A DNA stretch of 64,000 nt, from the NCBI GenBank assembly GCA_029261355.1, contig JAJDBM010000049.1:62001-126000 (forward strand), written 5' to 3'. This DNA is from Nitrospirales bacterium. GTDB taxonomy: Bacteria; Nitrospirota; Nitrospiria; Nitrospirales; UBA8639. The notes under the pieces are model-generated. The model did not search any database. It had not been told where the DNA came from and was given only the letters and a program-made list of their open reading frames with translations. Made by a program: the position numbers and the translations under genes. The number at the start of each line of letters is the position of its first letter. Position 1 is the first letter of the stretch. Positions 1 through 64,000 of this stretch are shown here, in pieces.

Positions 1-64
1 GGCAACGAGAGGGAAGTTGGAACGTGAGCAGCTCAGTAATTTCCGAATAACTGTACTCTCAGCT

Positions 65-1003
65 CTAGGCTTTTGACTGAGAGGCGATCAGTTCTCGAGG
101 GAGTAAAAACTCCACGTCTTCTTCAACGACGGTGAGTTCTTCAAATTCTTCAGCCCCTAATTTCCGAAGACTCTCAACCACTTCAGTGACGAGAACCTCT
201 GGAGCGGAAGCCCCTGCTGCGATACCAATAGCATTGGCACCTTCTAACCATTCAGGCTTAATGTCCTGATACGAATCAATCAGGTAAGAGGATTTCCCAC
301 AACGTTCTCCGAGCTCCTTCAGCCTGTTGGAATTGGAACTGTTAGGAGATCCAATGACTAAAATCACGTCGACAAACTTCGCCAGTTCCTTCACCGCATT
401 TTGCCGATTTTGCGTGGCATAACAAATATCTTCTTGGTGAGGCCCCTTAATCCCAGGAAATCGTTTATTCAACGCTTCGACAATGTCATGACATTCATCC
501 ACGCTCAACGTGGTTTGTGTGACATAGGACAGATGCTTGGGATTTTCGACTACTAATTTTTCCACTTCTTCCACTGAAGACACCAGATGAAATTTATCGG
601 GAACCTGCCCAAGTGTCCCTACGACTTCAGGATGACCTGAATGGCCAATGAGGATGAGTTCGTATTCATTGGTGTAATCGCGGTTGACCTCATTATGAAC
701 CTTTATGACTAAGGGACAGGTCGCATCAATAATCTTTAGATTACGTCGATTCGCTTCTTCCCACACACTTTTTGATACACCATGGGCACTGAAAATGACG
801 ATAGCCCCATCCGGAACTTCATCTAATTCCTCAACAAACACGGCGCCCTTTTCTCGTAGAGAGTTGACGACATGGCGACTATGAACGATTTCATGCCTCA
901 CATAGATCGGAGCCCCATAGGTTTTCAGTGACAAATCAACGATTTCAATGGCTCGATCGACACCGGCACAAAATCCGCGTGGATTGGCTAAATATATTTT
1001 CAC
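65..1003 (-). CDS. ispH: 4-hydroxy-3-methylbut-2-enyl diphosphate reductase (IspH/LytB)
   Basis: Last enzyme of the MEP isoprenoid pathway; it reduces HMBPP to IPP and DMAPP with a [4Fe-4S] cluster in the cytoplasm. The 312-residue length is typical. The three cluster cysteines are visible: C12 in [11 protein letters not shown], one in DATCPLV near residue 96, and one in [10 protein letters not shown] near residue 193. The TATQNRQ-like and GSPNSSNS substrate-binding stretches are also present. The start is a GTG at 1003, behind a GGAGGG ribosome-binding site; no better ATG exists. It runs in the same direction as fabH but is separated from it by about 210 bases in which I see no gene. Confidence 0.97.
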
Positions 1004-1217
1004 TCCACCCTCCGTTTCTTATTCAACATTTGCAGAAAAGTCTGTTGAGCGTCCTATGCAACAAATCTTTCATTCAGAATCAAGATTAAGTGAAATGACT
1101 GAGTTCGTCAACACGAGTGTCTGCCAATGCTTCAGATTCCTTGTCATGACCTTCCAGTCCTTCATGACGATGCGGGCTGATGCCTCTCTGCATTCTCCCT
1201 CGACTTGCGCTGACGTC

Positions 1218-2207
1218 TCACCCCCATCGTATCAATGCGCCACCCCAGGTAATGCCTCCGCCAAATGTCCCCAAGAGAAGCAGATCGCCAGCTTGAAGAC
1301 GTCCCTGGCGATTGGCAAAGTCTAACGTAATGGGTAAAGACGCCGATGAGGTATTGCCCGTCTGTTCAATGACTGAAAACAAGCAGTGGGGAGGAATCTG
1401 TAATCGATCAGCTAGTTTCGCTAAAATTCGGCTATTGGCTTGATGAAAGAGGGCATGGTTCACATCTTCCATTGTCACATGATGTGACGCAAGAAGCTCC
1501 GAGAGTGCCTCGCTGAGCTGTTTCACTGCCACACGGAAGAGACGCCCTCCCTTTAATCGAAGAGTATGGCGTTTTTCCTGAACCGTCTTTGCCGACATCG
1601 GCTCCCGAGAACCGCCGGCAGGGATGTGCACCAAATCCGCATAGTTTCCATCTGAAAAAAGTTGAATGACCTGAATGCCAAGCTTCGGCTCTTGGCTTTT
1701 TATCACGACGGCTGCCCCAGCACCATCGCCAAAGAGCATTGCTGTCGAGGTGTTTTCAAGGTCCAAATATCGTGATTTGATCTCTGCGGCCACGACAAGA
1801 CACCGCTCACTGCGACCTGATCGAATGAAAGAATCCGCCATCGACAAGCCATAGAGAAAACCTGAACATGACGCACTGATATCAAACGCCGCAGGTCCCT
1901 TGAGACCTAATCGGCGCTGCAGCAAAGACGCCGTAGAAGGGAATTTCCCCATTTCTGGCGATGTCGTCGAGAACACGATGGTGTCAATATCAGTCGGAAG
2001 CAGCGCTGCCTGCTCGAGAGCCTGTCGAGCCGCCTGTTCGGCTAAGGCTGAACAGACCTCAGTGTCATTTGACCAATGTCGAGTGCGAATCCCAGAGACT
2101 CGATAAATATAGGATTCCTCAAGACCAAGGGTATGGGCCACCTCTGTATTTCCTACCACTCGTGACGGTAAATAGGAACCAGTCCCGGCAATTCGTGTTA
2201 AAGACAT
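1218..2207 (-). CDS. fabH: 3-oxoacyl-ACP synthase III family protein (FabH)
   Basis: Thiolase-fold condensing enzyme that starts fatty-acid synthesis from acyl-CoA and malonyl-ACP. The catalytic triad is readable: Cys in SASCSGFLYG, His in ALFHQANSRI, Asn in TGNTSSASLP. The C-terminal GTFGGGITWGG loop is typical of FabH. I place the start at the ATG at 2207 (MSLTRIAGTGSYLP), because the open frame extends 32 codons further upstream (to 2303) with sequence unlike the family. That gives about 329 residues, the usual size. A related ketoacyl-synthase III in a specialised pathway cannot be excluded, but no such cluster is nearby. Confidence 0.93.
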   Translation of the reverse strand: MSLTRIAGTGSYLPSRVVGNTEVAHTLGLEESYIYRVSGIRTRHWSNDTEVCSALAEQAARQALEQAALLPTDIDTIVFSTTSPEMGKFPSTASLLQRRLGLKGPAAFDISASCSGFLYGLSMADSFIRSGRSERCLVVAAEIKSRYLDLENTSTAMLFGDGAGAAVVIKSQEPKLGIQVIQLFSDGNYADLVHIPAGGSREPMSAKTVQEKRHTLRLKGGRLFRVAVKQLSEALSELLASHHVTMEDVNHALFHQANSRILAKLADRLQIPPHCLFSVIEQTGNTSSASLPITLDFANRQGRLQAGDLLLLGTFGGGITWGGALIRWG

Positions 2208-2424
2208 ATCTTGCACATCATTTCGATTCCACTCTCGATTCTTACTCAAGCGACCAGTCTGTAGGGAAAATCGCACAGTGGTGAGAAAATACATCGACTC
2301 CAAGGCTCACCACTCTGCAATTTGCTTTGATTCTCAGCTATTTGATACATTGGCATGGTTCTTGTGTACACTGATGACAGTTCAGTGATTTCACTCACCA
2401 AAGGCTTCAGGAACACCATTCAGA

Positions 2425-3393
2425 ATGAAATATCCATCATATAATCGTCTGTTCCTTCTCGTCAGTGTGCTCTGTGCCTTCATGGCCTCAGGCTGCTCTT
2501 CTACCCCAGACCCCGCAACTACTGAAGCTCCCAAAAAACTGAGTGGCACTGATGAACAAATTTTTGTGGGTGACTCCATGGAAATGAATTACGACCCGAA
2601 CGTCATCATGAAACGGGCCGAGTCCTATTACGAGAAAGAATCATTTCTAGAAGCCATTGTTGAATACAAACATTTTCTCGACCTTCACCGAAGCCACATG
2701 CTGGCTTCCTATGCTCAGTACAAAATTGCCTTGAGCCACTATAAACGATTTCAAACCATTGATCGAGATCCTCTACCGATTAAAGAGTCCCTCAATGCCT
2801 TCAAGACACTCTTGACCAACTTTCCAAGTAACCGGTACGAGGCTGAAGCTCATGAAAAAATTACCGCCTGTCAAGAAAATCTTGCCCAACATGATTTATT
2901 CGTTGGACAGTTTTACTATAAGCGCGAATCCTATCTCGCTGCCGCCCACCGATTTAAAAATATTGTTGAGCAATTTCCGCATATTGAAGCGGCAGGCGAA
3001 GCCATGTACCACCTTGCGGAAACCTACGAAAAACTCGGTGACGAAAAATGGTCAAGAGATTGGCTCGTTACACTCGTTCAAGAAGAGCATCAGGACCACC
3101 CGTTTTATCAACCTGGAATGCAAATGCTCGCAAAACTCCAAACAGATTATCCCGGCCTCACGGTTCCTGAAATCAAAGAAAGTCCTTTCGATCAAATCGA
3201 ATTAGCACAGATTGCCTCACCAACCTCGGTTCAACAACCTCCAAGTATCGTAGCCTCTCTTGCAGCCCCAACGGCATTGAAAGAAGCCAAATGCTCTCTT
3301 GGATCATGGTGTGGATCCTCCCCCCAGTCTCAAGCTACCCCCTCACCCACGGCTTCGGCGACCAATGCCTGCAAACCCGGCCAGTGGTGCTAA
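2425..3393 (+). CDS. bamD: Outer-membrane protein assembly lipoprotein BamD
   Basis: Periplasmic lipoprotein of the BAM complex that folds beta-barrel proteins into the outer membrane. A signal peptide ends in a lipobox (MASGC, acylated Cys near residue 24). TPR-like helical pairs follow, including AESYYEKESFLEAIVEYKHF and the second-half RESYLAAAHRFKNIVEQFP, as in the YfiO/ComL family. The last 80 or so residues are Pro/Ser/Cys-rich, less conserved, and end in GQWC; this tail is longer than in enterobacterial BamD. The gene stands alone, divergent from fabH and convergent with ccdA. Confidence 0.88.
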   Translation: MKYPSYNRLFLLVSVLCAFMASGCSSTPDPATTEAPKKLSGTDEQIFVGDSMEMNYDPNVIMKRAESYYEKESFLEAIVEYKHFLDLHRSHMLASYAQYKIALSHYKRFQTIDRDPLPIKESLNAFKTLLTNFPSNRYEAEAHEKITACQENLAQHDLFVGQFYYKRESYLAAAHRFKNIVEQFPHIEAAGEAMYHLAETYEKLGDEKWSRDWLVTLVQEEHQDHPFYQPGMQMLAKLQTDYPGLTVPEIKESPFDQIELAQIASPTSVQQPPSIVASLAAPTALKEAKCSLGSWCGSSPQSQATPSPTASATNACKPGQWC

Positions 3394-3637
3394 CCCTCAG
3401 ACCCTGGCCTCTCTAAATCCCCCACCTAATTCTCTAAGAATGCTCACTCGTGGGCATCAACACCTTTACTACCTTCTATGACGCATGGACCAAAAACGAT
3501 CGTGCCCAAGGGCTGCAGCCTTGCTGGGTAGAATTTTTGAACATTCCCACCCAAATAAATCTGTCGAGCTGACGACATCAAACATTTACAGGTGTGTGAA
3601 ACAGGGAAAGAAAACAGGAAGACTTCGAGGAGAGTAA

Positions 3638-4387
3638 TTATTGACCGAGATACCACCCAATACCATTGCGTTCAAGAAAACTCGTGATCATCGTCACTGA
3701 ATTCGCATACAACATGACCCCGATGGCGACCATAAGCACCCCACTCACGATGGAAACCCCACCGAGATAATGTCTCAGCTTTTTAAAGTGCGTCAAAAAC
3801 TTATCAACACCAAGGGCTGTGAGAAAAAATGGAAGGCCCAGCCCCGCAGAATACGAGGTTAAGAGGACGATACCATCTTGCATCGAATCCTTCGTACTCG
3901 CATAGGCAAGAATTCCACCCAAAACAGGTCCCACGCAAGGCGTCCAACCAGCCGCAAAGGCCGTTCCAACGAGAAACGATCCGACGTAGCCTAATGGGCG
4001 TTTTTCAAAATGTAAGAGTTTTCGCTCTGTCATCAAAAAGGGCAACTTGAGTACCCCCATGAGATAGAGTCCAAACACGGCAATGAGGACTCCTCCAACT
4101 TTCCGAATAACATCTTGATAGTCATACAATAATTGACCAATAAAGCTAGCTGATGCCCCAAACGCAATAAAGACGCTCGAAAATCCTGCGATAAACAACA
4201 GCGCATTGACCATAATGGCTTTCTTAAATCGATCCCGCTCCTGGACATTCGATAACTCTTCTACCGTTAACCCGGTAATATAGGAAAGATAGGAGGGCAC
4301 AAGCGGAAGCACGCATGGTGAGACAAACGAGAGAAACCCAGCGCTAAATGCCGCTAAGAGAGAAACTTGATTAAAGGAGTCCATCAT
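3638..4387 (-). CDS. ccdA: Cytochrome c biogenesis protein CcdA (short DsbD-type thiol transporter)
   Basis: Six-helix inner-membrane protein that passes electrons from cytoplasmic thioredoxin to periplasmic thiol reductants. The paired redox cysteines sit in the family motifs FVSPCVLPLVPSYLSYITG (first helix) and GWTPCVGPVLGG. Length 249 residues is normal for CcdA. Two adjacent ATGs (4387 and 4384) could start it. Its first codons overlap the end of the upstream thioredoxin-like gene by 17 bases, so the two are very probably translated together and CcdA is the electron donor for that protein and probably for CcmG. The downstream gap to bamD (about 240 bases) shows no gene. Confidence 0.94.
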   Translation of the reverse strand: MMDSFNQVSLLAAFSAGFLSFVSPCVLPLVPSYLSYITGLTVEELSNVQERDRFKKAIMVNALLFIAGFSSVFIAFGASASFIGQLLYDYQDVIRKVGGVLIAVFGLYLMGVLKLPFLMTERKLLHFEKRPLGYVGSFLVGTAFAAGWTPCVGPVLGGILAYASTKDSMQDGIVLLTSYSAGLGLPFFLTALGVDKFLTHFKKLRHYLGGVSIVSGVLMVAIGVMLYANSVTMITSFLERNGIGWYLGQ

Positions 4388-5009
4388 AGTCTAATTTCAG
4401 AGTTTCCTGTTTAGGAGTTTCCAACTTCGGAGAATCCAGAAGTTCTTTGATTATTTCTTTGGCCTTCTGCCCATTCCAGTCTCTTGCGCCAAAAACTCGA
4501 TGTTGAATAATGCCCTTACGATCAATCACATAGGTAATAGGAAGGGTTCGAGCCCCATAGGAGAGACCGACCTCATAATCAGGGTCATGTAAAATGGGAA
4601 AGGTGAGACCCATGGCCTCCTGGAATGGTCGAGTCACTACCGTTCCTTGCGCATCGACAGACACGGCAAGAATTTCAAAGCCCTGACCTTTCATCTCCTG
4701 ATACAAGGCTTCCATCGCTGGCATTTCCACTCGGCATGGCCCACACCAAGTCGCCCAAAAGTTCAGTAATACAACATGCCCGCTAAAGTCTGATAGGCTG
4801 ACAGGCTTTCCATTCATATCACTCAGGGTAAAAGGTGGAGAGGCCGCACCAATTTTGGGCCACCCTCTTTTGACTCTCAGTGACTGTCCCTCTGAGGACA
4901 CATCAGAAAGCCCAGAATATCCAGAATCGCAACTGACCATTAAAAGAGCAAGAATCAACATGATTCCCACAAAAAATATTCGTTGTAACATAAGTGAATG
5001 TTTCGGCAT
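4371..5009 (-). CDS. TlpA/ResA-family periplasmic thioredoxin-like lipoprotein
   Basis: Membrane-anchored thiol-disulfide oxidoreductase. The hydrophobic N-terminus ends in MVSCDSG, which could act as a lipobox (Cys near residue 27). The thioredoxin fold follows, with the active site NFWATWCGPCRVEMPAM, and the cis-Pro region is ARTLPITYVIDRKG. It probably reduces apocytochrome c or other periplasmic disulfides, using electrons from the overlapping ccdA. A second ResA-like protein, CcmG, is encoded at 10698. The start ATG at 5009 has an alternative at 4991 that gives a shorter signal. Confidence 0.9.
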   Translation of the reverse strand: MPKHSLMLQRIFFVGIMLILALLMVSCDSGYSGLSDVSSEGQSLRVKRGWPKIGAASPPFTLSDMNGKPVSLSDFSGHVVLLNFWATWCGPCRVEMPAMEALYQEMKGQGFEILAVSVDAQGTVVTRPFQEAMGLTFPILHDPDYEVGLSYGARTLPITYVIDRKGIIQHRVFGARDWNGQKAKEIIKELLDSPKLETPKQETLKLDYDGLL

Positions 5010-5474
5010 TGGGTGATTGGATTTAGGTGTCTACCCTGAACATATTCATGGATGAGTAGTGGAGCAAAAGATTCGACACCATAAGAATGTGCCCGGTATG
5101 GTACACACCTCATTCTTTCATGGAATATAAAATTCCTTTAATTTAGTCGTCAAGAACCGCACGACTTCAGTCTACCATATTTCCATACTCTGGAGTCTTG
5201 TGGCTGCAATCGTCGATTTATGACAACTTGATAGACAAGGCACAAGATTGTTCCGTAGACTATAGCGTGTAGTCCTCAGAGATGCTTGAGCGTTACCCTG
5301 CATTTTACAACGAACCCTCGCGTTGACGACTTGATCATCCACGCGTTGAATGTATGACAGGTGCTCTTGACCAACTGAAGGCATCGATATTTACCTAGTA
5401 CAATTACCCGGACACACCTCAGAAATATAAGAGAGCGACCCAAAAACCCCCGCAACCTCACCTGCATCGACTAC
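5010..5474. other. Intergenic region between divergent tlpA-ccdA and the ccm operon
   Basis: About 465 bases with only short, unconvincing open frames on both strands. It must contain the promoters of both the leftward tlpA-ccdA pair and the rightward ccm operon, but I could not pick a convincing -35/-10 pair. No tRNA-like or strong terminator structure was seen. Confidence 0.4.
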
Positions 5475-6146
5475 ATGGCCATACAAGCATTTCAACTTAC
5501 GAAGTCCTTTGGAAATTATCTGATCTTTGAGGATTTATCCTTCGAAATTCCAAAGGGAGAATGCTTTGCGCTATTTGGATCAAATGGAGCGGGGAAAACC
5601 ACCCTACTGCGGGTCTTGGCGACTCTCGTCAGACCCACAAGTGGCCGCTTTTCGATTCTCGACCATGATGGGCTCACAGAGAAAGAACCGGTTCGCCAAG
5701 CCATCATGTTCCTTGCTCATGGCTCACATCTCTATGATGACCTGAATGCACAAGAAAACCTCCGCTTTGCGATGGCCATGCGAGGACAACATCCTTCTAG
5801 TAAAGAGCTCAAGTTGTGTTTAGATCAGGTCAATCTTGGTGCGTTTGCCGAAATGAAAACCCGGAATTTTTCTGCTGGCATGAAACGGCGATTGGCTCTA
5901 GCCAAGGTTATCTTGGCCCAACCGCAAGTCCTACTCTTAGACGAACCCTATAATGCCCTAGACGAAGGGGGAGTCGAGGTTACCAATCACATCATTCGGG
6001 ACATGACCAAACGTGCTGGGATTGTGGTGATGACCACGCATGATAGAGAAAAAGCCACACAGGTGGCTCACCGAACTGGCCTCCTCCATCAAGGCATTCT
6101 CACTTTTTCATCAACGGATAACTCTACAGCACATGCCATTTTTTAG
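5475..6146 (+). CDS. ccmA: Cytochrome c maturation ABC transporter ATPase CcmA
   Basis: ATPase subunit of the CcmABCD complex that releases holo-CcmE. It has a Walker A (GSNGAGKTTLL), a signature helix (NFSAGMKRRLALAK, with SAG in place of SGG) and a Walker B (VLLLDEPYNALDEGG). The 223-residue length fits CcmA. It is the first gene of a nine-gene rightward operon, and its end overlaps the start of ccmB by 14 bases. Start at the ATG at 5475 (MAIQAFQLTK). Confidence 0.95.
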   Translation: MAIQAFQLTKSFGNYLIFEDLSFEIPKGECFALFGSNGAGKTTLLRVLATLVRPTSGRFSILDHDGLTEKEPVRQAIMFLAHGSHLYDDLNAQENLRFAMAMRGQHPSSKELKLCLDQVNLGAFAEMKTRNFSAGMKRRLALAKVILAQPQVLLLDEPYNALDEGGVEVTNHIIRDMTKRAGIVVMTTHDREKATQVAHRTGLLHQGILTFSSTDNSTAHAIF

Positions 6147-6810
6147 AGTGATTCAGTGGGTGGTCTGGAAAGACCTCATTAGTGAACTGAGAAGTCGGGA
6201 GACATTGTCTTCCATGCTGTTCTTTGCACTCATCGTGATTCTTGTCTTTAGTTTTAGCTTTGCGATGGACCAAGATGCCGCACAACAGCTCATTGCTGGG
6301 ATTATTTGGGTGTCGTTTGTCTTTACCGGTATCATTGGATTGGGCAAATCCTTTTCTGCTGAGTTACAGAACGATGCAATAGAATACCTTCAGATGAGCC
6401 CAGCGCCCAAAGGGGCTATTTATCTGGGGAAAATGATCGGAAATTTACTGTTTATGCTCGTTGTGGAAATCATGTTATTTCCACTCTTTGTCCTCTTCTT
6501 CAATCTTGATATTGTTGAAGAAATTGGCCTTCTTCTGTTAATATTTTTCTTAGCCACCTTGGGCCTTTCGGCTGTTGGGACACTCTTTTCAGCACTGACG
6601 GTTCAGATCCGAGCCAGGGAAGTCATGCTTCCCGTTTTGCTGCTCCCCTTGGCCGTTCCAGTCATGATTGCTGCGGTGGAAGCCACTCGAGGGGCTCTCG
6701 AGGGGCAACCCTTGGTGATCTATTCCCAATGGATTGAATTATTGACCATTTTTGACATTATCTTCACCGTTGTGTCTTTTTGGCTATTTGACCTGATTCT
6801 AGACTCATAA
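6133..6810 (+). CDS. ccmB: Heme exporter membrane subunit CcmB
   Basis: Six-helix permease partner of CcmA. The sequence opens with the family pattern VWKDLISELRSRETLSSMLF and continues with strongly hydrophobic helices; the loop LQMSPAPKGAIYLGKM is typical. I chose the ATG at 6133 (MPFFRVIQW), giving 225 residues. The open frame goes back to 6040, but the extra 31 codons are out-of-frame ccmA sequence. The 14-base overlap with ccmA suggests translational coupling. Confidence 0.93.
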   Translation: MPFFRVIQWVVWKDLISELRSRETLSSMLFFALIVILVFSFSFAMDQDAAQQLIAGIIWVSFVFTGIIGLGKSFSAELQNDAIEYLQMSPAPKGAIYLGKMIGNLLFMLVVEIMLFPLFVLFFNLDIVEEIGLLLLIFFLATLGLSAVGTLFSALTVQIRAREVMLPVLLLPLAVPVMIAAVEATRGALEGQPLVIYSQWIELLTIFDIIFTVVSFWLFDLILDS

Positions 6811-6886
6811 CTTCCGGTATACTCCTTACAAGGGTTCCTAGGCTAACCCCACAAAAAATGCCTTCAACGATGTACTGGTTCAAATT

Positions 6887-7612
6887 ATGATGAATCGATT
6901 TATCAGACGCATACAACGGTTTAAGGGATGGATTGGTGCCGCCGCCGCCCTCTGTATATTCTATGGTCTGTATTTAGGCTTACTTGATTCCCCACCTGAT
7001 TATTACCAAGGGGAGGTCGTGAGAATCATGTATGTCCATGTTCCCCTTGCCCATACAGCACTCCTAGCCTATGGCACGCTATTCGTCGGGAGCCTTTGGT
7101 ATTTGTGGAAACGAGACGTCCTAGTCGACAACATGTGCCATGCTGCGGCAGGTATCACCGCAGCCTTTACGATACTCGCGCTCATCACTGGAGCCATCTG
7201 GGCCAAGCCCACATGGAATACCTGGTGGACATGGGACCCGAAACTTGTGTCGTTTGCCGTCCTCTTACTCATCGCCTCAGGCTATCTCATGTTGAGAACA
7301 TTCGTTGAAGACCCTGACAAGGAAGGACGATACGCAGCTGTCATGGCAATCGTTGGCGGCATTGACCTTCCGATTATTTACTTCTCTGCTGAATGGTGGC
7401 GCACGCTCCACCAACCCTTATCCATCTCGATGCGGGGAGTCAGTATGTCTGGGGATATTCTCTTACCATTAGCGATCATGAGTCTTGGACTCAATTTACT
7501 GTTTATCTATATGCTAATGATTCGAACGCAAATGCTCTACTTAACGAATCTCCTCGAGGCAAAAAAAGGTCGCCTCCTCAGCCATGCACACCTGTCGCAC
7601 ACGAGCTCATGA
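6887..7612 (+). CDS. ccmC: Heme ABC transporter permease/heme handling protein CcmC
   Basis: Six-helix inner-membrane protein that presents heme to CcmE. The tryptophan-rich periplasmic motif TWNTWWTWDPKLVSF is present, with conserved His residues before it (VHVPLAHTALL) and after it (EWWRTLHQPLS). Length 241 residues is normal. Two adjacent ATGs (6887, 6890) could start it. Its TGA overlaps the next ATG (ATGA at 7609-7612), so the downstream gene is coupled. Confidence 0.95.
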   Translation: MMNRFIRRIQRFKGWIGAAAALCIFYGLYLGLLDSPPDYYQGEVVRIMYVHVPLAHTALLAYGTLFVGSLWYLWKRDVLVDNMCHAAAGITAAFTILALITGAIWAKPTWNTWWTWDPKLVSFAVLLLIASGYLMLRTFVEDPDKEGRYAAVMAIVGGIDLPIIYFSAEWWRTLHQPLSISMRGVSMSGDILLPLAIMSLGLNLLFIYMLMIRTQMLYLTNLLEAKKGRLLSHAHLSHTSS

Positions 7613-8106
7613 CCGGATTTTACCTGAGATGGGCTGGAGTAATAGTCATTGTGGGCATACTCGCTCTTTTGACATCCCAACATTATGAAAAACATCTATC
7701 AAGTGTGAGCCCAGACATGGTTGTGACAGGAAATGATTCAAAAACGACTCTTCGTGTCCAAGGCATGGTTAAGAGTGGCAGCTTGACCGGGAACCCTGAA
7801 GACGGGCATGCTGCATTTGAATTACTAGGAGCATCAAATAGTCTCAAGGTCCAATATGAAGGACCGCCACCTGAAAACTTACGAGAATTAAAAACGCTCA
7901 TTTTAATTGGGCAATGGGATGCCGAAAACAAACTGTTTCAAGCACGAGAAACAGCCCTAGTGACGAACTATGGATATGTCGCAAGTGCCTATATCGTTGC
8001 ACTTCTTGCGCTTATCGCATTTGTGTTTTCCATGAGTCGCAATGTCACGTTTTTGTATCAGGAAATTAAAGAATCAAAAATCTATGAACCCGAGCTAGGA
8101 CCCTAA
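7609..8106 (+). CDS. CcmE-like OB-fold protein with a CcmD-like C-terminal membrane segment
   Basis: A 165-residue protein in the position where ccmD normally lies. An N-terminal anchor helix (about residues 5-21) is followed by a CcmE-like beta-barrel: VQGMVKSGSL, then AAFELLGASNSLKVQYEGPP, then LILIGQWDAENKLFQA. Where CcmE carries its heme-binding His the sequence reads ETALVTNYGY, without a His. It then enters a second membrane helix, YVASAYIVALLALIAFVF, followed by a charged tail. That tail recalls small CcmD proteins (aromatic-x-x-Ala/Ser-Tyr then a helix and basic residues). I infer a degenerate CcmE domain fused to CcmD. The start ATG at 7609 overlaps the ccmC stop. The upstream extension of the frame to 7393 is ccmC shadow. 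Confidence 0.75.
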   Translation: MTGFYLRWAGVIVIVGILALLTSQHYEKHLSSVSPDMVVTGNDSKTTLRVQGMVKSGSLTGNPEDGHAAFELLGASNSLKVQYEGPPPENLRELKTLILIGQWDAENKLFQARETALVTNYGYVASAYIVALLALIAFVFSMSRNVTFLYQEIKESKIYEPELGP

Positions 8107-8561
8107 TGTGGACCAAAGGTAAAAAAACAAGTTTGATTCTCAGCCTCGTTCTCGTTGCCGGAGCCCTGGGCTACCTAGCGTTAGGGAACTTTGGCGAGAA
8201 CTTAGTCTATTTTGTCACTCCCTCAGAAGTTCGAGCCTTTTCGCCAGAGCAATCTCAAAAAAAGATCCGTGTTGCCGGCATGGTAGTCAAGAAAAGCATC
8301 AAAACCCAAGCCGATCCTGTGGGTCTGACATTTGAACTCACCGATGGCGAGGCAACCATCCCAGTCGTATTTCAGGGTATTCCTCCTGATCTGTTCAAAG
8401 AAGGACAAGGTGCCGTAGCTGAAGGTCATTGGCAAGCAGATAAAGTGTTTCATTCCAAGATGATAATGGCCAAACATTCTGAAGACTACATGCCAATTGA
8501 AATGAAACGAGCGGGCATAAAATTACCCAAAAAAGATTTCATGAAAACACTTTCACCGTGA
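8106..8561 (+). CDS. ccmE: Cytochrome c maturation heme chaperone CcmE
   Basis: Membrane-anchored periplasmic chaperone that binds heme covalently through a histidine before delivery to CcmF. It has one N-terminal anchor, then the OB-fold (VAGMVVKKSIKT, ELTDGEATIPVVFQGIPPDLF, GAVAEGHW). The heme site MAKHSEDYMP keeps the His and the following Tyr, as in the HDENYTPPE motif of enterobacterial CcmE. Length 151 residues. Its ATG shares a base with the stop of the previous gene (TAATG). Confidence 0.94.
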   Translation: MWTKGKKTSLILSLVLVAGALGYLALGNFGENLVYFVTPSEVRAFSPEQSQKKIRVAGMVVKKSIKTQADPVGLTFELTDGEATIPVVFQGIPPDLFKEGQGAVAEGHWQADKVFHSKMIMAKHSEDYMPIEMKRAGIKLPKKDFMKTLSP

Positions 8562-8751
8562 TAAACGTAATGGGAAGGTTAAAAGAAACCACCATTGTGA
8601 TGACAATGTTGATTATATCCTGTGAACCTTGAACCATCGCATGGCTATACCATGTGCTTGCCGTCCGCTTCCCAGGTCAGTACTAGTCGGTTACGCCACC
8701 TGACCCCTATGACGCCAGTCCAACTCCGATATTGAAAGACCCGACGCACAT
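8562..8751 (+). other. Gap inside the ccm operon
   Basis: A 190-base spacer between ccmE and ccmF, the only long gap in the operon. It holds no convincing small gene. A GGTCAG...CTGACC inverted pair lies near 8673-8703 but has a long loop and no T-tract. An internal promoter for ccmF onward is possible but not shown. Confidence 0.3.
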
Positions 8752-10701
8752 ATGATTATTGAGATTGGACATTTTTCTGTTGTTGTTGCTTGGGTGTTGA
8801 CCTTGCTTGGGATCGGCTCCTCCGTGCTTGCCCTTCGCTCGCGAAATGCCGAATGGGTTCGCGTTGGGCGCATTGCCGTCACCCTCACCTTCGCCTTACT
8901 CTTTATCGGCATGGCCTCACTTGTCTACTCATTTTTAATGAGAGACTTTTCAGTTCTCTACGTCGCAAACAACTCCAATTCAAAATTACCATTTTTCTAC
9001 ACGGTTGCGGCCGTCTGGGGAGGACATGAAGGCTCCTTACTTCTTTGGGCCTTTATCCTATCGTCATTTAGCACGCTAGCTGTATGGCTGCATTGGAGAA
9101 CCCAACCAACCATCATGCCGTACCTCATCGCCGTGGAATCTGCGGTGATGCTCGGCTTTCTTTCGCTCATTGTATTTTTATCGAGTCCGTTTGCACGTTT
9201 AGTCCCTACCCCACTTGACGGCAAAGACTTGAATCCCTTACTCCAAGACCCTGCCATGGTCATGCACCCTCCCATGTTGTACATGGGATATGTGGGCTTC
9301 TCCATTCCCTTTTCATTCGCGATGGCGGCCCTCTTTTCTGGTCGTCTCGGTGAAGAATGGATTAAAGTCACTCAACGGTGGACCATATTCGCATGGCTGT
9401 GCCTCACAACAGGAATCCTCCTTGGGGGATATTGGGCCTACTATGAATTAGGATGGGGTGGTTATTGGGGATGGGACCCAGTAGAGAATGCGTCGTTTAT
9501 GCCCTGGCTGGTAGGAACCGCCTATCTACATTCCGTTCTGGTCCAAGAAAAGCGAAAGATGTTTAAGGTATGGAATTTACTGTTGATCATCGTGACCTTT
9601 TCACTCTCACTCATTGGAACGTTCCTCGTGCGAAGTGGTGTATTGACCTCGGTCCATACCTTTGCCACTGACCCAGAACGAGGACTCTATATTTTGATAT
9701 TTATTACCACGATTATTGGTACGGCTTTTGGCGCATTAATCATACAATCAAAACATCTCAAAAGTCAGATCGAAATGGATTCGTTTATTTCTCGCGAGTC
9801 GGTCTTTCTATTTAATAATCTATTTTTCCTGGTGGCAGCTGCAACGGTATTCCTTGGCACGCTTTATCCTCTAATGGTTGAAACGTTTCAAGGGGGAAAA
9901 GTGACAGTTGGACCGCCCTATTACAATGCGGTATTTATGCCGATTGCGCTGGGCCTGCTGTTCCTCATGGGAATTGGCCCCTATATTCCGTGGCGCAAGG
10001 CTTCGGCCAGTAACATAAAAAAGCACTTTTTGATTCCAACGATCGCCGGGGTTGTGACTGTTGTTCTGCTGCTAATCTCTGGCATCTACAGTCTCTATGC
10101 CTTGGCCGGCGGATTTGTTGTCGGATTTTCAGGTTCAGCCATTCTCGTAGACTTTGGGAAAATTTCCCAGCTTTATGCGAACCGGGAACAGGTCAATCTC
10201 TTCAAAGGATTTTTAAAAGCTTTTTCAGCTAATCAGCGTCGATACTCGAGCCTCATCACGCATATTGGGGTCCTAGTTCTGGTGGTTGGCATCATCGCCT
10301 CAACCATCTATCAAACCGAAAAAGTGGTTTCAATGAAAGTGGGAGATTCCTTCTCCATCGAAAATTATGAAATGAAACTTCTGAATATCCACCAAGTCGA
10401 AGGCACAAATTGGAAAGCCCAGGAAGGTGTCTTTGAAGTCACCCGCGATGATGAAGTGATCACCAAGCTTCGACCTCAAAAACGGGTATACAACGCCTCC
10501 CAAAGCCCAACGACCGAATCAGCAATTCATGCCATCAATATGGGACATATATTCTTGACCATGCCAGATGTGTCGCCAGAAGGTGTTGCGGTGGCCCGAG
10601 GGGTCATCAATCCTCTCATCCTATGGGTTTGGGGTGGTGGTGGGATTATGGGTTTAGGCGTCTTACTTAACATTTTTAGACCACGACGACGAGAAGAATG
10701 A
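8752..10701 (+). CDS. ccmF: Cytochrome c heme lyase subunit CcmF
   Basis: Large polytopic protein that attaches heme to apocytochrome c together with CcmH. The WWD-type motif is clear (GGYWGWDPVENASFMPW, near residues 238-254). Conserved His residues occur in AAVWGGHEGSLLLW and in the VRSGVLTSVHTFA segment. The 649 residues fit the family. The C-terminal periplasmic domain and last helix are intact. The stop overlaps the next start (ATGA at 10698-10701). Confidence 0.96.
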   Translation: MIIEIGHFSVVVAWVLTLLGIGSSVLALRSRNAEWVRVGRIAVTLTFALLFIGMASLVYSFLMRDFSVLYVANNSNSKLPFFYTVAAVWGGHEGSLLLWAFILSSFSTLAVWLHWRTQPTIMPYLIAVESAVMLGFLSLIVFLSSPFARLVPTPLDGKDLNPLLQDPAMVMHPPMLYMGYVGFSIPFSFAMAALFSGRLGEEWIKVTQRWTIFAWLCLTTGILLGGYWAYYELGWGGYWGWDPVENASFMPWLVGTAYLHSVLVQEKRKMFKVWNLLLIIVTFSLSLIGTFLVRSGVLTSVHTFATDPERGLYILIFITTIIGTAFGALIIQSKHLKSQIEMDSFISRESVFLFNNLFFLVAAATVFLGTLYPLMVETFQGGKVTVGPPYYNAVFMPIALGLLFLMGIGPYIPWRKASASNIKKHFLIPTIAGVVTVVLLLISGIYSLYALAGGFVVGFSGSAILVDFGKISQLYANREQVNLFKGFLKAFSANQRRYSSLITHIGVLVLVVGIIASTIYQTEKVVSMKVGDSFSIENYEMKLLNIHQVEGTNWKAQEGVFEVTRDDEVITKLRPQKRVYNASQSPTTESAIHAINMGHIFLTMPDVSPEGVAVARGVINPLILWVWGGGGIMGLGVLLNIFRPRRREE

Positions 10702-11252
10702 ATCGCGGCATACAATTTATCTTAGTAGTCGGATTGATCGCACTCTTTGCACTTTTTTTAAAAGGACTCGGAGGTGACCCCCGAAGCATACCAACCGTGC
10801 TCATTGGAACAACGGCTCCAACATTTGCCGGACCTGACGTGGAATCAGGAAAAACCCTTTCCCTGGATCAATATAAAGGGAAAGTCGTTCTCCTCAACTT
10901 CTGGGCTTCCTGGTGCTACGAATGCAAAGTTGAACACAATGATATTCTCCGACTTCACCAACAATTTAAAGATAATCCTGACTTTGTGATGCTTGGCGTC
11001 AACTACCAAGACGAACTACCCAATGCCAAAGAATACCTGAAAACCTACGGCTCTTCCTTTCAGCATGTTCGCGACATCAAAGGTACCATGGCCATAGATT
11101 ACGGTGTTTACGGAGTACCCGAGACTTTTGTGATTGATCAACAGGGCATTATCCGACACAAGTGGGTTGGCCCAATTGTCGGGCAAGTCTATACCAATCT
11201 CACCGAGCAAGTGATTTCTCCACTTTTACATAAGACTCAATCGCCGACATGA
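10698..11252 (+). CDS. ccmG: Thiol:disulfide interchange protein CcmG/DsbE
   Basis: Periplasmic membrane-anchored thioredoxin-like reductant for apocytochrome c. A single N-terminal helix precedes the fold, and the active site reads NFWASWCYECKVEHNDI, so the CxxC is CYEC rather than the common CPTC. The cis-Pro loop GVYGVPETFVID is typical of CcmG. Length 184 residues. It overlaps both ccmF and ccmH by four bases, indicating tight coupling. Confidence 0.94.
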   Translation: MNRGIQFILVVGLIALFALFLKGLGGDPRSIPTVLIGTTAPTFAGPDVESGKTLSLDQYKGKVVLLNFWASWCYECKVEHNDILRLHQQFKDNPDFVMLGVNYQDELPNAKEYLKTYGSSFQHVRDIKGTMAIDYGVYGVPETFVIDQQGIIRHKWVGPIVGQVYTNLTEQVISPLLHKTQSPT

Positions 11253-11716
11253 TCAGTCGCTATATCCTTCTTTGTTTGCTCATCAGCCTTGCTCTCCCCT
11301 GGCATGTCTGCGCCGAAGTTGTGGACGAAACTGAACTAGACATTCAAGTCAGGGAAATCTCGAAAACGCTACGCTGTACCGTCTGTCAAACAGAAAACAT
11401 TTGGGAATCCGGCGCTCCATTAGCCGTGCAAATGCGAGGGGCCATTCGAGAACGGTTAACTCTCGGTCATTCGCCAGAAGAAATACATGCATATTTCCTC
11501 AGTCGTTACGGTGACTATATTTTAATGCAACCTCCCAAACATGGCGCCAACTGGCTCATTTGGCTCGCGCCATTTGTCTTACTCCTCGTTGGTGGATTTT
11601 TCATCTATTCAGAAGTGCGCCAGTGGGTCAAACCCACATCGCCCCAACCACAAGATCAACCACCTCCCCTCGACCTTGAAGCACGAAAAAAAATCGAACG
11701 GGAACTCCAGCCTTAA
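11249..11716 (+). CDS. ccmH: Cytochrome c maturation protein CcmH (CycL-type)
   Basis: Periplasmic thiol protein that works with CcmF and CcmG. A signal peptide (LLISLALPWHVCA) is followed by the three-helix domain with the redox motif LRCTVCQTENI (RCxxCQ signature), then FLSRYGDYILMQPP and a C-terminal membrane helix (LIWLAPFVLLLVGGFFIY). Length 155 residues equals the stand-alone CcmH form; the TPR part is encoded by the next gene. Confidence 0.94.
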   Translation: MISRYILLCLLISLALPWHVCAEVVDETELDIQVREISKTLRCTVCQTENIWESGAPLAVQMRGAIRERLTLGHSPEEIHAYFLSRYGDYILMQPPKHGANWLIWLAPFVLLLVGGFFIYSEVRQWVKPTSPQPQDQPPPLDLEARKKIERELQP

Positions 11717-11737
11717 CCATTTCACAGTTCAACACAT

Positions 11738-12652
11738 ATGTTACTCATTCCGGTTACGATCATCCTCATTCTTGTCCTTGCAGCCATCACCCTACCCTTT
11801 TGGCGTAAAGACCCCAATCCGTTTTCTCCCTTTCATCATAATGATCGGACACAAGAACTCGCTGATTTATCAGTAGAGCGCGAAACGCTCGCCCGGTCAT
11901 TGCACGAGCTTGAAGTTGAGCTTGCACAAAAACGAATGGAACCCGTTGATCATGCCAGACTCAAAGCCACGGATGAACATCGCCTACTCCAAGTCCTTGA
12001 CCGACTTGAATTGCTGCAAAAAGACGCGTTAGAGCAAACCACAGCCACCCAGGAGCCCACCATTCGAAAAAGAAAGTGGATACCTGCAACGCTGTGCGCA
12101 ATCATCGTTTTACTCTCATCATTAGGGACCTACTTATGGGTACAAGTCCAAGCGATGGAAGAACTGGCAGGTATTCAAGGACAAGCACCAGGTGCAACTG
12201 GCCCCAACCCGTTGGAAATGGTCGCAAAACTTGAGAAACGTTTGAGCAAAAACCCTGATGATCTAGAAGGCCAAATTATGGCTGGACGTTCCTATCAAGT
12301 GCTCAACCGATACGAGGAAGCACAAAAGGCTTGGACAAAAGTCCTAGAACTTCAGCCTCGCAATAATGAAGCCTCCTACAATCTCGGCGTGATACTGATT
12401 GAAATCAGAAAATTTGATGACCCTGAAGCCTTTAGAAAGGCACTCGCCTATTTTGACAAGGTGTTAATCGATCGGCCGAATGAACCTGGGGTGAATTGGT
12501 ATAAAGGGATGGCACTGTGGTATCTCAAACGAACAAGAGAAACTGAGGATGCCTGGGCTCTGGCATTTAACAACCTTGATCCTACCAGCCCAGATGCTCA
12601 GTTTGTGAAGGAAGCTTTGACCAAACTCAGAGCTGGAGAAGCACCATTCTAA
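11738..12652 (+). CDS. ccmI: CcmI/CycH-type TPR protein of cytochrome c maturation
   Basis: Apocytochrome chaperone. An N-terminal helix, a coiled cytoplasmic-type segment (VERETLARSLHELEVELAQK) and a second helix (near residues 120-135) precede a TPR domain (DLEGQIMAGRSYQVLNRYEE and the following helices). This two-helix plus TPR layout matches CcmI. Length 304 residues is shorter than proteobacterial CcmI. It is the last gene of the operon, 21 bases after ccmH. Confidence 0.85.
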   Translation: MLLIPVTIILILVLAAITLPFWRKDPNPFSPFHHNDRTQELADLSVERETLARSLHELEVELAQKRMEPVDHARLKATDEHRLLQVLDRLELLQKDALEQTTATQEPTIRKRKWIPATLCAIIVLLSSLGTYLWVQVQAMEELAGIQGQAPGATGPNPLEMVAKLEKRLSKNPDDLEGQIMAGRSYQVLNRYEEAQKAWTKVLELQPRNNEASYNLGVILIEIRKFDDPEAFRKALAYFDKVLIDRPNEPGVNWYKGMALWYLKRTRETEDAWALAFNNLDPTSPDAQFVKEALTKLRAGEAPF

Positions 12653-12720
12653 GGCCTTGATTCCACATCAAACATTATCAAATAATCTTCATTATCACGC
12701 CTTCAATCCCTCAATTGTTC

Positions 12721-13191
12721 TTACATCGTCGTCAGGTAGGTTGCGACTAACAAAATAATAAGTGTTAAAACGAGGATTGCTTGCTGAACAAGAGCTGCTC
12801 GTCGTTGATTATTTTTCGCGCTTTGAGCATTCATAGAAGATTGCGTAGAAGCCGCATAGGGGTCTATCACAAAGTCATGAATCAGGACTAAAGCAAATGC
12901 GACGGCAAACAGAAACAATTTCAGCATGAGCACCACACCCCACATTGTTTCAATTCTCGCCGACCCTCCTTCACTTAACATCGTAAATGCCCCTGTCAAA
13001 ATGAGCGTAATGAGACTCATCCATGTCACAGTTCTAAAACGCTGAGTCGTCTTTCGTAAAATTTCGTTGGATTCTGTCTCGGAAGCATGAGGGAGGAGGA
13101 CCGGCCTCAACACCAAGTGCAAATAGATAAGCCCCCCTATTAATGTGATGGCGGCAACAAGATGAATCCAAATAATCAAATAAAGTGGCAT
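12721..13191 (-). CDS. Small four-helix membrane protein, CopD-like
   Basis: 156 residues with four predicted membrane helices (about 1-25, 50-70, 82-105, 130-153). It begins with YLIIWIHLVAAITLIGGLIY, a His-containing first helix like those of CopD and related copper/electron-transfer membrane proteins. A short polar Ser/Gln/Asn-rich loop lies before the last helix. The exact role is unknown. It is convergent with ccmI, 68 bases apart, so it is not part of that operon. Confidence 0.6.
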   Translation of the reverse strand: MPLYLIIWIHLVAAITLIGGLIYLHLVLRPVLLPHASETESNEILRKTTQRFRTVTWMSLITLILTGAFTMLSEGGSARIETMWGVVLMLKLFLFAVAFALVLIHDFVIDPYAASTQSSMNAQSAKNNQRRAALVQQAILVLTLIILLVATYLTTM

Positions 13192-13556
13192 AGGTCAATC
13201 ACTCATTGAATTGATGAGAATGGGAAGGGCGATACCTTGAAGTGTTTTATTTGAGAAAACTATACTTCAGCCTTTTCTCTGCAGTCAAAGATATCCTTGA
13301 AGAGAGAGATGACTCAAAGCAATGACAAGAAGAGATCTACAGGAGATAGGAGAAGGTGTGACGAGAGCAGAATATTGAGCATGCTGGGGAGTATCGACGA
13401 ACCACGTACAATAGGAGCAAGGTTACGCCACCACTCCTTCCGATACACTCAGAGTTAAAGACGAGAGTACGACTCGCACTATTGCACGTTTTGCTCTCTC
13501 ACAATATGGAACACCCAAAATGTAGCCACGGCCAAATACCGAAGACACGTCAAGGA
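13192..13556. other. Non-coding region
   Basis: About 365 bases upstream of the CopD-like gene and downstream of the first bactofilin gene, both leftward. No open frame with a ribosome-binding site was found, and I saw no obvious terminator or repeat array. Confidence 0.35.
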
Positions 13557-14009
13557 TCAAAAGGTCTTCTTGGCCCCATTTGGCTTCATTTCGATCGTCC
13601 CATTTAACACCACGCCATTTTCCATCGACAATTGCGGCGTGTTGAGTGACCCTTCCATGACGGCAGTCGCTAAAAGCTGCACCTTTTCTTTCGCTATGAT
13701 ATCTCCCTTTATTTCTCCACGGCTAATCACGGAACCCGCACTTATTTTGGCTGTTATAACGGCTTGTTCTCCAACTAATAGGGTTCCTTCTGTATGTAAT
13801 TCGCCGTCAAGGCGTCCATCAATTTGGACACTTCCTTGGTAACTGATGACTCCCTTAAATTCGACGCCAGGACCAATAAAGGCCACCACGTCACTTTTGA
13901 CACCTGATGACGATGACCCATTTTTATAGGAAGAACTTCCACCATTTGTCGATGCCCCTACTGCTTGACCATTTGTTGTTTGCTGTTCATCTAATTCAAT
14001 TGCCATCAC
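13557..14009 (-). CDS. Bactofilin (polymer-forming cytoskeletal protein)
   Basis: Member of the DUF583/bactofilin family, which forms non-nucleotide filaments that help place cell-wall enzymes. A Gly/Ser-rich flexible N-terminus (about 45 residues) precedes a beta-helical core with repeated hydrophobic/Gly turns: AFIGPGVEFKGVISYQGSVQ, IDGRLDGELHTEGTLLVGE, SAGSVISRGEIKGDII. Two adjacent ATGs begin it (14009, 14006). A good purine-rich ribosome-binding site (AAGGAGGAGGAG) lies just upstream. A paralogue is encoded upstream in the same direction, and the two likely work together. Confidence 0.93.
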   Translation of the reverse strand: MMAIELDEQQTTNGQAVGASTNGGSSSYKNGSSSSGVKSDVVAFIGPGVEFKGVISYQGSVQIDGRLDGELHTEGTLLVGEQAVITAKISAGSVISRGEIKGDIIAKEKVQLLATAVMEGSLNTPQLSMENGVVLNGTIEMKPNGAKKTF

Positions 14010-14148
14010 TCCTCCTCCTTCTTATTATAGAAACTTCGTGTTTGTTAAACAGATGACCTATTGTTCTCCAACTGTTGTCGGAGGTTGGTGGAAATTTCTT
14101 GAGCCAGGACTTCTCAAAGACCATATGGAGATATAGCTGAGACAGCGT

Positions 14149-14709
14149 CTAACGGATCTCTGGCTCAAGAACTTCTGAAGGCCACCATGGCGGATGGGTA
14201 ATACGACTCCGTTGAAAATGTTCCTGCCACATGTTCCCCGGAATCCGTCCCCCGTTGATCCATATCGACCAATCGGTCTCTAAGACCGCTCCTTCCTCCA
14301 TAGAAAGATAGGGAGTTTTTATGGATCCCTTCATCACAGCGGACGACTTCAAATGAATATTTTTCTTTGCAGAAACATTGCCTGTAATCTGCCCATCACT
14401 AATAATGGATTCTGCGTGAATATTGGCATCCACCATGCCTTCCGAGCCTACAACGACGGATGAATTGGAATGAATTTCTCCCTCAAGACTTCCATCTATC
14501 TGCATTTTTCCATCACCCACCATGACCCCTTTACATTCAACGCCTGGTCCAATAAATGCCGTTGGTTCTTCAGTCTCCAAAGCTTCAAGGCCTGATTCAA
14601 CTTTCAATAATGACGATGGAGTTTTGGCGATTCTAGATATTCGGCGAATAGGATACATACTCCCCTTCAACCGAGAAGGCTTCCCATGTAAGATGGCAAT
14701 TTGCTTCAT
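14149..14709 (-). CDS. Second bactofilin, with a Trp-rich tail
   Basis: Paralogue of the neighbouring bactofilin, 186 residues. The core repeats the same pattern (AFIGPGVECKGVMVGDGKMQ, IDGSLEGEIHSNSSVVVGS). It differs from the neighbour at both ends: a basic N-terminus (SMYPIRRISRIAKT) and a C-terminal extension of about 35 residues with several Trp and Pro (THPPWWPSEV). The tail could be a partner- or membrane-binding segment; that is inference. It lies 139 bases upstream of the other bactofilin gene, probably in the same transcript. Confidence 0.9.
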   Translation of the reverse strand: MKQIAILHGKPSRLKGSMYPIRRISRIAKTPSSLLKVESGLEALETEEPTAFIGPGVECKGVMVGDGKMQIDGSLEGEIHSNSSVVVGSEGMVDANIHAESIISDGQITGNVSAKKNIHLKSSAVMKGSIKTPYLSMEEGAVLETDWSIWINGGRIPGNMWQEHFQRSRITHPPWWPSEVLEPEIR

Positions 14710-14779
14710 GATGTTTCCTAATGTTTCACTGCCACATCAGCCTCATATTCACTGGCTCTTCAATGATAGGAGGTCAAAC

Positions 14780-14803
14780 ATGTATATTCTCGGTTGTTTT
14801 TGA
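14780..14803 (+). other. Seven-codon ORF behind a strong Shine-Dalgarno site
   Basis: The sequence ATAGGAGGTCAAAC ends directly at an ATG that opens a seven-codon frame (MYILGCF, then TGA). The site lies between the divergent bactofilin gene and the rightward PqqC-like gene. It may be a leader peptide or a chance match; nothing else supports expression. Confidence 0.25.
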
Positions 14804-14959
14804 AAAATCCTAACGGTTACTTGATGAATCTTGAAAAGGGACAATTTAATCATAGGTTTGAGTCCAGTCACGACCAAAAGCCCAGGGTCCAGGCCGCCAA
14901 GACATGACTTCATCTCTCATTCATGATAGTTGCGAGCCTTTCTGATCTTCATGTAACCT

Positions 14960-15715
14960 TTGTGCGTCACAAATAGTAGGTCCTCACACGTCAAACACAA
15001 TACGGATGCCCTTGTGAATATAGTTCAACCTCTTACCCTTGACTCGTTGCTGAGTGAGCTTGCCGCTCATCCAGTCAATACCAATAGATTTTTTGTCGAC
15101 TTCCAAGACCACCATCTCACGCCGGCACAACTCCATACGTTCATCAGGCAATATCATTTTTTTTGTCACCATTTCACCAAAGAACTAGAGGGCTTGCTTT
15201 ACCACACTCCGATCAAAGAACTGGAGATGCGTGTTGAATTGACCAAAACCCTCTATTCTGAGTTAGGAAGTGGCTCATCCAATGATGCACATATTCGAGA
15301 TCTCGAGCTCTTTGCTCAGGTTGCAGGGCTCGACCAAGATGACCTCAACATGACGCATCCGATTGCCGAGGTCCAAGAATATCTTGATACCTTGCATCAC
15401 TTTTTTGTCGAATCTGGATATCTGCAAGCCTTGGGAGCTGAACTTGCGGTCGAAACCACCGCAGCTTCAGAGTTTCGTTTTTTTGTTCCTGGGTTACAAA
15501 AGTACTCGCAGTTCACGACGCAAGACCTAAGGTTCTTTACGATGCATCTTGCCGAGGAAGTCAGACACCGTGATTGGCTCACCCTGGCCGTTCACCATAC
15601 CGTCAAGTCAACACACGATTTAGAACTAGTTGCTCTTGGAGCTCGAACGACAGCTGATGCCTGGCATGCTTTCTGGGATGGCATGCATCGAGCCGTCTTT
15701 GATTCATGTAATTAA
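14960..15715 (+). CDS. Heme-oxygenase-fold (PqqC/TenA/CADD-like) iron-dependent protein
   Basis: An all-helical protein of about 233-251 residues that reads like the iron-containing redox enzyme branch of the PqqC/TenA superfamily. Candidate metal ligands are visible: HHFTKELEGLLYH in an early helix, ELAVETTAASEFRFF in the middle, and HLAEEVRHRDWL near residue 205, the last being a typical ExxxH pair. Family members include diiron oxygenases and decarboxylases; the substrate here is unknown. The start is unclear: TTG at 14960, or GTG at 15014 just before the conserved part, neither with a good ribosome-binding site. Seventeen bases after its stop comes the PqqD-like methyltransferase, so the two probably share a pathway. 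Confidence 0.72.
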   Translation: MCVTNSRSSHVKHNTDALVNIVQPLTLDSLLSELAAHPVNTNRFFVDFQDHHLTPAQLHTFIRQYHFFCHHFTKELEGLLYHTPIKELEMRVELTKTLYSELGSGSSNDAHIRDLELFAQVAGLDQDDLNMTHPIAEVQEYLDTLHHFFVESGYLQALGAELAVETTAASEFRFFVPGLQKYSQFTTQDLRFFTMHLAEEVRHRDWLTLAVHHTVKSTHDLELVALGARTTADAWHAFWDGMHRAVFDSCN

Positions 15716-15731
15716 ATTAAGGAAATTTCTC

Positions 15732-17234
15732 GTGCAAGACACTGCTATTTCAACAAATATTCAACAGCCAGATGAGCCACTCACACTCGAAGGTGACATC
15801 CTCAGCCAACGCGCCTGGCGCATGCCTGATCTGATTATCTATCAGCATGGTCCAGAGGAATGGTGGGTCAGCCCACTCGATGAAGAACTGCCTCTGATCA
15901 AACTGAACCGCATGGGAGCCTCGCTATTAGGAGCGATGGATGGCCATTCCACTTTAGCCGCGTTAGTCAGTCGATTCGGGAAATGGGTCTGTGGCCCGAA
16001 CCAGGAAACCGGTCAATGGTTCCTGGAACGATGGTCACAACCTCGATATTCACTCTGTTTTTATGGATCGGAAGCTCCAAGTGGACATAACACCGAGGCC
16101 AAATGGGATCTATTATTACAACGGGTACGCGAAGGATGGCATGGCAATGTCACTGAGGAAACTGAAGGGCATCTTTCATCGTTTCATATGCAAGGTATTC
16201 AAACCCAACATGGTCACTTTGAAATTATTGAGACCACCGTTTCACATCTATTTCGTGAGCCATGTGAAGCCTTGCATGGCCTGACTTATGGCCGACTGCT
16301 TGGTCAAACCCTGAGAAAAATGGGGTGGTTTAGCCCACGACCAACACGTATTGTCGAGGTAGGTGCAGGGTTAGGCTATGTCTCTAAAGAATTAGCGAGT
16401 GAATTGAGCACTGAGGAACGACGAGACATCCACTATACATTCCTGGATTTAACCCGTCCGTTTTTAGGATCGCAAACAAATTTAGCACGATCTGCCGGAT
16501 GGCAAGCTTCGGCAACCCAAGCCAATGCTGAACAGCTCCCACTTACTGATAACAGCGTGGATCTCATCATTGACAATGAAAATTTAGCAGATATGACTCC
16601 GGTACAATTGACGGCCAAAGAGCTAGAGTCCCATGAGGGCACGACGCCTCAACATCAAGCGGCCTTAGACCTTATTCGACAATTGCACCTTCCCCTGGAT
16701 AAACCCTTCCCTGATGAAGTTATCTTTAATTATGGAGCGCTGTCGTTCCTGATGGAAGCCTGGCGCGTCCTCAAACCTGGCGGCCATGCCATCATGATAG
16801 AATTTGGTATTGAGATAGGCTATCCAGAACCCGTGAAATTACCGGGCCATACTGAATATGAAGTCCAATACTCACACATGCGCCATGCCGCACGAGGGCT
16901 TGGGTTCCGTGAACAATATTGCACATTACCACAGCTCTTGAATATTTCTGGAGAGACTCAGGTTCTATGCACTGGAGCCGCCTATTCTATCCGTCGAATT
17001 TGCGAAGCCCTCAAGCAACCCTTTTCTGTCCGTGCCTACACAGAAGCGGAACTGGGAAAGTCTCTTGGCGACACCCTTCAAAATTTAACTGGACTGCACT
17101 ACCATAGCGTACTCGATCCAGCATGGTTTGGCCTCTGGGACTTTAAAGTGCTGATGCTGGAAAAACCCGGGGCTAAAATTCACCGCCCAACGTATCAAGA
17201 ATCCAAAGGCTTCCGCTGGTATAGCCAACGATAG
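15732..17234 (+). CDS. Fusion of a PqqD-like N-terminal region and a class I SAM-dependent methyltransferase
   Basis: About 500 residues. Near residues 55-85 the pattern PLIKLNRMGASLLGAMDGHS resembles PqqD proteins (hydrophobic-Asn-x-x-Gly then a helix, Gly and Thr), which bind peptides in RiPP pathways. The central part is a Rossmann methyltransferase: motif I RIVEVGAGLGYVSKEL, an acidic loop DNSVDLIIDNENLADM, and a late motif EAWRVLKPGGHAIMIEFG. The C-terminal 130 residues are not assigned. I set the start at the GTG at 15732 behind AAGGA; the frame extends upstream to 15630 inside the previous gene. Substrate unknown; the partner is the PqqC-like protein just upstream. Confidence 0.72.
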   Translation: MQDTAISTNIQQPDEPLTLEGDILSQRAWRMPDLIIYQHGPEEWWVSPLDEELPLIKLNRMGASLLGAMDGHSTLAALVSRFGKWVCGPNQETGQWFLERWSQPRYSLCFYGSEAPSGHNTEAKWDLLLQRVREGWHGNVTEETEGHLSSFHMQGIQTQHGHFEIIETTVSHLFREPCEALHGLTYGRLLGQTLRKMGWFSPRPTRIVEVGAGLGYVSKELASELSTEERRDIHYTFLDLTRPFLGSQTNLARSAGWQASATQANAEQLPLTDNSVDLIIDNENLADMTPVQLTAKELESHEGTTPQHQAALDLIRQLHLPLDKPFPDEVIFNYGALSFLMEAWRVLKPGGHAIMIEFGIEIGYPEPVKLPGHTEYEVQYSHMRHAARGLGFREQYCTLPQLLNISGETQVLCTGAAYSIRRICEALKQPFSVRAYTEAELGKSLGDTLQNLTGLHYHSVLDPAWFGLWDFKVLMLEKPGAKIHRPTYQESKGFRWYSQR

Positions 17235-17274
17235 AACCAATAGGAACTCAACAAGACCACATCCTCTCAAATAC

Positions 17275-18204
17275 TCAGGGGACTTTCTTTGTCATAAAAT
17301 CCACAATAATTCCTTCACGCAAGCCATAATCGCTCACGAGACAATGCTTGAATCCTAGCACTTCCATCACGATTCGAAGAATGATCGTGCCAATCACAAT
17401 CACACCTTCTCTGCCAGGCTCTAGGCCTTGAAGCTGAGAGCGCTCGACTGCTGTACGTGAAAGCAAGTCATTCTCAAGCTCACAAATCTTTTCAAATGAC
17501 AGCAAATAATTGTGGATACGCGCTGGCTCATATATCGATAATTCTTGCGCCATCGCAGCAAGGGTTGTCACGGTGCCAGCCGTCCCGACGAGCGTCACAG
17601 CTGATACATCCCCAAACGTTGGGCGAACTCCCTGAATATCTGTATGAATAATCTGTTCCGCCACATGTACTTCATATTCGCTTGGAGAATCACTTTGGAA
17701 ACACCGCTCAGTCAACCGAACAACCCCAAGGTCAAGAGAAACGACAATAGGTTGTCCACCTTGAGACATACGAAACAATTCAGTGCTCCCTCCTCCAATG
17801 TCTAGGCCTACAAAACTTTCTCCTGCCATGGGTAGCCCATATTCAATGCCGACTAAGGTGCGTCTGGCTTCTTCTTCTCCACTCAATACTTCGATCTCAA
17901 GACCTGTTTCCTTTTGCACATAAGAAAGGAACTCCTGCTGATTCGTCGATTCCCGAACAGCACTGGTAGCCACGGCAACTGTGGCCTCAACCCCATAAGA
18001 AATCATAATTCCCTGCCATTCGCATAGAGTTCCCACAACTCTGTCCATAGCATTAGGTGCCAGGATATGCCTCTGATCAACACCTTCTCCTAATCGAAGC
18101 ATTCGTCGATCGGAATTAATTTCACGCAGCGACCCATCCTTCGAAATATCAACAATGAGCAGTCGACAGGTTAAGGTTCCAATATCAATACCGGCCACAA
18201 TCAC
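17275..18204 (-). CDS. Ppx/GppA family phosphatase (exopolyphosphatase or pppGpp hydrolase)
   Basis: Member of the ASKHA fold. The phosphate-1 motif is VAGIDIGTLTCRLLIVDI and the second is VGLDIGGGSTELF; the catalytic Glu region is ATSAVREST. Length 309 residues corresponds to the short single-module Ppx/GppA type without the C-terminal HD domain. Start at GTG 18204, with GGGAGGAA eight bases upstream. It is convergent with the methyltransferase gene and stands alone. Which of the two activities dominates cannot be told from sequence. Confidence 0.92.
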   Translation of the reverse strand: MIVAGIDIGTLTCRLLIVDISKDGSLREINSDRRMLRLGEGVDQRHILAPNAMDRVVGTLCEWQGIMISYGVEATVAVATSAVRESTNQQEFLSYVQKETGLEIEVLSGEEEARRTLVGIEYGLPMAGESFVGLDIGGGSTELFRMSQGGQPIVVSLDLGVVRLTERCFQSDSPSEYEVHVAEQIIHTDIQGVRPTFGDVSAVTLVGTAGTVTTLAAMAQELSIYEPARIHNYLLSFEKICELENDLLSRTAVERSQLQGLEPGREGVIVIGTIILRIVMEVLGFKHCLVSDYGLREGIIVDFMTKKVP

Positions 18205-18319
18205 CGTTCATTTCCTCCCTCAGTTCGCTTTTCCTTCAGCCATAAGGTGTGATAGGATTTATAAACCATTATTTGCGATAACTTGATTATGCCTCAACGA
18301 TTAAGGAGCTACGAAGTAT

Positions 18320-18592
18320 ATGTCAGAAATTTCTTGTCTCAAGTGCGAAAAAACCGCAGAAATGATGACCGACAATCTATTCTTAGGAAAACTGGAACAG
18401 GAGATCAAGACAAATGTCTGTCAGGATTGCTGGAATGAATGGAATGGACCTGGTGGAGTCAAAACCATGGTGATTAATGAATATCGCCTGAACCTTGGGG
18501 ATGAAAGTGCCAGAGACACTCTTAAAAATCAAATGAAGTCATTCTTTAAGCTAGCGGACGCCTCTGCTGAATTTAAAGATTACCGCACCTAA
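18320..18592 (+). CDS. YggX-like Fe(II)-trafficking family protein with two CxxC pairs
   Basis: 90 residues. The C-terminal two thirds follow YggX closely in pattern (FLGKLEQEI, CWNEW, TMVINEYRLNL, LKNQMKSFF). YggX protects Fe-S clusters from oxidation and has one N-terminal Cys. Here there are two CxxC pairs: CLKC near residues 5-8 and CQDC near 34-37. Together these could bind zinc, iron or an Fe-S cluster. Start ATG at 18320 behind AAGGAG. It is a single gene, divergent from ppx. Confidence 0.8.
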   Translation: MSEISCLKCEKTAEMMTDNLFLGKLEQEIKTNVCQDCWNEWNGPGGVKTMVINEYRLNLGDESARDTLKNQMKSFFKLADASAEFKDYRT

Positions 18593-18801
18593 ATCATTTC
18601 GCACATTCAAGACCTCCATCCCTACAGCATGAGTGTTACCACTTTCCAGCCCCCCTATTGGTGGAGGTGAATGGACTCATGCATTCTAAAGGCTTGAGCC
18701 ATTTCCATACTACATTGTCACCCTCTTTAAGATTCACATTATCAAAACCGATATCATCATGATACATCCTCTACGAATCTTAAAGAATCCAGGAGTGTCA
18801 T

Positions 18802-19707
18802 ATGTCTTCAATTTCTCAGATTGTGAGCCATCTTCCTAGCTTTCAACCTCTTTCGCAAAGTCCATCATTCACAGCCAATACCAATCAAATCCAAGCTCGC
18901 TTTCAAACGTTAACGAACACAAGCTTCAGCTTTGTCACAGCCGAAGGTGATCGGGTGTCGCTTTCATCCGGCTCTCAAGTCAACACGTCATTAGACACCT
19001 ATACCTTTCAAGGTTTGACAGAAGGTCAAACGACTGGAGTCCAAAGCCAGAAGTTCAGCACATCGATTCAACAAAATTTCCAGTTACTCATTGAAGGCGA
19101 TCTGAATGAACAAGAACAGGCGGATATTCAAGAATTCCTCAAATCGGCCAAGAGCATTTTCCAAGATTTAGCTTTAGGGAACACCGAAGAAGCCACTAAC
19201 ACCGCTGTCTCCTTAGGAAACCTAGAATCCTTGGCACAAGCTTCACTGTTTGTGCGCCAGGCCACGTCAGTCTCTATTGCCACACAATCCAGCCGCATCG
19301 CATTTCAAGAAGGCAAAGGATTGAATGAAGCATCAAGAGGAAATGCCCAATCCGAACCAGGAAGACTTAGTACTATAGAGCAAATTCTTGAAAAAATTCG
19401 AGATGCCCAAGATAATTTCCAAATTGATCCAGAAAAACTAGTGAATCGATTACCGACACTCGCGACGACAGTCCTACAATCCATTGAAGATAATACTCCT
19501 GAAACAACAGACTCTCGCCCATCGATCTTGAAGCAGATTCAAAACGCATTCTTCGAATCAATTCTTGAATCCACTAAGAATACGCCCCCTCAACAAGATG
19601 CAGAAGAAACAGTCGCTGATCGAATCTCCGCAGTGTCCTCTCCACCTCTCAATATTGAGGAACGGCCAAATGGGACCTCTCCCGAACTGGAAACGACCCA
19701 GATCTAA
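18802..19707 (+). CDS. Uncharacterised Ser/Thr/Gln-rich protein
   Basis: 301 residues; I do not recognise the family with confidence. There is no signal peptide or membrane helix. The N-terminus is rich in Ser, Gln and Phe. The middle has a distinctive segment, FQLLIEGDLNEQEQADIQEF, followed by an amphipathic helix and EQILEKIRDAQDNF. The C-terminus is acidic and disordered-looking. The low-complexity ends and the polar composition suggest a scaffold or exported structural protein; that is only inference. Start ATG at 18802 with AGGAG upstream (CCAGGAGTGTCAT). Transcribed toward yqgE. Confidence 0.6.
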   Translation: MSSISQIVSHLPSFQPLSQSPSFTANTNQIQARFQTLTNTSFSFVTAEGDRVSLSSGSQVNTSLDTYTFQGLTEGQTTGVQSQKFSTSIQQNFQLLIEGDLNEQEQADIQEFLKSAKSIFQDLALGNTEEATNTAVSLGNLESLAQASLFVRQATSVSIATQSSRIAFQEGKGLNEASRGNAQSEPGRLSTIEQILEKIRDAQDNFQIDPEKLVNRLPTLATTVLQSIEDNTPETTDSRPSILKQIQNAFFESILESTKNTPPQQDAEETVADRISAVSSPPLNIEERPNGTSPELETTQI

Positions 19708-19820
19708 ATAAGCCCCCGCCTCTTTTCCATGTGGCCGAAGAGTCACATATTGTGAAGAGCCCTTTTTTCACGATTCGATTCAATCCTCCCTCTTGAACCT
19801 TATAGAACAGTCACTGTAGG

Positions 19821-20390
19821 ATGACACCTATGGCCACTGATTTAGGAAAAGGGGTTTTCCTCATTGCCACGCCGTCTTTGCGTGACCCCAATTTTCGACA
19901 AACCGTTATCTTGTTGTGCGAACATGGTAATGAAGGTGCCCTTGGTGTTGTCATCAATCGACCCACCGAAATCAACATTACTGAAGTGCTTCCTCAAATC
20001 CCAATTATTGAAGGGCAGCGTCACCAGGTATTCACAGGCGGGCCCGTGCAAAAAAATAGTTTACTTATTCTGTATCGTGTTCCAGAAGAACCATCTGACA
20101 CTCATCACGTTGTCGATGGTGTCTATTTAGGGGGAAATGTTCAAACACTTGAGCGGATATTAGAACAACCATCCCTCAACGAAGCATTCCGAGCATTTAT
20201 GGGATATTCAGGTTGGGCCCCTGGGCAGCTAGAAAATGAGATGCAAAGTGGTTCTTGGCTGACCCTACCTGCAGACCCGACATGGGTATTCGAGAAAGAT
20301 CCAACCCTGTTATGGGGGGACATTATTCAATCATTAGACGAGAGCTATAAAATCTATACCGATATGCCCATAGACCCCACATTGAATTAA
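19821..20390 (+). CDS. YqgE/AlgH family protein
   Basis: 189 residues with the family landmarks: GVFLIATPSLRDPNFRQTV, then LLCEHGNEGALGVVINRPT, FTGGPVQKNSLLILYR, and GYSGWAPGQLENEMQSGSW. The function is not settled in the family; links to alginate regulation and stress have been proposed in Pseudomonas. Two ATGs, 19821 and 19830, could start it; the second is better placed relative to AGGA. No clear operon partner. Confidence 0.93.
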   Translation: MTPMATDLGKGVFLIATPSLRDPNFRQTVILLCEHGNEGALGVVINRPTEINITEVLPQIPIIEGQRHQVFTGGPVQKNSLLILYRVPEEPSDTHHVVDGVYLGGNVQTLERILEQPSLNEAFRAFMGYSGWAPGQLENEMQSGSWLTLPADPTWVFEKDPTLLWGDIIQSLDESYKIYTDMPIDPTLN

Positions 20391-20463
20391 GAATCCCAAA
20401 CATCCTCCCCCTGTGTCTCTGCTTCCACTTTCCTCGTCACACATAGCTCCTTATCACCGCAGC

Positions 20464-20598
20464 ATGCCTGTATCGCCGTCAATTCGCCACAAACGACAAG
20501 CTAGATTAATTGGCAAGCCTCGACTGATTAACCCATCACAACTGAAGAGTTCAGATATTGAGGAATTATATAGTTGGAAACGAGGACGAACTTACTGA
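20464..20598 (+). CDS. Possible small basic protein (44 residues)
   Basis: A 44-codon frame after yqgE that begins MPVSPSIRHKRQARLI and ends WKRGRTY, rich in Arg and Lys. It has no clear ribosome-binding site and I recognise no family. I considered whether it could be a Pup/UBact-like modifier, but it lacks the C-terminal Gly-Gly-Glu/Gln or Arg-x-Gly-Glu/Gln end. Most likely a chance frame. Confidence 0.2.
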   Translation: MPVSPSIRHKRQARLIGKPRLINPSQLKSSDIEELYSWKRGRTY

Positions 20599-20614
20599 GT
20601 GAGGAAAATTATTG

Positions 20615-21097
20615 CTAAAAACACAGAATTGCTTGAGCTGAAAGCTCGGAAAATAGCTCTTCGGATTGACGATGAATCAGCCCATCATTCATCAGCTCTT
20701 CGTCAGACAAACTTCCTTCATCTGGCCAGAAATACACGATCATCGTATCTTGTCCGTCCAATAACTCAGGATAGGTCAAGGCTTTAAAATCTAACCCTCC
20801 ATCGCGAACCGCCTCAACTATATCGTGCAGCGTATGTTGATGGAATCGTTCGGAGAAATATGTGCCAGACAATAAGAGACTATGACCTGTGAGAGAGTAG
20901 TCTATAGGACGCACTCCAATCGTTAACCAAGTTTGAGCATCAAATGTATACTTCGATAATCGCCCATGCCACGTGGTTTGAGCTCCACAATACCAGAGGA
21001 TCTGCTTCCATGAAGAGGTTGGAAGAGCACTGACAAAATAATGCTCAGACTTAATAGATGACGTCATCGCCATGTGATCCTTTGGCTTGTCGTGCAT
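20615..21097 (-). CDS. Uncharacterised protein (160 residues)
   Basis: I do not recognise a family. No signal peptide or membrane segment. The protein is soluble-looking, with several Trp and Tyr (SSWKQILWYCGAQTTWHGRL) and an acidic patch around DEGSLSDEELMNDG near the C-terminus. The single long frame starts at the ATG at 21097. A GGAGG lies about 14 bases upstream, slightly far. The next region to the right is about 430 bases of gene-free DNA. Confidence 0.5.
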   Translation of the reverse strand: MHDKPKDHMAMTSSIKSEHYFVSALPTSSWKQILWYCGAQTTWHGRLSKYTFDAQTWLTIGVRPIDYSLTGHSLLLSGTYFSERFHQHTLHDIVEAVRDGGLDFKALTYPELLDGQDTMIVYFWPDEGSLSDEELMNDGLIHRQSEELFSELSAQAILCF

Positions 21098-21529
21098 CGT
21101 TATACTGCACGCCTCCTCTTCCAGAAAGATAGATCATAAGCAATGAGACCAATTGAAACGCTCAGCCCGCCTCTAGCTGTCTACTCTGCCCTTGAATCAA
21201 AATATCGAATAAGATACCAGTCGTATCTTGCGTCTCACTTAGATATTTCCTCTTAAGGTCCACTCTTAAGAAGCCAGTTGGTCATAGGCTCTGAGGAACA
21301 TTTGGCCTGCATTCTTTGATTATCTATATCATCAATAATTACTGAATACCGTACTCCTCACTCGCAGAATTTGATAGGTAATAATACCTCTGACAATGAA
21401 TCCCAAAACAAGAAATAGTCAAACCATAGCATCAACAGACTAGGAACGAATGAACGCTTACAACATGAGGGAAGTCCCAAACATCTGGTTCATTCCCATC
21501 GAACATTCAACCGACTATTTAACAAAGAT
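21098..21529. other. Non-coding region before the histidine kinase gene end
   Basis: About 430 bases with no frame supported by a ribosome-binding site. I see no repeat, terminator or RNA gene. The flanking genes both run leftward. Confidence 0.3.
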
Positions 21530-24500
21530 TTATGTGTGTAATACTTCATGGATTGTATGGCTCAGATCATGAAGAAGAAGGGGCTTCCACAAAAAAGCCC
21601 GAATGCCTAATTCCTTTGCCTTTTCTGGTACCATATTGGGACTATAGCCCGTGCAGAGAATAATCGGAATATCAGGTCGAAGACGAAGAAGCTCCTTTGA
21701 AAGACTTTCGCCTGTCATTATTGGCATTGTTTGATCAGTAATAACCAAGTCAAACTGATCTGGAGCTAAAGAAAATGTCTTTAAGGCTTCAACGCTTTGG
21801 GTAACAACCGTCACCGAGTAGCCGAGTTCTCCTAAAATTTCTTCCCCGAGATGAGCAAGGGATTCCTCATCCTCAACAAACAAAATACGCTCTCCATTCC
21901 CAAACGTCAGGGGCTTCTCATTGGATGGTTCCTGGACAGACGTCATCGTTAATTGAGGTAGTAGTATGGTAAAAGTCGTTCCAACTCCAACCTTACTGTC
22001 AACCCTCACCGCTCCCCCATGATTCAACACAATGCCATGAACGACAGACAACCCAAGGCCAGAACCTTCACCAGCATCTTTGGTTGTAAAAAACGGGTCA
22101 AACACGCGTTCAAGATTTCCAGGAAGAATCCCTGGACCGGTATCCCGAATGACGAGTTTCAGGTACCCCATTTCCGTTGCTTTTTGCCCTTGAAATAACT
22201 GGCTCATCTCCTCTTGCGTGAGTTGGCACTGATCTAACTCTACTTCAAGTACTCCCCCGGTCTCCTCCATCGCCTGTCCGGCATTGGCACACAAATTTAT
22301 CAACACCTGATGCATTTGAATCGGATCAGCAATAACTCGACACTCCTTCTCCATCAGCTTGGTCTTGATCTCGATCGTCGTGGGTAAGGTTGCTCGAAGA
22401 AATCGTAACGCTTCATCAATGACATCGGATAAATAAATAGGCTTAAATTCATGGTCAGTTTGTCGACTAAAAACTAAAATTTGTTTTGTAAGCCCTTTTG
22501 CTCTAATCCCTGCCGCATGAACTTCTTCAAGGTATCTATAAACCGGATTCGTGGGAGAGAGAAATGATCGAGCTAACTCATTAAATCCGAGGATCGCCGT
22601 AAGAATATTATTAAAGTCATGAGCAATCCCACCGGCTAACGTCCCAATCGCCTCCATTTTCTGAGCCTGTCGAAGCTTCATCTCACTTTCTTTTAAGGCC
22701 TGTTCTGTCGCCTCTCGTTCACAGGCAATACATGCCAAATGTGCCCCGGTACTCATGATGTGGTAATCGTAAGAACTTGGAGAACAGGGGACGGAATGGC
22801 AAATACCAAATGACCCAATAACCGCTCCATCTCGGCCAAAAAAAGGTGTTGACCAACAGGCTTGAATTCCATGTTCCACTGAAAAATCTTTAAACTTTAG
22901 GGTGTGAGGATTGTGTCTCACATCATGAACAATCACTTGCTTGCCAAGAAAAACGGCTGCGCCACAAGCCCCATTGAATTCGTTGATGTGTAGTCCATTA
23001 ATGGCGCTGGCAAATTCGTCAGACATAGACGGTGCGGCCCCTAAACGTAGGCTTTGGCCATCAGAGTCAACAAGAAGAATCGAACAAAACGTTCCTGGCC
23101 TCTCTTGTTCAAGTAAAAGACATAGCTTTTCAAAGATCAGATCTAGGGGCTTACCACAGGCCACGAGTTGCAAAACGGTATTTTGGGTATGGAGGATATT
23201 TTCGGTTCGCTTTCTGTCAGTAATATCAGTGGCAATTCCACAAACGGCGGAAGACTCATCGTTAAATGATGGAACAGGGAATTTAACGGAAAGATACGTA
23301 TGCGAACCATCATCTTGAGAAACTGTCTCCTCAAATTCCAGTGGCTTTTGCATCTCAAATACTTGTTGATCATTCGCCTGCAACATATCAGCAGTTTCTT
23401 TTGGAAATACGTCATGAACCGTTTTGCCAAGTACCTCCGTCCGAGAAAGAGAAAATTGTTTTTCCCACTGACGATTAACCAAAAGGTAGCGACCTTCTGG
23501 ATCTTTGACAAATACAAAAGCCGGGGAATGGTCGATAATAGATTGCAATCGCTTTTCATTATTCTTGCTTGTTAATTCAGCCTGCTTATACTTGGTAACG
23601 TCCAGGAGAAATCCTTGAATTCTATTCGGCTTACCGTGCCGGTCGAGCATGATAGTCACAAAATCATGCCCCCATACTGTCGTTCCATTCTTAGTCGTGA
23701 GACGATATTCAAAATCGAAGTCTCGTTTCAGCTTTACTGTTTCCCAAAAATGCCTGACAACCCAATCACGATCATCAGAATGAATACATTGTTCCCATGC
23801 CTGTACCGAAGAACTCCAATACTCCTCAGGAAACCCAAGAATGCGTTGGGCCTGTGATCCAATATATGTCAGTCGCCTCGTTGAATATTCTATTTCCCAA
23901 GGAATGAGGTTCGGGATTTCCGCCAACCCTTGAACGAGAGAGGTAGAATTCACCATTGACTCCTCAAGACACGAACACTCAATTGCCGCTCCCACGAGAT
24001 GGGCATAGACTTCGACGAGACCATGAGTCACTGCATCAGGAATACGAGGCTCAGAAAAATACAGCCCAAATGTTCCAAGAACCTTTCCTGTCGAAGCAAA
24101 AACTGGTACCGACCAGCATGCTCGCAGACCATGCTCCAAGGCAATTTTTTGATATCGCTTCCATCGATGATCACATGCAATATTTGAGACAATAACCGTT
24201 TCACGTTCATAAGCTGCCGCGCCACATGAACCTGACTGTAGACCAATCTCAATTCCATCTAACTCACGAATAAAGTCCGCAGGAAGACTAGGCGCAACCA
24301 TATGGCTCAACCTTGCACCATTCTGAAGAAGAATCGAGCACCACATCCCCGGCGACTTCTCTTCTATCATGTGACAGAAATGCGTTAGGACTTCCTGCAA
24401 TGACTCACCTTCAGAAATTTTCCCTCGAAGTTTTTTTTGACCAGCAAAAGACGAAAATGCTTGCAGCCGTGCGAATGCAAGCGGAGATAGGGGGAAAAGA

Positions 24501-24562
24501 GGGGGTGGAGAATTGAGTTCTTCTGCTTCCGGAGACAAAGAACTCGAAGGAGGAGATTCCAT
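21530..24562 (-). CDS. Hybrid sensor histidine kinase (GAF-PAS-PAS-GAF-HisKA-HATPase-REC)
   Basis: 1010 residues, cytoplasmic, with no membrane segments. In order: a GAF domain (about 45-210), a PAS with PAC (about 225-330), a second PAS (about 335-455), a second GAF (about 465-620) resembling the first, then HisKA with phospho-acceptor His648 in GGIAHDFNN. The HATPase follows with G boxes RDTGPGI and GSGLGLSVVHGIV, and a C-terminal receiver with phospho-acceptor Asp943 in LVITDQTMP. Both GAFs keep CGAA and ACWS cysteines (GSCGAA/GACGAA, RACWS/QACWS). The attached receiver implies a phosphorelay; no dedicated output gene is adjacent. Start ATG at 24562. Confidence 0.93.
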   Translation of the reverse strand: MESPPSSSLSPEAEELNSPPPLFPLSPLAFARLQAFSSFAGQKKLRGKISEGESLQEVLTHFCHMIEEKSPGMWCSILLQNGARLSHMVAPSLPADFIRELDGIEIGLQSGSCGAAAYERETVIVSNIACDHRWKRYQKIALEHGLRACWSVPVFASTGKVLGTFGLYFSEPRIPDAVTHGLVEVYAHLVGAAIECSCLEESMVNSTSLVQGLAEIPNLIPWEIEYSTRRLTYIGSQAQRILGFPEEYWSSSVQAWEQCIHSDDRDWVVRHFWETVKLKRDFDFEYRLTTKNGTTVWGHDFVTIMLDRHGKPNRIQGFLLDVTKYKQAELTSKNNEKRLQSIIDHSPAFVFVKDPEGRYLLVNRQWEKQFSLSRTEVLGKTVHDVFPKETADMLQANDQQVFEMQKPLEFEETVSQDDGSHTYLSVKFPVPSFNDESSAVCGIATDITDRKRTENILHTQNTVLQLVACGKPLDLIFEKLCLLLEQERPGTFCSILLVDSDGQSLRLGAAPSMSDEFASAINGLHINEFNGACGAAVFLGKQVIVHDVRHNPHTLKFKDFSVEHGIQACWSTPFFGRDGAVIGSFGICHSVPCSPSSYDYHIMSTGAHLACIACEREATEQALKESEMKLRQAQKMEAIGTLAGGIAHDFNNILTAILGFNELARSFLSPTNPVYRYLEEVHAAGIRAKGLTKQILVFSRQTDHEFKPIYLSDVIDEALRFLRATLPTTIEIKTKLMEKECRVIADPIQMHQVLINLCANAGQAMEETGGVLEVELDQCQLTQEEMSQLFQGQKATEMGYLKLVIRDTGPGILPGNLERVFDPFFTTKDAGEGSGLGLSVVHGIVLNHGGAVRVDSKVGVGTTFTILLPQLTMTSVQEPSNEKPLTFGNGERILFVEDEESLAHLGEEILGELGYSVTVVTQSVEALKTFSLAPDQFDLVITDQTMPIMTGESLSKELLRLRPDIPIILCTGYSPNMVPEKAKELGIRAFLWKPLLLHDLSHTIHEVLHT

Positions 24563-25029
24563 GCAGAAATCCTTTCACTGGCGCAAATTTACTCGATCAA
24601 CAAACCAAACGGAGTACTCGAAGTAAAATAGGAAGTAATGAGTCCGTATCCTGTCCGCCAATGAAAAAAAAGAAAGAAACGTTGTAACACCTCCTAGAAA
24701 AAATAGATGTGAGTCTTCAATATTAGAAAAAGAAAGAATAGAAAAAATATGACTGTCGAAACATGAGAATATGAATTATGTTGCTCACCGAAACGCCTTA
24801 TGCGAAAACGACTACCCCGTACCATAAGTAATGTCGACCAAGAGCGCATAGGCTGCCACTTTCCATTAATAATGTCAAGTAACGACACACGTCATTCTTC
24901 CCTATTTGCTCCATTCAATAAGGACTTAAGGATATGGATCGTAAGAATTATGTTGGGGGAAAATTTTCACATATCGCTATACCTTGAAGAACAACTATCG
25001 GTCTTGCTTGTTCTATGAGAAACGAAGCC
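24563..25029. other. Non-coding, AT-rich region
   Basis: About 470 bases, A-rich with several oligo-A runs near 24660-24750. It presumably contains the promoter of the leftward histidine kinase gene. No supported gene was found. Confidence 0.35.
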
Positions 25030-25824
25030 TCATGCTGCAATACCACCCATAGGACAATTTGGATTCCAAGGGTCATACCTCACACCACATTCTCTTAGGA
25101 CTATGAGCAGATAGGCGAGGCTCTGAGAGACCACTCGCGCTACCGAGTCTTGTGCCTCTTTAGGCAACTGAGAAGATTGTGCTATTTCATGACTTTCACG
25201 AATACAGGCATCATTGGATAGCGCCTGATGTCGTATCCATCCGCTAGCCTTCTTCGACAAGAGCATTCCGGTTCGCCGTTCATAATGCTTGAAGCCAGTC
25301 AGTAAACTTGGAGCAAGAAAGCGCATCACATTTCCCATGGCATACACCAACGTCATCATCCCTTCCACGGCACTCCCCTCTCGACTCACGCACCACATGT
25401 ATTGATTCAATGTTTCGACTGAACTTCGAACAGGTGACTCAAATAGCTCCTGACAATGCACATCAAATTCCTCAGCCATATCTATCCACTGAGGCACATA
25501 CCATTTCATGATTCCACAATAACGCGTCAGCAGTATCTGTATTCTACAATCCGACCTCTTATCAGCAATCAAGCCAACCCACTCAGGTAACATCTTCACA
25601 AATGGATAGAGTTGAAGTAGACAATCCTGAACCTGCGATCGAGAAAAGGTTCCATTGGAGAGGTCAACGACGATAGAACATCGGTTCATTTCATATTCAA
25701 ATTGTGTGACCTCAACTGCGAGCCCTTCAAGCCAGTCATCCATGCATTCCTCAGAATGGGTCTGACAAATATCTCTCCCCCTTCGCTCTCGCCCAAATAC
25801 AATCGATGGTGGCATTGCAATCAT
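25030..25824 (-). CDS. Second heme-oxygenase-fold (TenA/PqqC-like) protein
   Basis: 264 residues, all helical by pattern. The segments DWLEGLAVEVTQFEYEM, VQDCLLQLYPFVKMLPEWVG and VSREGSAVEGMMTLVYAMG resemble the helices of TenA/PqqC-type proteins. Later helices carry DACIRESHEIAQ and a terminal LAYLLIVLRECGV. The metal-binding His/Glu pattern is weaker than in the homologue at 14960, so activity is uncertain. The protein is unusually rich in Cys, and its end is GGIAA. I chose the ATG at 25824, six bases after AAGGAG; the frame also opens from a TTG at 25869. It lies upstream of the histidine kinase in the same direction, 467 bases away. Confidence 0.55.
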   Translation of the reverse strand: MIAMPPSIVFGRERRGRDICQTHSEECMDDWLEGLAVEVTQFEYEMNRCSIVVDLSNGTFSRSQVQDCLLQLYPFVKMLPEWVGLIADKRSDCRIQILLTRYCGIMKWYVPQWIDMAEEFDVHCQELFESPVRSSVETLNQYMWCVSREGSAVEGMMTLVYAMGNVMRFLAPSLLTGFKHYERRTGMLLSKKASGWIRHQALSNDACIRESHEIAQSSQLPKEAQDSVARVVSQSLAYLLIVLRECGVRYDPWNPNCPMGGIAA

Positions 25825-26348
25825 ATGCACTCCTTTTCTCTCATGTTGTGAACTGAAGAATCTCAACAAGATGGGGGTACATCCTATGACAGCAATAAGG
25901 TTGCCGATTATGTCACATTTCTAAAACAATGCTTTTGGTGAAGCGAAGGAACGTGAAGCCGTTGCTTCCTAAGGACTTTTCATCTCTGGAACACCGAATG
26001 GTCTATCTTTACATCAGTGAAAAGGATTCAAAAAACTAACGAATAGGTTCGTCCATTGTCGCCACAATTGACAATACGTCAATTCATTGACAGGAATGTC
26101 TTTCCTCCGGCCGTCCCAATAAAATCCGCATAGCAGAGCATAGAGTTTTGCTCTAGTCATTCACCAGAGAAATAGAGTTAGGAATCCTAAACCACCATCT
26201 TTGCGCAAACTGACGACCTTCTCAACTCCCTTTCTTGGAAGCCCTAAAAAGGCAGAGTCTATTTTATCCCTGAGGCTCAAATTACGGACAAACACTAAAT
26301 ACAACATTGCTGAATGGGGGTTTTGTCAGACTATGAATAGGACAAAAG
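25825..26348. other. Non-coding region between the heme-oxygenase-like gene and the AmpG remnant
   Basis: About 520 bases with no supported gene. It may hold the promoter of the leftward gene at 25824. Given the adjacent AmpG relic, part of it may be decayed coding sequence, but I could not match it to a family. Confidence 0.3.
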
Positions 26349-26503
26349 ATGCTTGTCATATTTTTGACAGGCCTCTCATTAGGCCTGAGATCATGACTCC
26401 CTGGCTCCACGTTGAAATTTTGATTCGTGAGGAAGGACTTACTCGCAGCAGGATGAGATTATTCGGTCTTGTAGGTCTTCCCTACATACTCAAATTTCCT
26501 TGA
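26349..26503 (+). pseudogene. Frameshifted N-terminal fragment of an AmpG-like transporter
   Basis: Three short pieces in different rightward frames together follow the start of AmpG. MLVIFLTGLSLGL comes first, then LPGSTLKF, then REEGLTRSRMRLFGLVGLPY followed by ILKF and a stop. The intact leftward AmpG at 26482-27879 has MLFLGFSAGLPFLL, FSTLSAWL and RDEEVTRSAIGLFSWVGITY in the same order. The last 24-residue stretch matches at about half of the positions. The fragment covers only about the first 55 residues and ends where the intact gene ends on the other strand. I read it as the relic of a second, inverted ampG copy. Confidence 0.6.
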
Positions 26504-27879
26504 GTATCTATGGAGGTTGTCCTTCTGCTCCCGTCGGAAAGCGGTATTGATGGTTGCTTCATTAAGTATATCGCCAATACAATCGCTGGCAATCCCACCA
26601 ACGACGCATAGATAAAGAAATGCACATAACCATATCCGTCAACGATGAATCCGGATAGGCCTCCAAGAAATTTCCCAGGTAAAGTCATGAGTGAACTAAA
26701 CAGGGCATATTGCGTAGCCGTGTAATATCTATTTGTCAAACTCGACAGATATGCAATGAATACAGCGTTCGAAAGTCCACCGCTCAAATTATCGACACTG
26801 ATGACCAGGGTTAACAAGTTTATATCTGGAGTACTAGCCGCCATATATGCAAAAAGAAGATTCGTGACGGCCACCATAATTGCACCGAGTAGTAGTGGCC
26901 GCATGATACCGTATTGCACCACCAGTAGACCTCCGAGTGCTGCACCGCCAATAGTCATAAAAAACCCAAAAATCTTTGTAATGTTGGCAATGACGGGCTT
27001 ACTGAATCCCATGTCGAGATAAAAAGGATTCGCCATCACCCCCATCGTAATGTCACTCAGCCGAAACAAGCTCACAAATACAAGAATCATCAATGCCCAT
27101 CTTCCATTCCGAGCAAAGAAATCAACGAATGGGCAAACGACAGCACCAATAAACCACGCAGATATCTTACGCACATGCTCCGGCCAATGGTGGGACCGGT
27201 TCATGAATTCCAAAACGCGCGTCTCTAATTGAATATCGGCTTTCTTTACGTCATGCGTCGGTTCCCGAATAATAAGAGCAGCAACCAGGCCAACCCCCAT
27301 TAATGATGCCATCACAACGTATGCCATAGACCATGAATAGTACTCGGCAAGATAAAAGGTCCCAGCTCCGGCTACCAGTAAGGCGACTCGATAACCAAGT
27401 ATGTAAGTTGCTGCCATAGCAGCCTGCCGACGTAGGCTCGTTGCTTCAATTCGATACGCGTCAATCGTGATATCCTGTGTAGCGGAAGAAAAAGCGACTA
27501 ACAAAGCAAACCAGGCAATTGCAGTCAGGTTTGTCGCAGGGTTTGCGAATGACATTCCAAACAAACCCAGGGCAATGCCAAACTGAGCGACAACCATCCA
27601 GCTTCGTCGCTGCCCCAACATCCTAGTCAACACTGGTAAGCGTAGACGATCGACAACCGGTGCCCAAAAAAATTTAATCGAATACGTGATGCCCACCCAA
27701 CTGAATAGTCCGATAGCACTTCGCGTCACCTCTTCATCGCGTAGCCATGCAGACAACGTGGAAAAAACCAACAGGAACGGTAAACCTGCCGAAAAACCCA
27801 AAAACAACATACCGAGAACGCGTGGATGTCGATACACCTCCAATGCTTCTCGCCACCTCGATAATGATTGTTTGAACAT
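26482..27879 (-). CDS. ampG: AmpG-family muropeptide MFS transporter
   Basis: 465 residues with about 12-14 membrane helices. AmpG imports GlcNAc-anhydroMurNAc peptides for cell-wall recycling. The N-terminal motif RDEEVTRSAIGLFSWVGITY and the following IKFFWAPVVDRL are characteristic, as are SATQDITIDAYRIE (the AmpG SxTQDIxxDAxR signature) and ISVDNLSGGLSNAVFIAYLS. Start ATG at 27879. The 3' end overlaps the relic of another ampG on the opposite strand. Confidence 0.92.
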   Translation of the reverse strand: MFKQSLSRWREALEVYRHPRVLGMLFLGFSAGLPFLLVFSTLSAWLRDEEVTRSAIGLFSWVGITYSIKFFWAPVVDRLRLPVLTRMLGQRRSWMVVAQFGIALGLFGMSFANPATNLTAIAWFALLVAFSSATQDITIDAYRIEATSLRRQAAMAATYILGYRVALLVAGAGTFYLAEYYSWSMAYVVMASLMGVGLVAALIIREPTHDVKKADIQLETRVLEFMNRSHHWPEHVRKISAWFIGAVVCPFVDFFARNGRWALMILVFVSLFRLSDITMGVMANPFYLDMGFSKPVIANITKIFGFFMTIGGAALGGLLVVQYGIMRPLLLGAIMVAVTNLLFAYMAASTPDINLLTLVISVDNLSGGLSNAVFIAYLSSLTNRYYTATQYALFSSLMTLPGKFLGGLSGFIVDGYGYVHFFIYASLVGLPAIVLAIYLMKQPSIPLSDGSRRTTSIDTQGNLSM

Positions 27880-28247
27880 TGACTTGTTAGCTCCGTCTTC
27901 TACTTTAGTATCCCTGACACATGCATTGAGAACTCATTGGACGTGCAACCTACTGTATCGTTCAATTCACACCTCAAATATACTTTGCCCCATTGAGGCT
28001 TTATATCAATAGACTTAAATCTGAGGAGAGAACCAAGGACTCTGGCAAGAAAACACGTTTATTCAAAATGATATCTCTACGGTTAAAATACTATAGATGA
28101 AGTGTTTGGTCACTTTTCCTGAACAGACCCAGGGATGCATTCCACGATTGAATCACATCAGTGATACACACAATGACACCAAACAGACGTAATGAACCCC
28201 TGAACACAGTTGAGGATCTCATGAAATAATGTCGTGAAGGAATTAAC
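27880..28247. other. Non-coding region
   Basis: About 370 bases between two leftward genes, likely carrying the ampG promoter. No gene, repeat or clear terminator seen. Confidence 0.3.
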
Positions 28248-29045
28248 CTAAAACTTTTTGGGAAACCACGGAATAAAGGCACTCGTCACACGCTGATATT
28301 CTCGATAATCATCACCCCGAGAGGCAAGGGCTTGAGCCTCTGCGAAGGGAATACCGCTCACTTTGAGAAGTGCGCCGATCATGACCACGGGCCCAATCAC
28401 GGTGTACCAACCATAGGGAATCCCAACAGCCATCACGACATAGGAACACCACACCAATCCTTCAAAAAAATAATTGGGGTGACGTGAATACCGCCATAAC
28501 CCATGACGACAGGTTGCCCCAATATTTTTAAGGTTTTGACGAAAATGGCACAATTGATAGTCCGCCAGCGCTTCTCCTGATATAGCCAACAACCAGAGCA
28601 TCATTCCCAAAATTTCGCTCCACGCAAATGGAGGATAGGGATTAATCATGAGAACAAAGAGAGGAATGAAAAGGATCACGACGGCTATGGCTTGTCCTTG
28701 AAAATAGGCAAACACTCCAAATTGCGCCCAGCCTCCCATTTTCCTTCGAATGGTCTGATACCGAGCATCTTCAAATTGGCCATAGATCCGATGAACAAAC
28801 AGGTACCAGGCTAACCGGAATCCATAGATAGCCCCCATTCCGGCGAGCAGACCTCTTCGTAATGGATCACCCTGAAGTATGCTTGCAAGGACGATACTTA
28901 CCACGCCGAATAGCAGGCAAAACCCCAAATCGGCATAACCAGCATTTTGATGAACCCGTTGAACACACCAGAATCCAAACATGACAAGGGCCGCACTCAA
29001 CCACACAGAGACAAGCATGTCAAAGGAAGGAAGAAGGAAGGACAT
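28248..29045 (-). CDS. DUF1295 / steroid 5-alpha-reductase-like membrane protein
   Basis: 265 residues with about six to seven helices. The C-terminal region has the family signature: ALADYQLCHFRQ, then GLWRYSRHPNYFFEGLVWCS and a later DDYREYQRVTSAFIPWFP. The family includes NAD(P)H-dependent reductases of unsaturated lipids and isoprenylcysteine-methyltransferase-like proteins, so a lipid substrate is likely but unknown. Start ATG at 29045. No operon partner apart from a DUF748 gene 114 bases upstream. Confidence 0.88.
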   Translation of the reverse strand: MSFLLPSFDMLVSVWLSAALVMFGFWCVQRVHQNAGYADLGFCLLFGVVSIVLASILQGDPLRRGLLAGMGAIYGFRLAWYLFVHRIYGQFEDARYQTIRRKMGGWAQFGVFAYFQGQAIAVVILFIPLFVLMINPYPPFAWSEILGMMLWLLAISGEALADYQLCHFRQNLKNIGATCRHGLWRYSRHPNYFFEGLVWCSYVVMAVGIPYGWYTVIGPVVMIGALLKVSGIPFAEAQALASRGDDYREYQRVTSAFIPWFPKKF

Positions 29046-29159
29046 ATAGGAAATGAGAAGCGTTTAGGTTAAAACGAAAAGTAAACAATTAAGGGAGTCA
29101 ACGACTCAATAGAATTTGCCAGAGGTATTGATATTATATATTGCACTAGACTCTGTTCA

Positions 29160-32100
29160 TCATGACCCGGCAGTTAATGAAAGGGGGCTGCGTACCAAAT
29201 TCTCTTCGACGTGGGCATTTAACTGAGATTCAATTAAGAAGACTTGTTCTGTAGGGATTTTCCCCTGTTGAATCAGATGATCACGAATCGCTTTCGCACG
29301 CTGCTGCGCTAAAAGCCGAATATCATTTTCGTCCACACCCACGGCATCCAATAATTGACGTTTCATTTGTTCCCAAGGTTCTTGAGCAGGCTCTGGTTCA
29401 CCAGTTGCCTTGGCATTGCCGTCCTGCGCACCTATCACATTTTCTGAGTCCGATTCTGCCTGGTCAACAAGGTCTGATGAGACTTCTAACTTCGCTGCTG
29501 CCTCCTCACCATATTTCTGGACAAAGAGCATACGAGTCAAACGAGGTTGCTCATCAAGCCTCATATCTGTCTCCTCTGCACGTAGCGCATTGAGCTGCCT
29601 CCCAAACTCTACCTCAGCCAATGCTGTCTGATCACCAGTCGGATCGGCTGTCCCCGTGACGTCCAGTCGCAAGGCTGGACGCTCAGTAAGCGCGGTGGCA
29701 AGGGAATTAAGCTTCTCCTGTTCCTTCTCACTCAAGACAGAAGAACCTAGATCAAATTCTACAAACTGCAGATCATCACTCCCCCCCCCAATGAGACCGC
29801 CAACGAGATTGAAGGGCGAAGTCACGGCTTTGGTCAAAAGGTTGATTAACGTTTGGATCAACACCCCACCATAGCTAAAGTCTGGATCATCCAAATTACC
29901 TCGAACAGGCAAATCAATATCAATTTTCCCATGCCGGTCCTTAAGCAGTGCTATCGCCAAAGGCACAGGTAACGAGGTTGCATCGGGACTTCCCGTCTCC
30001 TCCCCCATCGTCATCTGATCAATGAGGATCTTATTTTCTCCTTCCAAGATATGCTCAGCAACCTTGTATTTGAGATCAAGTGAAAGCTTGCCTTTGGTGA
30101 TAGGGTGGCCGGCATATTTCCCGGAGTACGGGGAAACAGCTGTCAAGTCAACATTATTAAAGAGTAAGACCAGGTCTGAGTACGCATCCTTACTGAGCGG
30201 ATTGATTTTCCCCTTCACTTCAAAGGGCGCATATTTATCAACTTTCCCCTTGAGGTCAACATCGGCTTTGGCAATCTGAGCTGAGGATAAACCGGCAATC
30301 GTACCAGTGAGTTCTTGAATACCCGTGAGCACATTTGGCTCTAATGACAAATCAGCAAACTGCGCCGTAGCATTCACAAGACGAACCTGTTTAATATTGA
30401 CCGGCAAGGGATCTTGAGCAGGTTCGGCAGAGTCGGATTGGGAAGGCTCTTCTTTTGGGGATTCTTGAGTCTGAATTGTGCCTGGAGGTGAAAACAACCG
30501 TGAAAAATTCATGGCTCCATCAGCGGCAAGGGTTGCTTTCACAAATGGTTCGGCAAGCTCGATTTCTCCAATCGACACGGTGGTTGGTTCAACATCCAAC
30601 ACCAGTTCTTTCAACGAAAACGATTGGATCTTCAAAAACTCTTCGGTCAATTCAGGATCGTTGGCAACGAACTTATTGAGAGCCACAGACCCTTCATAGT
30701 GGAGAACAGGGGAATTGGTCGGTGCCCCCTGATATCGCATGGTCCCACCCAGATCTAGGGCCCCATCGTTAAGTTCAAATTGCACATACGGGGAAACATA
30801 CGGAAAAAATGGAGCGAGGGCCAAATTAGACAGCATCAGGTCCAGATCAACAATCATGGGCTCCACACCCACGGATCCTTTTATATCAACCTTCCCCTCT
30901 TCGTTTAAGCTCATAACCAACATCACATCAAACGGTTCTTTCAACGTCGTATTCAATCCTGTGACTTGGAGGTCAACTCCTTCAAGGGTGAGCTGTGCGG
31001 GAGTCGCTAACGTCCTATCTTCAAACTGCACAGCATAATTTTGTAAGATGAAATCCTGAACATCTACCACCCATGGTTTTCCAGAAGGCTCTTCAGCAGG
31101 ATCAGGTTTGGCTTTAGGACCTGCATCAGATTCTCGTGCATCAACAGGTGCAAAAAGCTCCTGATAATTCACCACGCCTGTATTCGTAAGCCAAATAGCC
31201 AAGTTTGCATCTTTTGACCTCACAAATGGAATAGTGACCTCCTGTTGGGTAAGATCGACACTGACACCCTCAATATCAAAGGACGGGATCGCGAGCACGG
31301 ACTCCGTATTGCCTTTAGCCGCCAGCTCTAAGTTCGTGACATGAACTTCACCTGCCGACAGTACAACCTCGACGGCTTCATCTCGTGACGTCACCTGATA
31401 CTCGCTACTCACGCTCAACAGCCCCTTCTGTATCTCAAATCGCAATTGATCCTGAAGGTATTGCCAAGGAGTATGGAGATGAAGCCCTGTCAGGGAAATC
31501 TTTCCCGATGAGCTCAATGGATCGACAACCAACGTCCCTTCCCAATGAAGTGTCTCTCCATCTCCAAATTCTGCTGTCACAGCATAAGGATTCTCAGCAT
31601 CTCCACGAGTCGTAAAGTTATTGAGCGTGATATCAATCGGCACAATATCTGTCGAAAACGGAGTAGCCCTGGACTCGTCATGAAACTCAACCATACCCTG
31701 TTCTATAGCCAAATGATGAATTTCAATAGGAGGCAACCCTGCCTCCTCGCCAGATTCTTGAGATGATTCATCAGGTACCTCTTCTGATTCAGATTCCGAA
31801 GAGGTCGTCGGACCAAGCTCGGCAACGTTGAGCGTTCCATCCGGTCGTATCTTCACCAAACCATAGGGTAAGACAAGACTAACTTCTTCAAATGTATAGG
31901 CATCTTGGAAAAGAGAGAAAAATTGAAAGTTGATGAAGAATTCCTGAAATCCAAATATGGGACTTTGATCGTCTTCGTGCACCGCCAACTCATGCACCGT
32001 CAATGACAGGGTAAATGGATTGAATTCAATGTCAGTCACTGAAGATGGCCGTCCAAGCTGTTCTGACAACATGACTGGAAGCTTCGACTTGGCCACCCAA

Positions 32101-32189
32101 GGAATCACCACAAACCCAACAAGAGCATACACGACAAGCAGACTCACAAGTAGTATGAATAGTCTTCTGGTATTTCGAAACAGCGCCAT
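29160..32189 (-). CDS. Large DUF748/AsmA-like envelope protein
   Basis: 1009 residues with one N-terminal membrane helix (LFILLVSLLVVYALVGFVVIP) followed by a long periplasmic beta-rich body. The opening PVMLSEQLGRPSSVTDIEFN and the repeated VDLQVTGLNT/VRLVNATAQFADLSLEPNVL style match DUF748 proteins, relatives of AsmA that may bridge the membranes and move lipids. Pro/Glu/Ser-rich linkers separate the modules. Near the C-terminus a segment with LDVTGTADPTGDQ resembles an OmpA-type peptidoglycan-associated domain, with helices ending in RAKAIRDHLIQQG. Start ATG at 32189 with AGAGGA upstream. Confidence 0.88.
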   Translation of the reverse strand: MALFRNTRRLFILLVSLLVVYALVGFVVIPWVAKSKLPVMLSEQLGRPSSVTDIEFNPFTLSLTVHELAVHEDDQSPIFGFQEFFINFQFFSLFQDAYTFEEVSLVLPYGLVKIRPDGTLNVAELGPTTSSESESEEVPDESSQESGEEAGLPPIEIHHLAIEQGMVEFHDESRATPFSTDIVPIDITLNNFTTRGDAENPYAVTAEFGDGETLHWEGTLVVDPLSSSGKISLTGLHLHTPWQYLQDQLRFEIQKGLLSVSSEYQVTSRDEAVEVVLSAGEVHVTNLELAAKGNTESVLAIPSFDIEGVSVDLTQQEVTIPFVRSKDANLAIWLTNTGVVNYQELFAPVDARESDAGPKAKPDPAEEPSGKPWVVDVQDFILQNYAVQFEDRTLATPAQLTLEGVDLQVTGLNTTLKEPFDVMLVMSLNEEGKVDIKGSVGVEPMIVDLDLMLSNLALAPFFPYVSPYVQFELNDGALDLGGTMRYQGAPTNSPVLHYEGSVALNKFVANDPELTEEFLKIQSFSLKELVLDVEPTTVSIGEIELAEPFVKATLAADGAMNFSRLFSPPGTIQTQESPKEEPSQSDSAEPAQDPLPVNIKQVRLVNATAQFADLSLEPNVLTGIQELTGTIAGLSSAQIAKADVDLKGKVDKYAPFEVKGKINPLSKDAYSDLVLLFNNVDLTAVSPYSGKYAGHPITKGKLSLDLKYKVAEHILEGENKILIDQMTMGEETGSPDATSLPVPLAIALLKDRHGKIDIDLPVRGNLDDPDFSYGGVLIQTLINLLTKAVTSPFNLVGGLIGGGSDDLQFVEFDLGSSVLSEKEQEKLNSLATALTERPALRLDVTGTADPTGDQTALAEVEFGRQLNALRAEETDMRLDEQPRLTRMLFVQKYGEEAAAKLEVSSDLVDQAESDSENVIGAQDGNAKATGEPEPAQEPWEQMKRQLLDAVGVDENDIRLLAQQRAKAIRDHLIQQGKIPTEQVFLIESQLNAHVEENLVRSPLSLTAGS

Positions 32190-32503
32190 GAAGAATCCTC
32201 TAGAAAATAGAATGAAGCTTTATCTCTTAACTTGTTGTCTTAAAAAAATCAAAGCGAGAAACAATGGGACATAGTTTACCACTTTGCAGTACCCAACAAC
32301 AGACTACGATACCTCGCGGCAAAGACATTGCTTCCATGTAAGTGATAGACAAAAAATTCGAGCATCAAAACTTTCAACAAACCGGATAGCCCATCTTTAC
32401 TCTTCACACTTCTACTCCTATCCCGTACAATCAATCAGCATGAGAGAAGCATCGGGGGAAGAGTCACATAGGTCCTCACTCATAAGGTTCAGCCTCATAA
32501 CAT
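32190..32503. other. Intergenic region between divergent DUF748 and mscS genes
   Basis: About 315 bases without a supported gene. It should contain both promoters; none is convincing by eye. Confidence 0.3.
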
Positions 32504-33589
32504 ATGATTGAACTCATCGACCAACTACTTGGCGCTCTTCCTCAAGTTATTCCCACGCTTGCCGTCATTACAATCGTTGTCATAGTTCTCTGGGCTGCAG
32601 ACTGGGCACTTCTGCGTCGGAGGGAAAATCTTGGAGAAGAAGCACGCTTTCCGAGAAGAATCGTCATGTTGGTTCTCACGGGAATTGGCCTCCTCCTTAT
32701 CTTTCTTGCCCTTCCTGTCAGTCCTGATACCCGAGGCCAACTGTTTGGCATCGTGGGATTGATCTTCAGCGCCATCATTGCCCTCTCATCAACAACCTTT
32801 GTGTCAAACGCCATGGCAGGGTTTATGCTTCGAGGCGTCCGAAGTTTTCGTCCCGGCGACTTCATTAAGGTGGGAGAACAGTTTGGACGCGTGACTGAAC
32901 GCGGACTCTTTCATACAGAGATCCAAACGGAAGATCGCGACTTAACTACGTTGCCAAATTTATTTTTAGTTTCCCACCCCATCACTGTCGTACATTCATC
33001 TGGCACCATTGTTTCTGCCTCGGTATCCCTCGGATATGACATCCCACATGAACGTATCGAACAGTTACTCAAAGAAGCGGCCATAGCAGCCAAGCTTCAA
33101 GAGCCATTTGTCCAAATTAAGGAACTTGGCGATTTCTCTGTTACCTATCGGATTGCAGGATTTCTCCCAGAGGTGAACCACCTGCTCACCACACGTTCAA
33201 AACTCCGAAAAATGATGCTCCGCTCTCTTCACGAAGCAGATGTTGAAATTGTCTCTCCAACATTCATGACCCAGCGCCGCGTGGAGGGAGGTGCACGCAC
33301 ATTGCCGCTGAAACCTTCCTTAAGGGGCCATCATAACATCCATCTTGAGGATGGCCTGCCAGAAGATCTCATTTTTGATAAAGCAGAGCAAAAAAAGAAA
33401 GGAGAGGAATTACGACGTGAATGCGAGGACCTCAGAATTAGCATCAATAACCTTAAAGCTTCTTGCAAAACGCCTGACCAAGATACCGCTGAAACCGCAC
33501 GGCTTCAACGTCAAATCTATCGTGCAACGACTCGAATTGATGCCATCACAAAATACTTAGCACTCGTTGAAAAAACAGATAAAGAATAA
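32504..33589 (+). CDS. Mechanosensitive ion channel (MscS family)
   Basis: 361 residues. Helices at about 10-30, 50-70 and 80-115 are followed by the pore helix/beta-domain signature: SSTTFVSNAMAGFMLRGVRS, then FRPGDFIKVGEQFGRVTERG, and TLPNLFLVSHPITVVHSSG. The channel opens on membrane tension to release osmolytes. After the MscS domain there is a coiled-coil C-terminal tail of about 70 residues (KKKGEELRRECEDLRISIN), not found in short MscS. Start ATG at 32504. Confidence 0.9.
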   Translation: MIELIDQLLGALPQVIPTLAVITIVVIVLWAADWALLRRRENLGEEARFPRRIVMLVLTGIGLLLIFLALPVSPDTRGQLFGIVGLIFSAIIALSSTTFVSNAMAGFMLRGVRSFRPGDFIKVGEQFGRVTERGLFHTEIQTEDRDLTTLPNLFLVSHPITVVHSSGTIVSASVSLGYDIPHERIEQLLKEAAIAAKLQEPFVQIKELGDFSVTYRIAGFLPEVNHLLTTRSKLRKMMLRSLHEADVEIVSPTFMTQRRVEGGARTLPLKPSLRGHHNIHLEDGLPEDLIFDKAEQKKKGEELRRECEDLRISINNLKASCKTPDQDTAETARLQRQIYRATTRIDAITKYLALVEKTDKE

Positions 33590-33814
33590 TTACCCCTTTG
33601 CTCAATATCCACTTTTCGCAACACTCTCTGCCTTACATGTGTAGAAACTGGTTGATGTGCAATCACCACCATCAATAAGTTATGATAATAAAAGCACGAG
33701 ATCTATTGATAGAAAATCTCAAATTGTGTGAATCCCCCCGCTTTTAGTACAGACTCCCTCATTCAAGCTTGCTTACAAGGCAAGAATATTGAACCCCAAA
33801 TCATGGAGGGAAAA

Positions 33815-34513
33815 ATGGACACATCAAACTCAGAAACAATATCTTCACGCTTTCAGCTTGGCGGGTTCAAGATACTAGGAATTATTGGCCTTGTGATCTT
33901 CGTCTCAGTTGTCCTAACCGCATGGTGGATGAATAAGAATATTTATGCCGCCCCCTTTACACCAACACAATTGACGACACCAGAGCAGCAAGTGCTTGAT
34001 GCCAAGATGGCTCAGCTAACAGATGAGCCCAAGCAACCTATTGATTCCACCGAGACAAAACCTACAGAGGCTCCCTCTTCTGGGCCATTGAACCCGGAAC
34101 CCTACTCTGAGGATGAGTCAAAAAGAGAAATTCATCTTTCTGAAAAAGAGCTCAACGCGCTGATAGCAAAAGACCCAGAAACAGCAAAATATGTGGCTGT
34201 GGACTTGGCCAAGGATCTTATCAGTGTGAAGTTATTAGTTCCGATGGACCAAGACCTCCCTTTGCTTGGCGGAAAAACACTAAAGCTCAACTTTGGAGTT
34301 GTCATCAAGTACAACAATCATAAACCTGTCGTTGCCATTCGAGGCATGAGCCTTGGTGGCGTACCACTCCCCCAATCATGGTGGGGCGATATAAAAAACG
34401 TGAATTTGGTCGAAACGTTTAGTGCCGAAGGAGGATTTTGGGATCAATTTTCAAAGGGGGTTGAGCATATTAGCGTGCATGAAGGTCAATTTCGAGTTAA
34501 ATTAAAAGAATAG
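33815..34513 (+). CDS. Membrane-anchored protein of unknown function
   Basis: About 232 residues: a short cytoplasmic start, one helix (ILGIIGLVIFVSVVLTAWWM), a Pro/Thr/Glu-rich linker, then a globular domain from about residue 105. The domain has LSEKELNALIAKDPETAKY, the hydrophobic LISVKLLVPMDQDLPLLGGK, and MSLGGVPLPQSWWG. I recognise the pattern as recurring in environmental Gram-negative genomes but know no function. Start chosen at the ATG at 33815 because GGAGGG lies four bases upstream; the frame opens earlier at 33728. Confidence 0.65.
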   Translation: MDTSNSETISSRFQLGGFKILGIIGLVIFVSVVLTAWWMNKNIYAAPFTPTQLTTPEQQVLDAKMAQLTDEPKQPIDSTETKPTEAPSSGPLNPEPYSEDESKREIHLSEKELNALIAKDPETAKYVAVDLAKDLISVKLLVPMDQDLPLLGGKTLKLNFGVVIKYNNHKPVVAIRGMSLGGVPLPQSWWGDIKNVNLVETFSAEGGFWDQFSKGVEHISVHEGQFRVKLKE

Positions 34514-34835
34514 TCTCCCACTTCCGCAAGGAATAATGATGAAGAACAGTCCAACACCAAGGCACTCAACAAAGTTCTCCCTAATGGTATATAATAGAGA
34601 TAGGAACAGGCCTTGTGAATTATCAACTGGTGACCATTAAAAACTATCGTTGTCTGCCTGAGTAACCACCTGCTTATGCTTTATTGGATTCTTCAGCCGT
34701 CTGTAAGATCTATACAAGCCGTCCAAATGCCACAGAGAAGGCATCTCCTTCAAACATCAGCAGTGCTAGTCATCGTCTATAGGTATTTGGCCTTTTTTCA
34801 CTCTCTACTTGTTCCAAATTTCAAGAAAGGCAGCC
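34514..34835. other. Non-coding region
   Basis: About 320 bases between two rightward genes; no supported gene or clear terminator. It may hold the promoter of the EcsC-like gene. Confidence 0.3.
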
Positions 34836-35672
34836 ATGACGCTTAGCGTAGAAGACCAAGAAGCACTTGAACGAGCATACAGCCTCCTCGAACATCCCAG
34901 CTTTGCCGCCAAGGTAACCAATATCATTGGAACACCAGTAGAAAAAGCCCTTTCGGTGTTACCAGATAACTGGTCAGACAAGTTGATGACCTCAACAAAA
35001 GGCGCCTTATCACGGGCACTCGACGTGGCTGTCGCCACAATGAATTATCAACATGCCGGAGAAGCTTCGAATACTGTACATAAGGTCTTCACATCGATTA
35101 GCGGAGCATTGGGTGGAGCATTTGGACTTGGAGGTCTCGCAGTAGAACTGCCGATCTCAACGACGATCATGCTTCGATCAATCGCGGACATTGCTCGAAG
35201 CGAAGGCGAAAATATTTTGGAGGTTGAAACAAAGCTCTCATGCCTTGAAGTCTTTGCACTAGGTGGACCGGCTCAAACCGACGATGGATCTGAAACAGGA
35301 TACTTTGCAGTCCGAACGGCACTGGGTGCGGCGGTCTCTGAAGCAGCCAAATATATAACTGAGCGAGGCATGGCAGAAACGGGAGCTCCTGGGCTCGTTC
35401 GACTCGTCACGCAAATCGCCTCACGCTACAGCATTCAGGTTTCCGAGAAGGCTGCCGCACAAGCCATCCCCATTATTGGCGCAGCTGGTGGTGCCACCGT
35501 CAATCTGCTGTTCATTAATCATTTTCAAGATGTCGCTCGTGGCCATTTCACCGTCAGACGACTTGAACGTACATACGATCCGGACACAATCAAGTCTGCG
35601 TATGAGGCCCTTGGCCTCATTGAACGACAGGCCAAGGAACAAACAGCCTCACAGTCTGACACCTCCCGTTAA
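34836..35672 (+). CDS. EcsC-family protein
   Basis: 278 residues. The EcsC family, named after a protein encoded with an ABC exporter in Bacillus, is of unknown function. Seen here: VEDQEALERAYSLLEHPSFA, the Gly-rich ISGALGGAFGLGGLAVELPI hydrophobic hairpin, then STTIMLRSIADIARSEGE, and VNLLFINHFQDVARGHFTVR at the C-terminus. Start at the ATG at 34836, after AAGAAAGG; the frame also opens at 34809. No ABC transporter is adjacent. Confidence 0.9.
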   Translation: MTLSVEDQEALERAYSLLEHPSFAAKVTNIIGTPVEKALSVLPDNWSDKLMTSTKGALSRALDVAVATMNYQHAGEASNTVHKVFTSISGALGGAFGLGGLAVELPISTTIMLRSIADIARSEGENILEVETKLSCLEVFALGGPAQTDDGSETGYFAVRTALGAAVSEAAKYITERGMAETGAPGLVRLVTQIASRYSIQVSEKAAAQAIPIIGAAGGATVNLLFINHFQDVARGHFTVRRLERTYDPDTIKSAYEALGLIERQAKEQTASQSDTSR

Positions 35673-35875
35673 CCCCTCGCTGCACAACAGATGGGCTCAA
35701 TTCCCAAATCATTAATCATATTTTGCTCCTGCATGCTTAGCCAGAAAAATGGACCAAGAATATATTGAGGTATTTCCAGGGTTTTGCGTGGGAAGACGTC
35801 GTGCAATACCAATGAATGTTTACGTATCGAATAGCGAATGTGACTAGTTCGGGTTTTTGTTAAAAGCCGATATGT

Positions 35876-36469
35876 CTAACGCCCGAAAGCGGCAATCCAC
35901 GGATCTTGATTTAATACCCACAGATAAAAAAATGTTCCCAGCCAGCCGTGGTATACGCCAAGCACCCAAAGGTTTCGATGTTGGAAGTAACACGGAATAA
36001 AGGCACATCCCATTATCCCAGTTGCCAACATCAACCATCCCTCGGGGAAATGGGCAACAGAAAAAAGGCAGGCCCCCAGCAATACAACGAATCCAAGACC
36101 AGCAGAAGGAAACAAATTCCTGAGATTGGCCACACCTAATGCCTGGACGAGAAACTGCTGCAGCACTCCCCACATCGGATACAACAGCAACAGAATGATA
36201 ATGTGCTCATTCCATAGATCACGTCCAAAAGTAATAGCAAACACAGCCATACTCACCATCGTTAGAAGAAACAAGATAGTGGGCCAAAACAGAGAAGCGT
36301 ACAAATTATCTACTCGAAATCCCCATCGTCTCCAAAGACCAGGGTTTTGCCACACCCTCCATCCGATATAAGTTCCCCAACTCACACTAGCTAGAGCAAT
36401 AAAAAATCCTTTGGCATCGAATGTCTGGAAGACGACATGAGACAGCCCAGTAACAACGACTGCTCCCAA
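35876..36469 (-). CDS. CPBP-like intramembrane protein without the EExxR motif
   Basis: 197 residues with five to six helices. The end resembles the CPBP/Abi membrane protease family: FSVAHFPEGWLM, then a later GVYHGWLGT with the two His. The helix that normally carries EExxR reads PMWGVLQQFLVQALGVAN, so the glutamates are replaced by Gln and protease activity is doubtful. The start is unclear. A TTG at 36469 opens the frame. Upstream the frame continues to a TAA, beyond which an ATG runs in the same frame (MEMLSQWKGL). A nonsense or frameshift change at the N-terminus is possible. Confidence 0.6.
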   Translation of the reverse strand: MGAVVVTGLSHVVFQTFDAKGFFIALASVSWGTYIGWRVWQNPGLWRRWGFRVDNLYASLFWPTILFLLTMVSMAVFAITFGRDLWNEHIIILLLLYPMWGVLQQFLVQALGVANLRNLFPSAGLGFVVLLGACLFSVAHFPEGWLMLATGIMGCAFIPCYFQHRNLWVLGVYHGWLGTFFYLWVLNQDPWIAAFGR

Positions 36470-37187
36470 TTCAATGGCTGAGCGAAAATTCTTCAGTTCT
36501 TACAATCCCTTCCATTGACTCAACATTTCCATAAATCATTTTAATCCTTTCGATCTTCGAGACGAAAGCAATAATATGGATCATCTTTCATATTAGAAAT
36601 AACATAGGAACACATAGTCCCAACACCAATCAAAAAACAACATGGATTCGACATTCAAGGAGTTTCATTGGCATCCACCCCTACACCAAGGTTAATTGAA
36701 TCGCACACGTGTTTAAATATGAAATATTTATAAATAAATATCTTTTGAATCTTTCTTTTTCTCACCATTGAACAACCCTCTCTTTTACGAAAAAATCCAG
36801 ACCAGATTTTGCGATGACACAAGACCTGGTCTGCCCGATAAGACGACTCATTTTTCTTCGCTTCACACATCGTCAATATGCAGTTGCGTTGATGCTCCAA
36901 AGGAAAATTACTTGAGGCCTTCCCAGGCAATGGAAAACCTACAGGCTTCAAAATCATGATCCCACGAACCCAGTGCCTCTCACCACCATAAGGCGTAGCA
37001 CAGAAATAGAAAAGAGAACGGTTCACCGCCCTGTCTGATCACTTTCGATGTCTGAATCCATGTGACGGTATCGTCTTCATAGACCTCGACGAAAGAAAGA
37101 GCGAGGGCTTGGGAAAAAGAATCAAATACATAGGACGCTCCCTTAACACCAGCAGCTCCTCGTATGTTCCAATATCGCAGAGGAACG
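36470..37187. other. Mostly non-coding, possibly decayed coding region
   Basis: About 720 bases with no intact gene. On the minus strand two open stretches in different frames read like protein: one near 37000-37230 (SYVFDSFSQALALSFVEVY) and one near 36655-37026 (TPYGGERHWVRGIMILKP). Neither has a good start. They could be a frameshifted gene, but the evidence is only readability. The 36530-36650 part is AT-rich and shows nothing. Confidence 0.3.
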
Positions 37188-37301
37188 CTACAATGTGTGT
37201 GCCTTTGAGGATCGTCGAACTCCTCCTAGACCATTATCTCTTGGGTGAATACATAAGGATCGAATTTTTGTATAGTCATGTTCACGATAAATTCGCATCA
37301 T
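37188..37301 (-). CDS. Possible small protein (37 residues) behind a strong ribosome-binding site
   Basis: AAGGAGATAT lies directly before an ATG at 37301, only 30 bases after the stop of the Cys-rich gene. The frame is 37 codons (starts MMRIYREHDYTKIRS, ends SSKAHTL). The protein is basic with no known family. Because the next 200 bases stay open in other frames, it may be the start of a frameshifted longer gene. The ribosome-binding site and position suggest it was, or is, translated with the cluster. Confidence 0.4.
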   Translation of the reverse strand: MMRIYREHDYTKIRSLCIHPRDNGLGGVRRSSKAHTL

Positions 37302-37331
37302 ATATCTCCTTCCAATATTTTCTTTCTTAAG

Positions 37332-37694
37332 TTAGTCTTTGCAACAAAGTTTTTTCTTGCCCGTCGCACAAGTCGCTCCACCATCTCCATCTTTACTTTC
37401 AGCAGTCACATCTTCATTCTTTTGACATTTAGCATTGCAGAGCGGGGCCTTTCCTCGCCAGGTACAGATACTGTTCAAACAGCACTTCACCTTTGTCCCA
37501 GTGGTGCATTTCTTAGAACCTGCTGGCCCCTGCTTGTTTCTCTCACCAACTGTTTCACCTGGCTGACAAGATCCATTACAGAAAGGGGCTTGACCTCTCC
37601 ATTGACAGGGCCCATCAGCAAAGACAGTGGTCGGAACCATAAACCCAACAGCGAATAAACAAGAAAACATGACAGATGTGAGCATTGCTCTCAT
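37332..37694 (-). CDS. Exported protein with two tandem six-cysteine domains
   Basis: 120 residues. A signal peptide (about 1-26, ending VFADG) precedes two copies of one small domain. Copy 1 starts CQWRGQAPFCNGSC and ends KCTTGTKVKCC. Copy 2 starts CTWRGKAPLCNAKC and ends TCATGKKKLCC. Each has six Cys in the order C...C...C...C...CC, so twelve in the mature protein, suggesting three disulfides per domain. The WRGxAPxCN core recalls small disulfide-rich domains of secreted proteins, but I cannot name the family. A perfect ribosome-binding site (AAGGAGGTAGATCA) precedes the ATG at 37694. A DsbA-family gene lies upstream in the same direction and could form the disulfides. Confidence 0.8.
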   Translation of the reverse strand: MRAMLTSVMFSCLFAVGFMVPTTVFADGPCQWRGQAPFCNGSCQPGETVGERNKQGPAGSKKCTTGTKVKCCLNSICTWRGKAPLCNAKCQKNEDVTAESKDGDGGATCATGKKKLCCKD

Positions 37695-37812
37695 TGATCT
37701 ACCTCCTTATAAATAAATTGGATCATGACCAGAACCACGGGATGAATCCTCACATCACCCCACGTCTTGTTGCACCCTCAATACAAGAGTTTTTTTGACT
37801 TAACAAAACTTT

Positions 37813-38574
37813 CTAACAGAGCACTCCACTCATCGGATCATCACATGGATTACCATCCCCTGGAGGACTCCAGACATCCGATGATGTTGGATTTTTCTTG
37901 AAGAGCTTTCCTAGCCAGCTACCGATCCCTCGGCCTATCTGGCCACCGATATATCCACCGCCAATGCCCCCTGATAAGAATCCAATTCCTGAACCAACCA
38001 CCGTACCAATCACCTCCCCTCTCCCTTGCGCCGTCGACATCGGCCCACCACCCGTCAGCACAATCACCCCCTTCGTCCTGACACTTGAATGCAAGGCATG
38101 TCCGAGGTCCCGAGTCTGCAAGAGGGTTTTAGCAAGTTCCTTTGCTGCGGGAGAGGTCGCATGTTGGGAAAATTTGGTGATTTGATTTCTGGCTTTTTTC
38201 AACTCCCCGTTAAAGAAAGACATCATTATTTGATCTACATATTTTTTCTCATTCTGAGTTAACACCTTCTGTGACACCAAACGCGCTGTGAACGCATGAA
38301 AATACTTAATTCGCTTCTGAGACGTTGAGACCAAAAGTTTGAGCACATCATCTTCTACTTCTGAATAAAATGATTTTCTTAACTTGTTTTTTCTTACTTC
38401 GGTTTCGTACGTTGCTCTAAAGGCTCCATATCCGCTTATCTTCCTCACAGACGTTCTCGCCTTCTCATACTCCCCCTTGTTATAGCCTTGAACATTCAAC
38501 AGGCTTGAGGCGAACCCCACAACTGGAAATGAAAAGAAACAGAAGAAAAGCAAGCTGGTCATCATGAGTTTCAT
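37813..38574 (-). CDS. Exported protein with a glycine-zipper C-terminal region
   Basis: About 253 residues. A signal peptide (MKLMMTSLLFFCFFSFPVVG...) is followed by a mostly helical, Lys/Arg-rich region (about 40-165). A glycine zipper then follows: GEVIGTVVGSGIGFLSGGIG continuing into GGYIGGQIGRGIGSWLG. Such segments insert into membranes in several pore-forming or outer-membrane proteins and bacteriocins. The extreme C-terminus has two Cys (NPCDDPMSGVLC). I chose the ATG at 38574 because GGAGGCAGATCC sits just upstream; five codons further up, another ATG overlaps that site. It lies 38 bases after the DsbA-family gene. Function unknown. Confidence 0.7.
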   Translation of the reverse strand: MKLMMTSLLFFCFFSFPVVGFASSLLNVQGYNKGEYEKARTSVRKISGYGAFRATYETEVRKNKLRKSFYSEVEDDVLKLLVSTSQKRIKYFHAFTARLVSQKVLTQNEKKYVDQIMMSFFNGELKKARNQITKFSQHATSPAAKELAKTLLQTRDLGHALHSSVRTKGVIVLTGGGPMSTAQGRGEVIGTVVGSGIGFLSGGIGGGYIGGQIGRGIGSWLGKLFKKNPTSSDVWSPPGDGNPCDDPMSGVLC

Positions 38575-38612
38575 TGGATCTGCCTCCATCTAGGTATTCG
38601 ACATACACTTCA

Positions 38613-39560
38613 TTACGGTTGGGATACTGCTGCAAGTCTGTCTCCTTTAGATTGCTGTATAAACAAACGAATAATTTCTTCGAATTTTTCCTTAGGTTGA
38701 CTCCCCATGAGTGAAACTCCATTAATCAAGAAAGCCGGTGTCCCATCAAACCCAAATCGTCCCGTTTCGTCACGATCGAGACGAAGACGCTGCTCAATCG
38801 CTTCTCCATACAGATCGCGTTTCACCTTCGTCACATCCACATTCAACGACTCCAGAATCACCTTCAACACCTGTTCTCCGTCGGCAAGCTGATCCTGCTG
38901 TTCAAACACACGATCGTGAAAATGCCAAGCCTGCTCCACATCTTGCATGGCAATCGCCTCAAAGTACCTGGCCGCAGGTTCAGCCATAGGATGAAAATTC
39001 AATGGATTGTGCTTGTACACAAATCGGACAGCCTCTCCATACTGTTCCAAGACTTCCTTCACCGTCGTGGAAGCAGAGCGACAATAGGGACATTCAAAAT
39101 CGCTGTATTCCACAATGGTGATCATCGCCTCAGGATTTCCTCGCATTGGACGATCCGCATGAATCATAGGAACCTTTGGCTGTTTCATTTCAGCAAGCCG
39201 TCGGTCTTTTTCAGCTTGCACGTCTTTTAATACGGAGGCTTGTTCGACAAGTTCTACTAATTCAATTTGTTTTTTTGCCAATGCTTCAATAATGAACTCA
39301 GGGTGTTCGACAAGTACAGATTCCAAAGCCATAATCTGGTCAGCACGCGACAACTTGTCTGTCGAAGAATGCAAACAAGAATTTTCACCATCCCCCCTCA
39401 ACATGACATGCTCGTCCTCAGTTCGTTGTTCAGACGATTCAATAATCTGAAGTTCCTCGGCTAAGACATTTCCCGAGAGAATTGGGGTTCCAATATTCAA
39501 TGCAATCGAGGCGCCTACCAAGAAAAACGGCAACATAAACGAACTTTTTCTACGCTTCAT
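38613..39560 (-). CDS. DsbA-family thioredoxin-like thiol oxidoreductase
   Basis: 315 residues. A signal/anchor helix (FMLPFFLVGASIALNIGTPI) and a linker of about 110 residues with helical EALAKKQIELVELVEQ precede a DsbA-type thioredoxin domain. Its active site is EYSDFECPYCRSAST, and the cis-Pro loop is FGFDGTPAFLINGV. The layout resembles the Com1/BdbD/ScsC-like group that oxidises or isomerises disulfides in the envelope. A strong ribosome-binding site (GAAGGAGGTCAAAA) precedes the ATG at 39560. It is the first of three genes, followed by the glycine-zipper and Cys-rich proteins, its likely clients. Confidence 0.9.
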   Translation of the reverse strand: MKRRKSSFMLPFFLVGASIALNIGTPILSGNVLAEELQIIESSEQRTEDEHVMLRGDGENSCLHSSTDKLSRADQIMALESVLVEHPEFIIEALAKKQIELVELVEQASVLKDVQAEKDRRLAEMKQPKVPMIHADRPMRGNPEAMITIVEYSDFECPYCRSASTTVKEVLEQYGEAVRFVYKHNPLNFHPMAEPAARYFEAIAMQDVEQAWHFHDRVFEQQDQLADGEQVLKVILESLNVDVTKVKRDLYGEAIEQRLRLDRDETGRFGFDGTPAFLINGVSLMGSQPKEKFEEIIRLFIQQSKGDRLAAVSQP

Positions 39561-39834
39561 TTTTGACCTCCTTCCTGATTCAAATTTCCCGATACTATCT
39601 CAAACATGACTTGATAAACTTTCGGCAATCTGTCACTCAACGGTTCATGCTTCTTTCCCCAATGTTGTTACATTTGAAATGTCGCATGACTAACAGATGA
39701 ATTCCATAGTCAATTTCACATGTCGTATTTTGGCGTTTTGCCAATTACGATGTTTTAAGCAAATCCAAGAGATGGGGAATACAAGTAGAAGGGAATCGAA
39801 TATTCAGGAAACACGAAGGGAGAATAGAAGGTAT

Positions 39835-41082
39835 TTACGCCACGCTCTGTAAGCGCGAGGCGAGTTCGCTGCGGGAAGAGACTTCGAGTTTGCGAAAGAT
39901 GGATTGCACTTGGTTGGCCACGGTACGGTCGCTGGTATTCCGACGTTGAGCGATATCATCATTAGTCGAGCCGGCCACAAGGTGTGCAAGAACCGCACGC
40001 TCAGCTTCGGTGAGCATGTCTACATGACGTTCATCTATTAAGGGATAGGCCCCAACAAGAAGGTCTTCCCCTACGAGTGACACCTCAGCCAATTTTGCAC
40101 GGAGCCCGCTTTGAGCAAAAAAGGCCGCCAGCTCCGCACGAGACGCCAGCCCTAATTTTATTTGTGCGCTTGCGGTACAATTGGTCACAGCTGAATGTGA
40201 GACTCCCAGCGTATAACTAATTTCTTTACTGGATTGCCCCATGCCCGCAAACTCGGCGATTTGCCGTTCACGTGTCGTCAAACCTCGAGGGTCAGGAAAT
40301 AGCGGATCATTCTTAATGGCAACGACAAACCGTCGCTGATCAGTATCAAAGTGGTCGACAAGGGACCAGCGGCCATGTACGAGTCCCTCCCAAGCTGTCA
40401 TCGCAGCATCAGGATCCTTTCTGCCTTCACGAGTGCGAATCCGATCTATCCGTTTCACCGCATCGCGTAAGAGGTCACGGGCAGACGATTCCCTTGCGTC
40501 TTCTCGTGCATCACGTAACTTTCCTCCAGGATCAAAAATTGCTTCAACAGATTCCGTGTCGAGGGTTAACGATTCAGCGACAGCTCGTAGTCGCACACCT
40601 GCCCCTAAATGACTGGCGATAAGCGGCCATCGCTTACGCTCCAATGCGGTTGCAGAAGTAGGCTTAAAGAGTCCCATCGAAATACAGATGCCACCTCCCG
40701 ACCCAGACTGCGCGACAAAGGCTAAATTGTCTCCAATCAAGCCCCTTGTCACCCGGCGAAAGACATCTTGTTGTTCCGGAAGTTTGTGAAACACCGAACT
40801 TGCTGTGCCAACAAAGTTTCCACTTCGTAGAAGAACATCTATAAGCTTAGGAGAAAGAGTTTCAAGGCTTTTTGTGGCTTTTTTAATGATAAACGCTGGA
40901 CCACGTACTGCAATCTCTTCGACGTGAAACGTTTCAGGTGAATAATGAAAGACGAAACAGTTCGGCCACCATCCTCTGATAATCGGTGACGCAGCATCAA
41001 GAACTTCATTAACCCATGAATCATGACTTCCTTCAAGGCTATATCCAGCCTCAATGACCGAGATCCAATCTTTAACTTTCAT
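39835..41082 (-). CDS. Transcription regulator with two LuxR-type HTH domains
   Basis: 415 residues. The N-terminal 240 or so residues are an unassigned sensory region. A LuxR/GerE HTH follows around residues 265-325 (LTTRERQIAEFAGMGQSSKE, then ISYTLGVSHSAV). A second one lies at about 350-412 (LTEAERAVLAHLVAGSTNDD, then IAQRRNTSDRTVANQVQSIF). Both keep the helix-turn-helix pattern, though the second lacks the usual Gly in the turn. It lies 274 bases upstream of the DsbA-family gene in the same direction and may regulate it; that is inference. By eye the gene is more GC-rich than its neighbours. Start ATG at 41082 without a strong ribosome-binding site. Confidence 0.85.
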   Translation of the reverse strand: MKVKDWISVIEAGYSLEGSHDSWVNEVLDAASPIIRGWWPNCFVFHYSPETFHVEEIAVRGPAFIIKKATKSLETLSPKLIDVLLRSGNFVGTASSVFHKLPEQQDVFRRVTRGLIGDNLAFVAQSGSGGGICISMGLFKPTSATALERKRWPLIASHLGAGVRLRAVAESLTLDTESVEAIFDPGGKLRDAREDARESSARDLLRDAVKRIDRIRTREGRKDPDAAMTAWEGLVHGRWSLVDHFDTDQRRFVVAIKNDPLFPDPRGLTTRERQIAEFAGMGQSSKEISYTLGVSHSAVTNCTASAQIKLGLASRAELAAFFAQSGLRAKLAEVSLVGEDLLVGAYPLIDERHVDMLTEAERAVLAHLVAGSTNDDIAQRRNTSDRTVANQVQSIFRKLEVSSRSELASRLQSVA

Positions 41083-41256
41083 CTTATGTACTCACTAATT
41101 CCCTAGAGCTGAAACCTATGATCACCCAGCATCTATTAGCGTGAGGTATCTTACAAGTAATGGGAGAGCACAGCTACGCCTCAATATTATGCCTCCGTCA
41201 ATCGCTAAATAAGTTAAGTATTTTCAATTATATATTTACTCCTATAACCTTTAACT

Positions 41257-41285
41257 TGACTCCCCATGGAGTCTTTACTAGACTA
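41257..41285 (+). promoter_or_regulatory. Probable ffh promoter with an inverted repeat in the spacer
   Basis: TTGACT (41257-41262) and TAGACT (41280-41285) are 17 bases apart, 44 bases before the ffh start. Overlapping the -35 end and the spacer, GACTCC-CCAT-GGAGTC (41259-41274) is a perfect six-base inverted repeat. It could be an operator or a chance palindrome. Confidence 0.5.
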
Positions 41286-41328
41286 GCTCTTTTGGTAGTT
41301 ACAAAAGAGGGGATAGGATCGTAATTTT

Positions 41329-42714
41329 ATGTTTGGCTCGTTAACAGAAAAAATTGATAATGTTTTCAAGCAGTTACGAGGCCAAGCTGTTCTGTCAGAA
41401 CAGAATATCACTGATGCATTAAAAGAAGTTCGACTAGCCTTATTAGAGGCGGACGTCAACTTTAAGATTGTTAAGGATTTTATTGAGCGAATTCGTGAAA
41501 AGGCGATAGGGCAAGAAGTCTTCAAAGGACTAAATCCGGCCCAACAAGTTGTCAAGATAGTCTGGGAAGAACTCCGTGATCTGTTAGGAAAAGATCATGC
41601 AGAGCTCCACCTCTCTTCTTCCCCACCCACCATTATCATGATGGTCGGCCTCCAAGGTTCAGGAAAAACCACAACCACAGGAAAACTCGCAAGCCATTTC
41701 AAAACTCAAGGTAAACGAGTACTGCTTGTCGCTGCTGACCCTCGTCGTCCAGCTGCAGGCGAACAATTAGCGTCCTTAGGACAAGAGCTTGAAGTTCTGG
41801 TTCATCGTGGGGACCAGGAAGGCAAACCTAACGCGAATGCGGTCCAAACATGTCGGGATGGTGTCTCTCGGGCCAAAGAACATGGCTATGAGGTGGTGAT
41901 TCTTGATACCGGCGGACGCCTACAGATCGATGAAGAACTCATGCAGGAACTCGTCGATATTAAACAGTCTGTGAGTCCGCAAGAAACCCTCCTTGTGGCT
42001 GACTCCATGACAGGGCAAGAGGCCGTCTCCGTTGCCGAACGCTTTGATCAAGTCGTTGGCCTTGATGGGGTGATCCTCACCAAAGTTGAAGGCGATGCAC
42101 GCGGCGGGGCAGTTCTTTCCATTCGATCAGCCACGGGCAAGCCCATTAAATTCCTTGGGGTTGGTGAAAAACTCGATGCCCTTGAACCCTTCTATCCAGA
42201 TCGGATGGCTTCCAGAATTTTGGGAATGGGTGATGTGCTCACCCTCATTGAAAAAGCTCAGGAAAACTTTTCTCAAGAAGAGGCTGAGACACTTCAACGA
42301 AAGGTTTCGAGTAATACTCTCACGCTTGAAGATTTCCGTGATCAGATTCAACAAGTCAATAAAATGGGATCACTCGACCAAATCTTGGATATGTTACCTG
42401 GAGGTCAAAAGATCAAATCCATGGTGGCCAATGCAGGGCCAGGTGCGGGTCTCCCAGAGAAAGAAATTAAACGCGTTGTCGCGATCATTGACTCCATGAC
42501 GCGAAAAGAACGGCGTGATCACACGATTATTAATGGGAATCGTAAAAAACGAATCTCACGAGGAAGCGGAACCTCCGTTCAAGAAGTCAATCGCCTCATT
42601 AAACAATTTTTAGAAGCACGACGAATGATGAAAACCCTAGTGGGGGGACGTATGGGGAAAATGGGAAAAGGGAAAAAACGGAAGAAGTTAGTCCGAGTCC
42701 TTCAATCCCCTTAA
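41329..42714 (+). CDS. ffh: Signal recognition particle protein Ffh
   Basis: GTPase that binds 4.5S RNA and signal peptides of nascent membrane proteins. N domain (about 1-90, FGSLTEKIDNVFKQLRG), then the G domain with GLQGSGKTTTTGKLA, DTGGRLQ and TKVEGDARGG. The methionine-rich M domain runs from about 330, with RRDHTIINGNRKKRI and GGRMGKMGKGKKRKK at the end. Length 461 residues is typical. It is the first gene of a ribosome/RNA block. Confidence 0.98.
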   Translation: MFGSLTEKIDNVFKQLRGQAVLSEQNITDALKEVRLALLEADVNFKIVKDFIERIREKAIGQEVFKGLNPAQQVVKIVWEELRDLLGKDHAELHLSSSPPTIIMMVGLQGSGKTTTTGKLASHFKTQGKRVLLVAADPRRPAAGEQLASLGQELEVLVHRGDQEGKPNANAVQTCRDGVSRAKEHGYEVVILDTGGRLQIDEELMQELVDIKQSVSPQETLLVADSMTGQEAVSVAERFDQVVGLDGVILTKVEGDARGGAVLSIRSATGKPIKFLGVGEKLDALEPFYPDRMASRILGMGDVLTLIEKAQENFSQEEAETLQRKVSSNTLTLEDFRDQIQQVNKMGSLDQILDMLPGGQKIKSMVANAGPGAGLPEKEIKRVVAIIDSMTRKERRDHTIINGNRKKRISRGSGTSVQEVNRLIKQFLEARRMMKTLVGGRMGKMGKGKKRKKLVRVLQSP

Positions 42715-42791
42715 TTCGCGCAATACATTATTTACGTTGAAGATTATAGTCTTGTATTTTTTTCGATCACATTTAACAAGGAGAGTACACA

Positions 42792-43076
42792 GTGGCAGTT
42801 CATTTACGGTTAACCCGTGTGGGACGGCATAAACACCCAATTTATCGAGTCGTCGCGGCAGATGCACGTATGCGTCGTGATGGTCGCTTCCTCGAAGTAA
42901 TCGGCACCTATAATCCATTGAAAGAATCAGACAAAGCCGTGTTCAAGGAAGACCGAGTTCTTGATTGGCTCAAACGAGGTGCGAAGCCAACTGATCCGGT
43001 TCGAGCCCTGCTTCGAAAAACCGGCGTCATGAAAGCCCTTGCGGAATCAAGGAAGGAAGCAACGCCAGCATCCTAA
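42792..43076 (+). CDS. rpsP: 30S ribosomal protein S16
   Basis: 94 residues, beginning AVHLRLTRVGRHKHPIYRVV and containing GRFLEVIGTYNPL, both hallmarks of S16. The start is a GTG at 42792 preceded by AAGGAG. The C-terminal 20 residues are a short basic/Ala tail. It is followed by rimM, trmD and rplS in the order usual for bacteria. Confidence 0.98.
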   Translation: MAVHLRLTRVGRHKHPIYRVVAADARMRRDGRFLEVIGTYNPLKESDKAVFKEDRVLDWLKRGAKPTDPVRALLRKTGVMKALAESRKEATPAS

Positions 43077-43195
43077 CCCGTAGCAACATTTTGACACATT
43101 CGAAGAATAGCCTAACTGGGATCCCTGTGAAGTTACCGGTGGGGCACATATACTATATTGACTCAAATGAGATCTCTGATAGCACGACATTCAGT

Positions 43196-43726
43196 ATGCA
43201 GGTTATGACAGATTCCGTCACCATAGGACGTCTACTCAAACCGTTTGGAATAAAGGGTGAAATCCGCGTTGAATCATTAACGGACATTCCTGGGTGCTTT
43301 GAGGATCTTCCATCTGTGTCCTTACTCACTCCCACAGGACATCTGCTCAAAACGGAGATCACCCAGGTCAGGCAATCTGGCCGCTTTTATCTCCTGAGTT
43401 TTTCAGCATTTTCCTCACCGGAAGAAGCCACCGCCTATCGAGGCGCACTTATTCAAATACCTCAAGAGTCAGTTCCGCCTTCTTCCGCTGACCAGTTCTA
43501 TGAATTTGAACTCATAGGAATGACCGTCCGCGATGAATTCAACCGTGATCTTGGCTGCATAGAAGAAATCATGGATCTCCCACAACACCATGTTTTTGTC
43601 GTTCGGCAAGCAGGCACAGAATATCTGATACCTGCCACTCGGAAGGTCGTCAAGCAGATTGACCGAGCCAATAAATTGATGACGGTAGAGCCAACTGAGC
43701 AATGGGGCATTCCCGATGCAGTGTGA
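43196..43726 (+). CDS. rimM: Ribosome maturation factor RimM
   Basis: About 176 residues. RimM binds S19 and helps assemble the 30S head. It has the N-terminal barrel (TIGRLLKPFGIKGEIRVESL) and the PRC-barrel (FYEFELIGMTVRDE, DLPQHHVFVV, EYLIPATRKVVKQID). I place the start at the ATG at 43196 (MQVMTDSV), with 43205 as an alternative; the frame opens 35 codons earlier at 43091 in sequence foreign to the family. Its end overlaps trmD by 11 bases. Confidence 0.94.
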   Translation: MQVMTDSVTIGRLLKPFGIKGEIRVESLTDIPGCFEDLPSVSLLTPTGHLLKTEITQVRQSGRFYLLSFSAFSSPEEATAYRGALIQIPQESVPPSSADQFYEFELIGMTVRDEFNRDLGCIEEIMDLPQHHVFVVRQAGTEYLIPATRKVVKQIDRANKLMTVEPTEQWGIPDAV

Positions 43727-44495
43727 CGTACTCACGCTTTTCCCAGATAGTATTCAATCGGTGACGTCTCAAAGCATCGTCAAACGTGCCCAAGAAAAGG
43801 GGTTGCTTCATCTAGCTATCCATAATATCCGAGACTATGCCGATGCCCCACATTACAACGCCGATGATACCCCTTACGGAGGGGGAGAAGGCATGGTCAT
43901 GAAAGCCGAGCCAATTTTTCGAGCGATTGATCACATCCGAGAGCAAAGCGACAACCTTCGAATCATCCTCCCGTCACCACAAGGCATACCTTTCAGCCAT
44001 CAGCAGGCAGAAGCCTTGAGCTGCGAATCCAGAAGAGTCATCTTTATTTGTGGCCATTATGAAGGCATTGATGAACGGGTTCGAACTCAGCTTCTTGCTG
44101 AAGAGCTTTCTATTGGGGATTACGTCTTAACGGGTGGTGAATTACCGGCCATGGTCATGATTGATGCAGCCGTGCGCCTCATCCCTGGTGTTTTAGGAGA
44201 CCCGCTATCTGCTCAACATGACTCCTTCGCCGGATCTCTGTTAGATTACCCTCATTACACCAGACCAAGTGAGATTCGTGGGGCAGCTATTCCCCAAGTC
44301 CTTGCATCAGGAAACCATGAAGCTATCAGACGTTGGCGTCGGAAGGAGTCCTTGCGGAGTACATTGTTAAAGAGACCAGATTTACTCAGCCATCAAACAT
44401 TGTCTCATGAAGATCAAACGTTTTTGAACGAAATATTAGAAGAACAACCCAGTGAAGTTTGTTGCAGTCAGAGGCAGGAAGGAGCCGAAAGATGA
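43716..44495 (+). CDS. trmD: tRNA (guanine-N1)-methyltransferase TrmD
   Basis: Methylates G37 of tRNA with AdoMet; a SPOUT knot enzyme. It starts [13 protein letters not shown] and carries [31 protein letters not shown] and the knot motif [20 protein letters not shown]. Length 259 residues, slightly longer than average; the last residues ([11 protein letters not shown]) are variable. It overlaps rimM (11 bases) and rplS (ATGA at 44492-44495). Confidence 0.97.
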
Positions 44496-44959
44496 ATCAG
44501 TTAGAGAGATTAGAACAATCATTTGCGCAGGAATCGGTACCATTTTTTGAGATCGGTGATACCGTACGAGTTAGCGTCAAAGTGATCGAAACCAAATCGT
44601 CAGGAAAGAAAACCGAAGAAGAAAAAGAACGTATTCAGGTTTTTGAAGGCGTCGTAATTGCCAGAAAAGGGAAAAGTGTGAGCGAGCGCTTTACCGTTCG
44701 TAAAATTTCTTTTGGTGTAGGCGTAGAACGAATTTTCCCGATTCATTCACCCAGCATTGCTGGAATTGAAGTTGTTCGTAAAGGGAAGGTTCGACGAGCA
44801 AAGCTCTACTATCTCCGCACGAAAAAAGGGAAAGCCGCCAAGGTGCCGGAACGAGAATTTACACGGACACCGAAAGCGAGTGCGGCTAAGGCAACGGCAC
44901 CAGCAACTCAAGCAGCTGTTGAAAAGACTGAGGACGTCGAAGCAACACCAAAATCGTAA
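44492..44959 (+). CDS. rplS: 50S ribosomal protein L19
   Basis: 155 residues from the ATG at 44492 ([11 protein letters not shown]), preceded by AAGGAGCCGAAAG inside trmD. The core reads [46 protein letters not shown] and [11 protein letters not shown], the L19 signature. The normal protein is about 115-120 residues; this one adds a C-terminal Ala/Lys/Thr-rich tail of about 35 residues. Confidence 0.96.
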
Positions 44960-45013
44960 CAGTTGAAATTATGTGTGTGCTTCCTGACTTATCAAGTACA
45001 GCTATGATCATGA

Positions 45014-45028
45014 GGGCTCATGGAGCCC
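45014..45028 (+). other. Perfect hairpin around the rnhB start codon
   Basis: GGGCTC-ATG-GAGCCC: a six-base perfect inverted repeat with the rnhB start codon as the loop, covering the GAGGG ribosome-binding site. In RNA it could hide the site and limit translation, although part may be chance. Confidence 0.35.
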
Positions 45029-45646
45029 GATCATTTCTTTGAAGACGCCGCACGATCGTGTGGCTATCAATATATCGCTGGGCTTGATGAGGCAGGTCGT
45101 GGGCCCTTGGCTGGCCCAGTCGTGGCTTCGGCGGTCATTCTTCCTCGAAGGTTTCAACTCCAGGGGTTGAATGATTCTAAAGTCCTTAGCGAGGCTAAAC
45201 GCGAACTATTATTTGACCAGATCATTAATCGCGCGACCTCCTGGTCAATAGGTATCGCCACCGAACAAGAAATCGACACACTAAATATCCTTCAAGCCAC
45301 TCGGCTCGCATTCCTCAGAGCTGTCAGAACTCTTTCTATCACGCCAGATTACCTTCTTAATGATGCGATTCAGATACCCAATACGACTATTCCTCAACGA
45401 GCCATCGTAAAAGGGGATAGCCTTTCCTTAACTATTGCCGCCGCATCGATCTTAGCCAAAGTTACTCGTGACCGTATGATGATTGAGTACCACCAACGTT
45501 TCCCTCAATATCAATTCCACATTCACAAAGGGTATCCAACTCCCCTGCATCTTCGTTTATTGTCCGAGTTTGGTCCTTGTGAAGGACATCGACAAACATT
45601 TCGTCCCGTTCAAGTTTCTCAGGCGAGCACGACAACGTTATCATGA
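45020..45646 (+). CDS. rnhB: Ribonuclease HII
   Basis: Removes RNA from RNA-DNA hybrids and misincorporated ribonucleotides. The family motif GLDEAGRGPLAGPVVASAV contains the first two catalytic acids. GLNDSKVLSEAKRE, the PDYLLNDA acid and IAAASILAKVTRDRMM follow. Length 208 residues is typical. Start ATG at 45020 with GAGGG upstream; the TGA overlaps the next gene (ATGA at 45643-45646). Confidence 0.97.
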   Translation: MEPDHFFEDAARSCGYQYIAGLDEAGRGPLAGPVVASAVILPRRFQLQGLNDSKVLSEAKRELLFDQIINRATSWSIGIATEQEIDTLNILQATRLAFLRAVRTLSITPDYLLNDAIQIPNTTIPQRAIVKGDSLSLTIAAASILAKVTRDRMMIEYHQRFPQYQFHIHKGYPTPLHLRLLSEFGPCEGHRQTFRPVQVSQASTTTLS

Positions 45647-46029
45647 AAGCAAAGAATCAGGACTTTGGGAAAACTGCTGAAGTCCTGGCTGCGCAGTACC
45701 TAGAAAAAATGGGGTATCGTATTCTTGGTCAAAATGTCCAACTACCTGGCGGAGAGCTTGATCTTATCGCCAAGCATAGGGATACCATCATATTCATTGA
45801 AGTAAAGGCTAGGCGGTCAGAACATTTTGGGGGAACCCCCTATGCCATCACCACATCCAAAAAACAACGAATCATTAAACTCGCATCTCTCTACCTGGCC
45901 AAAAAGAAACTCAGTAATCAACTCAGCCGTTTTGATGTGGTACTCTGCCAAAGTGATCCATCTCAGGACCTTAAAGTGACACACATTGAAAATGCATTTG
46001 AAGTTCCGGGGGAAGACTTACGCTGGTGA
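45643..46029 (+). CDS. YraN/UPF0102 family endonuclease-fold protein
   Basis: 128 residues with the restriction-endonuclease-like core GGELDLIAKHRDTIIFIEVK, where Asp, Glu and Lys would bind metal, and an RxxR-type ARRSEHFGGTPYAIT segment. The family is widely conserved next to rnhB, but its function is not established. Coupled to rnhB by a four-base overlap. Confidence 0.93.
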   Translation: MKAKNQDFGKTAEVLAAQYLEKMGYRILGQNVQLPGGELDLIAKHRDTIIFIEVKARRSEHFGGTPYAITTSKKQRIIKLASLYLAKKKLSNQLSRFDVVLCQSDPSQDLKVTHIENAFEVPGEDLRW

Positions 46030-46031
46030 CT

Positions 46032-46079
46032 TGGTATAATGCCAACTCACATGTGTTACGTCCGATGATGCGGTATAAT
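46032..46079 (+). promoter_or_regulatory. Two TATAAT boxes upstream of ftsE
   Basis: TGGTATAAT (46032-46040, an extended -10 form) and GGTATAAT (TATAAT at 46074-46079) lie just after yraN, about 110-150 bases before ftsE. Either could serve the ftsEX-envC-ctpA operon. The -35 elements are weak, so this is tentative. Confidence 0.35.
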
Positions 46080-46188
46080 AAGACTTGAGACCCTCTCCTG
46101 ATCAGAGCTTGAGAAATGGAAGAGAAATGAGCTGCCTTGATGTCATAGCATTTGTCTATCCACTCCCCTCTCTCATTGCAGATGTCGG

Positions 46189-46857
46189 ATGATTCAACTT
46201 TTTCACGTCACAAAACATTATGAAGGGTGTATTGCCCTCTCTGACTTAACGCTTCGCGTGGAAAAAGGCGAATGCGTCCTCATCACCGGGCCAAGTGGTG
46301 CAGGAAAAACTACTCTCTTAAAACTTATTTTTGGTGCAGAGTTTCCCGACGATGGCCAAATTCTCGTCCAAAATCGAAATATTGCTCGACTCCGCTCTAC
46401 GGACATTCCTTTTCTTCGTCGAACCATGGGATTTGTCCTTCAAGACTTCAAGCTCTTACCCCATAAGACGGTCTATGAAAACGTTGAGCTCCCACTCATT
46501 ATTCGAGGACTGTCGTCTTTTGATGCCAAAAGAAAAGTATCCGAATCGCTACGAGCAGTAGGCATGGATCATAAACGTGCGACCAATACGTCAGTTCTTT
46601 CAGCCGGCGAGCAGCAGCGAGTCTGTATAGCTCGGGCCGTCGTGAATAGCCCTATTATCCTCTTGGCAGATGAACCAACAGGAAACCTTGACCCTGAGTT
46701 AACATATGAAATTACTGAATTATTCAAAGCCATCAATGCTCGTGGGACTACGGTCATGCTTGCCACACACAACCGACAGGTCGTCGAACAAATCAATGGA
46801 CGGATGATCAAACTCGACTGCGGGCGCCTTCTCACAGACCAAGGAACCATTTCGTGA
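46189..46857 (+). CDS. ftsE: Cell-division ATP-binding protein FtsE
   Basis: ATPase of the FtsEX complex, which links the divisome to peptidoglycan hydrolysis. Walker A GPSGAGKTTLLKLIFG, the FtsE-type LRRTMGFVLQDFKLLPHKT, signature LSAGEQQRVCIARA and Walker B IILLADEPTGNLDPE are all present. Length 222 residues. First of four coupled genes: ftsX overlaps it by four bases. Confidence 0.96.
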   Translation: MIQLFHVTKHYEGCIALSDLTLRVEKGECVLITGPSGAGKTTLLKLIFGAEFPDDGQILVQNRNIARLRSTDIPFLRRTMGFVLQDFKLLPHKTVYENVELPLIIRGLSSFDAKRKVSESLRAVGMDHKRATNTSVLSAGEQQRVCIARAVVNSPIILLADEPTGNLDPELTYEITELFKAINARGTTVMLATHNRQVVEQINGRMIKLDCGRLLTDQGTIS

Positions 46858-47753
46858 AACGCCTCATGTATCTCCTTCGGGAAGCCATGAGAGGTCTCCG
46901 TATTAACCGTGCCAATACGATCATCGGCATTATCACCACAGCCTTTACCATCGCTAGCTTTGGGGTCTTCCTGCTCCTCTACCATAACGTTCGAACAATC
47001 ACTGGCTCTCTACAGGACCAGATTCAAGTCATCATTTACCTCGACGACGCCATCACGAATCAAGATAAGTCAGCACTTGAACTGGCTCTCAAAAAGGAAA
47101 CGCATATCGAATCGCATACCTTCCTTTCCAAAGAAGAAGCCCTACAGGACTTTCATCAACAATTTCCTGAGGAGGCCTACCTCTTAGAAGGCATTGGAGA
47201 CAACCCCTTACCGGCCTCATTCATCGTCACGATTGCCCCGGCCCCCCAAGCCTCTTCCCATGTATCAACCTTAGCGACTCAGGTAAAAACGCTTTCCGGG
47301 GTAGAGCATGTACGGTATAGTCAAGATTGGGTTGAACGAGTCACGTTGTTCTCGAGTTATCTCGAAATCGGGGCATTGAGTGTGGGAATCATTCTCTCTC
47401 TGGCTTCAGTCACGATCATTTCGAATACCGTTCGTCTCGCATTTCTTGCCCGACGTGAAGAAATTGAAATTCTTCGGTTAATTGGAGCCACAGGAACATT
47501 TATCGCCATTCCCTACCTCATTGAAGGTGCAGTTCTTGGCGCTTTGGGAGGTGGACTCTCTCTCGGGTTACTACGTGGAGGCTTCGAAATTGTAAGAGAT
47601 AATATTCGTGACTTGAGCTGGGTGGGCGGCGTACAAGCAAGCATTAACTTTTTCCCGATACAAATGTCTGTTATGTTAGTGATGGCAGGACTTATTCTTG
47701 GTTGTGCCGGGAGCGCATTATCAGTCTATGGGTGGATGAAGATACGAACATGA
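46854..47753 (+). CDS. ftsX: Cell-division permease FtsX
   Basis: 299 residues: an N-terminal helix, a periplasmic domain of about 110 residues (TFLSKEEALQDFHQQFPEEA and neighbours), then three helices. The FtsX motif EEIEILRLIGATGTFIAIPY precedes the last two helices (LIEGAVLGALGGGLSLGLL). It works with FtsE to control a murein-hydrolase activator, here the next gene. It overlaps ftsE by four bases and the next gene by four. Confidence 0.95.
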   Translation: MKRLMYLLREAMRGLRINRANTIIGIITTAFTIASFGVFLLLYHNVRTITGSLQDQIQVIIYLDDAITNQDKSALELALKKETHIESHTFLSKEEALQDFHQQFPEEAYLLEGIGDNPLPASFIVTIAPAPQASSHVSTLATQVKTLSGVEHVRYSQDWVERVTLFSSYLEIGALSVGIILSLASVTIISNTVRLAFLARREEIEILRLIGATGTFIAIPYLIEGAVLGALGGGLSLGLLRGGFEIVRDNIRDLSWVGGVQASINFFPIQMSVMLVMAGLILGCAGSALSVYGWMKIRT

Positions 47754-48946
47754 TTGCCTTACGCCTCGCATTGCTTGTCTGCTTCATAGCCACTGCCCTC
47801 ACCTCGCCACCATGGTCTTTGGCAAAACCTCAAAAAGGCACAGAAATCAAGCAAGAACTGGAACAAGAACGGCTTCGCCTCAAGAAGCTCAATGATGAAA
47901 TCAACCAGACCAAACAAAAAGCAAAAAAAGCTGAACGACGGTCAGAGTCAGTCCTCAAAAAAATAGAAAAACTTGATAAGACTCTCGTCAAAAAGCAACA
48001 GGAATACCGACGCATCAACAAAGAGCTCAAGTCGAAAGATCGCAAATTAGCTGAAATACAAGCAGCTCTAACCAACGTTCAAAAAAACGTCTCACAACAT
48101 CGTCACGCTATTTCGACTCGTCTTCGATTACTCTATATGGAAGGACGAGGTGGATACTTGAAAGTGTTGTTCGAAGCCAAGACCTTTGCAAACTTTGAAC
48201 GACGATTAGCCTACCTTTCCACCATTTCAAAACAAGAATATCATTTGCTGAGCGACTATCAGCAACAAATGACTATTTGGAAAGACCTCAAGCTACAACA
48301 GGTCGCGGCACGAAAAGAACTCCTTGAGTACAAAACACAGACTCAACGAACGATCAAGGAGATGAAAGGTGCCAAGAAGAATAAACGTATTGTCTTAACA
48401 AGTCTCTCTAAAGAACAAAAATTATATGAACGTACGGTCGAAGGGCTTAAGCGTTCAGCCAAACAAGTCGATTCATTACTGAAGGCCCTTGACCAACGGT
48501 TTAAGCTTTCAAAATCAAGACCCAAATCAAAGAAAACACCATCGCATACAAAAGGAACGTTGCTCTGGCCGACCGAAGGAAAAGTGGTATCATTTTTTGG
48601 CAGACAAAAACATCCGACTTTCGACACGTATGTTAATAAAAAGGGCATAGAAATTCGAACGAAACGAGCCAGTGCTATTCAGACAGTCTCAGATGGTCAA
48701 ATCGTGTATGCCGATTGGTTAAAGGGATATGGGTTAGTGGTCATCGTTGATCACACCAACGGATTCTTTTCACTATATGCCCATGCCTCAAAGCTATTAG
48801 TCAAAGAAGGACAGTCCGTGTCCATTGGGGAAGTAATTGGAGAAACTGGAGAAACTGGATTCACTGACAATAATATTCTTTACTTTGAATTGCGAAAAGG
48901 CACGAAACCAATTGACCCTCTACGCTGGCTCGCTAAACGTCCATAA
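47750..48946 (+). CDS. envC: EnvC-like murein-hydrolase activator (degenerate M23 domain)
   Basis: 398 residues from the ATG at 47750, which overlaps the ftsX stop. A signal peptide, then long coiled coils (about 30-230; QELEQERLRLKKLNDEINQT), then a LytM/M23 domain. The catalytic metal ligands are not kept: HxxxD reads NKKGIEIRTKR and the final HxH reads ILYFELRKG, although LYAHASK remains. That loss is the mark of EnvC/NlpD activators, which switch on amidases. Encoded with FtsEX, as expected. The upstream frame to 47702 is ftsX shadow. Confidence 0.93.
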   Translation: MIALRLALLVCFIATALTSPPWSLAKPQKGTEIKQELEQERLRLKKLNDEINQTKQKAKKAERRSESVLKKIEKLDKTLVKKQQEYRRINKELKSKDRKLAEIQAALTNVQKNVSQHRHAISTRLRLLYMEGRGGYLKVLFEAKTFANFERRLAYLSTISKQEYHLLSDYQQQMTIWKDLKLQQVAARKELLEYKTQTQRTIKEMKGAKKNKRIVLTSLSKEQKLYERTVEGLKRSAKQVDSLLKALDQRFKLSKSRPKSKKTPSHTKGTLLWPTEGKVVSFFGRQKHPTFDTYVNKKGIEIRTKRASAIQTVSDGQIVYADWLKGYGLVVIVDHTNGFFSLYAHASKLLVKEGQSVSIGEVIGETGETGFTDNNILYFELRKGTKPIDPLRWLAKRP

Positions 48947-48973
48947 CCGTGGGTTAGCAAAAGGAACCTTTGT

Positions 48974-50290
48974 ATGAAACAAGAACGCCAATCAACTGTG
49001 TGGGTAACAGGACTCACCGTCGTCACCATTTTAATTGTTGGCATCCTGATTGGAAAAGGGTGGGACAGGACTGGATATGCCAGTGAAAACTATCAAGAAT
49101 TGCAGGTTTTTGCCGAAGTGCTCGCACAAGTCAAAAAGCACTATGTCGAAGAAACTAAAATGAAAGAACTTGTTCATGGGGCCGTCCGAGGTATGCTCGC
49201 AGGACTAGACCCACATTCTTCCTACATGACAACAGACATGTACAAAGAAATGCAGGTCGAGACCAAGGGTGAATTTGGAGGACTTGGCATTCAAATCGGA
49301 ATCAAAGACAACAGATTAACGGTAATCGCACCAATTGAAGATACGCCAGCATTTGCAGCAGGCATTCAAGCGGGTGACGTGATCATGAAGGTCGGCGACA
49401 CTCCAACAAAAGACCTAACGCTCATGGAAGCCGTTCGAAAAATGCGTGGACTGAAAGGAACACCAGTAGACCTCACAGTGTTTCGTGAGGGAGAAAAAAA
49501 ACCATTAGTCTTTACGATTGTCCGCGATACGATCAAAATTCAGAGTGTCCGAGGAAAGGTCTTAGGCGGGAAAACTGGCTATGTCCGGATCACTCAATTC
49601 CAGGAACAAACACCAGAAGATTTAGCCAAGACATTAGAGACGTTAGAAGAAAAGAACATTCAAAGTTTAATTCTCGACCTGCGAAACAATCCTGGTGGAC
49701 TGCTAACAGCTGCGGTGGGAGTCTCTGAACAGTTTTTAAAACCTGGCAAATTGATTGTGTCAATAAAAGGCCGTAATGGACGAGAGGATGAATACCGCGC
49801 ACGTGACAATGGAGAGAAGCATCAACATCCTATGATTGTGTTGCTGAATCAGGGATCAGCCAGTGCATCGGAAATCGTAGCTGCGGCCATGAAGGACTGG
49901 GGAAAAGCCGTACTCCTCGGGACCACGAGCTTTGGTAAAGGATCAGTGCAAACCATCTTACCCCTATCCGATGGATCTGGACTCCGCCTCACCACGGCTA
50001 AATACTACACACCGAAAGGCGTATCCATCCATAAAATAGGGATTGAACCTGATATAGTCGTGGACCCAAAAGTGACGAATCATTCAAATGGTGAAGTCGA
50101 CGTCAAAGAGAACAAAAAAGATCCAGCAGCCGTCTCCATTCCTCAAAACCAAGAACAAAAAGATAAAAGTAAAGCTGAAGAGCAGAAGGACTCAGAGAAT
50201 GAAGTCCCACCCAATGACATCCAATTACAGAAGGCCCTGGAGCTATTGAAAACGTGGAAAGTCTTCAAACAATTGAAACCTGTAAGCTAA
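48974..50290 (+). CDS. S41-family carboxy-terminal processing protease (CtpA/Prc)
   Basis: 438 residues. An N-terminal helix, a helical region, then a PDZ domain (GLGIQIGIKDNRLTVIAPIE) and the S41 catalytic domain. The catalytic Ser is in LNQGSASASEIVAAAMK and the Lys in GTTSFGKGSVQTILPL; LDLRNNPGGLL is the usual substrate-cleft strand. The C-terminus is a Lys/Glu-rich linker with a helix. It trims envelope proteins and sometimes M23 hydrolases, consistent with its place after envC. AAGGA precedes the ATG. Confidence 0.95.
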   Translation: MKQERQSTVWVTGLTVVTILIVGILIGKGWDRTGYASENYQELQVFAEVLAQVKKHYVEETKMKELVHGAVRGMLAGLDPHSSYMTTDMYKEMQVETKGEFGGLGIQIGIKDNRLTVIAPIEDTPAFAAGIQAGDVIMKVGDTPTKDLTLMEAVRKMRGLKGTPVDLTVFREGEKKPLVFTIVRDTIKIQSVRGKVLGGKTGYVRITQFQEQTPEDLAKTLETLEEKNIQSLILDLRNNPGGLLTAAVGVSEQFLKPGKLIVSIKGRNGREDEYRARDNGEKHQHPMIVLLNQGSASASEIVAAAMKDWGKAVLLGTTSFGKGSVQTILPLSDGSGLRLTTAKYYTPKGVSIHKIGIEPDIVVDPKVTNHSNGEVDVKENKKDPAAVSIPQNQEQKDKSKAEEQKDSENEVPPNDIQLQKALELLKTWKVFKQLKPVS

Positions 50291-50304
50291 TGGAAGGAGG
50301 AACC

Positions 50305-50541
50305 TTAAAGGTTCAAGACGAGAGCTGTATTAGTCTTAATGACCCCATCAATACTTCGAATGCGTGAAAGTACAATATCATTCAATTCTTCAATGGTCTC
50401 AGCCTCAATTTGGGCTATGAGATCATGAGGACCTGTGACGGCGGCCAAGGATTTGACCCCCTGAATTCTCGTAATAGTTTTATAGGCACTCTTGGTGTGG
50501 TTTCCCTTTACGTCGATGAGTATAAACCCAGAAACTGGCAT
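50305..50541 (-). CDS. Stand-alone Lrp/AsnC ligand-binding (RAM) domain protein
   Basis: 78 residues equal to the RAM domain of Lrp/AsnC regulators (GFILIDVKGNHTKSAYKTIT, LAAVTGPHDLIAQIEAETIE), with no HTH. Such short forms bind small effectors or modulate full-length regulators. ATG at 50541 is preferred; the frame also opens from a TTG at 50583. A GAACC-TTAAA-GGTTC hairpin (50300-50314) lies across the end, between this gene and the convergent ctpA-like gene. Confidence 0.85.
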   Translation of the reverse strand: MPVSGFILIDVKGNHTKSAYKTITRIQGVKSLAAVTGPHDLIAQIEAETIEELNDIVLSRIRSIDGVIKTNTALVLNL

Positions 50542-50782
50542 AACTTGATCATCTTTCTTTGTTAAAAGATTGGGGCTTCCCAAGCCATGGATGAACTCCG
50601 GCCCCCTCGTGAAATTGGAAACTTTCTATAGACGATTCAATGAAATTCCGTACCCTTGAATCCTTTGATACCGCGTTGACAGTCCGTATGGTTAAACTGG
50701 AATGGTCAACTCATAATACTAATGAAGTGACAGATGCTCACATAACTCCGCAATAAAACGCTAGCAAAACGCTTCAATCCCG

Positions 50783-51265
50783 TCAATCGACGACTTCTTG
50801 TATCCCATCAGAATATTTCGCTTGAATCGCAGCCAAAATCGCTTCAGTCCGTTCAGCCATTCCTGGAATCGTTCGCAACATATGGGATCGGACTAGTCTC
50901 TCTAGATCCGGCAACGTTTGGATACCCAATCGAAAATATAAATCGTGCACAAGATGTTCCGAAAACCCAGGGAGGTGAGTCCAACCTTTCACCTCTTCTG
51001 GTAATGGGGTCTTGAGTTCTTCATAGGATTGAATACGCCCTGAAGTGAGATACTCCTGAATTTTCGCCGCAAGATCTTTTCCAACACCTGGAATCGATTG
51101 TAAACCGCCTTGCTTGGCCACATCACGCACATCGGCCTTCATCTGCAATAATGACTCAGCTGCCTTGTGATAGGCACGAATGCGATATGGATTCGAGCCA
51201 TGGCTAGAGAGAAGTCCTGCCATCGCATGAAAGAGACCGGCCAATTCTTGGTTTTGATTTGCCAT
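50783..51265 (-). CDS. Stand-alone helix-hairpin-helix protein, PolX N-terminal type
   Basis: 160 residues resembling only the N-terminal part of PolX/polymerase-beta family proteins: LAGLFHAMAGLLSSHGSNPY, then RIRAYHKAAESL and the HhH motif SIPGVGKDLAAKIQEYL. A second HhH-like turn, TIPGMAERTEAIL, occurs near the end. There is no nucleotidyltransferase or PHP domain downstream, and the flanking DNA does not look like a decayed one. It probably binds DNA. Start ATG at 51265. Confidence 0.78.
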   Translation of the reverse strand: MANQNQELAGLFHAMAGLLSSHGSNPYRIRAYHKAAESLLQMKADVRDVAKQGGLQSIPGVGKDLAAKIQEYLTSGRIQSYEELKTPLPEEVKGWTHLPGFSEHLVHDLYFRLGIQTLPDLERLVRSHMLRTIPGMAERTEAILAAIQAKYSDGIQEVVD

Positions 51266-51342
51266 GACTAAAAGCTAGAAAAACCAAAAGAAAGAAACAA
51301 TGAGGAGTTGTAAGAAATTCTGCTGTCATGTTCTACACATAA

Positions 51343-51372
51343 TTGACAAGTATTTCAATGCTCCCGTAGGAT
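51343..51372 (+). promoter_or_regulatory. Possible thiS-thiG-thiE promoter
   Basis: TTGACA (51343-51348) and TAGGAT (51367-51372) with an 18-base spacer, about 65 bases before thiS. I found no TPP riboswitch in the leader. Confidence 0.4.
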
Positions 51373-51436
51373 AAAAGCTTGCATCTATCGAACAATGACC
51401 CTGTAAAATTTCTTCCTTTTTCTGTATTCCAGACTG

Positions 51437-51700
51437 ATGAATATTCAAGTCAACGGTGAGGCGAAAACGTTTCAAGATGGCATCACCGTGACGGACCTCT
51501 TGCAAACCTTAGACATTCGCACCGAACAAGTTGCGGTTGAATTGAACTTAATAATTTTAGATCGTGGGGACTTCCCGCAATCAGTCTTACAGAACGGGGA
51601 TACGGTGGAAATCTTGAGCTTTATCGGAGGTGGAGCAACGATTCACCTTCATGACAATAAGCGGCACCTCATCAACACACAATCCGCGAGACGGGAATAA
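51437..51700 (+). CDS. thiS: Sulfur carrier protein ThiS with a C-terminal extension
   Basis: ThiS carries sulfur as a C-terminal thiocarboxylate in thiazole synthesis. The beta-grasp core is clear ([47 protein letters not shown]). In the family the protein ends at the Gly-Gly; here the frame runs on for 21 more residues ([15 protein letters not shown], then QSARRE), making 87. No simple single-base change would explain it. It would need trimming before adenylation, or is inactive. Followed after 10 bases by thiG. Confidence 0.85.
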
Positions 51701-51710
51701 CGAACATATC

Positions 51711-52484
51711 ATGGCTGACGATCAATTAGTTATCGCAGGAAAAACATTCAAATCCCGGCTCTGGGTGGGTACGGGAAAATACAAAGATTTTGCTGAAACA
51801 AAAACCGCCATTGACGCCGCTGGGGCTGACGTCGTGACTGTTGCCGTTCGGCGAGTGAATATTACCAACCGAGATTCAGAAAATTTACTGGACTATCTCA
51901 ATCCCAAAGACTACACCATTTTGCCAAACACCGCTGGGTGCTACACGGTTGAGGATGCACTCCGCTATGCCAGACTCGCACGTGCTGCTGGGATCTCAGA
52001 CTTGGTGAAACTCGAAGTCATTGGAGATGAACGAACCTTGTTTCCCGACACAGCAGGTCTGATTGAAGCGGCCAAGATATTAGTAAAAGAAGGCTTTATT
52101 GTCCTGCCCTACACGAACGATGATCCAATTGTTGCTCAAAAGCTCGTGGATGTTGGCTGTCCAGCCGTCATGCCCTTAGCCGCCCCAATTGGATCAGGAT
52201 TAGGAATTCGCAATCCGTACAACTTAAAAATCATTCTAGAAACTATCAACGTTCCCATCATAGTCGACGCCGGCGTTGGCACGGCTTCAGATGCAGCCTT
52301 AGCGATGGAATATGGAGCCGATGCGGTGCTCATGAATACGGCCATCGCCGGAGCCAAAGACCCTATCATGATGGCGGAGGCAATGAGATATGGAATCGAC
52401 GCCGGACGCTTAGCCTATCGTGCAGGAAGAATTCCAAGAAAACTTTATGCAACCGCCAGTAGCCCTATCGTCGGGATGCTCTAA
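51711..52484 (+). CDS. thiG: Thiazole synthase ThiG
   Basis: Forms the thiazole phosphate from DXP, dehydroglycine and ThiS thiocarboxylate. The TIM-barrel pattern is clear: [46 protein letters not shown] (containing the Schiff-base Lys region), [19 protein letters not shown] and [21 protein letters not shown] use the ATG at 51711 ([10 protein letters not shown]), about 257 residues; the frame opens 27 codons upstream in thiS sequence. Confidence 0.96.
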
Positions 52485-52563
52485 AATACTGACAAAACTG
52501 AAAGTCCAAAATTACACAAGCGCTATCGTCACTTTCCATTTTCTACTTGCAGTTATCTTTTGA

Positions 52564-53196
52564 ATGACCTCACGGGTTCTACCTCGCCTCTACCTCGTCA
52601 CCAATCGACACCAAACACGTGAACGCCCTCTACAATCAGTCATCCAAGAAACCTTGCTTGCAGGGACACGGTTTATTCAGCTACGGGAAAAAGACCTCGA
52701 TACCCGTCAGCTCTTCTCCCTCGCTCAAGACATTCGGATAGAATCCCATCAACACCAAGCCTTAATGCTCATTAACGATCGTGTGGATATTGCAAAAGCT
52801 ATCGGAGCGGACGGCGTACATCTTCGAACCGAGAGCCTACCCGTTCAACAAGCACGACAGATACTTGGCCCTCAGGCCTTGATCGGCAAGTCTACCCACT
52901 CATTACGAGAAGCTCTGACAGCAGAAGCGGATGAAGCTGATTTTCTTGTGTGTGGACCAATTTTTGAAACCCCCTCTAAGAGAACGTATGGTCCTCCTCT
53001 CGGGCTCACGGTCCTCACAGACATCTGCAAACAATGTACTCTTCCCGTTTTTGCGATTGGCGGGATGACTCCTGAACGAATACAAGACGTCAGAGATTGT
53101 GGAGCTTATGGCGTGGCACTCATCTCAGCTATTCTTGAATCAACAACAATTTCAACTGCCACGCAGAAATTTCTACAGGCACTGGAAATTTCATAA
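52564..53196 (+). CDS. thiE: Thiamine-phosphate synthase ThiE
   Basis: Joins the thiazole and pyrimidine phosphates. The motifs RLYLVTNRHQTR (start), FIQLREKDLDTRQLF, LMLINDRVDIAKAIGADGVH, LIGKSTHSLREA and PVFAIGGMTPERI are all those of ThiE. Length 210 residues. The same-strand mpa gene follows after a 227-base gap. Confidence 0.96.
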   Translation: MTSRVLPRLYLVTNRHQTRERPLQSVIQETLLAGTRFIQLREKDLDTRQLFSLAQDIRIESHQHQALMLINDRVDIAKAIGADGVHLRTESLPVQQARQILGPQALIGKSTHSLREALTAEADEADFLVCGPIFETPSKRTYGPPLGLTVLTDICKQCTLPVFAIGGMTPERIQDVRDCGAYGVALISAILESTTISTATQKFLQALEIS

Positions 53197-53244
53197 GTCA
53201 AGGTTTTCATGCATGAGTACAGTATTTCTTGCATCCCTCCTGAG

Positions 53245-53274
53245 TTGACCCTTTTAAAAATCAAGTGATAAACT
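53245..53274 (+). promoter_or_regulatory. Possible promoter of the proteasome operon
   Basis: TTGACC (53245-53250) and TAAACT (53269-53274) with an 18-base spacer, about 150 bases before the mpa start. The leader between them contains no Pup-like ORF. Confidence 0.4.
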
Positions 53275-53423
53275 AAGCTACTCTGACATCAACATCCTAG
53301 GTTAGAGGGAGAGTTGCCAGTGAACAGTTCCAGGCATGAAGCGCGATGAACCAGAAAGGGTATTAGCATTTTTCCTATTTTCCGCTTACGAATCGTCTAA
53401 AGGAATTCACAGGTGGAACGACG

Positions 53424-55103
53424 ATGGGAATGAGAAAACAAGATGACCAATCCCCTGAGCTAGAAAAACTCCGTAGTGAGTTGGAGTCCATGGAATCTGA
53501 AATACGTGAAATCCATGACACTCGCCAGCAACTACAAAAATCCCAACAGCAAAATGAACGACTAGTTTTCACTCTCCAAGAAGCAAAGACTCAAATTGAG
53601 TCTTTGCGAAAAGAGATAGAAAAGCTCACCGCTCCACCCTCGACCTACGCCACCTTCTCAAATCTCAATCAAGATGAAACAGCCACGATCACCGTTTCTG
53701 GACGAAAGATGAAGGTCAATATTCATCCTGCTCTCTCAGGTCAAAAATGGCGTAAAGGACAAGAGGTCATCTTAAATGAGGCATTGAATATCATCGAAGC
53801 ACGCGGCTTTGAACCACAAGGTGAAGTGGCTCACCTGAAACTTAAGCTTGAGAACAATCGGGCCTTAGTCAAATTACGCCATGACGAAGAACGTGTCGTC
53901 GAAATAGCAGAACCATTACAAGGGCAGCCCTTACAGATTGGGGATCAGTTACTATTTGATCCACGATCAGGCCATGTCATTGAAAAACTTCCAAAATCTG
54001 AGATGGAAGAATTAGTACTCGAAGAAGTCCCTGATGCGAACTATGAACAAATTGGTGGGCTGGAAAAAGAGCTGGAACAAGTCAAAGACGCCGTTGAATT
54101 GCCATTTATTTATCCTGATTTATTCAAGGAACATCAACTCTCTCCCCCAAAGGGGATATTACTGTATGGCCCTCCAGGATGTGGCAAAACGTTAATCGCC
54201 AAAGCTGTGGCCAACTCTATAGCGAAAAAGCTTCAACATCTGACTGGAAAAGAAGTGCGTAGCTATTTCCTCCATATCAAAGGACCAGAATTACTCAATA
54301 AGTATGTGGGAGAATCAGAACGCCAAATTCGGGAAGTATTTACGAAAGCCAAAGAGAAAGCCTCTCACGGATATCCCGTCATCATATTTTTTGATGAAAT
54401 GGATGCTCTCTTTCGAACTCGAGGGTCTGGTATTTCTTCTGATGTCGAATCCACTATCGTGCCTCAATTTCTTGCTGAAATCGATGGAGTCGAAAGCTTA
54501 CGTGATGTCATCGTCATTGGGGCCAGCAATCGCCAAGACCTTATCGACCCAGCCGTATTACGGCCAGGCCGATTGGATGTCAAAGTCAAAATCCCGCGTC
54601 CTGACAAACAGGGGGCCAAAGAAATTCTAGGAAAATACCTTACCCCTGAGCTCCCCTACTCAAAGGCAGAACTCGATCAGCATGATTCCCACCCTTCAAA
54701 ATTAGTTGAGCACCTGATAGAAGTCGGCACTGATGCGCTCTATGCGAAAACGGAAGAGAACCGATTTCTTGAAGTCACCTACTCGAATGGAGAAAAGGAA
54801 ACGCTCTACTTTAAAGACTTTGCCAGTGGGGCACTCATTGAAGGCGTGGTCTCTCGAACGAAAAAAATGGCTATTAAACGTGCCATTGCCACTGGGGAGA
54901 AAGGCATCATTCAGGACGATCTCCTACGAGCCATACGTGAAGAATTTAAAGAACAAGAAGACCTACCCAATACGACCAACCCAGATGATTGGGCGAGAAT
55001 TTCAGGCAAAAAAGGTGAAAAGATCATTCACGTTCGCACCTTAACCGAAGAACCTTCCGAATCACGAGAAATCGAGACCGTCAATGTCGGTCACTACTTC
55101 TAA
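53424..55103 (+). CDS. mpa: Proteasomal AAA+ ATPase Mpa/ARC
   Basis: Hexameric unfoldase that feeds pupylated proteins into the 20S core. In order: coiled coil (about 10-70) that binds Pup, tandem OB domains (about 75-200), and an AAA+ domain with Walker A GPPGCGKT at 249-256 and Walker B IFFDEMD at 321-327. The C-terminus ends GHYF, with the penultimate Tyr of ARC proteins that docks into the proteasome. 559 residues. Two in-frame ATGs (53424, 53430) could start it. Confidence 0.96.
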   Translation: MGMRKQDDQSPELEKLRSELESMESEIREIHDTRQQLQKSQQQNERLVFTLQEAKTQIESLRKEIEKLTAPPSTYATFSNLNQDETATITVSGRKMKVNIHPALSGQKWRKGQEVILNEALNIIEARGFEPQGEVAHLKLKLENNRALVKLRHDEERVVEIAEPLQGQPLQIGDQLLFDPRSGHVIEKLPKSEMEELVLEEVPDANYEQIGGLEKELEQVKDAVELPFIYPDLFKEHQLSPPKGILLYGPPGCGKTLIAKAVANSIAKKLQHLTGKEVRSYFLHIKGPELLNKYVGESERQIREVFTKAKEKASHGYPVIIFFDEMDALFRTRGSGISSDVESTIVPQFLAEIDGVESLRDVIVIGASNRQDLIDPAVLRPGRLDVKVKIPRPDKQGAKEILGKYLTPELPYSKAELDQHDSHPSKLVEHLIEVGTDALYAKTEENRFLEVTYSNGEKETLYFKDFASGALIEGVVSRTKKMAIKRAIATGEKGIIQDDLLRAIREEFKEQEDLPNTTNPDDWARISGKKGEKIIHVRTLTEEPSESREIETVNVGHYF

Positions 55104-55151
55104 CGCCCCACTCATGCGTACTCCGCATTGCGAAATTGGTAGGGAGGAGCA

Positions 55152-56642
55152 TTGCACCGAATTCTAGGAACGGAAACAGAGTTTGGTATTCTTGCCAAAG
55201 GCTCGGGACATTCTGATCCAGTCTCGGAATCCATTCGACTGATTGGACATTGCCCCTCACTCCCTGCACCACAGGGAATCTGGGACTACGAACATGAAAA
55301 CCCCTTTCTCGATGCTCGCGGGTTTATCGTCGACGGTGACCCAGAACGACCCAATCCTTACCATAATCAACAACTCAATAAACTTCTGCTGAACGGAGGA
55401 CGCCTATACGTCGATGGCGCCCATCCCGAATACTCCACACCAGAATGTAGTCATCCCCTTGAAATTCTCGCACATGAACGCGCAGGAGAACGAATTGTCT
55501 CTGCATGCTTAAAAGCACTGAATGCCTCACAAGGCGAAGAAACGTTCTTTGTCTATAAGAATAACTCAGACGGCAAAGGCAATAGCTACGGCTATCATGA
55601 AAACTACCTGCTCTCCCGTCACGTACCATTCGACAAAATCGCACAAGTCCTCATCCCCTTTTTCGTGACTCGTCAAATTTATGCCGGTGCTGGGAAAGTT
55701 GGATCGGAAAATCATACCGATGCCGCAGAATACCAAATTGCTCAACGGTCTGATTTTTTTGAATGCCTCATGGATTTAAATACGATGGTGAAACGCCCCA
55801 TCATCAATACCCGCGATGAACCCCATTCAGACCAGGACATGTATCGTCGCCTTCATGTCATTGTCGGCGATGCGAATATGGCAGAGATCCCGACCTATCT
55901 GAAAGTCGGAACCACAGCAATTTTAATGGAATTACTAGATGCTGGCTGGGAATTTCCGAAAATCATTCTTCAAGACCCAGTACGTGACATCAAGGTTGTG
56001 TCTCGTGATCTAACCGTCAATGCCAGTCTTAAATTAGCCAATGGCCAATACACCTCATCGATCGCCATCCAACGAACCTACCTCAAGACCGCATACGATT
56101 ATTACCAGACACGAGATCTCTCCCCGATGATTAAAGACATCCTTGTCCTTTGGGAACGAATACTGGATACACTTGAACAGGATCCGTCTCAATTAGTACG
56201 AGAGCTTGACTGGGTGGCGAAACAACAGATGATGCAGTCCTACATGAGCCGGAAAGGCTGTGGATGGAAGGATCCTCGGATTGCCTTACTCGACCTTCAA
56301 TATCACGATATGCGCCCAGACAAAGGCCTGTATTACTCCCTCGAACGTAGAAACCGCATAGAGCGGGTACTCCAGGACTCTGATATCACGCAAGCTCAGC
56401 ACACCCCTCCACCCAATACCCGAGCCTTCTTTCGAGGAACCTGCCTGAAACGATTTGCCGAACAGGTGTACGGCATGGGTTGGACATCTGTATTGCTCGA
56501 CCAAGGCAATGCGACAATTAAACGAATTCCTCTCATGGATCCTTATCGCGGCACTCAGGCTTTAACCAATGATCTCCTTGAAGGTGTTTCCACCGTCGAT
56601 CAACTCCTGGCCAAACTCGCAGGTAGCTCCTCAACGCAGTAA
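55152..56642 (+). CDS. dop: Depupylase Dop (Pup deamidase/deconjugase)
   Basis: 496 residues of the PafA/Dop carboxylate-amine-ligase-like family. It opens HRILGTETEFGIL and has NAADYQ-type AAEYQIAQRSDFFE, the Dop rather than PafA form, and IINTRDEPHSDQD. DLQYHDMRPDKGLYYSLERR near the end is also conserved. Dop removes Pup from proteins and, in Actinobacteria, deamidates Pup ending in Gln. Start TTG at 55152, with AGGGAGGAG just upstream; no ATG fits. 48 bases after mpa. Confidence 0.93.
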   Translation: MHRILGTETEFGILAKGSGHSDPVSESIRLIGHCPSLPAPQGIWDYEHENPFLDARGFIVDGDPERPNPYHNQQLNKLLLNGGRLYVDGAHPEYSTPECSHPLEILAHERAGERIVSACLKALNASQGEETFFVYKNNSDGKGNSYGYHENYLLSRHVPFDKIAQVLIPFFVTRQIYAGAGKVGSENHTDAAEYQIAQRSDFFECLMDLNTMVKRPIINTRDEPHSDQDMYRRLHVIVGDANMAEIPTYLKVGTTAILMELLDAGWEFPKIILQDPVRDIKVVSRDLTVNASLKLANGQYTSSIAIQRTYLKTAYDYYQTRDLSPMIKDILVLWERILDTLEQDPSQLVRELDWVAKQQMMQSYMSRKGCGWKDPRIALLDLQYHDMRPDKGLYYSLERRNRIERVLQDSDITQAQHTPPPNTRAFFRGTCLKRFAEQVYGMGWTSVLLDQGNATIKRIPLMDPYRGTQALTNDLLEGVSTVDQLLAKLAGSSSTQ

Positions 56643-56673
56643 ATGAGACCGACACACATGAATAAGGATAGAC

Positions 56674-57519
56674 ATGAACAAGAACTCCATGAACATTCCT
56701 GAGTTTCCCTCTGATGAGTGCTCAAGCTTTTTCCAGTTTCTAAGCACTCATCAACCAGAACTCACCCCTAACGCTCGATGGGGACACATGGGTACCCAAC
56801 AGCCACACCACCATGAACTGAATCCATCACCCTTTCCTTCCCCCATCACTCACGGCACAACAGTGTTGGCATTCAAATATGAACAGGGGGTCATCATAGC
56901 TGGAGATCGACGCGCCACAGAAGGCTTTCAGATCGCCGCCAATCGAATGGACAAAGTCTTTACGACCGATAACTATTCAGCCATGGCCATTGCCGGCGCG
57001 GCAGGACCCTGCGTAGAAATGGCTAAACTCTTTAGTATTGAACTCGAACATTATGAAAAACTTGATGGGGTCCAATTATCCTGCGAAGGCAAAGCGAATC
57101 GATTAGGACAAATGGTCAAAGCCAATCTACCGTTGGTCATGCAAGGATTAGTCGTCATTCCTCTATTTGTCGGGTACGATGTTAAGCGGCAGTATGGACG
57201 CATCTTCAAATATGACATCACTGGTGGGCGATATGAAGAAACAGAGTTTCATTCGATAGGATCAGGAGGAAAAGACGCGAAACTGATTCTAAAAGAGCGT
57301 TTTAAGAAAGACCTTACCGAACAGGATGCCACCCGTATCGCCCTCCAAGCCTTAGCCAATGCCGCGGATGAAGACGTGGGAACGGGTGGACCAGACCCAA
57401 TTCGACGAATTTATCCGACCATGAAACTCGTCAATGCCCAAGGCGTCCAAGATGTTAAAGAAGGCACCATTGCCTCGCTATGGGAAACACACACACAATC
57501 CCGAATGAAGGAGCACTGA
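56674..57519 (+). CDS. prcB: 20S proteasome beta subunit PrcB
   Basis: 281 residues. A propeptide of 61 residues, Pro/His-rich (TQQPHHHELNP), ends in ITHG. The catalytic Thr62 opens TTVLAFKYEQGVIIAGDRRA, as in PrcB after autocleavage. AIAGAAGPCVEMAKLFSIEL and NAADEDVGTGGPDPIRRIYP fit the family. A short 19-codon frame lies between dop and this gene, but it does not resemble Pup. PrcA follows after three bases. Confidence 0.95.
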   Translation: MNKNSMNIPEFPSDECSSFFQFLSTHQPELTPNARWGHMGTQQPHHHELNPSPFPSPITHGTTVLAFKYEQGVIIAGDRRATEGFQIAANRMDKVFTTDNYSAMAIAGAAGPCVEMAKLFSIELEHYEKLDGVQLSCEGKANRLGQMVKANLPLVMQGLVVIPLFVGYDVKRQYGRIFKYDITGGRYEETEFHSIGSGGKDAKLILKERFKKDLTEQDATRIALQALANAADEDVGTGGPDPIRRIYPTMKLVNAQGVQDVKEGTIASLWETHTQSRMKEH

Positions 57520-57522
57520 CCT

Positions 57523-58197
57523 GTGGCACTCCCCTATTACGTTTCCCCAGAACAAATGATGCAAGACAAGGCAGAGTATGCCAAAAAGGGCATTGCCAAG
57601 GGACGTGCCATTATTGCCATCGAATATGACCAAGGGCTCTTGTTAGTGGCCGATAATCCCAGTGCCTCATTATTCAAAATCTCGGAAGTCTATGACAATA
57701 TCGCCTTCTCTGGAGCAGGGAAATATAGTGAATTTGAAAATCTCCGTAAAGCAGGCATTCAACATGCCGATCTCAAAGGTCTGATGTATAGTCGGGAAGA
57801 TGTCACTGCACGATCATTGGCGAATGGATATTCTCAAACACTTGGGACAATTTTCAGCCAAGAACTGAAACCGTTTGAAGTTGAACTCTTGCTGGCACAA
57901 GTCGGCGAGGAACCTGGAAAAAATGAACTCTATCGTATCGCCTTCGATGGTAGCATCGTAGACGAACAACGAATGACGGCCATCGGGGGTCGCTCCGAGG
58001 CTCTCCTAACCTTTCTCCATGAGAACAGTCCTGACGATCATCCATCCTTACAGGCTGCCTTCACGCTCTGTAAAAACGCGTTTGAACATGTTACGGAACA
58101 GAACATCCCCATTGAAGGGCTAGAAGTCGCCATCCTCGACCGCGCAAAATCTGGGAGAAAATTTCGCCGAATGCCCTCCTCCGTACTGACAACATGA
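57523..58197 (+). CDS. prcA: 20S proteasome alpha subunit PrcA
   Basis: 224 residues, start GTG at 57523. The N-terminus YYVSPEQMMQDKAEYAKKGI is the gate region and pore H0 helix of bacterial alpha subunits. ARGRAIIAIEYDQGLLLVAD-like core and ISEVYDNIAFSGAGKYSEFE follow. It lacks a catalytic Thr, as expected. Encoded immediately after prcB, with which it forms the 20S core. Confidence 0.95.
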   Translation: MALPYYVSPEQMMQDKAEYAKKGIAKGRAIIAIEYDQGLLLVADNPSASLFKISEVYDNIAFSGAGKYSEFENLRKAGIQHADLKGLMYSREDVTARSLANGYSQTLGTIFSQELKPFEVELLLAQVGEEPGKNELYRIAFDGSIVDEQRMTAIGGRSEALLTFLHENSPDDHPSLQAAFTLCKNAFEHVTEQNIPIEGLEVAILDRAKSGRKFRRMPSSVLTT

Positions 58198-58299
58198 CTT
58201 CTTGACTTAAGAGCACAATCCCAGCATTCTGGTTGAAGGTTACGCATATGGGGTGTATGCTGAAATTGAGGCAACCACCCTTCTCATGGGATTTCTACC

Positions 58300-59673
58300 A
58301 TGAACCGAATTGTTGGACTTGAGTGTGAATATGGACTAACGTTTTCACCAAATGGTCGCGTCTACTTACCTATAGAAAAAATCCTTGGGTACATCTTTGA
58401 AGGATTGATTCCCAACAGTTGGCCATCCAACGCCTTCCTTGCCAATGGAGCTCGTTTTTACCAAGATACCGGCTGTCACCCTGAATACGCCACTCCAGAA
58501 TGCGATGACCTGTTTGACCTGGTGATGCATGATAAAGCCGGTGAGCGTGTGCTCGAGGCTTGTCTGCCTCTGGCAGAAGAGCGATTGCGAGAAGAGGGAC
58601 TGGCCGGAAGCATTTTCATTTTTAAAAATAACACCGACTCACTTGGGAACACCTATGGGTCGCACGAAAACTTCCTCATGCGACGAGATGTGGATTTTTG
58701 GAAGGTCGCCGAACAACTCATCCCTTTCTTTGTGACTCGGCAAATTTATTCCGGTTCAGGGAAAATTTTAAGGGTATCCGGTAAGTCGCAATTCTTCATT
58801 TCACAACGCGCACAACACATTCATGAAAAGACTTCATCCTCAACGACCTCATCACGAAGTATCATCAACACCCGAGACGAGCCGCATGCGGACGCAGAAA
58901 AATATCGACGTCTCCACATCATCCTGGGAGACTCAAACATGTCTGAGTTTTCCACATATCTAAAGGTCGGCACCACCGACTTGGTCTTATCCATGATCGA
59001 AGCGAAGTTTACCGTTCCGAGCATTGAGCTAGATGAACCCGTCAAGGCCATTCGCGATATCTCCAGAGACCCGACCCTTAAAAAGCGAATCAAGCTTGAG
59101 GACGGTCGGGAACTCACCGCCCTTGAAATTCAGCGTATGTACTGGGAAAAGGCCAGTAAATATCTTGAAACCCAACCGCATGATAAAGTGATGTATGATG
59201 TCTTGAATGAATGGGAGCGAGTCTTAGACAAACTGGAAGAATCCCCCATGCTGTTGGTTCGAGAAATTGACTGGATCACCAAGAAATGGATTATGGAATC
59301 GTATATCGAGAAAAAAGGCTGCGGATGGGATGACCCACGCTTAGCGATGATCGACCTGCAATACCATGATGTGAATCAGCAGCGCGGACTGTATTATGTA
59401 CTAGTGGGACGAGATGAAATCCGCACCGTCGTCTCAGAAGAAGCCATCGAACGTGCAAAAACCTTCCCACCACAAACTACCAGGGCAAAAGTACGAGGCG
59501 ATTTCATTCGCTTCGCAAGAGCCAAGAATCGCTCCTACACCGTGGACTGGACCTATTTAAAACTCAACGGATATTGGGAAGAAACGATACTCTGCATGGA
59601 TCCATTTTGCGCCACCAATCGACGCGTTGAAGAACTCCTCTCTCAAGTCCCTCAGGCACGATTCACATCATGA
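58300..59673 (+). CDS. pafA: Pup--protein ligase PafA
   Basis: 457 residues, opening NRIVGLECEYGL. It has FLANGARFYQDTGCHPEYAT, LFKNNTDS-type IFKNNTDSLGNTYGSHEN, IINTRDEPHADAEKYRRLH and GDSNMSEFSTYLKVGTTDL, the PafA pattern. It joins the C-terminal Glu of Pup to lysines. Start ATG at 58300, 102 bases after prcA, a gap with no small gene. The stop overlaps the following M23 gene by four bases. Confidence 0.95.
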   Translation: MNRIVGLECEYGLTFSPNGRVYLPIEKILGYIFEGLIPNSWPSNAFLANGARFYQDTGCHPEYATPECDDLFDLVMHDKAGERVLEACLPLAEERLREEGLAGSIFIFKNNTDSLGNTYGSHENFLMRRDVDFWKVAEQLIPFFVTRQIYSGSGKILRVSGKSQFFISQRAQHIHEKTSSSTTSSRSIINTRDEPHADAEKYRRLHIILGDSNMSEFSTYLKVGTTDLVLSMIEAKFTVPSIELDEPVKAIRDISRDPTLKKRIKLEDGRELTALEIQRMYWEKASKYLETQPHDKVMYDVLNEWERVLDKLEESPMLLVREIDWITKKWIMESYIEKKGCGWDDPRLAMIDLQYHDVNQQRGLYYVLVGRDEIRTVVSEEAIERAKTFPPQTTRAKVRGDFIRFARAKNRSYTVDWTYLKLNGYWEETILCMDPFCATNRRVEELLSQVPQARFTS

Positions 59674-60593
59674 GTATCTCTCTCGTTGATGAACCCGCTT
59701 CAACTTCTCGATTACCTGGGAAAATTCTCCTCGTCATCACCCTACTCTTTACGAGCATCTTTCCCCTTCAACTCATCCCAAGCGCCAAAGAACATGGACC
59801 AGACATTCTTGAAGAATTCATAGCCAAACAGGGTGAAGTACTTTGGGTCACTATTCCTGTAGAGAATTTGGCCCCAACCAAGATCATAGGAAAATTCCTC
59901 AAACGAACAATCTCCTTTTTCCCTCTATCCGATAAGACCTATGCAGGACTGCTCGGCATTGACATGCAGGATAAATCTGGCAAATATGACCTGACGGTGA
60001 CAATTACCACAGGGGCTGAGACGCAGGATCAACACTACACCGTCTCGGTGTTAAAGGAAGATTATTCGGTGCAACACCTGAAGTTGCCAAAAAAGAAAGT
60101 TGACCTCAATAAAAAAACCCTGGGTCGCGTCATAACCGAGCGAAAGGAAATGATGTCAGCCTTTAACTCCATCAGCCCTCATCCCTATTGGGAAGGCCCA
60201 TTCATTGCTCCACTCAAAGGCCGCATCTCTGGAAGGTTTGGTAGCCGACGGGTTATTAACGGACAAGCCAAAAACCCTCACAGCGGTGAAGACATCGCCG
60301 CCCCTAAAGGCACCAAGGTCGCAGCCATGAATACGGGAACGGTAAGTCTGACACACAACCATTTCTTTACTGGAAAAGGCGTAATTCTTGATCATGGGCT
60401 TGGCCTGCATTCCATGTATTTCCATCTTTCCAAAATATCTGTGAAAGAGGGCCAGGTCGTCAAAAAAGGACAAACGATTGGCAAAGTCGGCGCCACTGGT
60501 CGTGCTACCGGGCCACATCTACATTGGGGCGTTCGCTTGAATGGTGCCCGCATCAACCCCTACTCACTCATCAATCTACCCATTAAACCCTGA
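59670..60593 (+). CDS. M23-family peptidoglycan endopeptidase
   Basis: 307 residues. A signal/anchor helix (LLVITLLFTSIFPLQLI), a beta-sandwich-like domain of about 110 residues, then an intact LytM domain. The metal motif is NPHSGEDIAAPKGT, followed by SMYFHLSKI and the final GPHLHWGVRLNG. All ligands are kept, so it should be active, unlike the EnvC-like protein at 47750. The ATG overlaps the pafA stop (ATGA), so it is co-translated with the proteasome operon. Confidence 0.93.
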   Translation: MSISLVDEPASTSRLPGKILLVITLLFTSIFPLQLIPSAKEHGPDILEEFIAKQGEVLWVTIPVENLAPTKIIGKFLKRTISFFPLSDKTYAGLLGIDMQDKSGKYDLTVTITTGAETQDQHYTVSVLKEDYSVQHLKLPKKKVDLNKKTLGRVITERKEMMSAFNSISPHPYWEGPFIAPLKGRISGRFGSRRVINGQAKNPHSGEDIAAPKGTKVAAMNTGTVSLTHNHFFTGKGVILDHGLGLHSMYFHLSKISVKEGQVVKKGQTIGKVGATGRATGPHLHWGVRLNGARINPYSLINLPIKP

Positions 60594-60914
60594 CCTTCCC
60601 TTCTTTCTGTGAATATTGGCAGGTCAGAACTTTCAATATATACGATCAACACGCCTTCGTCCTTGAGGACAATAGATATCTAAATATTTGAAATACTATA
60701 GCGAATCAAAATGTTAACTAGCCGGCATGATTGAACAAGATAGTTGAATAATGACCAACTCTTGCCACACATTTGACGTTGATGACTCAACAGCTTACCT
60801 GATACATCTATTACAGGTGTCCAAGTCCAGTTGAACCATGTAGACATTCAACGCGAGATCAAATGCTTCAAGGGTATGGAGTTTAATTGAATCGGCTATA
60901 GAGAAAGATATTTC
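60594..60914. other. Non-coding region
   Basis: About 320 bases after the proteasome operon. I searched it for a Pup- or UBact-like ORF and found only a 27-codon frame with no such C-terminus. No clear terminator. Confidence 0.35.
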
Positions 60915-61454
60915 ATGAAACGTATTTGTGTATTCTGCGGCTCGACAAAAGGCACCCATCCATCATACGAACAGGTTACTCGGGAACTGGGAACCTTACT
61001 CGTGAAACGGGGAATAGGCTTGGTTTACGGAGGGGGTAATATCGGACTGATGGGTGTCATCGCTGAAACGGTATACAATGCAGGAGGAGAAGTCATAGGC
61101 ATCATTCCAGAAGCCTTAGCAGAAAAGGAACTGGCCTTTCGTGAATTGGCCGACTTACGTGTGGTGAAAACCATGCACGAACGTAAAGCACTCATGGAAG
61201 AACTCTCAGATGGTTTTATCGCGCTTCCCGGAGGCTACGGCACACTCGAAGAAATCTGCGAAATGATTACTTGGGCTCAGTTAGGTATTCATCACAAACC
61301 CTGTGGCCTTTTAAATCTAGAAGGCTTCTATGATAAATTCTTAGCCTTCATGGACCATCAAGTCCAAGAAGGCTTTGTGACATCAGCCAATAGGAGCCTT
61401 ACGATTTATGAAAAAACCCCACAAGGCTTGTTAAATTTAATGACAAATATATAA
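60915..61454 (+). CDS. LOG-family protein (putative cytokinin riboside 5'-monophosphate phosphoribohydrolase)
   Basis: 179 residues, Rossmann fold. It opens RICVFCGSTKGTHPSY, with LVYGGGNIGLMGVIAE, and the family motif IALPGGYGTLEEICEMITW. The family removes ribose phosphate from modified or normal nucleotides; in bacteria the main substrate is often unclear. Single gene, start ATG at 60915. Confidence 0.95.
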   Translation: MKRICVFCGSTKGTHPSYEQVTRELGTLLVKRGIGLVYGGGNIGLMGVIAETVYNAGGEVIGIIPEALAEKELAFRELADLRVVKTMHERKALMEELSDGFIALPGGYGTLEEICEMITWAQLGIHHKPCGLLNLEGFYDKFLAFMDHQVQEGFVTSANRSLTIYEKTPQGLLNLMTNI

Positions 61455-61645
61455 GAGTTATTCACTAAAATGTGATTATGAACAGGAATACTTAATATTC
61501 GTCCAATTAAACCATGGCGAGATTATGAGCAGACAATGTTGTGGATCGAAGCATTAACGGGAAAAAAAAGAAAAGATACGCTATCTCCCGCTAGATCCGC
61601 TCAAAGTCATTATATTCATTTAACTCCATAATTCGTAGGAGTACC

Positions 61646-62629
61646 TCAGGCATTCACATCAACGACGAGGCGTCCTTTGACCTTACCGTCTATCATTGCG
61701 CTTGCCTGATCGATGACCTCGGATAGTGGGATACACCTGGTAATCTGATGCCGTACGGCAACATCCCACTCAAATTCCAAGGCGGCCCAGGCCGCCCGAC
61801 GTTTTTCTGGCGGGCAATACACACTGTCGACACCGATTAACGATACCCCTCGTAAAATAAACGGAGCGACGGTGAGTGGTAGATTCATTCCCTGAGTGAG
61901 ACCACAAGCCGTGACCACACCACCATATTTTGTACTGGCGCAGACATTGGCCAAAGTTTGACCGCCCACAACATCAACTGCACCTGCCCAACGTTCTTTT
62001 TCTAATGGACTGCCGGGACCGCTAAGTACTTCACGATCGATGACCTCTAACGCTCCCAAAGCTTTGTGATATTCAGTGTCAGCAAACCGACCCGTGGAGG
62101 CCACAACACGATAGCCACGCTTAGACAACAGTTGAATCGCGATACTCCCGACCCCTCCGGATGCACCAGTGACCAAAATCTCTCCTTGATCAGCTGTTAC
62201 CCCATGGGCAAGAAGCGTCTGCACACAAAGCATTGCTGTATAGCCAGCAGTCCCAAGCCCCATCGCATCACGAGTCGAAAAGGTCTTGGGTAATGGAAGA
62301 AACCAATCGGCCTTCCCTCGTGCACATTGAGCAAGTCCGCCCCAATGTCGTTCACCAACTCCCCAGCCGGTTACAAGTACACGGTCACCTGGAGCAAACC
62401 GAACATCACGACTACCCGTCACGGTACCAGCTAGGTCAATACCCGGGACCATGGGAAAACTTCGAATGATCGGCCCCTTGCCAGTAATCGCCAAGGCATC
62501 CTTGTAATTGATGGTCGAATATTCCACTGCTACGGACACTTCCCCATCAGGAAGTACAGATTCATCTAATTCGGTTAATTTAACCGAATATCCATCGTCC
62601 CCTTGATCAATGTATATGGCCTTAAACAC
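61646..62629 (-). CDS. YhdH/AcuI-type NADPH-dependent quinone/acryloyl-CoA reductase
   Basis: About 327 residues, zinc-free medium-chain reductase. It opens FKAIYIDQGDDGYSVKL, with INYKDALAITGKGPIIRSFP, the Gly-rich VTGASGGVGSIAIQLLSKRG for NADPH, and RCIPLSEVIDQASAMIDGKV. The start is a GTG at 62629 preceded by GAGGGG; it follows the molybdopterin enzyme's stop by seven bases. The open frame extends to 62740 inside that gene. AcuI reduces acryloyl-CoA, but the related YhdH substrate is not known. Confidence 0.9.
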   Translation of the reverse strand: MFKAIYIDQGDDGYSVKLTELDESVLPDGEVSVAVEYSTINYKDALAITGKGPIIRSFPMVPGIDLAGTVTGSRDVRFAPGDRVLVTGWGVGERHWGGLAQCARGKADWFLPLPKTFSTRDAMGLGTAGYTAMLCVQTLLAHGVTADQGEILVTGASGGVGSIAIQLLSKRGYRVVASTGRFADTEYHKALGALEVIDREVLSGPGSPLEKERWAGAVDVVGGQTLANVCASTKYGGVVTACGLTQGMNLPLTVAPFILRGVSLIGVDSVYCPPEKRRAAWAALEFEWDVAVRHQITRCIPLSEVIDQASAMIDGKVKGRLVVDVNA

Positions 62630-62636
62630 GAAATTA

Positions 62637-64000
62637 TTACCCCTCGATGCCCTGCAAGATCGCCTCGGAACGAATCGGCAAATCCCTGACACGTACTCCC
62701 ACCGCAGCATAGATTGCATTCGCAATGGCTGGCGCAACAACGATCAGACCAGGTTCACCAAGTCCGACCGGAAATTCTTCGCTTTCGATAAATTGAATAT
62801 CGAGATCTGGGACATCAACCATGCGTAACGGCGTGTAGGTATGGAGATTATTCGCAGCCACTTGACCTTGTTCTATGTGAGTGCCTTCGTGCAATGCGAG
62901 ACTCAGCCCCCAGAGGGTCGAACCTTCCATTTGGGCTAATGCCCCGTCGGGATGAACCACGGTGCCGCAATCCACGGTCACATTGAGTTTTTTGACTGTG
63001 ACCGTTCCTGACTGTTTGTCGACATGCACATGCGCTACACAAGCTACCCATGTCGGCATCGTACGTTCTTGCCCAAAGGCTGTCGCAATTCCCATACCTT
63101 CATTTTCCGGAAGCAACTTCCCCCAATCTGCTTGTTGTTTCAATACATTCAACACCTTAGCCAGCCGTTTCGCCCCACCAACACTCTCAGGACTCTTCCC
63201 TGCGTTTTTGCCTTTTCCATCAAGAAGCTGTAACCGAAACGCCAACGGATCTTTGTTGGCCGCAACCGCCACTTCATCGATAAATGACTCCACCCCCCAT
63301 CCGATCCATCCAGGCCCCACCGCCCGCAAGTAACCAGGGAGGAACGTACGTTGCGCCAGATCATTATTGATCATGCGCACTCGGTGATTTGGGAGGCTAT
63401 ACCAATGGTCGGCCCCACTACTAGAAAATGGATCGATTTTCCCTTTTTTATCGAGACTGTCAATTAAAAACCCAGGAAGCATCGACGCCGTTGGCCATCC
63501 GGCGGTCACCGCATGTTCAACCCCTCTAAGATCACCCTTCTCATCCAACGATGCATGAAATTGCTGCACTGAAGGAGATCGGACACAGTCAAAACGCGCA
63601 TCATCAGGACGGGTAAAGATCATTTTTACCGGTTTGGCAATGGCTTGTGCTGTGAGAGCAGCAGGAATGATGTAGTCGCCAAATAACCGCCGGCCAAATC
63701 CGCCACCCAATAAATATTGATGAAGTCTAATATTGTCTTCGCTGACGCCCAACGATTTCGCCACGATTGGGAGGATGACGGTTGGGGATTGACAACCTGT
63801 ATGAATGTGCCAAATATTGTCTTTCAATTCAGCTGCCGCATTGACTGGTTCCATTTGAAAATGCAAGACAGAGGACGTGCGATATTGCGCCTCAAGTTTG
63901 GTGGTTGCCTTCCCTCGTGCTTGATCAACATTTCCATCATCGATCAGCAGAAATCCAGCTGTGCGATCCTTGGTAAGTCGTTCTCCTTCGGCCTGAATAT
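62637..64000 (-). CDS. Molybdopterin-binding aldehyde/isoquinoline oxidoreductase beta subunit (IorB type), partial
   Basis: The minus-strand frame is open to the window edge (64000), so the N-terminus is missing; at least 450 residues are present. GGGFGRRLFGDY, CQSPTVILPIVAK, the HFQMEPVNAAAE segment and VGLGEPGLIVVAPAIANAIY match the IorB-like branch of the xanthine-dehydrogenase large subunits. Those bind molybdopterin-cytosine dinucleotide and oxidise aldehydes or N-heterocycles. A small [2Fe-2S] subunit gene would be expected just upstream, outside the window. It is tightly followed by the AcuI-type reductase. Confidence 0.92.
   Translation of the reverse strand, partial: IQAEGERLTKDRTAGFLLIDDGNVDQARGKATTKLEAQYRTSSVLHFQMEPVNAAAELKDNIWHIHTGCQSPTVILPIVAKSLGVSEDNIRLHQYLLGGGFGRRLFGDYIIPAALTAQAIAKPVKMIFTRPDDARFDCVRSPSVQQFHASLDEKGDLRGVEHAVTAGWPTASMLPGFLIDSLDKKGKIDPFSSSGADHWYSLPNHRVRMINNDLAQRTFLPGYLRAVGPGWIGWGVESFIDEVAVAANKDPLAFRLQLLDGKGKNAGKSPESVGGAKRLAKVLNVLKQQADWGKLLPENEGMGIATAFGQERTMPTWVACVAHVHVDKQSGTVTVKKLNVTVDCGTVVHPDGALAQMEGSTLWGLSLALHEGTHIEQGQVAANNLHTYTPLRMVDVPDLDIQFIESEEFPVGLGEPGLIVVAPAIANAIYAAVGVRVRDLPIRSEAILQGIEG

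Follow-up and report, generated by a model that had tools for sequence, protein, structure and literature searches.

A heme-oxygenase-like dimetal oxidase gene beside a PqqD-like methyltransferase gene: a candidate two-gene tailoring module of Nitrospirales

We describe a gene pair of the order Nitrospirales that encodes a heme-oxygenase-like dimetal oxidase (HDO) and, after a gap of 16 bases from its stop codon (15716-15731), a methyltransferase with a PqqD-like N-terminal part (MT). We propose that the two form a tailoring module, old in Nitrospirales, that would oxidize and methylate one substrate, a reading that we rate as evenly balanced. The HDO would use its dimetal site and O2 to oxidize the substrate, MT would use S-adenosylmethionine to methylate the same molecule or the product of the HDO, and the PqqD-like part may dock the substrate, a carrier or the HDO. 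The pair lies in a window of 64 kb, the whole stretch of DNA analysed, from a genome of 4.63 Mb assembled in 74 contigs (Table 1).

Table 1 Features of the gene pair and its surroundings in the window
Feature	Position	Strand	Description and basis
Block upstream of HDO, possible promoter	14930..14960	+	TTGCGAGC...ATGTA; shared by the window and three relatives of the same genus (alignment)
HDO gene (gene 1)	15014..15715	+	Heme-oxygenase-like dimetal oxidase; Pfam, AlphaFold2 model, PDB matches, invariant ligands; start from relatives
MT gene (gene 2)	15732..17234	+	500 aa; PqqD-like N-terminal part, class I methyltransferase and conserved C-terminal region; Pfam, model, order-wide conservation
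PqqD-like segment, MT residues 30-85	15819..15986	+	Signature LN..G..LL.AMDG..T...L...FG; NCBIfam, hhalign, low-confidence model
Class I SAM-dependent methyltransferase core, MT residues 185-360	16284..16811	+	VEVGAGLGYVS; Pfam, model, Foldseek
3' end of MT gene, single copy in window	17131..17234	+	Counterpart of a stretch duplicated in ten other Nitrospirales loci

Both open reading frames, their spacing and the motifs HLAEEVRHRDW and IKLNRMGASLLGAMDG, all reported by the first-pass annotation, are present in the window. The annotation had started gene 1 at 14960. In the relatives L085 and L086 the reading frame is interrupted by stop codons immediately before the counterpart of GTG 15014, so we moved the start to this codon, which gives a protein of 233 aa; TTG 14960 is, from this comparison, an unlikely start and GTG 15014 the likely one. 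MT also starts with GTG (15732). The conserved block upstream of HDO was not picked up by a sigma-70 scan. Two tandem bactofilin-like genes (identified by eye) lie upstream of the pair on the minus strand (13557-14709).

By sequence and model, the gene 1 product is an HDO nearest in fold to CADD and BesC, rather than to PqqC, to which it had been likened. It matched Pfam Haem_oxygenas_2 above the cut-off (E 1.3e-17) and TENA/THI-4/PQQC below it, and its best PDB sequence matches were BesC (E 1.2e-8) and CADD (3.6e-5). The AlphaFold2 model (pLDDT 85.2) has a heme-oxygenase-like helical fold, for which Foldseek gave its top matches to CADD (1rcw; TM by target length 0.87) and BesC (0.83), with PqqC lower (0.75). 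The metal ligands E83, H93, E147, H178, E182 and H185 (3H/3C) are invariant in all 24 paired HDOs aligned, and the predicted dimetal site would activate O2; on family, model and ligands, the earlier view of a heme-oxygenase-fold metal enzyme stood. According to the available part of a review (PMC13108848), this 3H/3C set is that of most HDOs. As described in the available text of PMC11965152, CADD-type HDOs work on amino acids or amino-acid residues. BesC can be counted with them by its name, 4-chloro-allylglycine synthase. We regard a small molecule or amino acid as a somewhat favoured substrate for the pair, and a peptide or protein as a tentative choice.

Inspection of the neighbourhoods of other HDOs in six genomes (G152, G178, G096, G145, G204 and G166) yielded no lead; the entry for the 54% HDO at L195 was left out, its ORF having been taken from the wrong strand. 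A plasmid search returned no match to MT and five to HDO (24-26%), with unrelated biosynthesis genes as the contexts in Pantoea and Scytonema. Distant HDOs (~28%) at three other Nitrospirales loci (L197, L198 and L199) have neighbours that resemble, by eye, relatives of 4-hydroxyphenylpyruvate dioxygenase, homogentisate dioxygenase and fumarylacetoacetase. Where CADD has its substrate tyrosine, these HDOs also carry a Tyr, but by eye they lack the Lys.

That gene 2 continues as a methyltransferase was borne out: several class I methyltransferase Pfam families scored above cut-off, methyltransferase families matched all 30 homologues, and the Rossmann core carries the SAM motif VEVGAGLGY. Foldseek of the MT model returned generic methyltransferases only, and PADLOC reported mad2 alone, over the methyltransferase core. 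The N-terminal part is probably PqqD-like and not PqqD proper, judging from profiles. It scored 14.0 bits against PqqD (PF05402; gathering cut-off 23.4), 4 of the 30 homologues matched PqqD with E values no higher than 1, the lowest being 0.0084, and the NCBIfam models that ranked highest, two for PqqD and one for RiPP binding (ApyI), all scored below threshold. With hhalign we compared an alignment of 29 Nitrospirota PqqD segments (those of 39 matches that were given loci, minus L192, which was under the cut-off) with pieces of the MT alignment. The three windows covering the segment reached 73-79% probability (P 1.7e-5 to 3.2e-5), and six windows elsewhere in MT 0.2-3.5% (P 0.012 to 0.29); the match is only ~30 residues long and concentrated at residues ~55-85. 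The PqqD-like start proposed earlier was specific in the profile comparison but fell short of the Pfam cut-off. In the AlphaFold2 model the core has high confidence and the N-terminal part a pLDDT of about 30-65, with a predicted strand-strand-strand-helix-helix order at low pLDDT (E34-40, E43-48, E56-58, H60-68, H75-85 and H95-100). Residues 82, 92, 93, 191, 200 and 485 best separate HDO-bearing from HDO-free lineages, in columns uncorrected for relatedness; the first three sit where the PqqD-like part ends and give a weak hint of a contact there.

MT was detected in 46 of 48 genomes of the window's family, including all 33 of good quality. A sample of 197 genomes of the phylum gave 68 matches, from 64 of 65 Nitrospirales (the members among the genomes listed in order of kinship, all order members being taken as listed) and 4 of 132 others. 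The latter four were short and covered the methyltransferase core only (E 1e-5 to 2e-4), and no MT orthologue was found among these 132 genomes. The sole order member without MT (G065) is a 230-contig assembly. Given this near order-wide conservation, at 56% identity or more through nearly the whole order of Nitrospira nitrite oxidizers, and the absence of orthologues from the other sampled genomes of the phylum, MT is likely important to these hard-to-grow bacteria. HDO matches occurred in 39 of the 197 genomes; identity exceeded 50% only in 10 of 12 family genomes and in G152, and the rest, including the other two matches of G152, were at most 37% identical. The G152 copy, the closest non-adjacent HDO (54%), sits away from MT.

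Two conserved peptides served as queries against contigs of relatives, and the best 80 of 183 relatives were taken; divergent fusions in other phyla could therefore have escaped notice. Nitrospira moscoviensis and Candidatus Nitrospira defluvii are among the named species. In 23 of these 80 species loci HDO immediately precedes MT on the same strand, at an estimated gap of -50 to +125 bases, and 52 loci with at least 900 bases upstream lack it; five are uninformative. The claim that the pair is conserved together therefore held in part: adjacency exceeds chance and MT is near order-wide, but HDO is adjacent in only 23 of the 75 informative species (about a third) among the best 80 of 183 relatives.

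The adjacency looks ancient. On the MT tree (85 rows; L133 was dropped as partial), HDO is present in both main clades and both families, with four of the 23 paired loci (L125, L131, L137 and L139) in the clade of the other family. Its presence requires six changes, compared with a mean of 20.9 when shuffled (0 of 500 shuffles as low). Pairwise identities of HDO and MT are correlated (r = 0.90, p = 0.0001, n = 24), and the upstream position is kept even where HDO identity drops to ~55%. Because adjacency occurs in both families and HDO distances track those of MT, the pair looks ancestral to the order, with HDO putatively lost repeatedly, while the tree alone is compatible with repeated gain. 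Two loci labelled Opitutia (L126) and Nitrospinota (L096) fall inside the clade of the window's family and are probably misbinned.

We profiled ~8 genes on each side of the pair in 21 loci. Only two neighbours were frequent, both named by eye: Ppx, which lies beyond MT, in 16 of the 21 loci, and a RecG-like gene in 11; no other operon partner was conserved. No third enzyme, radical-SAM protein, protease, transporter or precursor was conserved with the pair within this range (1.2 kb for small ORFs), so the search proposed earlier for a conserved precursor peptide and a radical-SAM partner found neither. A local RiPP precursor was rejected as a candidate: no short ORF within 1.2 kb was conserved across clades save frames over flanking genes, and every cluster that emerged either ran opposite Ppx or was confined to near-identical species. 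Genuine PqqD genes (58-69 bits) occur ~13-29 kb downstream of MT at four Nitrospira loci (L204, L205, L207 and L209, in G096, G125, G136 and G121, respectively).

The end of the MT gene looks, from sequence comparison, like an insertion hotspot for toxin-antitoxin or defence-like cassettes. Ten loci (L072, L073, L074, L075, L095, L098, L150, L155, L158 and L208), from both families, carry direct repeats of at least the last 101 bases of MT downstream on the same strand, 82-95% identical; the repeats end with the stop codon or a few bases away from it (51 bases past it in one case). They derive from a survey of 101 loci, some genomes being counted twice from two sources, in which 11 were flagged; L126 (repeat inside the gene) and L162 (the contig of L073) were dropped and L208 was added. 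Two further copies, in L150 and L208, take in no more of MT than its last 47-50 bases, plus sequence beyond (~80-82%). Cargo between repeats includes BrnT with an RHH partner, HepT with a polymerase-beta nucleotidyltransferase, Gp49-like with HTH_37, PIN, RelB-like, nucleotidyltransferases, and SNF2-DUF3670 with SWIM (L075 assigned by similarity); the HepT pair of L208 lies just beyond its long copy. Across the 101 loci, the MT-Ppx spacing was below 200 bases in 33, larger in 32 and unmeasurable in 36, and the window is an empty site with a spacing of 47 bases. One occupied interval, in G136, holds a 719-aa SpecificRecomb protein (L072:10441-12600; PF10136, E 3e-174) directly after MT. Among 14 genomes searched for tyrosine recombinases, within the limits set by contig breaks, only G152 had one in the MT-Ppx interval (by coordinates), and it is partial.

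Two readings drawn from relatives of the HDO can be largely set aside. One holds that it is a self-sacrificing p-aminobenzoate synthase, which would agree with CADD being among its best sequence and fold matches. CADD and NePabS, as reported in the available text of PMC11965152, excise their own tyrosine and draw the amine from a lysine; here the sacrificial Tyr position is Phe in all 22 paired HDOs with a residue there, the amine-donor Lys is replaced by Phe in 21 of the 24 and by Leu in the other 3, and the CADD model (TIGR04305) scored 47.2 bits against a cut-off of 200. The genome also has two chorismate-binding genes: one belongs to a trp-like cluster, and the other, close to an aminotransferase-IV gene, is PabB-like as named by eye and from context. 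With the two residues replaced and a PabB-like gene at hand, the HDO would have a substrate other than the CADD type, and the p-aminobenzoate reading is close to refuted. The other reading, a part in PQQ biosynthesis, was suggested by the fold shared with PqqC and by the resemblance of the N-terminal MT segment to PqqD. The absence of a PqqA- or PqqE-like gene nearby was already noted in the first-pass annotation and was confirmed, but the PQQ link it drew found no support at the genome level: profile searches of the genome found no PqqD, no PqqA (a weak search, the control being positive in 1 of 14 genomes) and four PqqE matches, none above cut-off. Genome content contradicts this role, to which we give almost no credence.

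Methyltransferase and HDO may be unrelated neighbours, MT being a standalone order-specific enzyme and HDO a separate oxidase on a shared transcript; MT stands without HDO in 52 of the 75 informative species among the best 80 of 183 relatives and the other neighbours vary, but the directly upstream position has been kept in both families through the divergence of HDO, and we find this explanation rather unlikely. Most species retain MT alone, so the two need not share a substrate, and their co-inheritance could come from an operon neighbourhood. It is also possible, though doubtful, that the PqqD-like part represents a genuine RiPP-recognition-type domain and that MT, with HDO where present, acts on a peptide or housekeeping protein encoded elsewhere. 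The PqqD signature in the profile comparison, the ApyI model among the weak NCBIfam matches and the mention of HDOs in ribosomal peptide modification in the available part of PMC13108848 point this way, whereas the short-ORF search, the lack of a conserved radical-SAM, protease or transporter gene nearby and the low model confidence speak against it. The boldest version, an order-specific core methyltransferase with an RRE-type dock and an ancestral dimetal oxidase modifying a conserved Nitrospirales protein or peptide encoded elsewhere, seems to us quite improbable; if true, it would be RRE-guided oxidation and methylation outside any RiPP gene cluster, in nearly all members of the order. Under the tailoring module that we propose, the central reaction would be methylation, with oxidation as an accessory step, because MT stays where HDO has been lost. 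The pair is a tractable two-gene unit for expression and testing.

Among known systems, CADD (CT610) and NePabS share the HDO fold and the 3H/3C ligands and differ in the sacrificial residues, in the family score and in the p-aminobenzoate supply, for which a chorismate-route gene is present here; the reaction of this HDO subfamily, which lacks the product-defining residues of CADD, is thus not fixed by that precedent. BesC is the best PDB sequence match and similar in fold, but HDO scored 43.7 bits where the BesC equivalog model (NF042919) requires 500. To our knowledge, nothing in the neighbourhood of the pair resembles the Bes cluster. UbiE-type and MpqE quinone methyltransferases share the class I core with MT; a quinone methyltransferase identity was rejected, as MT scored 17.7 bits against the MpqE model (NF052510, cut-off 335) and the methyl-plastoquinone methyltransferase MpqE is a separate gene elsewhere in the genome (404 bits). 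Compared with RiPP recognition elements (RREs), the pair has no precursor or RiPP enzymes near it and the structure of the MT segment is not confident. PqqC and PqqD are matched by the HDO fold and by the signature at MT residues 55-85, respectively; they differ in that no PQQ pathway was found in this genome, the PqqD score is below cut-off, and the PqqD-like part is here fused to a methyltransferase.

What the first reader, a model, noticed from the sequence alone, without database searches (positions are those of the whole stretch)
37188..39560. DsbA-family oxidoreductase with two exported small proteins: candidate secreted disulfide-rich system
Three genes, each with a strong ribosome-binding site, encode a DsbA-like oxidase, an exported glycine-zipper protein with C-terminal Cys pair, and an exported protein with two six-Cys domains. 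The strong sites and spacing (38 and 118 bases) suggest co-expression. The Cys-rich protein needs disulfides, and the glycine zipper suggests membrane insertion, so a bacteriocin-, toxin- or surface-type role is possible. I know of no described system with this set. A short ORF with its own strong site follows.
Basis: partly seen in the sequence, partly recalled or inferred. Interest (0 to 1): 0.65.

Follow-up and report, generated by a model that had tools for sequence, protein, structure and literature searches.

The report
Disulfide enzyme with swappable secreted cargo
In some Nitrospirales bacteria, one distinct disulfide-forming enzyme always sits beside genes for exported, cysteine-rich proteins, but those neighbours differ from species to species, so the window probably holds one version of a locus that keeps its folding enzyme while its secreted cargo changes.

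Summary
Three minus-strand genes with strong ribosome-binding sites, 38 and 118 bases apart, encode a DsbA-family enzyme, an exported glycine-rich protein ending in a Cys pair, and an exported protein with two six-Cys repeats. The exact trio is not conserved: both small proteins are orphans in about 300-400 phylum genomes. The enzyme, however, belongs to a distinct clade found in 8 of 235 Nitrospirales genomes. In all 8 it lies beside exported Cys-rich genes: two six-Cys repeats in the window, and HExxH or M23 peptidase-like proteins with Dickkopf-like Cys modules (26-43 Cys) in the other seven. Only 7 of 58 other DsbA-family loci in related genomes have such a neighbour. One same-genus relative has the enzyme at the same chromosomal site with different Cys-rich neighbours. 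A double-HTH LuxR-type regulator lies directly upstream in the window and four others. Most likely this is a locus-dedicated oxidase/isomerase (ScsC/DsbA2-like N-terminal stalk; a VKOR-thioredoxin is encoded elsewhere) that folds an exchangeable set of secreted disulfide-rich proteins. A bacteriocin or toxin role is not supported. The cargo's function is untested. Locus-dedicated DsbAs are known elsewhere, so this is a new variant of a known kind.

The parts
38613..39560 (-). DsbA-family thiol-disulfide enzyme, exported, with N-terminal extension (stalk) before the CPYC thioredoxin domain
   Evidence: Pfam Thioredoxin_4 3.5e-20, DSBA 8.7e-20; sub-threshold ScsC_N in all 8 orthologues, 8e-5 to 0.033; clade support 100/99
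37813..38574 (-). Exported helical protein with Gly-rich hydrophobic segment and C-terminal Cys pair; orphan
   Evidence: ORF and SD; no homologue in 58 relatives or 294 phylum genomes or in plasmids; Gly-zipper_Omp 0.044 sub-threshold; AF2 pLDDT 47, N-terminal part helical
37332..37694 (-). Exported protein of two six-Cys repeats (C-x-W-x-G-x-A-P-x-C-...-C-...-C-x-x-G-x-K-x-x-C-C)
   Evidence: repeats aligned; same domain twice in Cupriavidus KK10 protein with BTRD1 repeats and once in a viral-contig ricin-B lectin; no Pfam/NCBIfam family
39835..41082 (-). LuxR-type regulator with two HTH regions, directly upstream of dsbA, same orientation (274-base gap); probable regulator of the locus
   Evidence: GerE 2e-23, 2 stretches; orthologue (52% identical in G142) directly upstream of dsbA in four f3 genomes
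37188..37301 (-). 37-aa ORF with strong SD; coding status doubtful
   Evidence: sequence; adjoins pseudogene
36851..36999 (-). Remnant (frameshift and stops) of an exported 252-aa protein whose intact homologue lies directly upstream of dsbA in same-genus genome G001
   Evidence: tblastn 3.1e-6 and 1.5e-9 in the narrower search

Best explanation
The locus is a locus-dedicated periplasmic disulfide-folding unit with exchangeable clients. A LuxR-type regulator probably switches it on; a DsbA-family enzyme with an N-terminal oligomerisation-type stalk is exported and makes and/or shuffles disulfides in the Cys-rich proteins encoded just downstream, which then act outside the cytoplasm. In this genome the clients are a Gly-zipper helical protein with one Cys pair and a double six-Cys protein; in relatives they are HExxH and M23 peptidase-like proteins with Dickkopf-like Cys modules. 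The enzyme is probably recharged by the VKOR-thioredoxin fusion encoded elsewhere. Shown: gene content, export signals by heuristic, clade, recurrent linkage, synteny with changed neighbours. Inferred: co-transcription, regulation by LuxR, enzyme-client specificity, VKOR partnership, oxidase versus isomerase mode, extracellular role of the cargo.
For: The dsbA orthologues form one clade (100/99) apart from 40 other DsbA-family rows. Found in 8/235 Nitrospirales genomes. All 8 have an exported Cys-rich neighbour, 7 of them as the first downstream gene and the window as the second; controls 7/58, Fisher p 1e-6 (orthologues not independent). The Cys-rich neighbours have no CXXCH motif, so they are not cytochromes. 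In G001 the site is the same (ffh-rpsP-rimM-trmD on one side, CAAX protease and EcsC on the other) but the neighbours differ. Neighbours in the f3 genomes are Pfam Dickkopf_N plus M12/M43-, M23- and M66-like. The HExxH-Cys protein also sits beside a different DsbA-family gene in G136 and G237, with the LuxR regulator upstream in G136. LuxR regulator directly upstream of dsbA in 5 of 8 loci. VKOR-Trx in own genome.
Against: Five of the eight orthologues are from one genus and share ancestry. The two window-specific client genes have no homologues beside other dsbA copies. Seven control DsbA loci of other clades also have exported Cys-rich neighbours, so the tendency is wider than this clade. 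Linkage to LuxR is absent in G001, G003 and G397, and G002 and others keep the regulator without this dsbA. No transcript or biochemical data.
Confidence: 0.62

Rival explanations
1. Loose clustering: the DsbA serves the whole envelope, and exported Cys-rich genes gather near dsbA genes in these genomes without enzyme-client specificity; the two small proteins are simply lineage-specific exported orphans inserted at a variable site.
For: Both small proteins are orphans. DsbA genes of other clades also have Cys-rich neighbours in G018, G012, G022 and own contig C74. The site is variable and contains a decayed gene.
Against: 8/8 against 7/58 and presence in two families with different neighbours argue for a functional link. 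The genome has at least three other DsbA-family genes and a VKOR-Trx, so a general oxidase need not be this one.
Confidence: 0.25
2. A variant of the best explanation on mode of action: the enzyme is mainly a disulfide isomerase (ScsC / Legionella DsbA2 / Wolbachia alpha-DsbA2 type) kept reduced by a DsbD-type donor, correcting the many disulfides of its neighbours, rather than an oxidase. Its confidence is not exclusive of the best explanation.
For: N-terminal extension between signal peptide and catalytic domain, aligned in all 8 orthologues, with a sub-threshold ScsC_N match in every one; profile matches to PDB 4xvw and 7rgv include part of the extension. DsbA-like enzymes with such extensions are oligomeric isomerases (PMC6450060, PMC5524982). 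Clients with 12-43 Cys would need isomerisation.
Against: ScsC_N never passes its curated cut-off; oligomerisation and redox potential not testable here; no DsbD search was made.
Confidence: 0.4
3. Bacteriocin or toxin system: the Gly-zipper protein is membrane-active and the six-Cys protein a toxin or partner, with DsbA for maturation (as in sublancin or PedC/BrcD systems).
For: Gly-zipper segment and C-terminal Cys loop; DsbA-type genes occur in bacteriocin loci (known); NCBIfam PedC_BrcD only at 0.17, not significant.
Against: No peptidase-ABC exporter or immunity gene recognised in the reading of the surrounding ORFs; orthologous loci carry large peptidase-like proteins instead; Sec-type signal peptides; the Gly-zipper protein is 253 aa.
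Confidence: 0.07

Closest known systems
DsbL/DsbI of uropathogenic E. coli and Salmonella (PMC6067686: an extra pair that may be dedicated to specific substrates; its link to arylsulfate sulfotransferase AssT is from general knowledge)
   Same: An extra DsbA homologue probably dedicated to locus-linked exported client(s), beside a general system
   Different: Here no DsbB/DsbI-type gene was recognised next to it, a VKOR-Trx is elsewhere; clients are Cys-rich and differ between genomes; the LuxR regulator and the N-terminal stalk are extra
ScsC, Legionella DsbA2, Wolbachia alpha-DsbA2 (DsbA-like isomerases with N-terminal oligomerisation extension; PMC5524982, PMC6450060)
   Same: DsbA-like catalytic domain preceded by an N-terminal extension of tens of residues
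   Different: No copper-resistance Scs genes noticed beside it; ScsC_N match below cut-off; oligomeric state untested
NCBIfam NF041057 Rcas_1661 family thioredoxin-like (seleno)lipoprotein
   Same: Best NCBIfam match over the catalytic domain (1.6e-20)
   Different: 73.8 bits against a cut-off of 190; not a member
BdbA/BdbB in the sublancin cluster of Bacillus (PMC4336743, PMC6391423 found by search, not read in full; the role of BdbB is from general knowledge)
   Same: Thiol-disulfide enzyme encoded in the locus of its small exported Cys client
   Different: No ABC exporter, glycosyltransferase or immunity gene recognised here; clients carry Sec-type signal peptides

Membership tests
DsbA-family thiol-disulfide oxidoreductase | Thioredoxin fold of DsbA type, by profile above curated cut-off | tested here: met
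   DSBA 71.8 bits vs 25.6; Thioredoxin_4 73.3 vs 23.2
DsbA-family thiol-disulfide oxidoreductase | CXXC active site and cis-Pro loop, export signal | tested here: met
   CP[YF]C and GTP in all 8 orthologues; signal peptide by inspection
DsbA-family thiol-disulfide oxidoreductase | Net oxidase activity and reoxidation by DsbB/VKOR | not testable with these tools
   VKOR-Trx fusion present in genome, no activity data
ScsC-type isomerase | ScsC_N stalk domain above curated cut-off | tested here: not met
   14.4-22.7 bits vs 25.8 in eight orthologues, always in the stalk
ScsC-type isomerase | Trimer or dimer with isomerase activity | not testable with these tools
   needs purified protein
Glycine-zipper outer-membrane family (Pfam Gly-zipper_Omp) | profile match above cut-off | tested here: not met
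   14.1 bits vs 25
Bacteriocin cluster with disulfide maturation (PedC/BrcD, sublancin) | PedC/BrcD-type thioredoxin above cut-off | tested here: not met
   TIGR01295 11.8 bits vs 120
Bacteriocin cluster with disulfide maturation (PedC/BrcD, sublancin) | ABC exporter or immunity gene beside the precursor | tested here: inconclusive
   none recognised among ORFs at 33000-44000 read by eye; only five to seven proteins scanned with Pfam/NCBIfam
Locus-dedicated DsbA with linked clients (DsbL-AssT like) | recurrent genomic linkage of one DsbA clade with exported disulfide-rich genes | tested here: met
   8/8 vs 7/58 controls
Locus-dedicated DsbA with linked clients (DsbL-AssT like) | client requires that enzyme rather than the general one | not testable with these tools
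   needs deletion or reconstitution

The most novel reading that the evidence does not exclude
Nitrospirales carry a regulator plus DsbA cassette that acts as a fixed folding module into which different secreted disulfide-rich proteins (peptidase-like proteins with Dickkopf-like modules, double six-Cys proteins, Gly-zipper proteins) are exchanged, a pattern of conserved foldase with variable cargo that I did not find described.
Probability: 0.45. Interest if true: 0.65.

Novelty: new variant of a known kind. Interest (0 to 1): 0.5.

Why it matters
Nitrospirales include nitrite oxidisers important in marine and engineered systems, and their secreted proteins are poorly known. A dedicated foldase marks which exported Cys-rich orphans are real, linked and worth expressing, gives a handle (dsbA clade plus LuxR regulator) for finding more, and offers a natural set in which to test how one disulfide enzyme accommodates unrelated clients.

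Tried and rejected
Family look-ups for the two small proteins: no Pfam/NCBIfam family, no PDB relative for the Cys protein or the Cys-domain profile. AlphaFold without alignment gave unusable models (Cys protein pLDDT 41, Gly-zipper 47), so the Foldseek search of the latter (no hit at E 0.001) means nothing. Weak hits of the Cys protein in relatives (E 4e-4 to 0.01, mostly with internal stops) rejected as chance. A first control run with minus-strand loci left unoriented was wrong and was repeated. The automatic Cys-rich count missed the window's own gene because a longer antisense ORF masked it; counted by hand. Heme cytochromes as confounder rejected: no CXXCH in the neighbours. The Desulfonatronaceae DsbA (36% identical, L036) has no Cys-rich neighbour in the stretch held. 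Promoter/terminator scan not above shuffles. Literature searches for Nitrospira DsbA with Cys-rich proteins found nothing.

Full report
Setting. The window is G000:C49:62001-126000 of a 4.63 Mb genome.

What is there. On the minus strand: LuxR-type regulator 41082-39835; dsbA 39560-38613; Gly-zipper protein 38574-37813; Cys-rich protein 37694-37332; a 37-aa ORF 37301-37188; and a decayed gene around 37000-36850. The Cys-rich protein consists of two repeats with all six Cys aligned, 45% identical.

Are the small proteins known? No Pfam or NCBIfam family covers them. The Gly-zipper protein has no homologue in 58 relatives, in 294 other genomes sampled from the phylum, or in plasmids. The Cys-rich protein has no convincing one in 58 relatives, and none at E 1e-5 in 394 other genomes of the phylum. 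Its repeat does occur elsewhere: twice at the start of a 400-aa exported Cupriavidus protein followed by BTRD1 repeats, and once in a viral-contig protein that ends in a ricin-B lectin. It thus looks like a small secreted module used beside binding or structural domains; thirteen positions, six of them Cys, are invariant in five copies.

The enzyme. It is a DsbA-family protein by Pfam, far below the NCBIfam cut-offs for named subfamilies. Eight orthologues exist in 235 Nitrospirales genomes: three in the window's genus and five in one genus of another family. They form one clade with 100/99 support against 40 other DsbA-family rows. All share an N-terminal extension before the catalytic domain with a weak, sub-threshold ScsC_N match; DsbA-like enzymes with such extensions are oligomeric isomerases in other bacteria (PMC6450060; PMC5524982, abstract).

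Linkage. In G001 the orthologue lies at the same chromosomal site as in the window, between ffh-rpsP-rimM-trmD and the CAAX protease/EcsC genes, but 42 bases downstream is a 334-aa exported HExxH protein with 27 Cys, and upstream are other exported proteins. In G003 the orthologue is elsewhere in the genome, flanked by a 17-Cys exported protein and two relatives of the same HExxH protein. In the five other genomes it is followed by one to three exported proteins with 27-43 Cys; those scanned carry Dickkopf_N-like modules with M12/M43-like, M23 or M66-like domains. So 8/8 loci have an exported Cys-rich neighbour. Among 58 other DsbA-family loci, from the relatives outside the three genomes with the orthologue, 7 have one within 4 kb (Fisher p 1e-6). 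That p-value overstates the case because the orthologues share ancestry; the stronger point is that the neighbours differ between G000, G001/G003 and the f3 genomes while the enzyme stays.

The reverse association. Relatives of the HExxH-Cys protein occur in G136 and G237 next to a different (CGFC) DsbA-family gene, in G136 with the LuxR regulator just upstream. In G018, G012 and G022 yet another DsbA clade is followed by large Cys-rich proteins (beta-lactamase-like plus Dickkopf_N, 52 Cys, in G018), and the window's own genome has an 827-aa, 40-Cys PAN-domain protein just upstream of another DsbA-family gene. Pairing of DsbA-type genes with exported Cys-rich proteins is therefore a broader habit of this order.

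Regulation. The LuxR-type protein with two HTH regions is found in 11/235 genomes. It lies directly upstream of this dsbA in the window and in G142, G298, G363 and G368 (52% identity to that of G142). G002 has it at the same ffh-side site without dsbA. That it controls dsbA is inference.

Mechanism proposed. Sec export of enzyme and clients; disulfide formation or isomerisation in the periplasm by the linked enzyme; recharging by the VKOR-thioredoxin fusion encoded on contig C38, or reduction by an unknown donor if it acts as isomerase; clients then act at or beyond the cell surface. Only the gene arrangement is shown.

Verdict. It is a new variant of a known kind, the locus-dedicated DsbA.

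Limits. Signal peptides were judged by a simple heuristic. Several genomes are drafts. Genomes were sampled one per species. No expression or biochemical evidence exists. Absence statements for exporter and immunity genes rest on reading ORFs at 33000-44000, not on a full annotation.

Noticed in passing
window 36851-36999 (-), possibly further upstream to about 37180: Decayed remnant of an exported 252-aa protein that is intact directly upstream of dsbA in G001 (L033:8174-8932); shows gene turnover at this site.
   Followed up: partly
window 37188-37301 (-): 37-aa ORF with strong SD sequence; no homologue sought separately, may be a remnant start.
   Followed up: partly
L073 (G000:C74:61000-72000): Another DsbA-family gene of the own genome with an 827-aa, 40-Cys exported PAN-domain protein just upstream.
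   Followed up: partly
L116:1402-2280 (G000:C38): VKOR fused to a thioredoxin-like domain, likely reoxidant of the DsbA proteins.
   Followed up: partly
L179:2797-3582 and L032:4992-6194: The six-Cys repeat of the window occurs N-terminal to a ricin-B lectin in a viral contig (beside a tail tape-measure-like ORF) and to BTRD1 repeats in Cupriavidus; apparently an unnamed secreted domain.
   Followed up: partly
L068, L069, L070 upstream of dsbA: In f3 genomes the LuxR gene is preceded by an ECF-type sigma factor, a short Cys-containing anti-sigma-like protein (in some) and a 568-aa exported protein.
   Followed up: no
L115/L144/L148 (G018, G012): A different DsbA clade followed by 728-793 aa exported proteins with 52-60 Cys (beta-lactamase-like plus Dickkopf_N in G018).
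   Followed up: partly
L034:8608-9159: 183-aa exported protein with 17 Cys in a charged Lys/Arg-rich repeat, upstream of dsbA in G003; no Pfam family.
   Followed up: no
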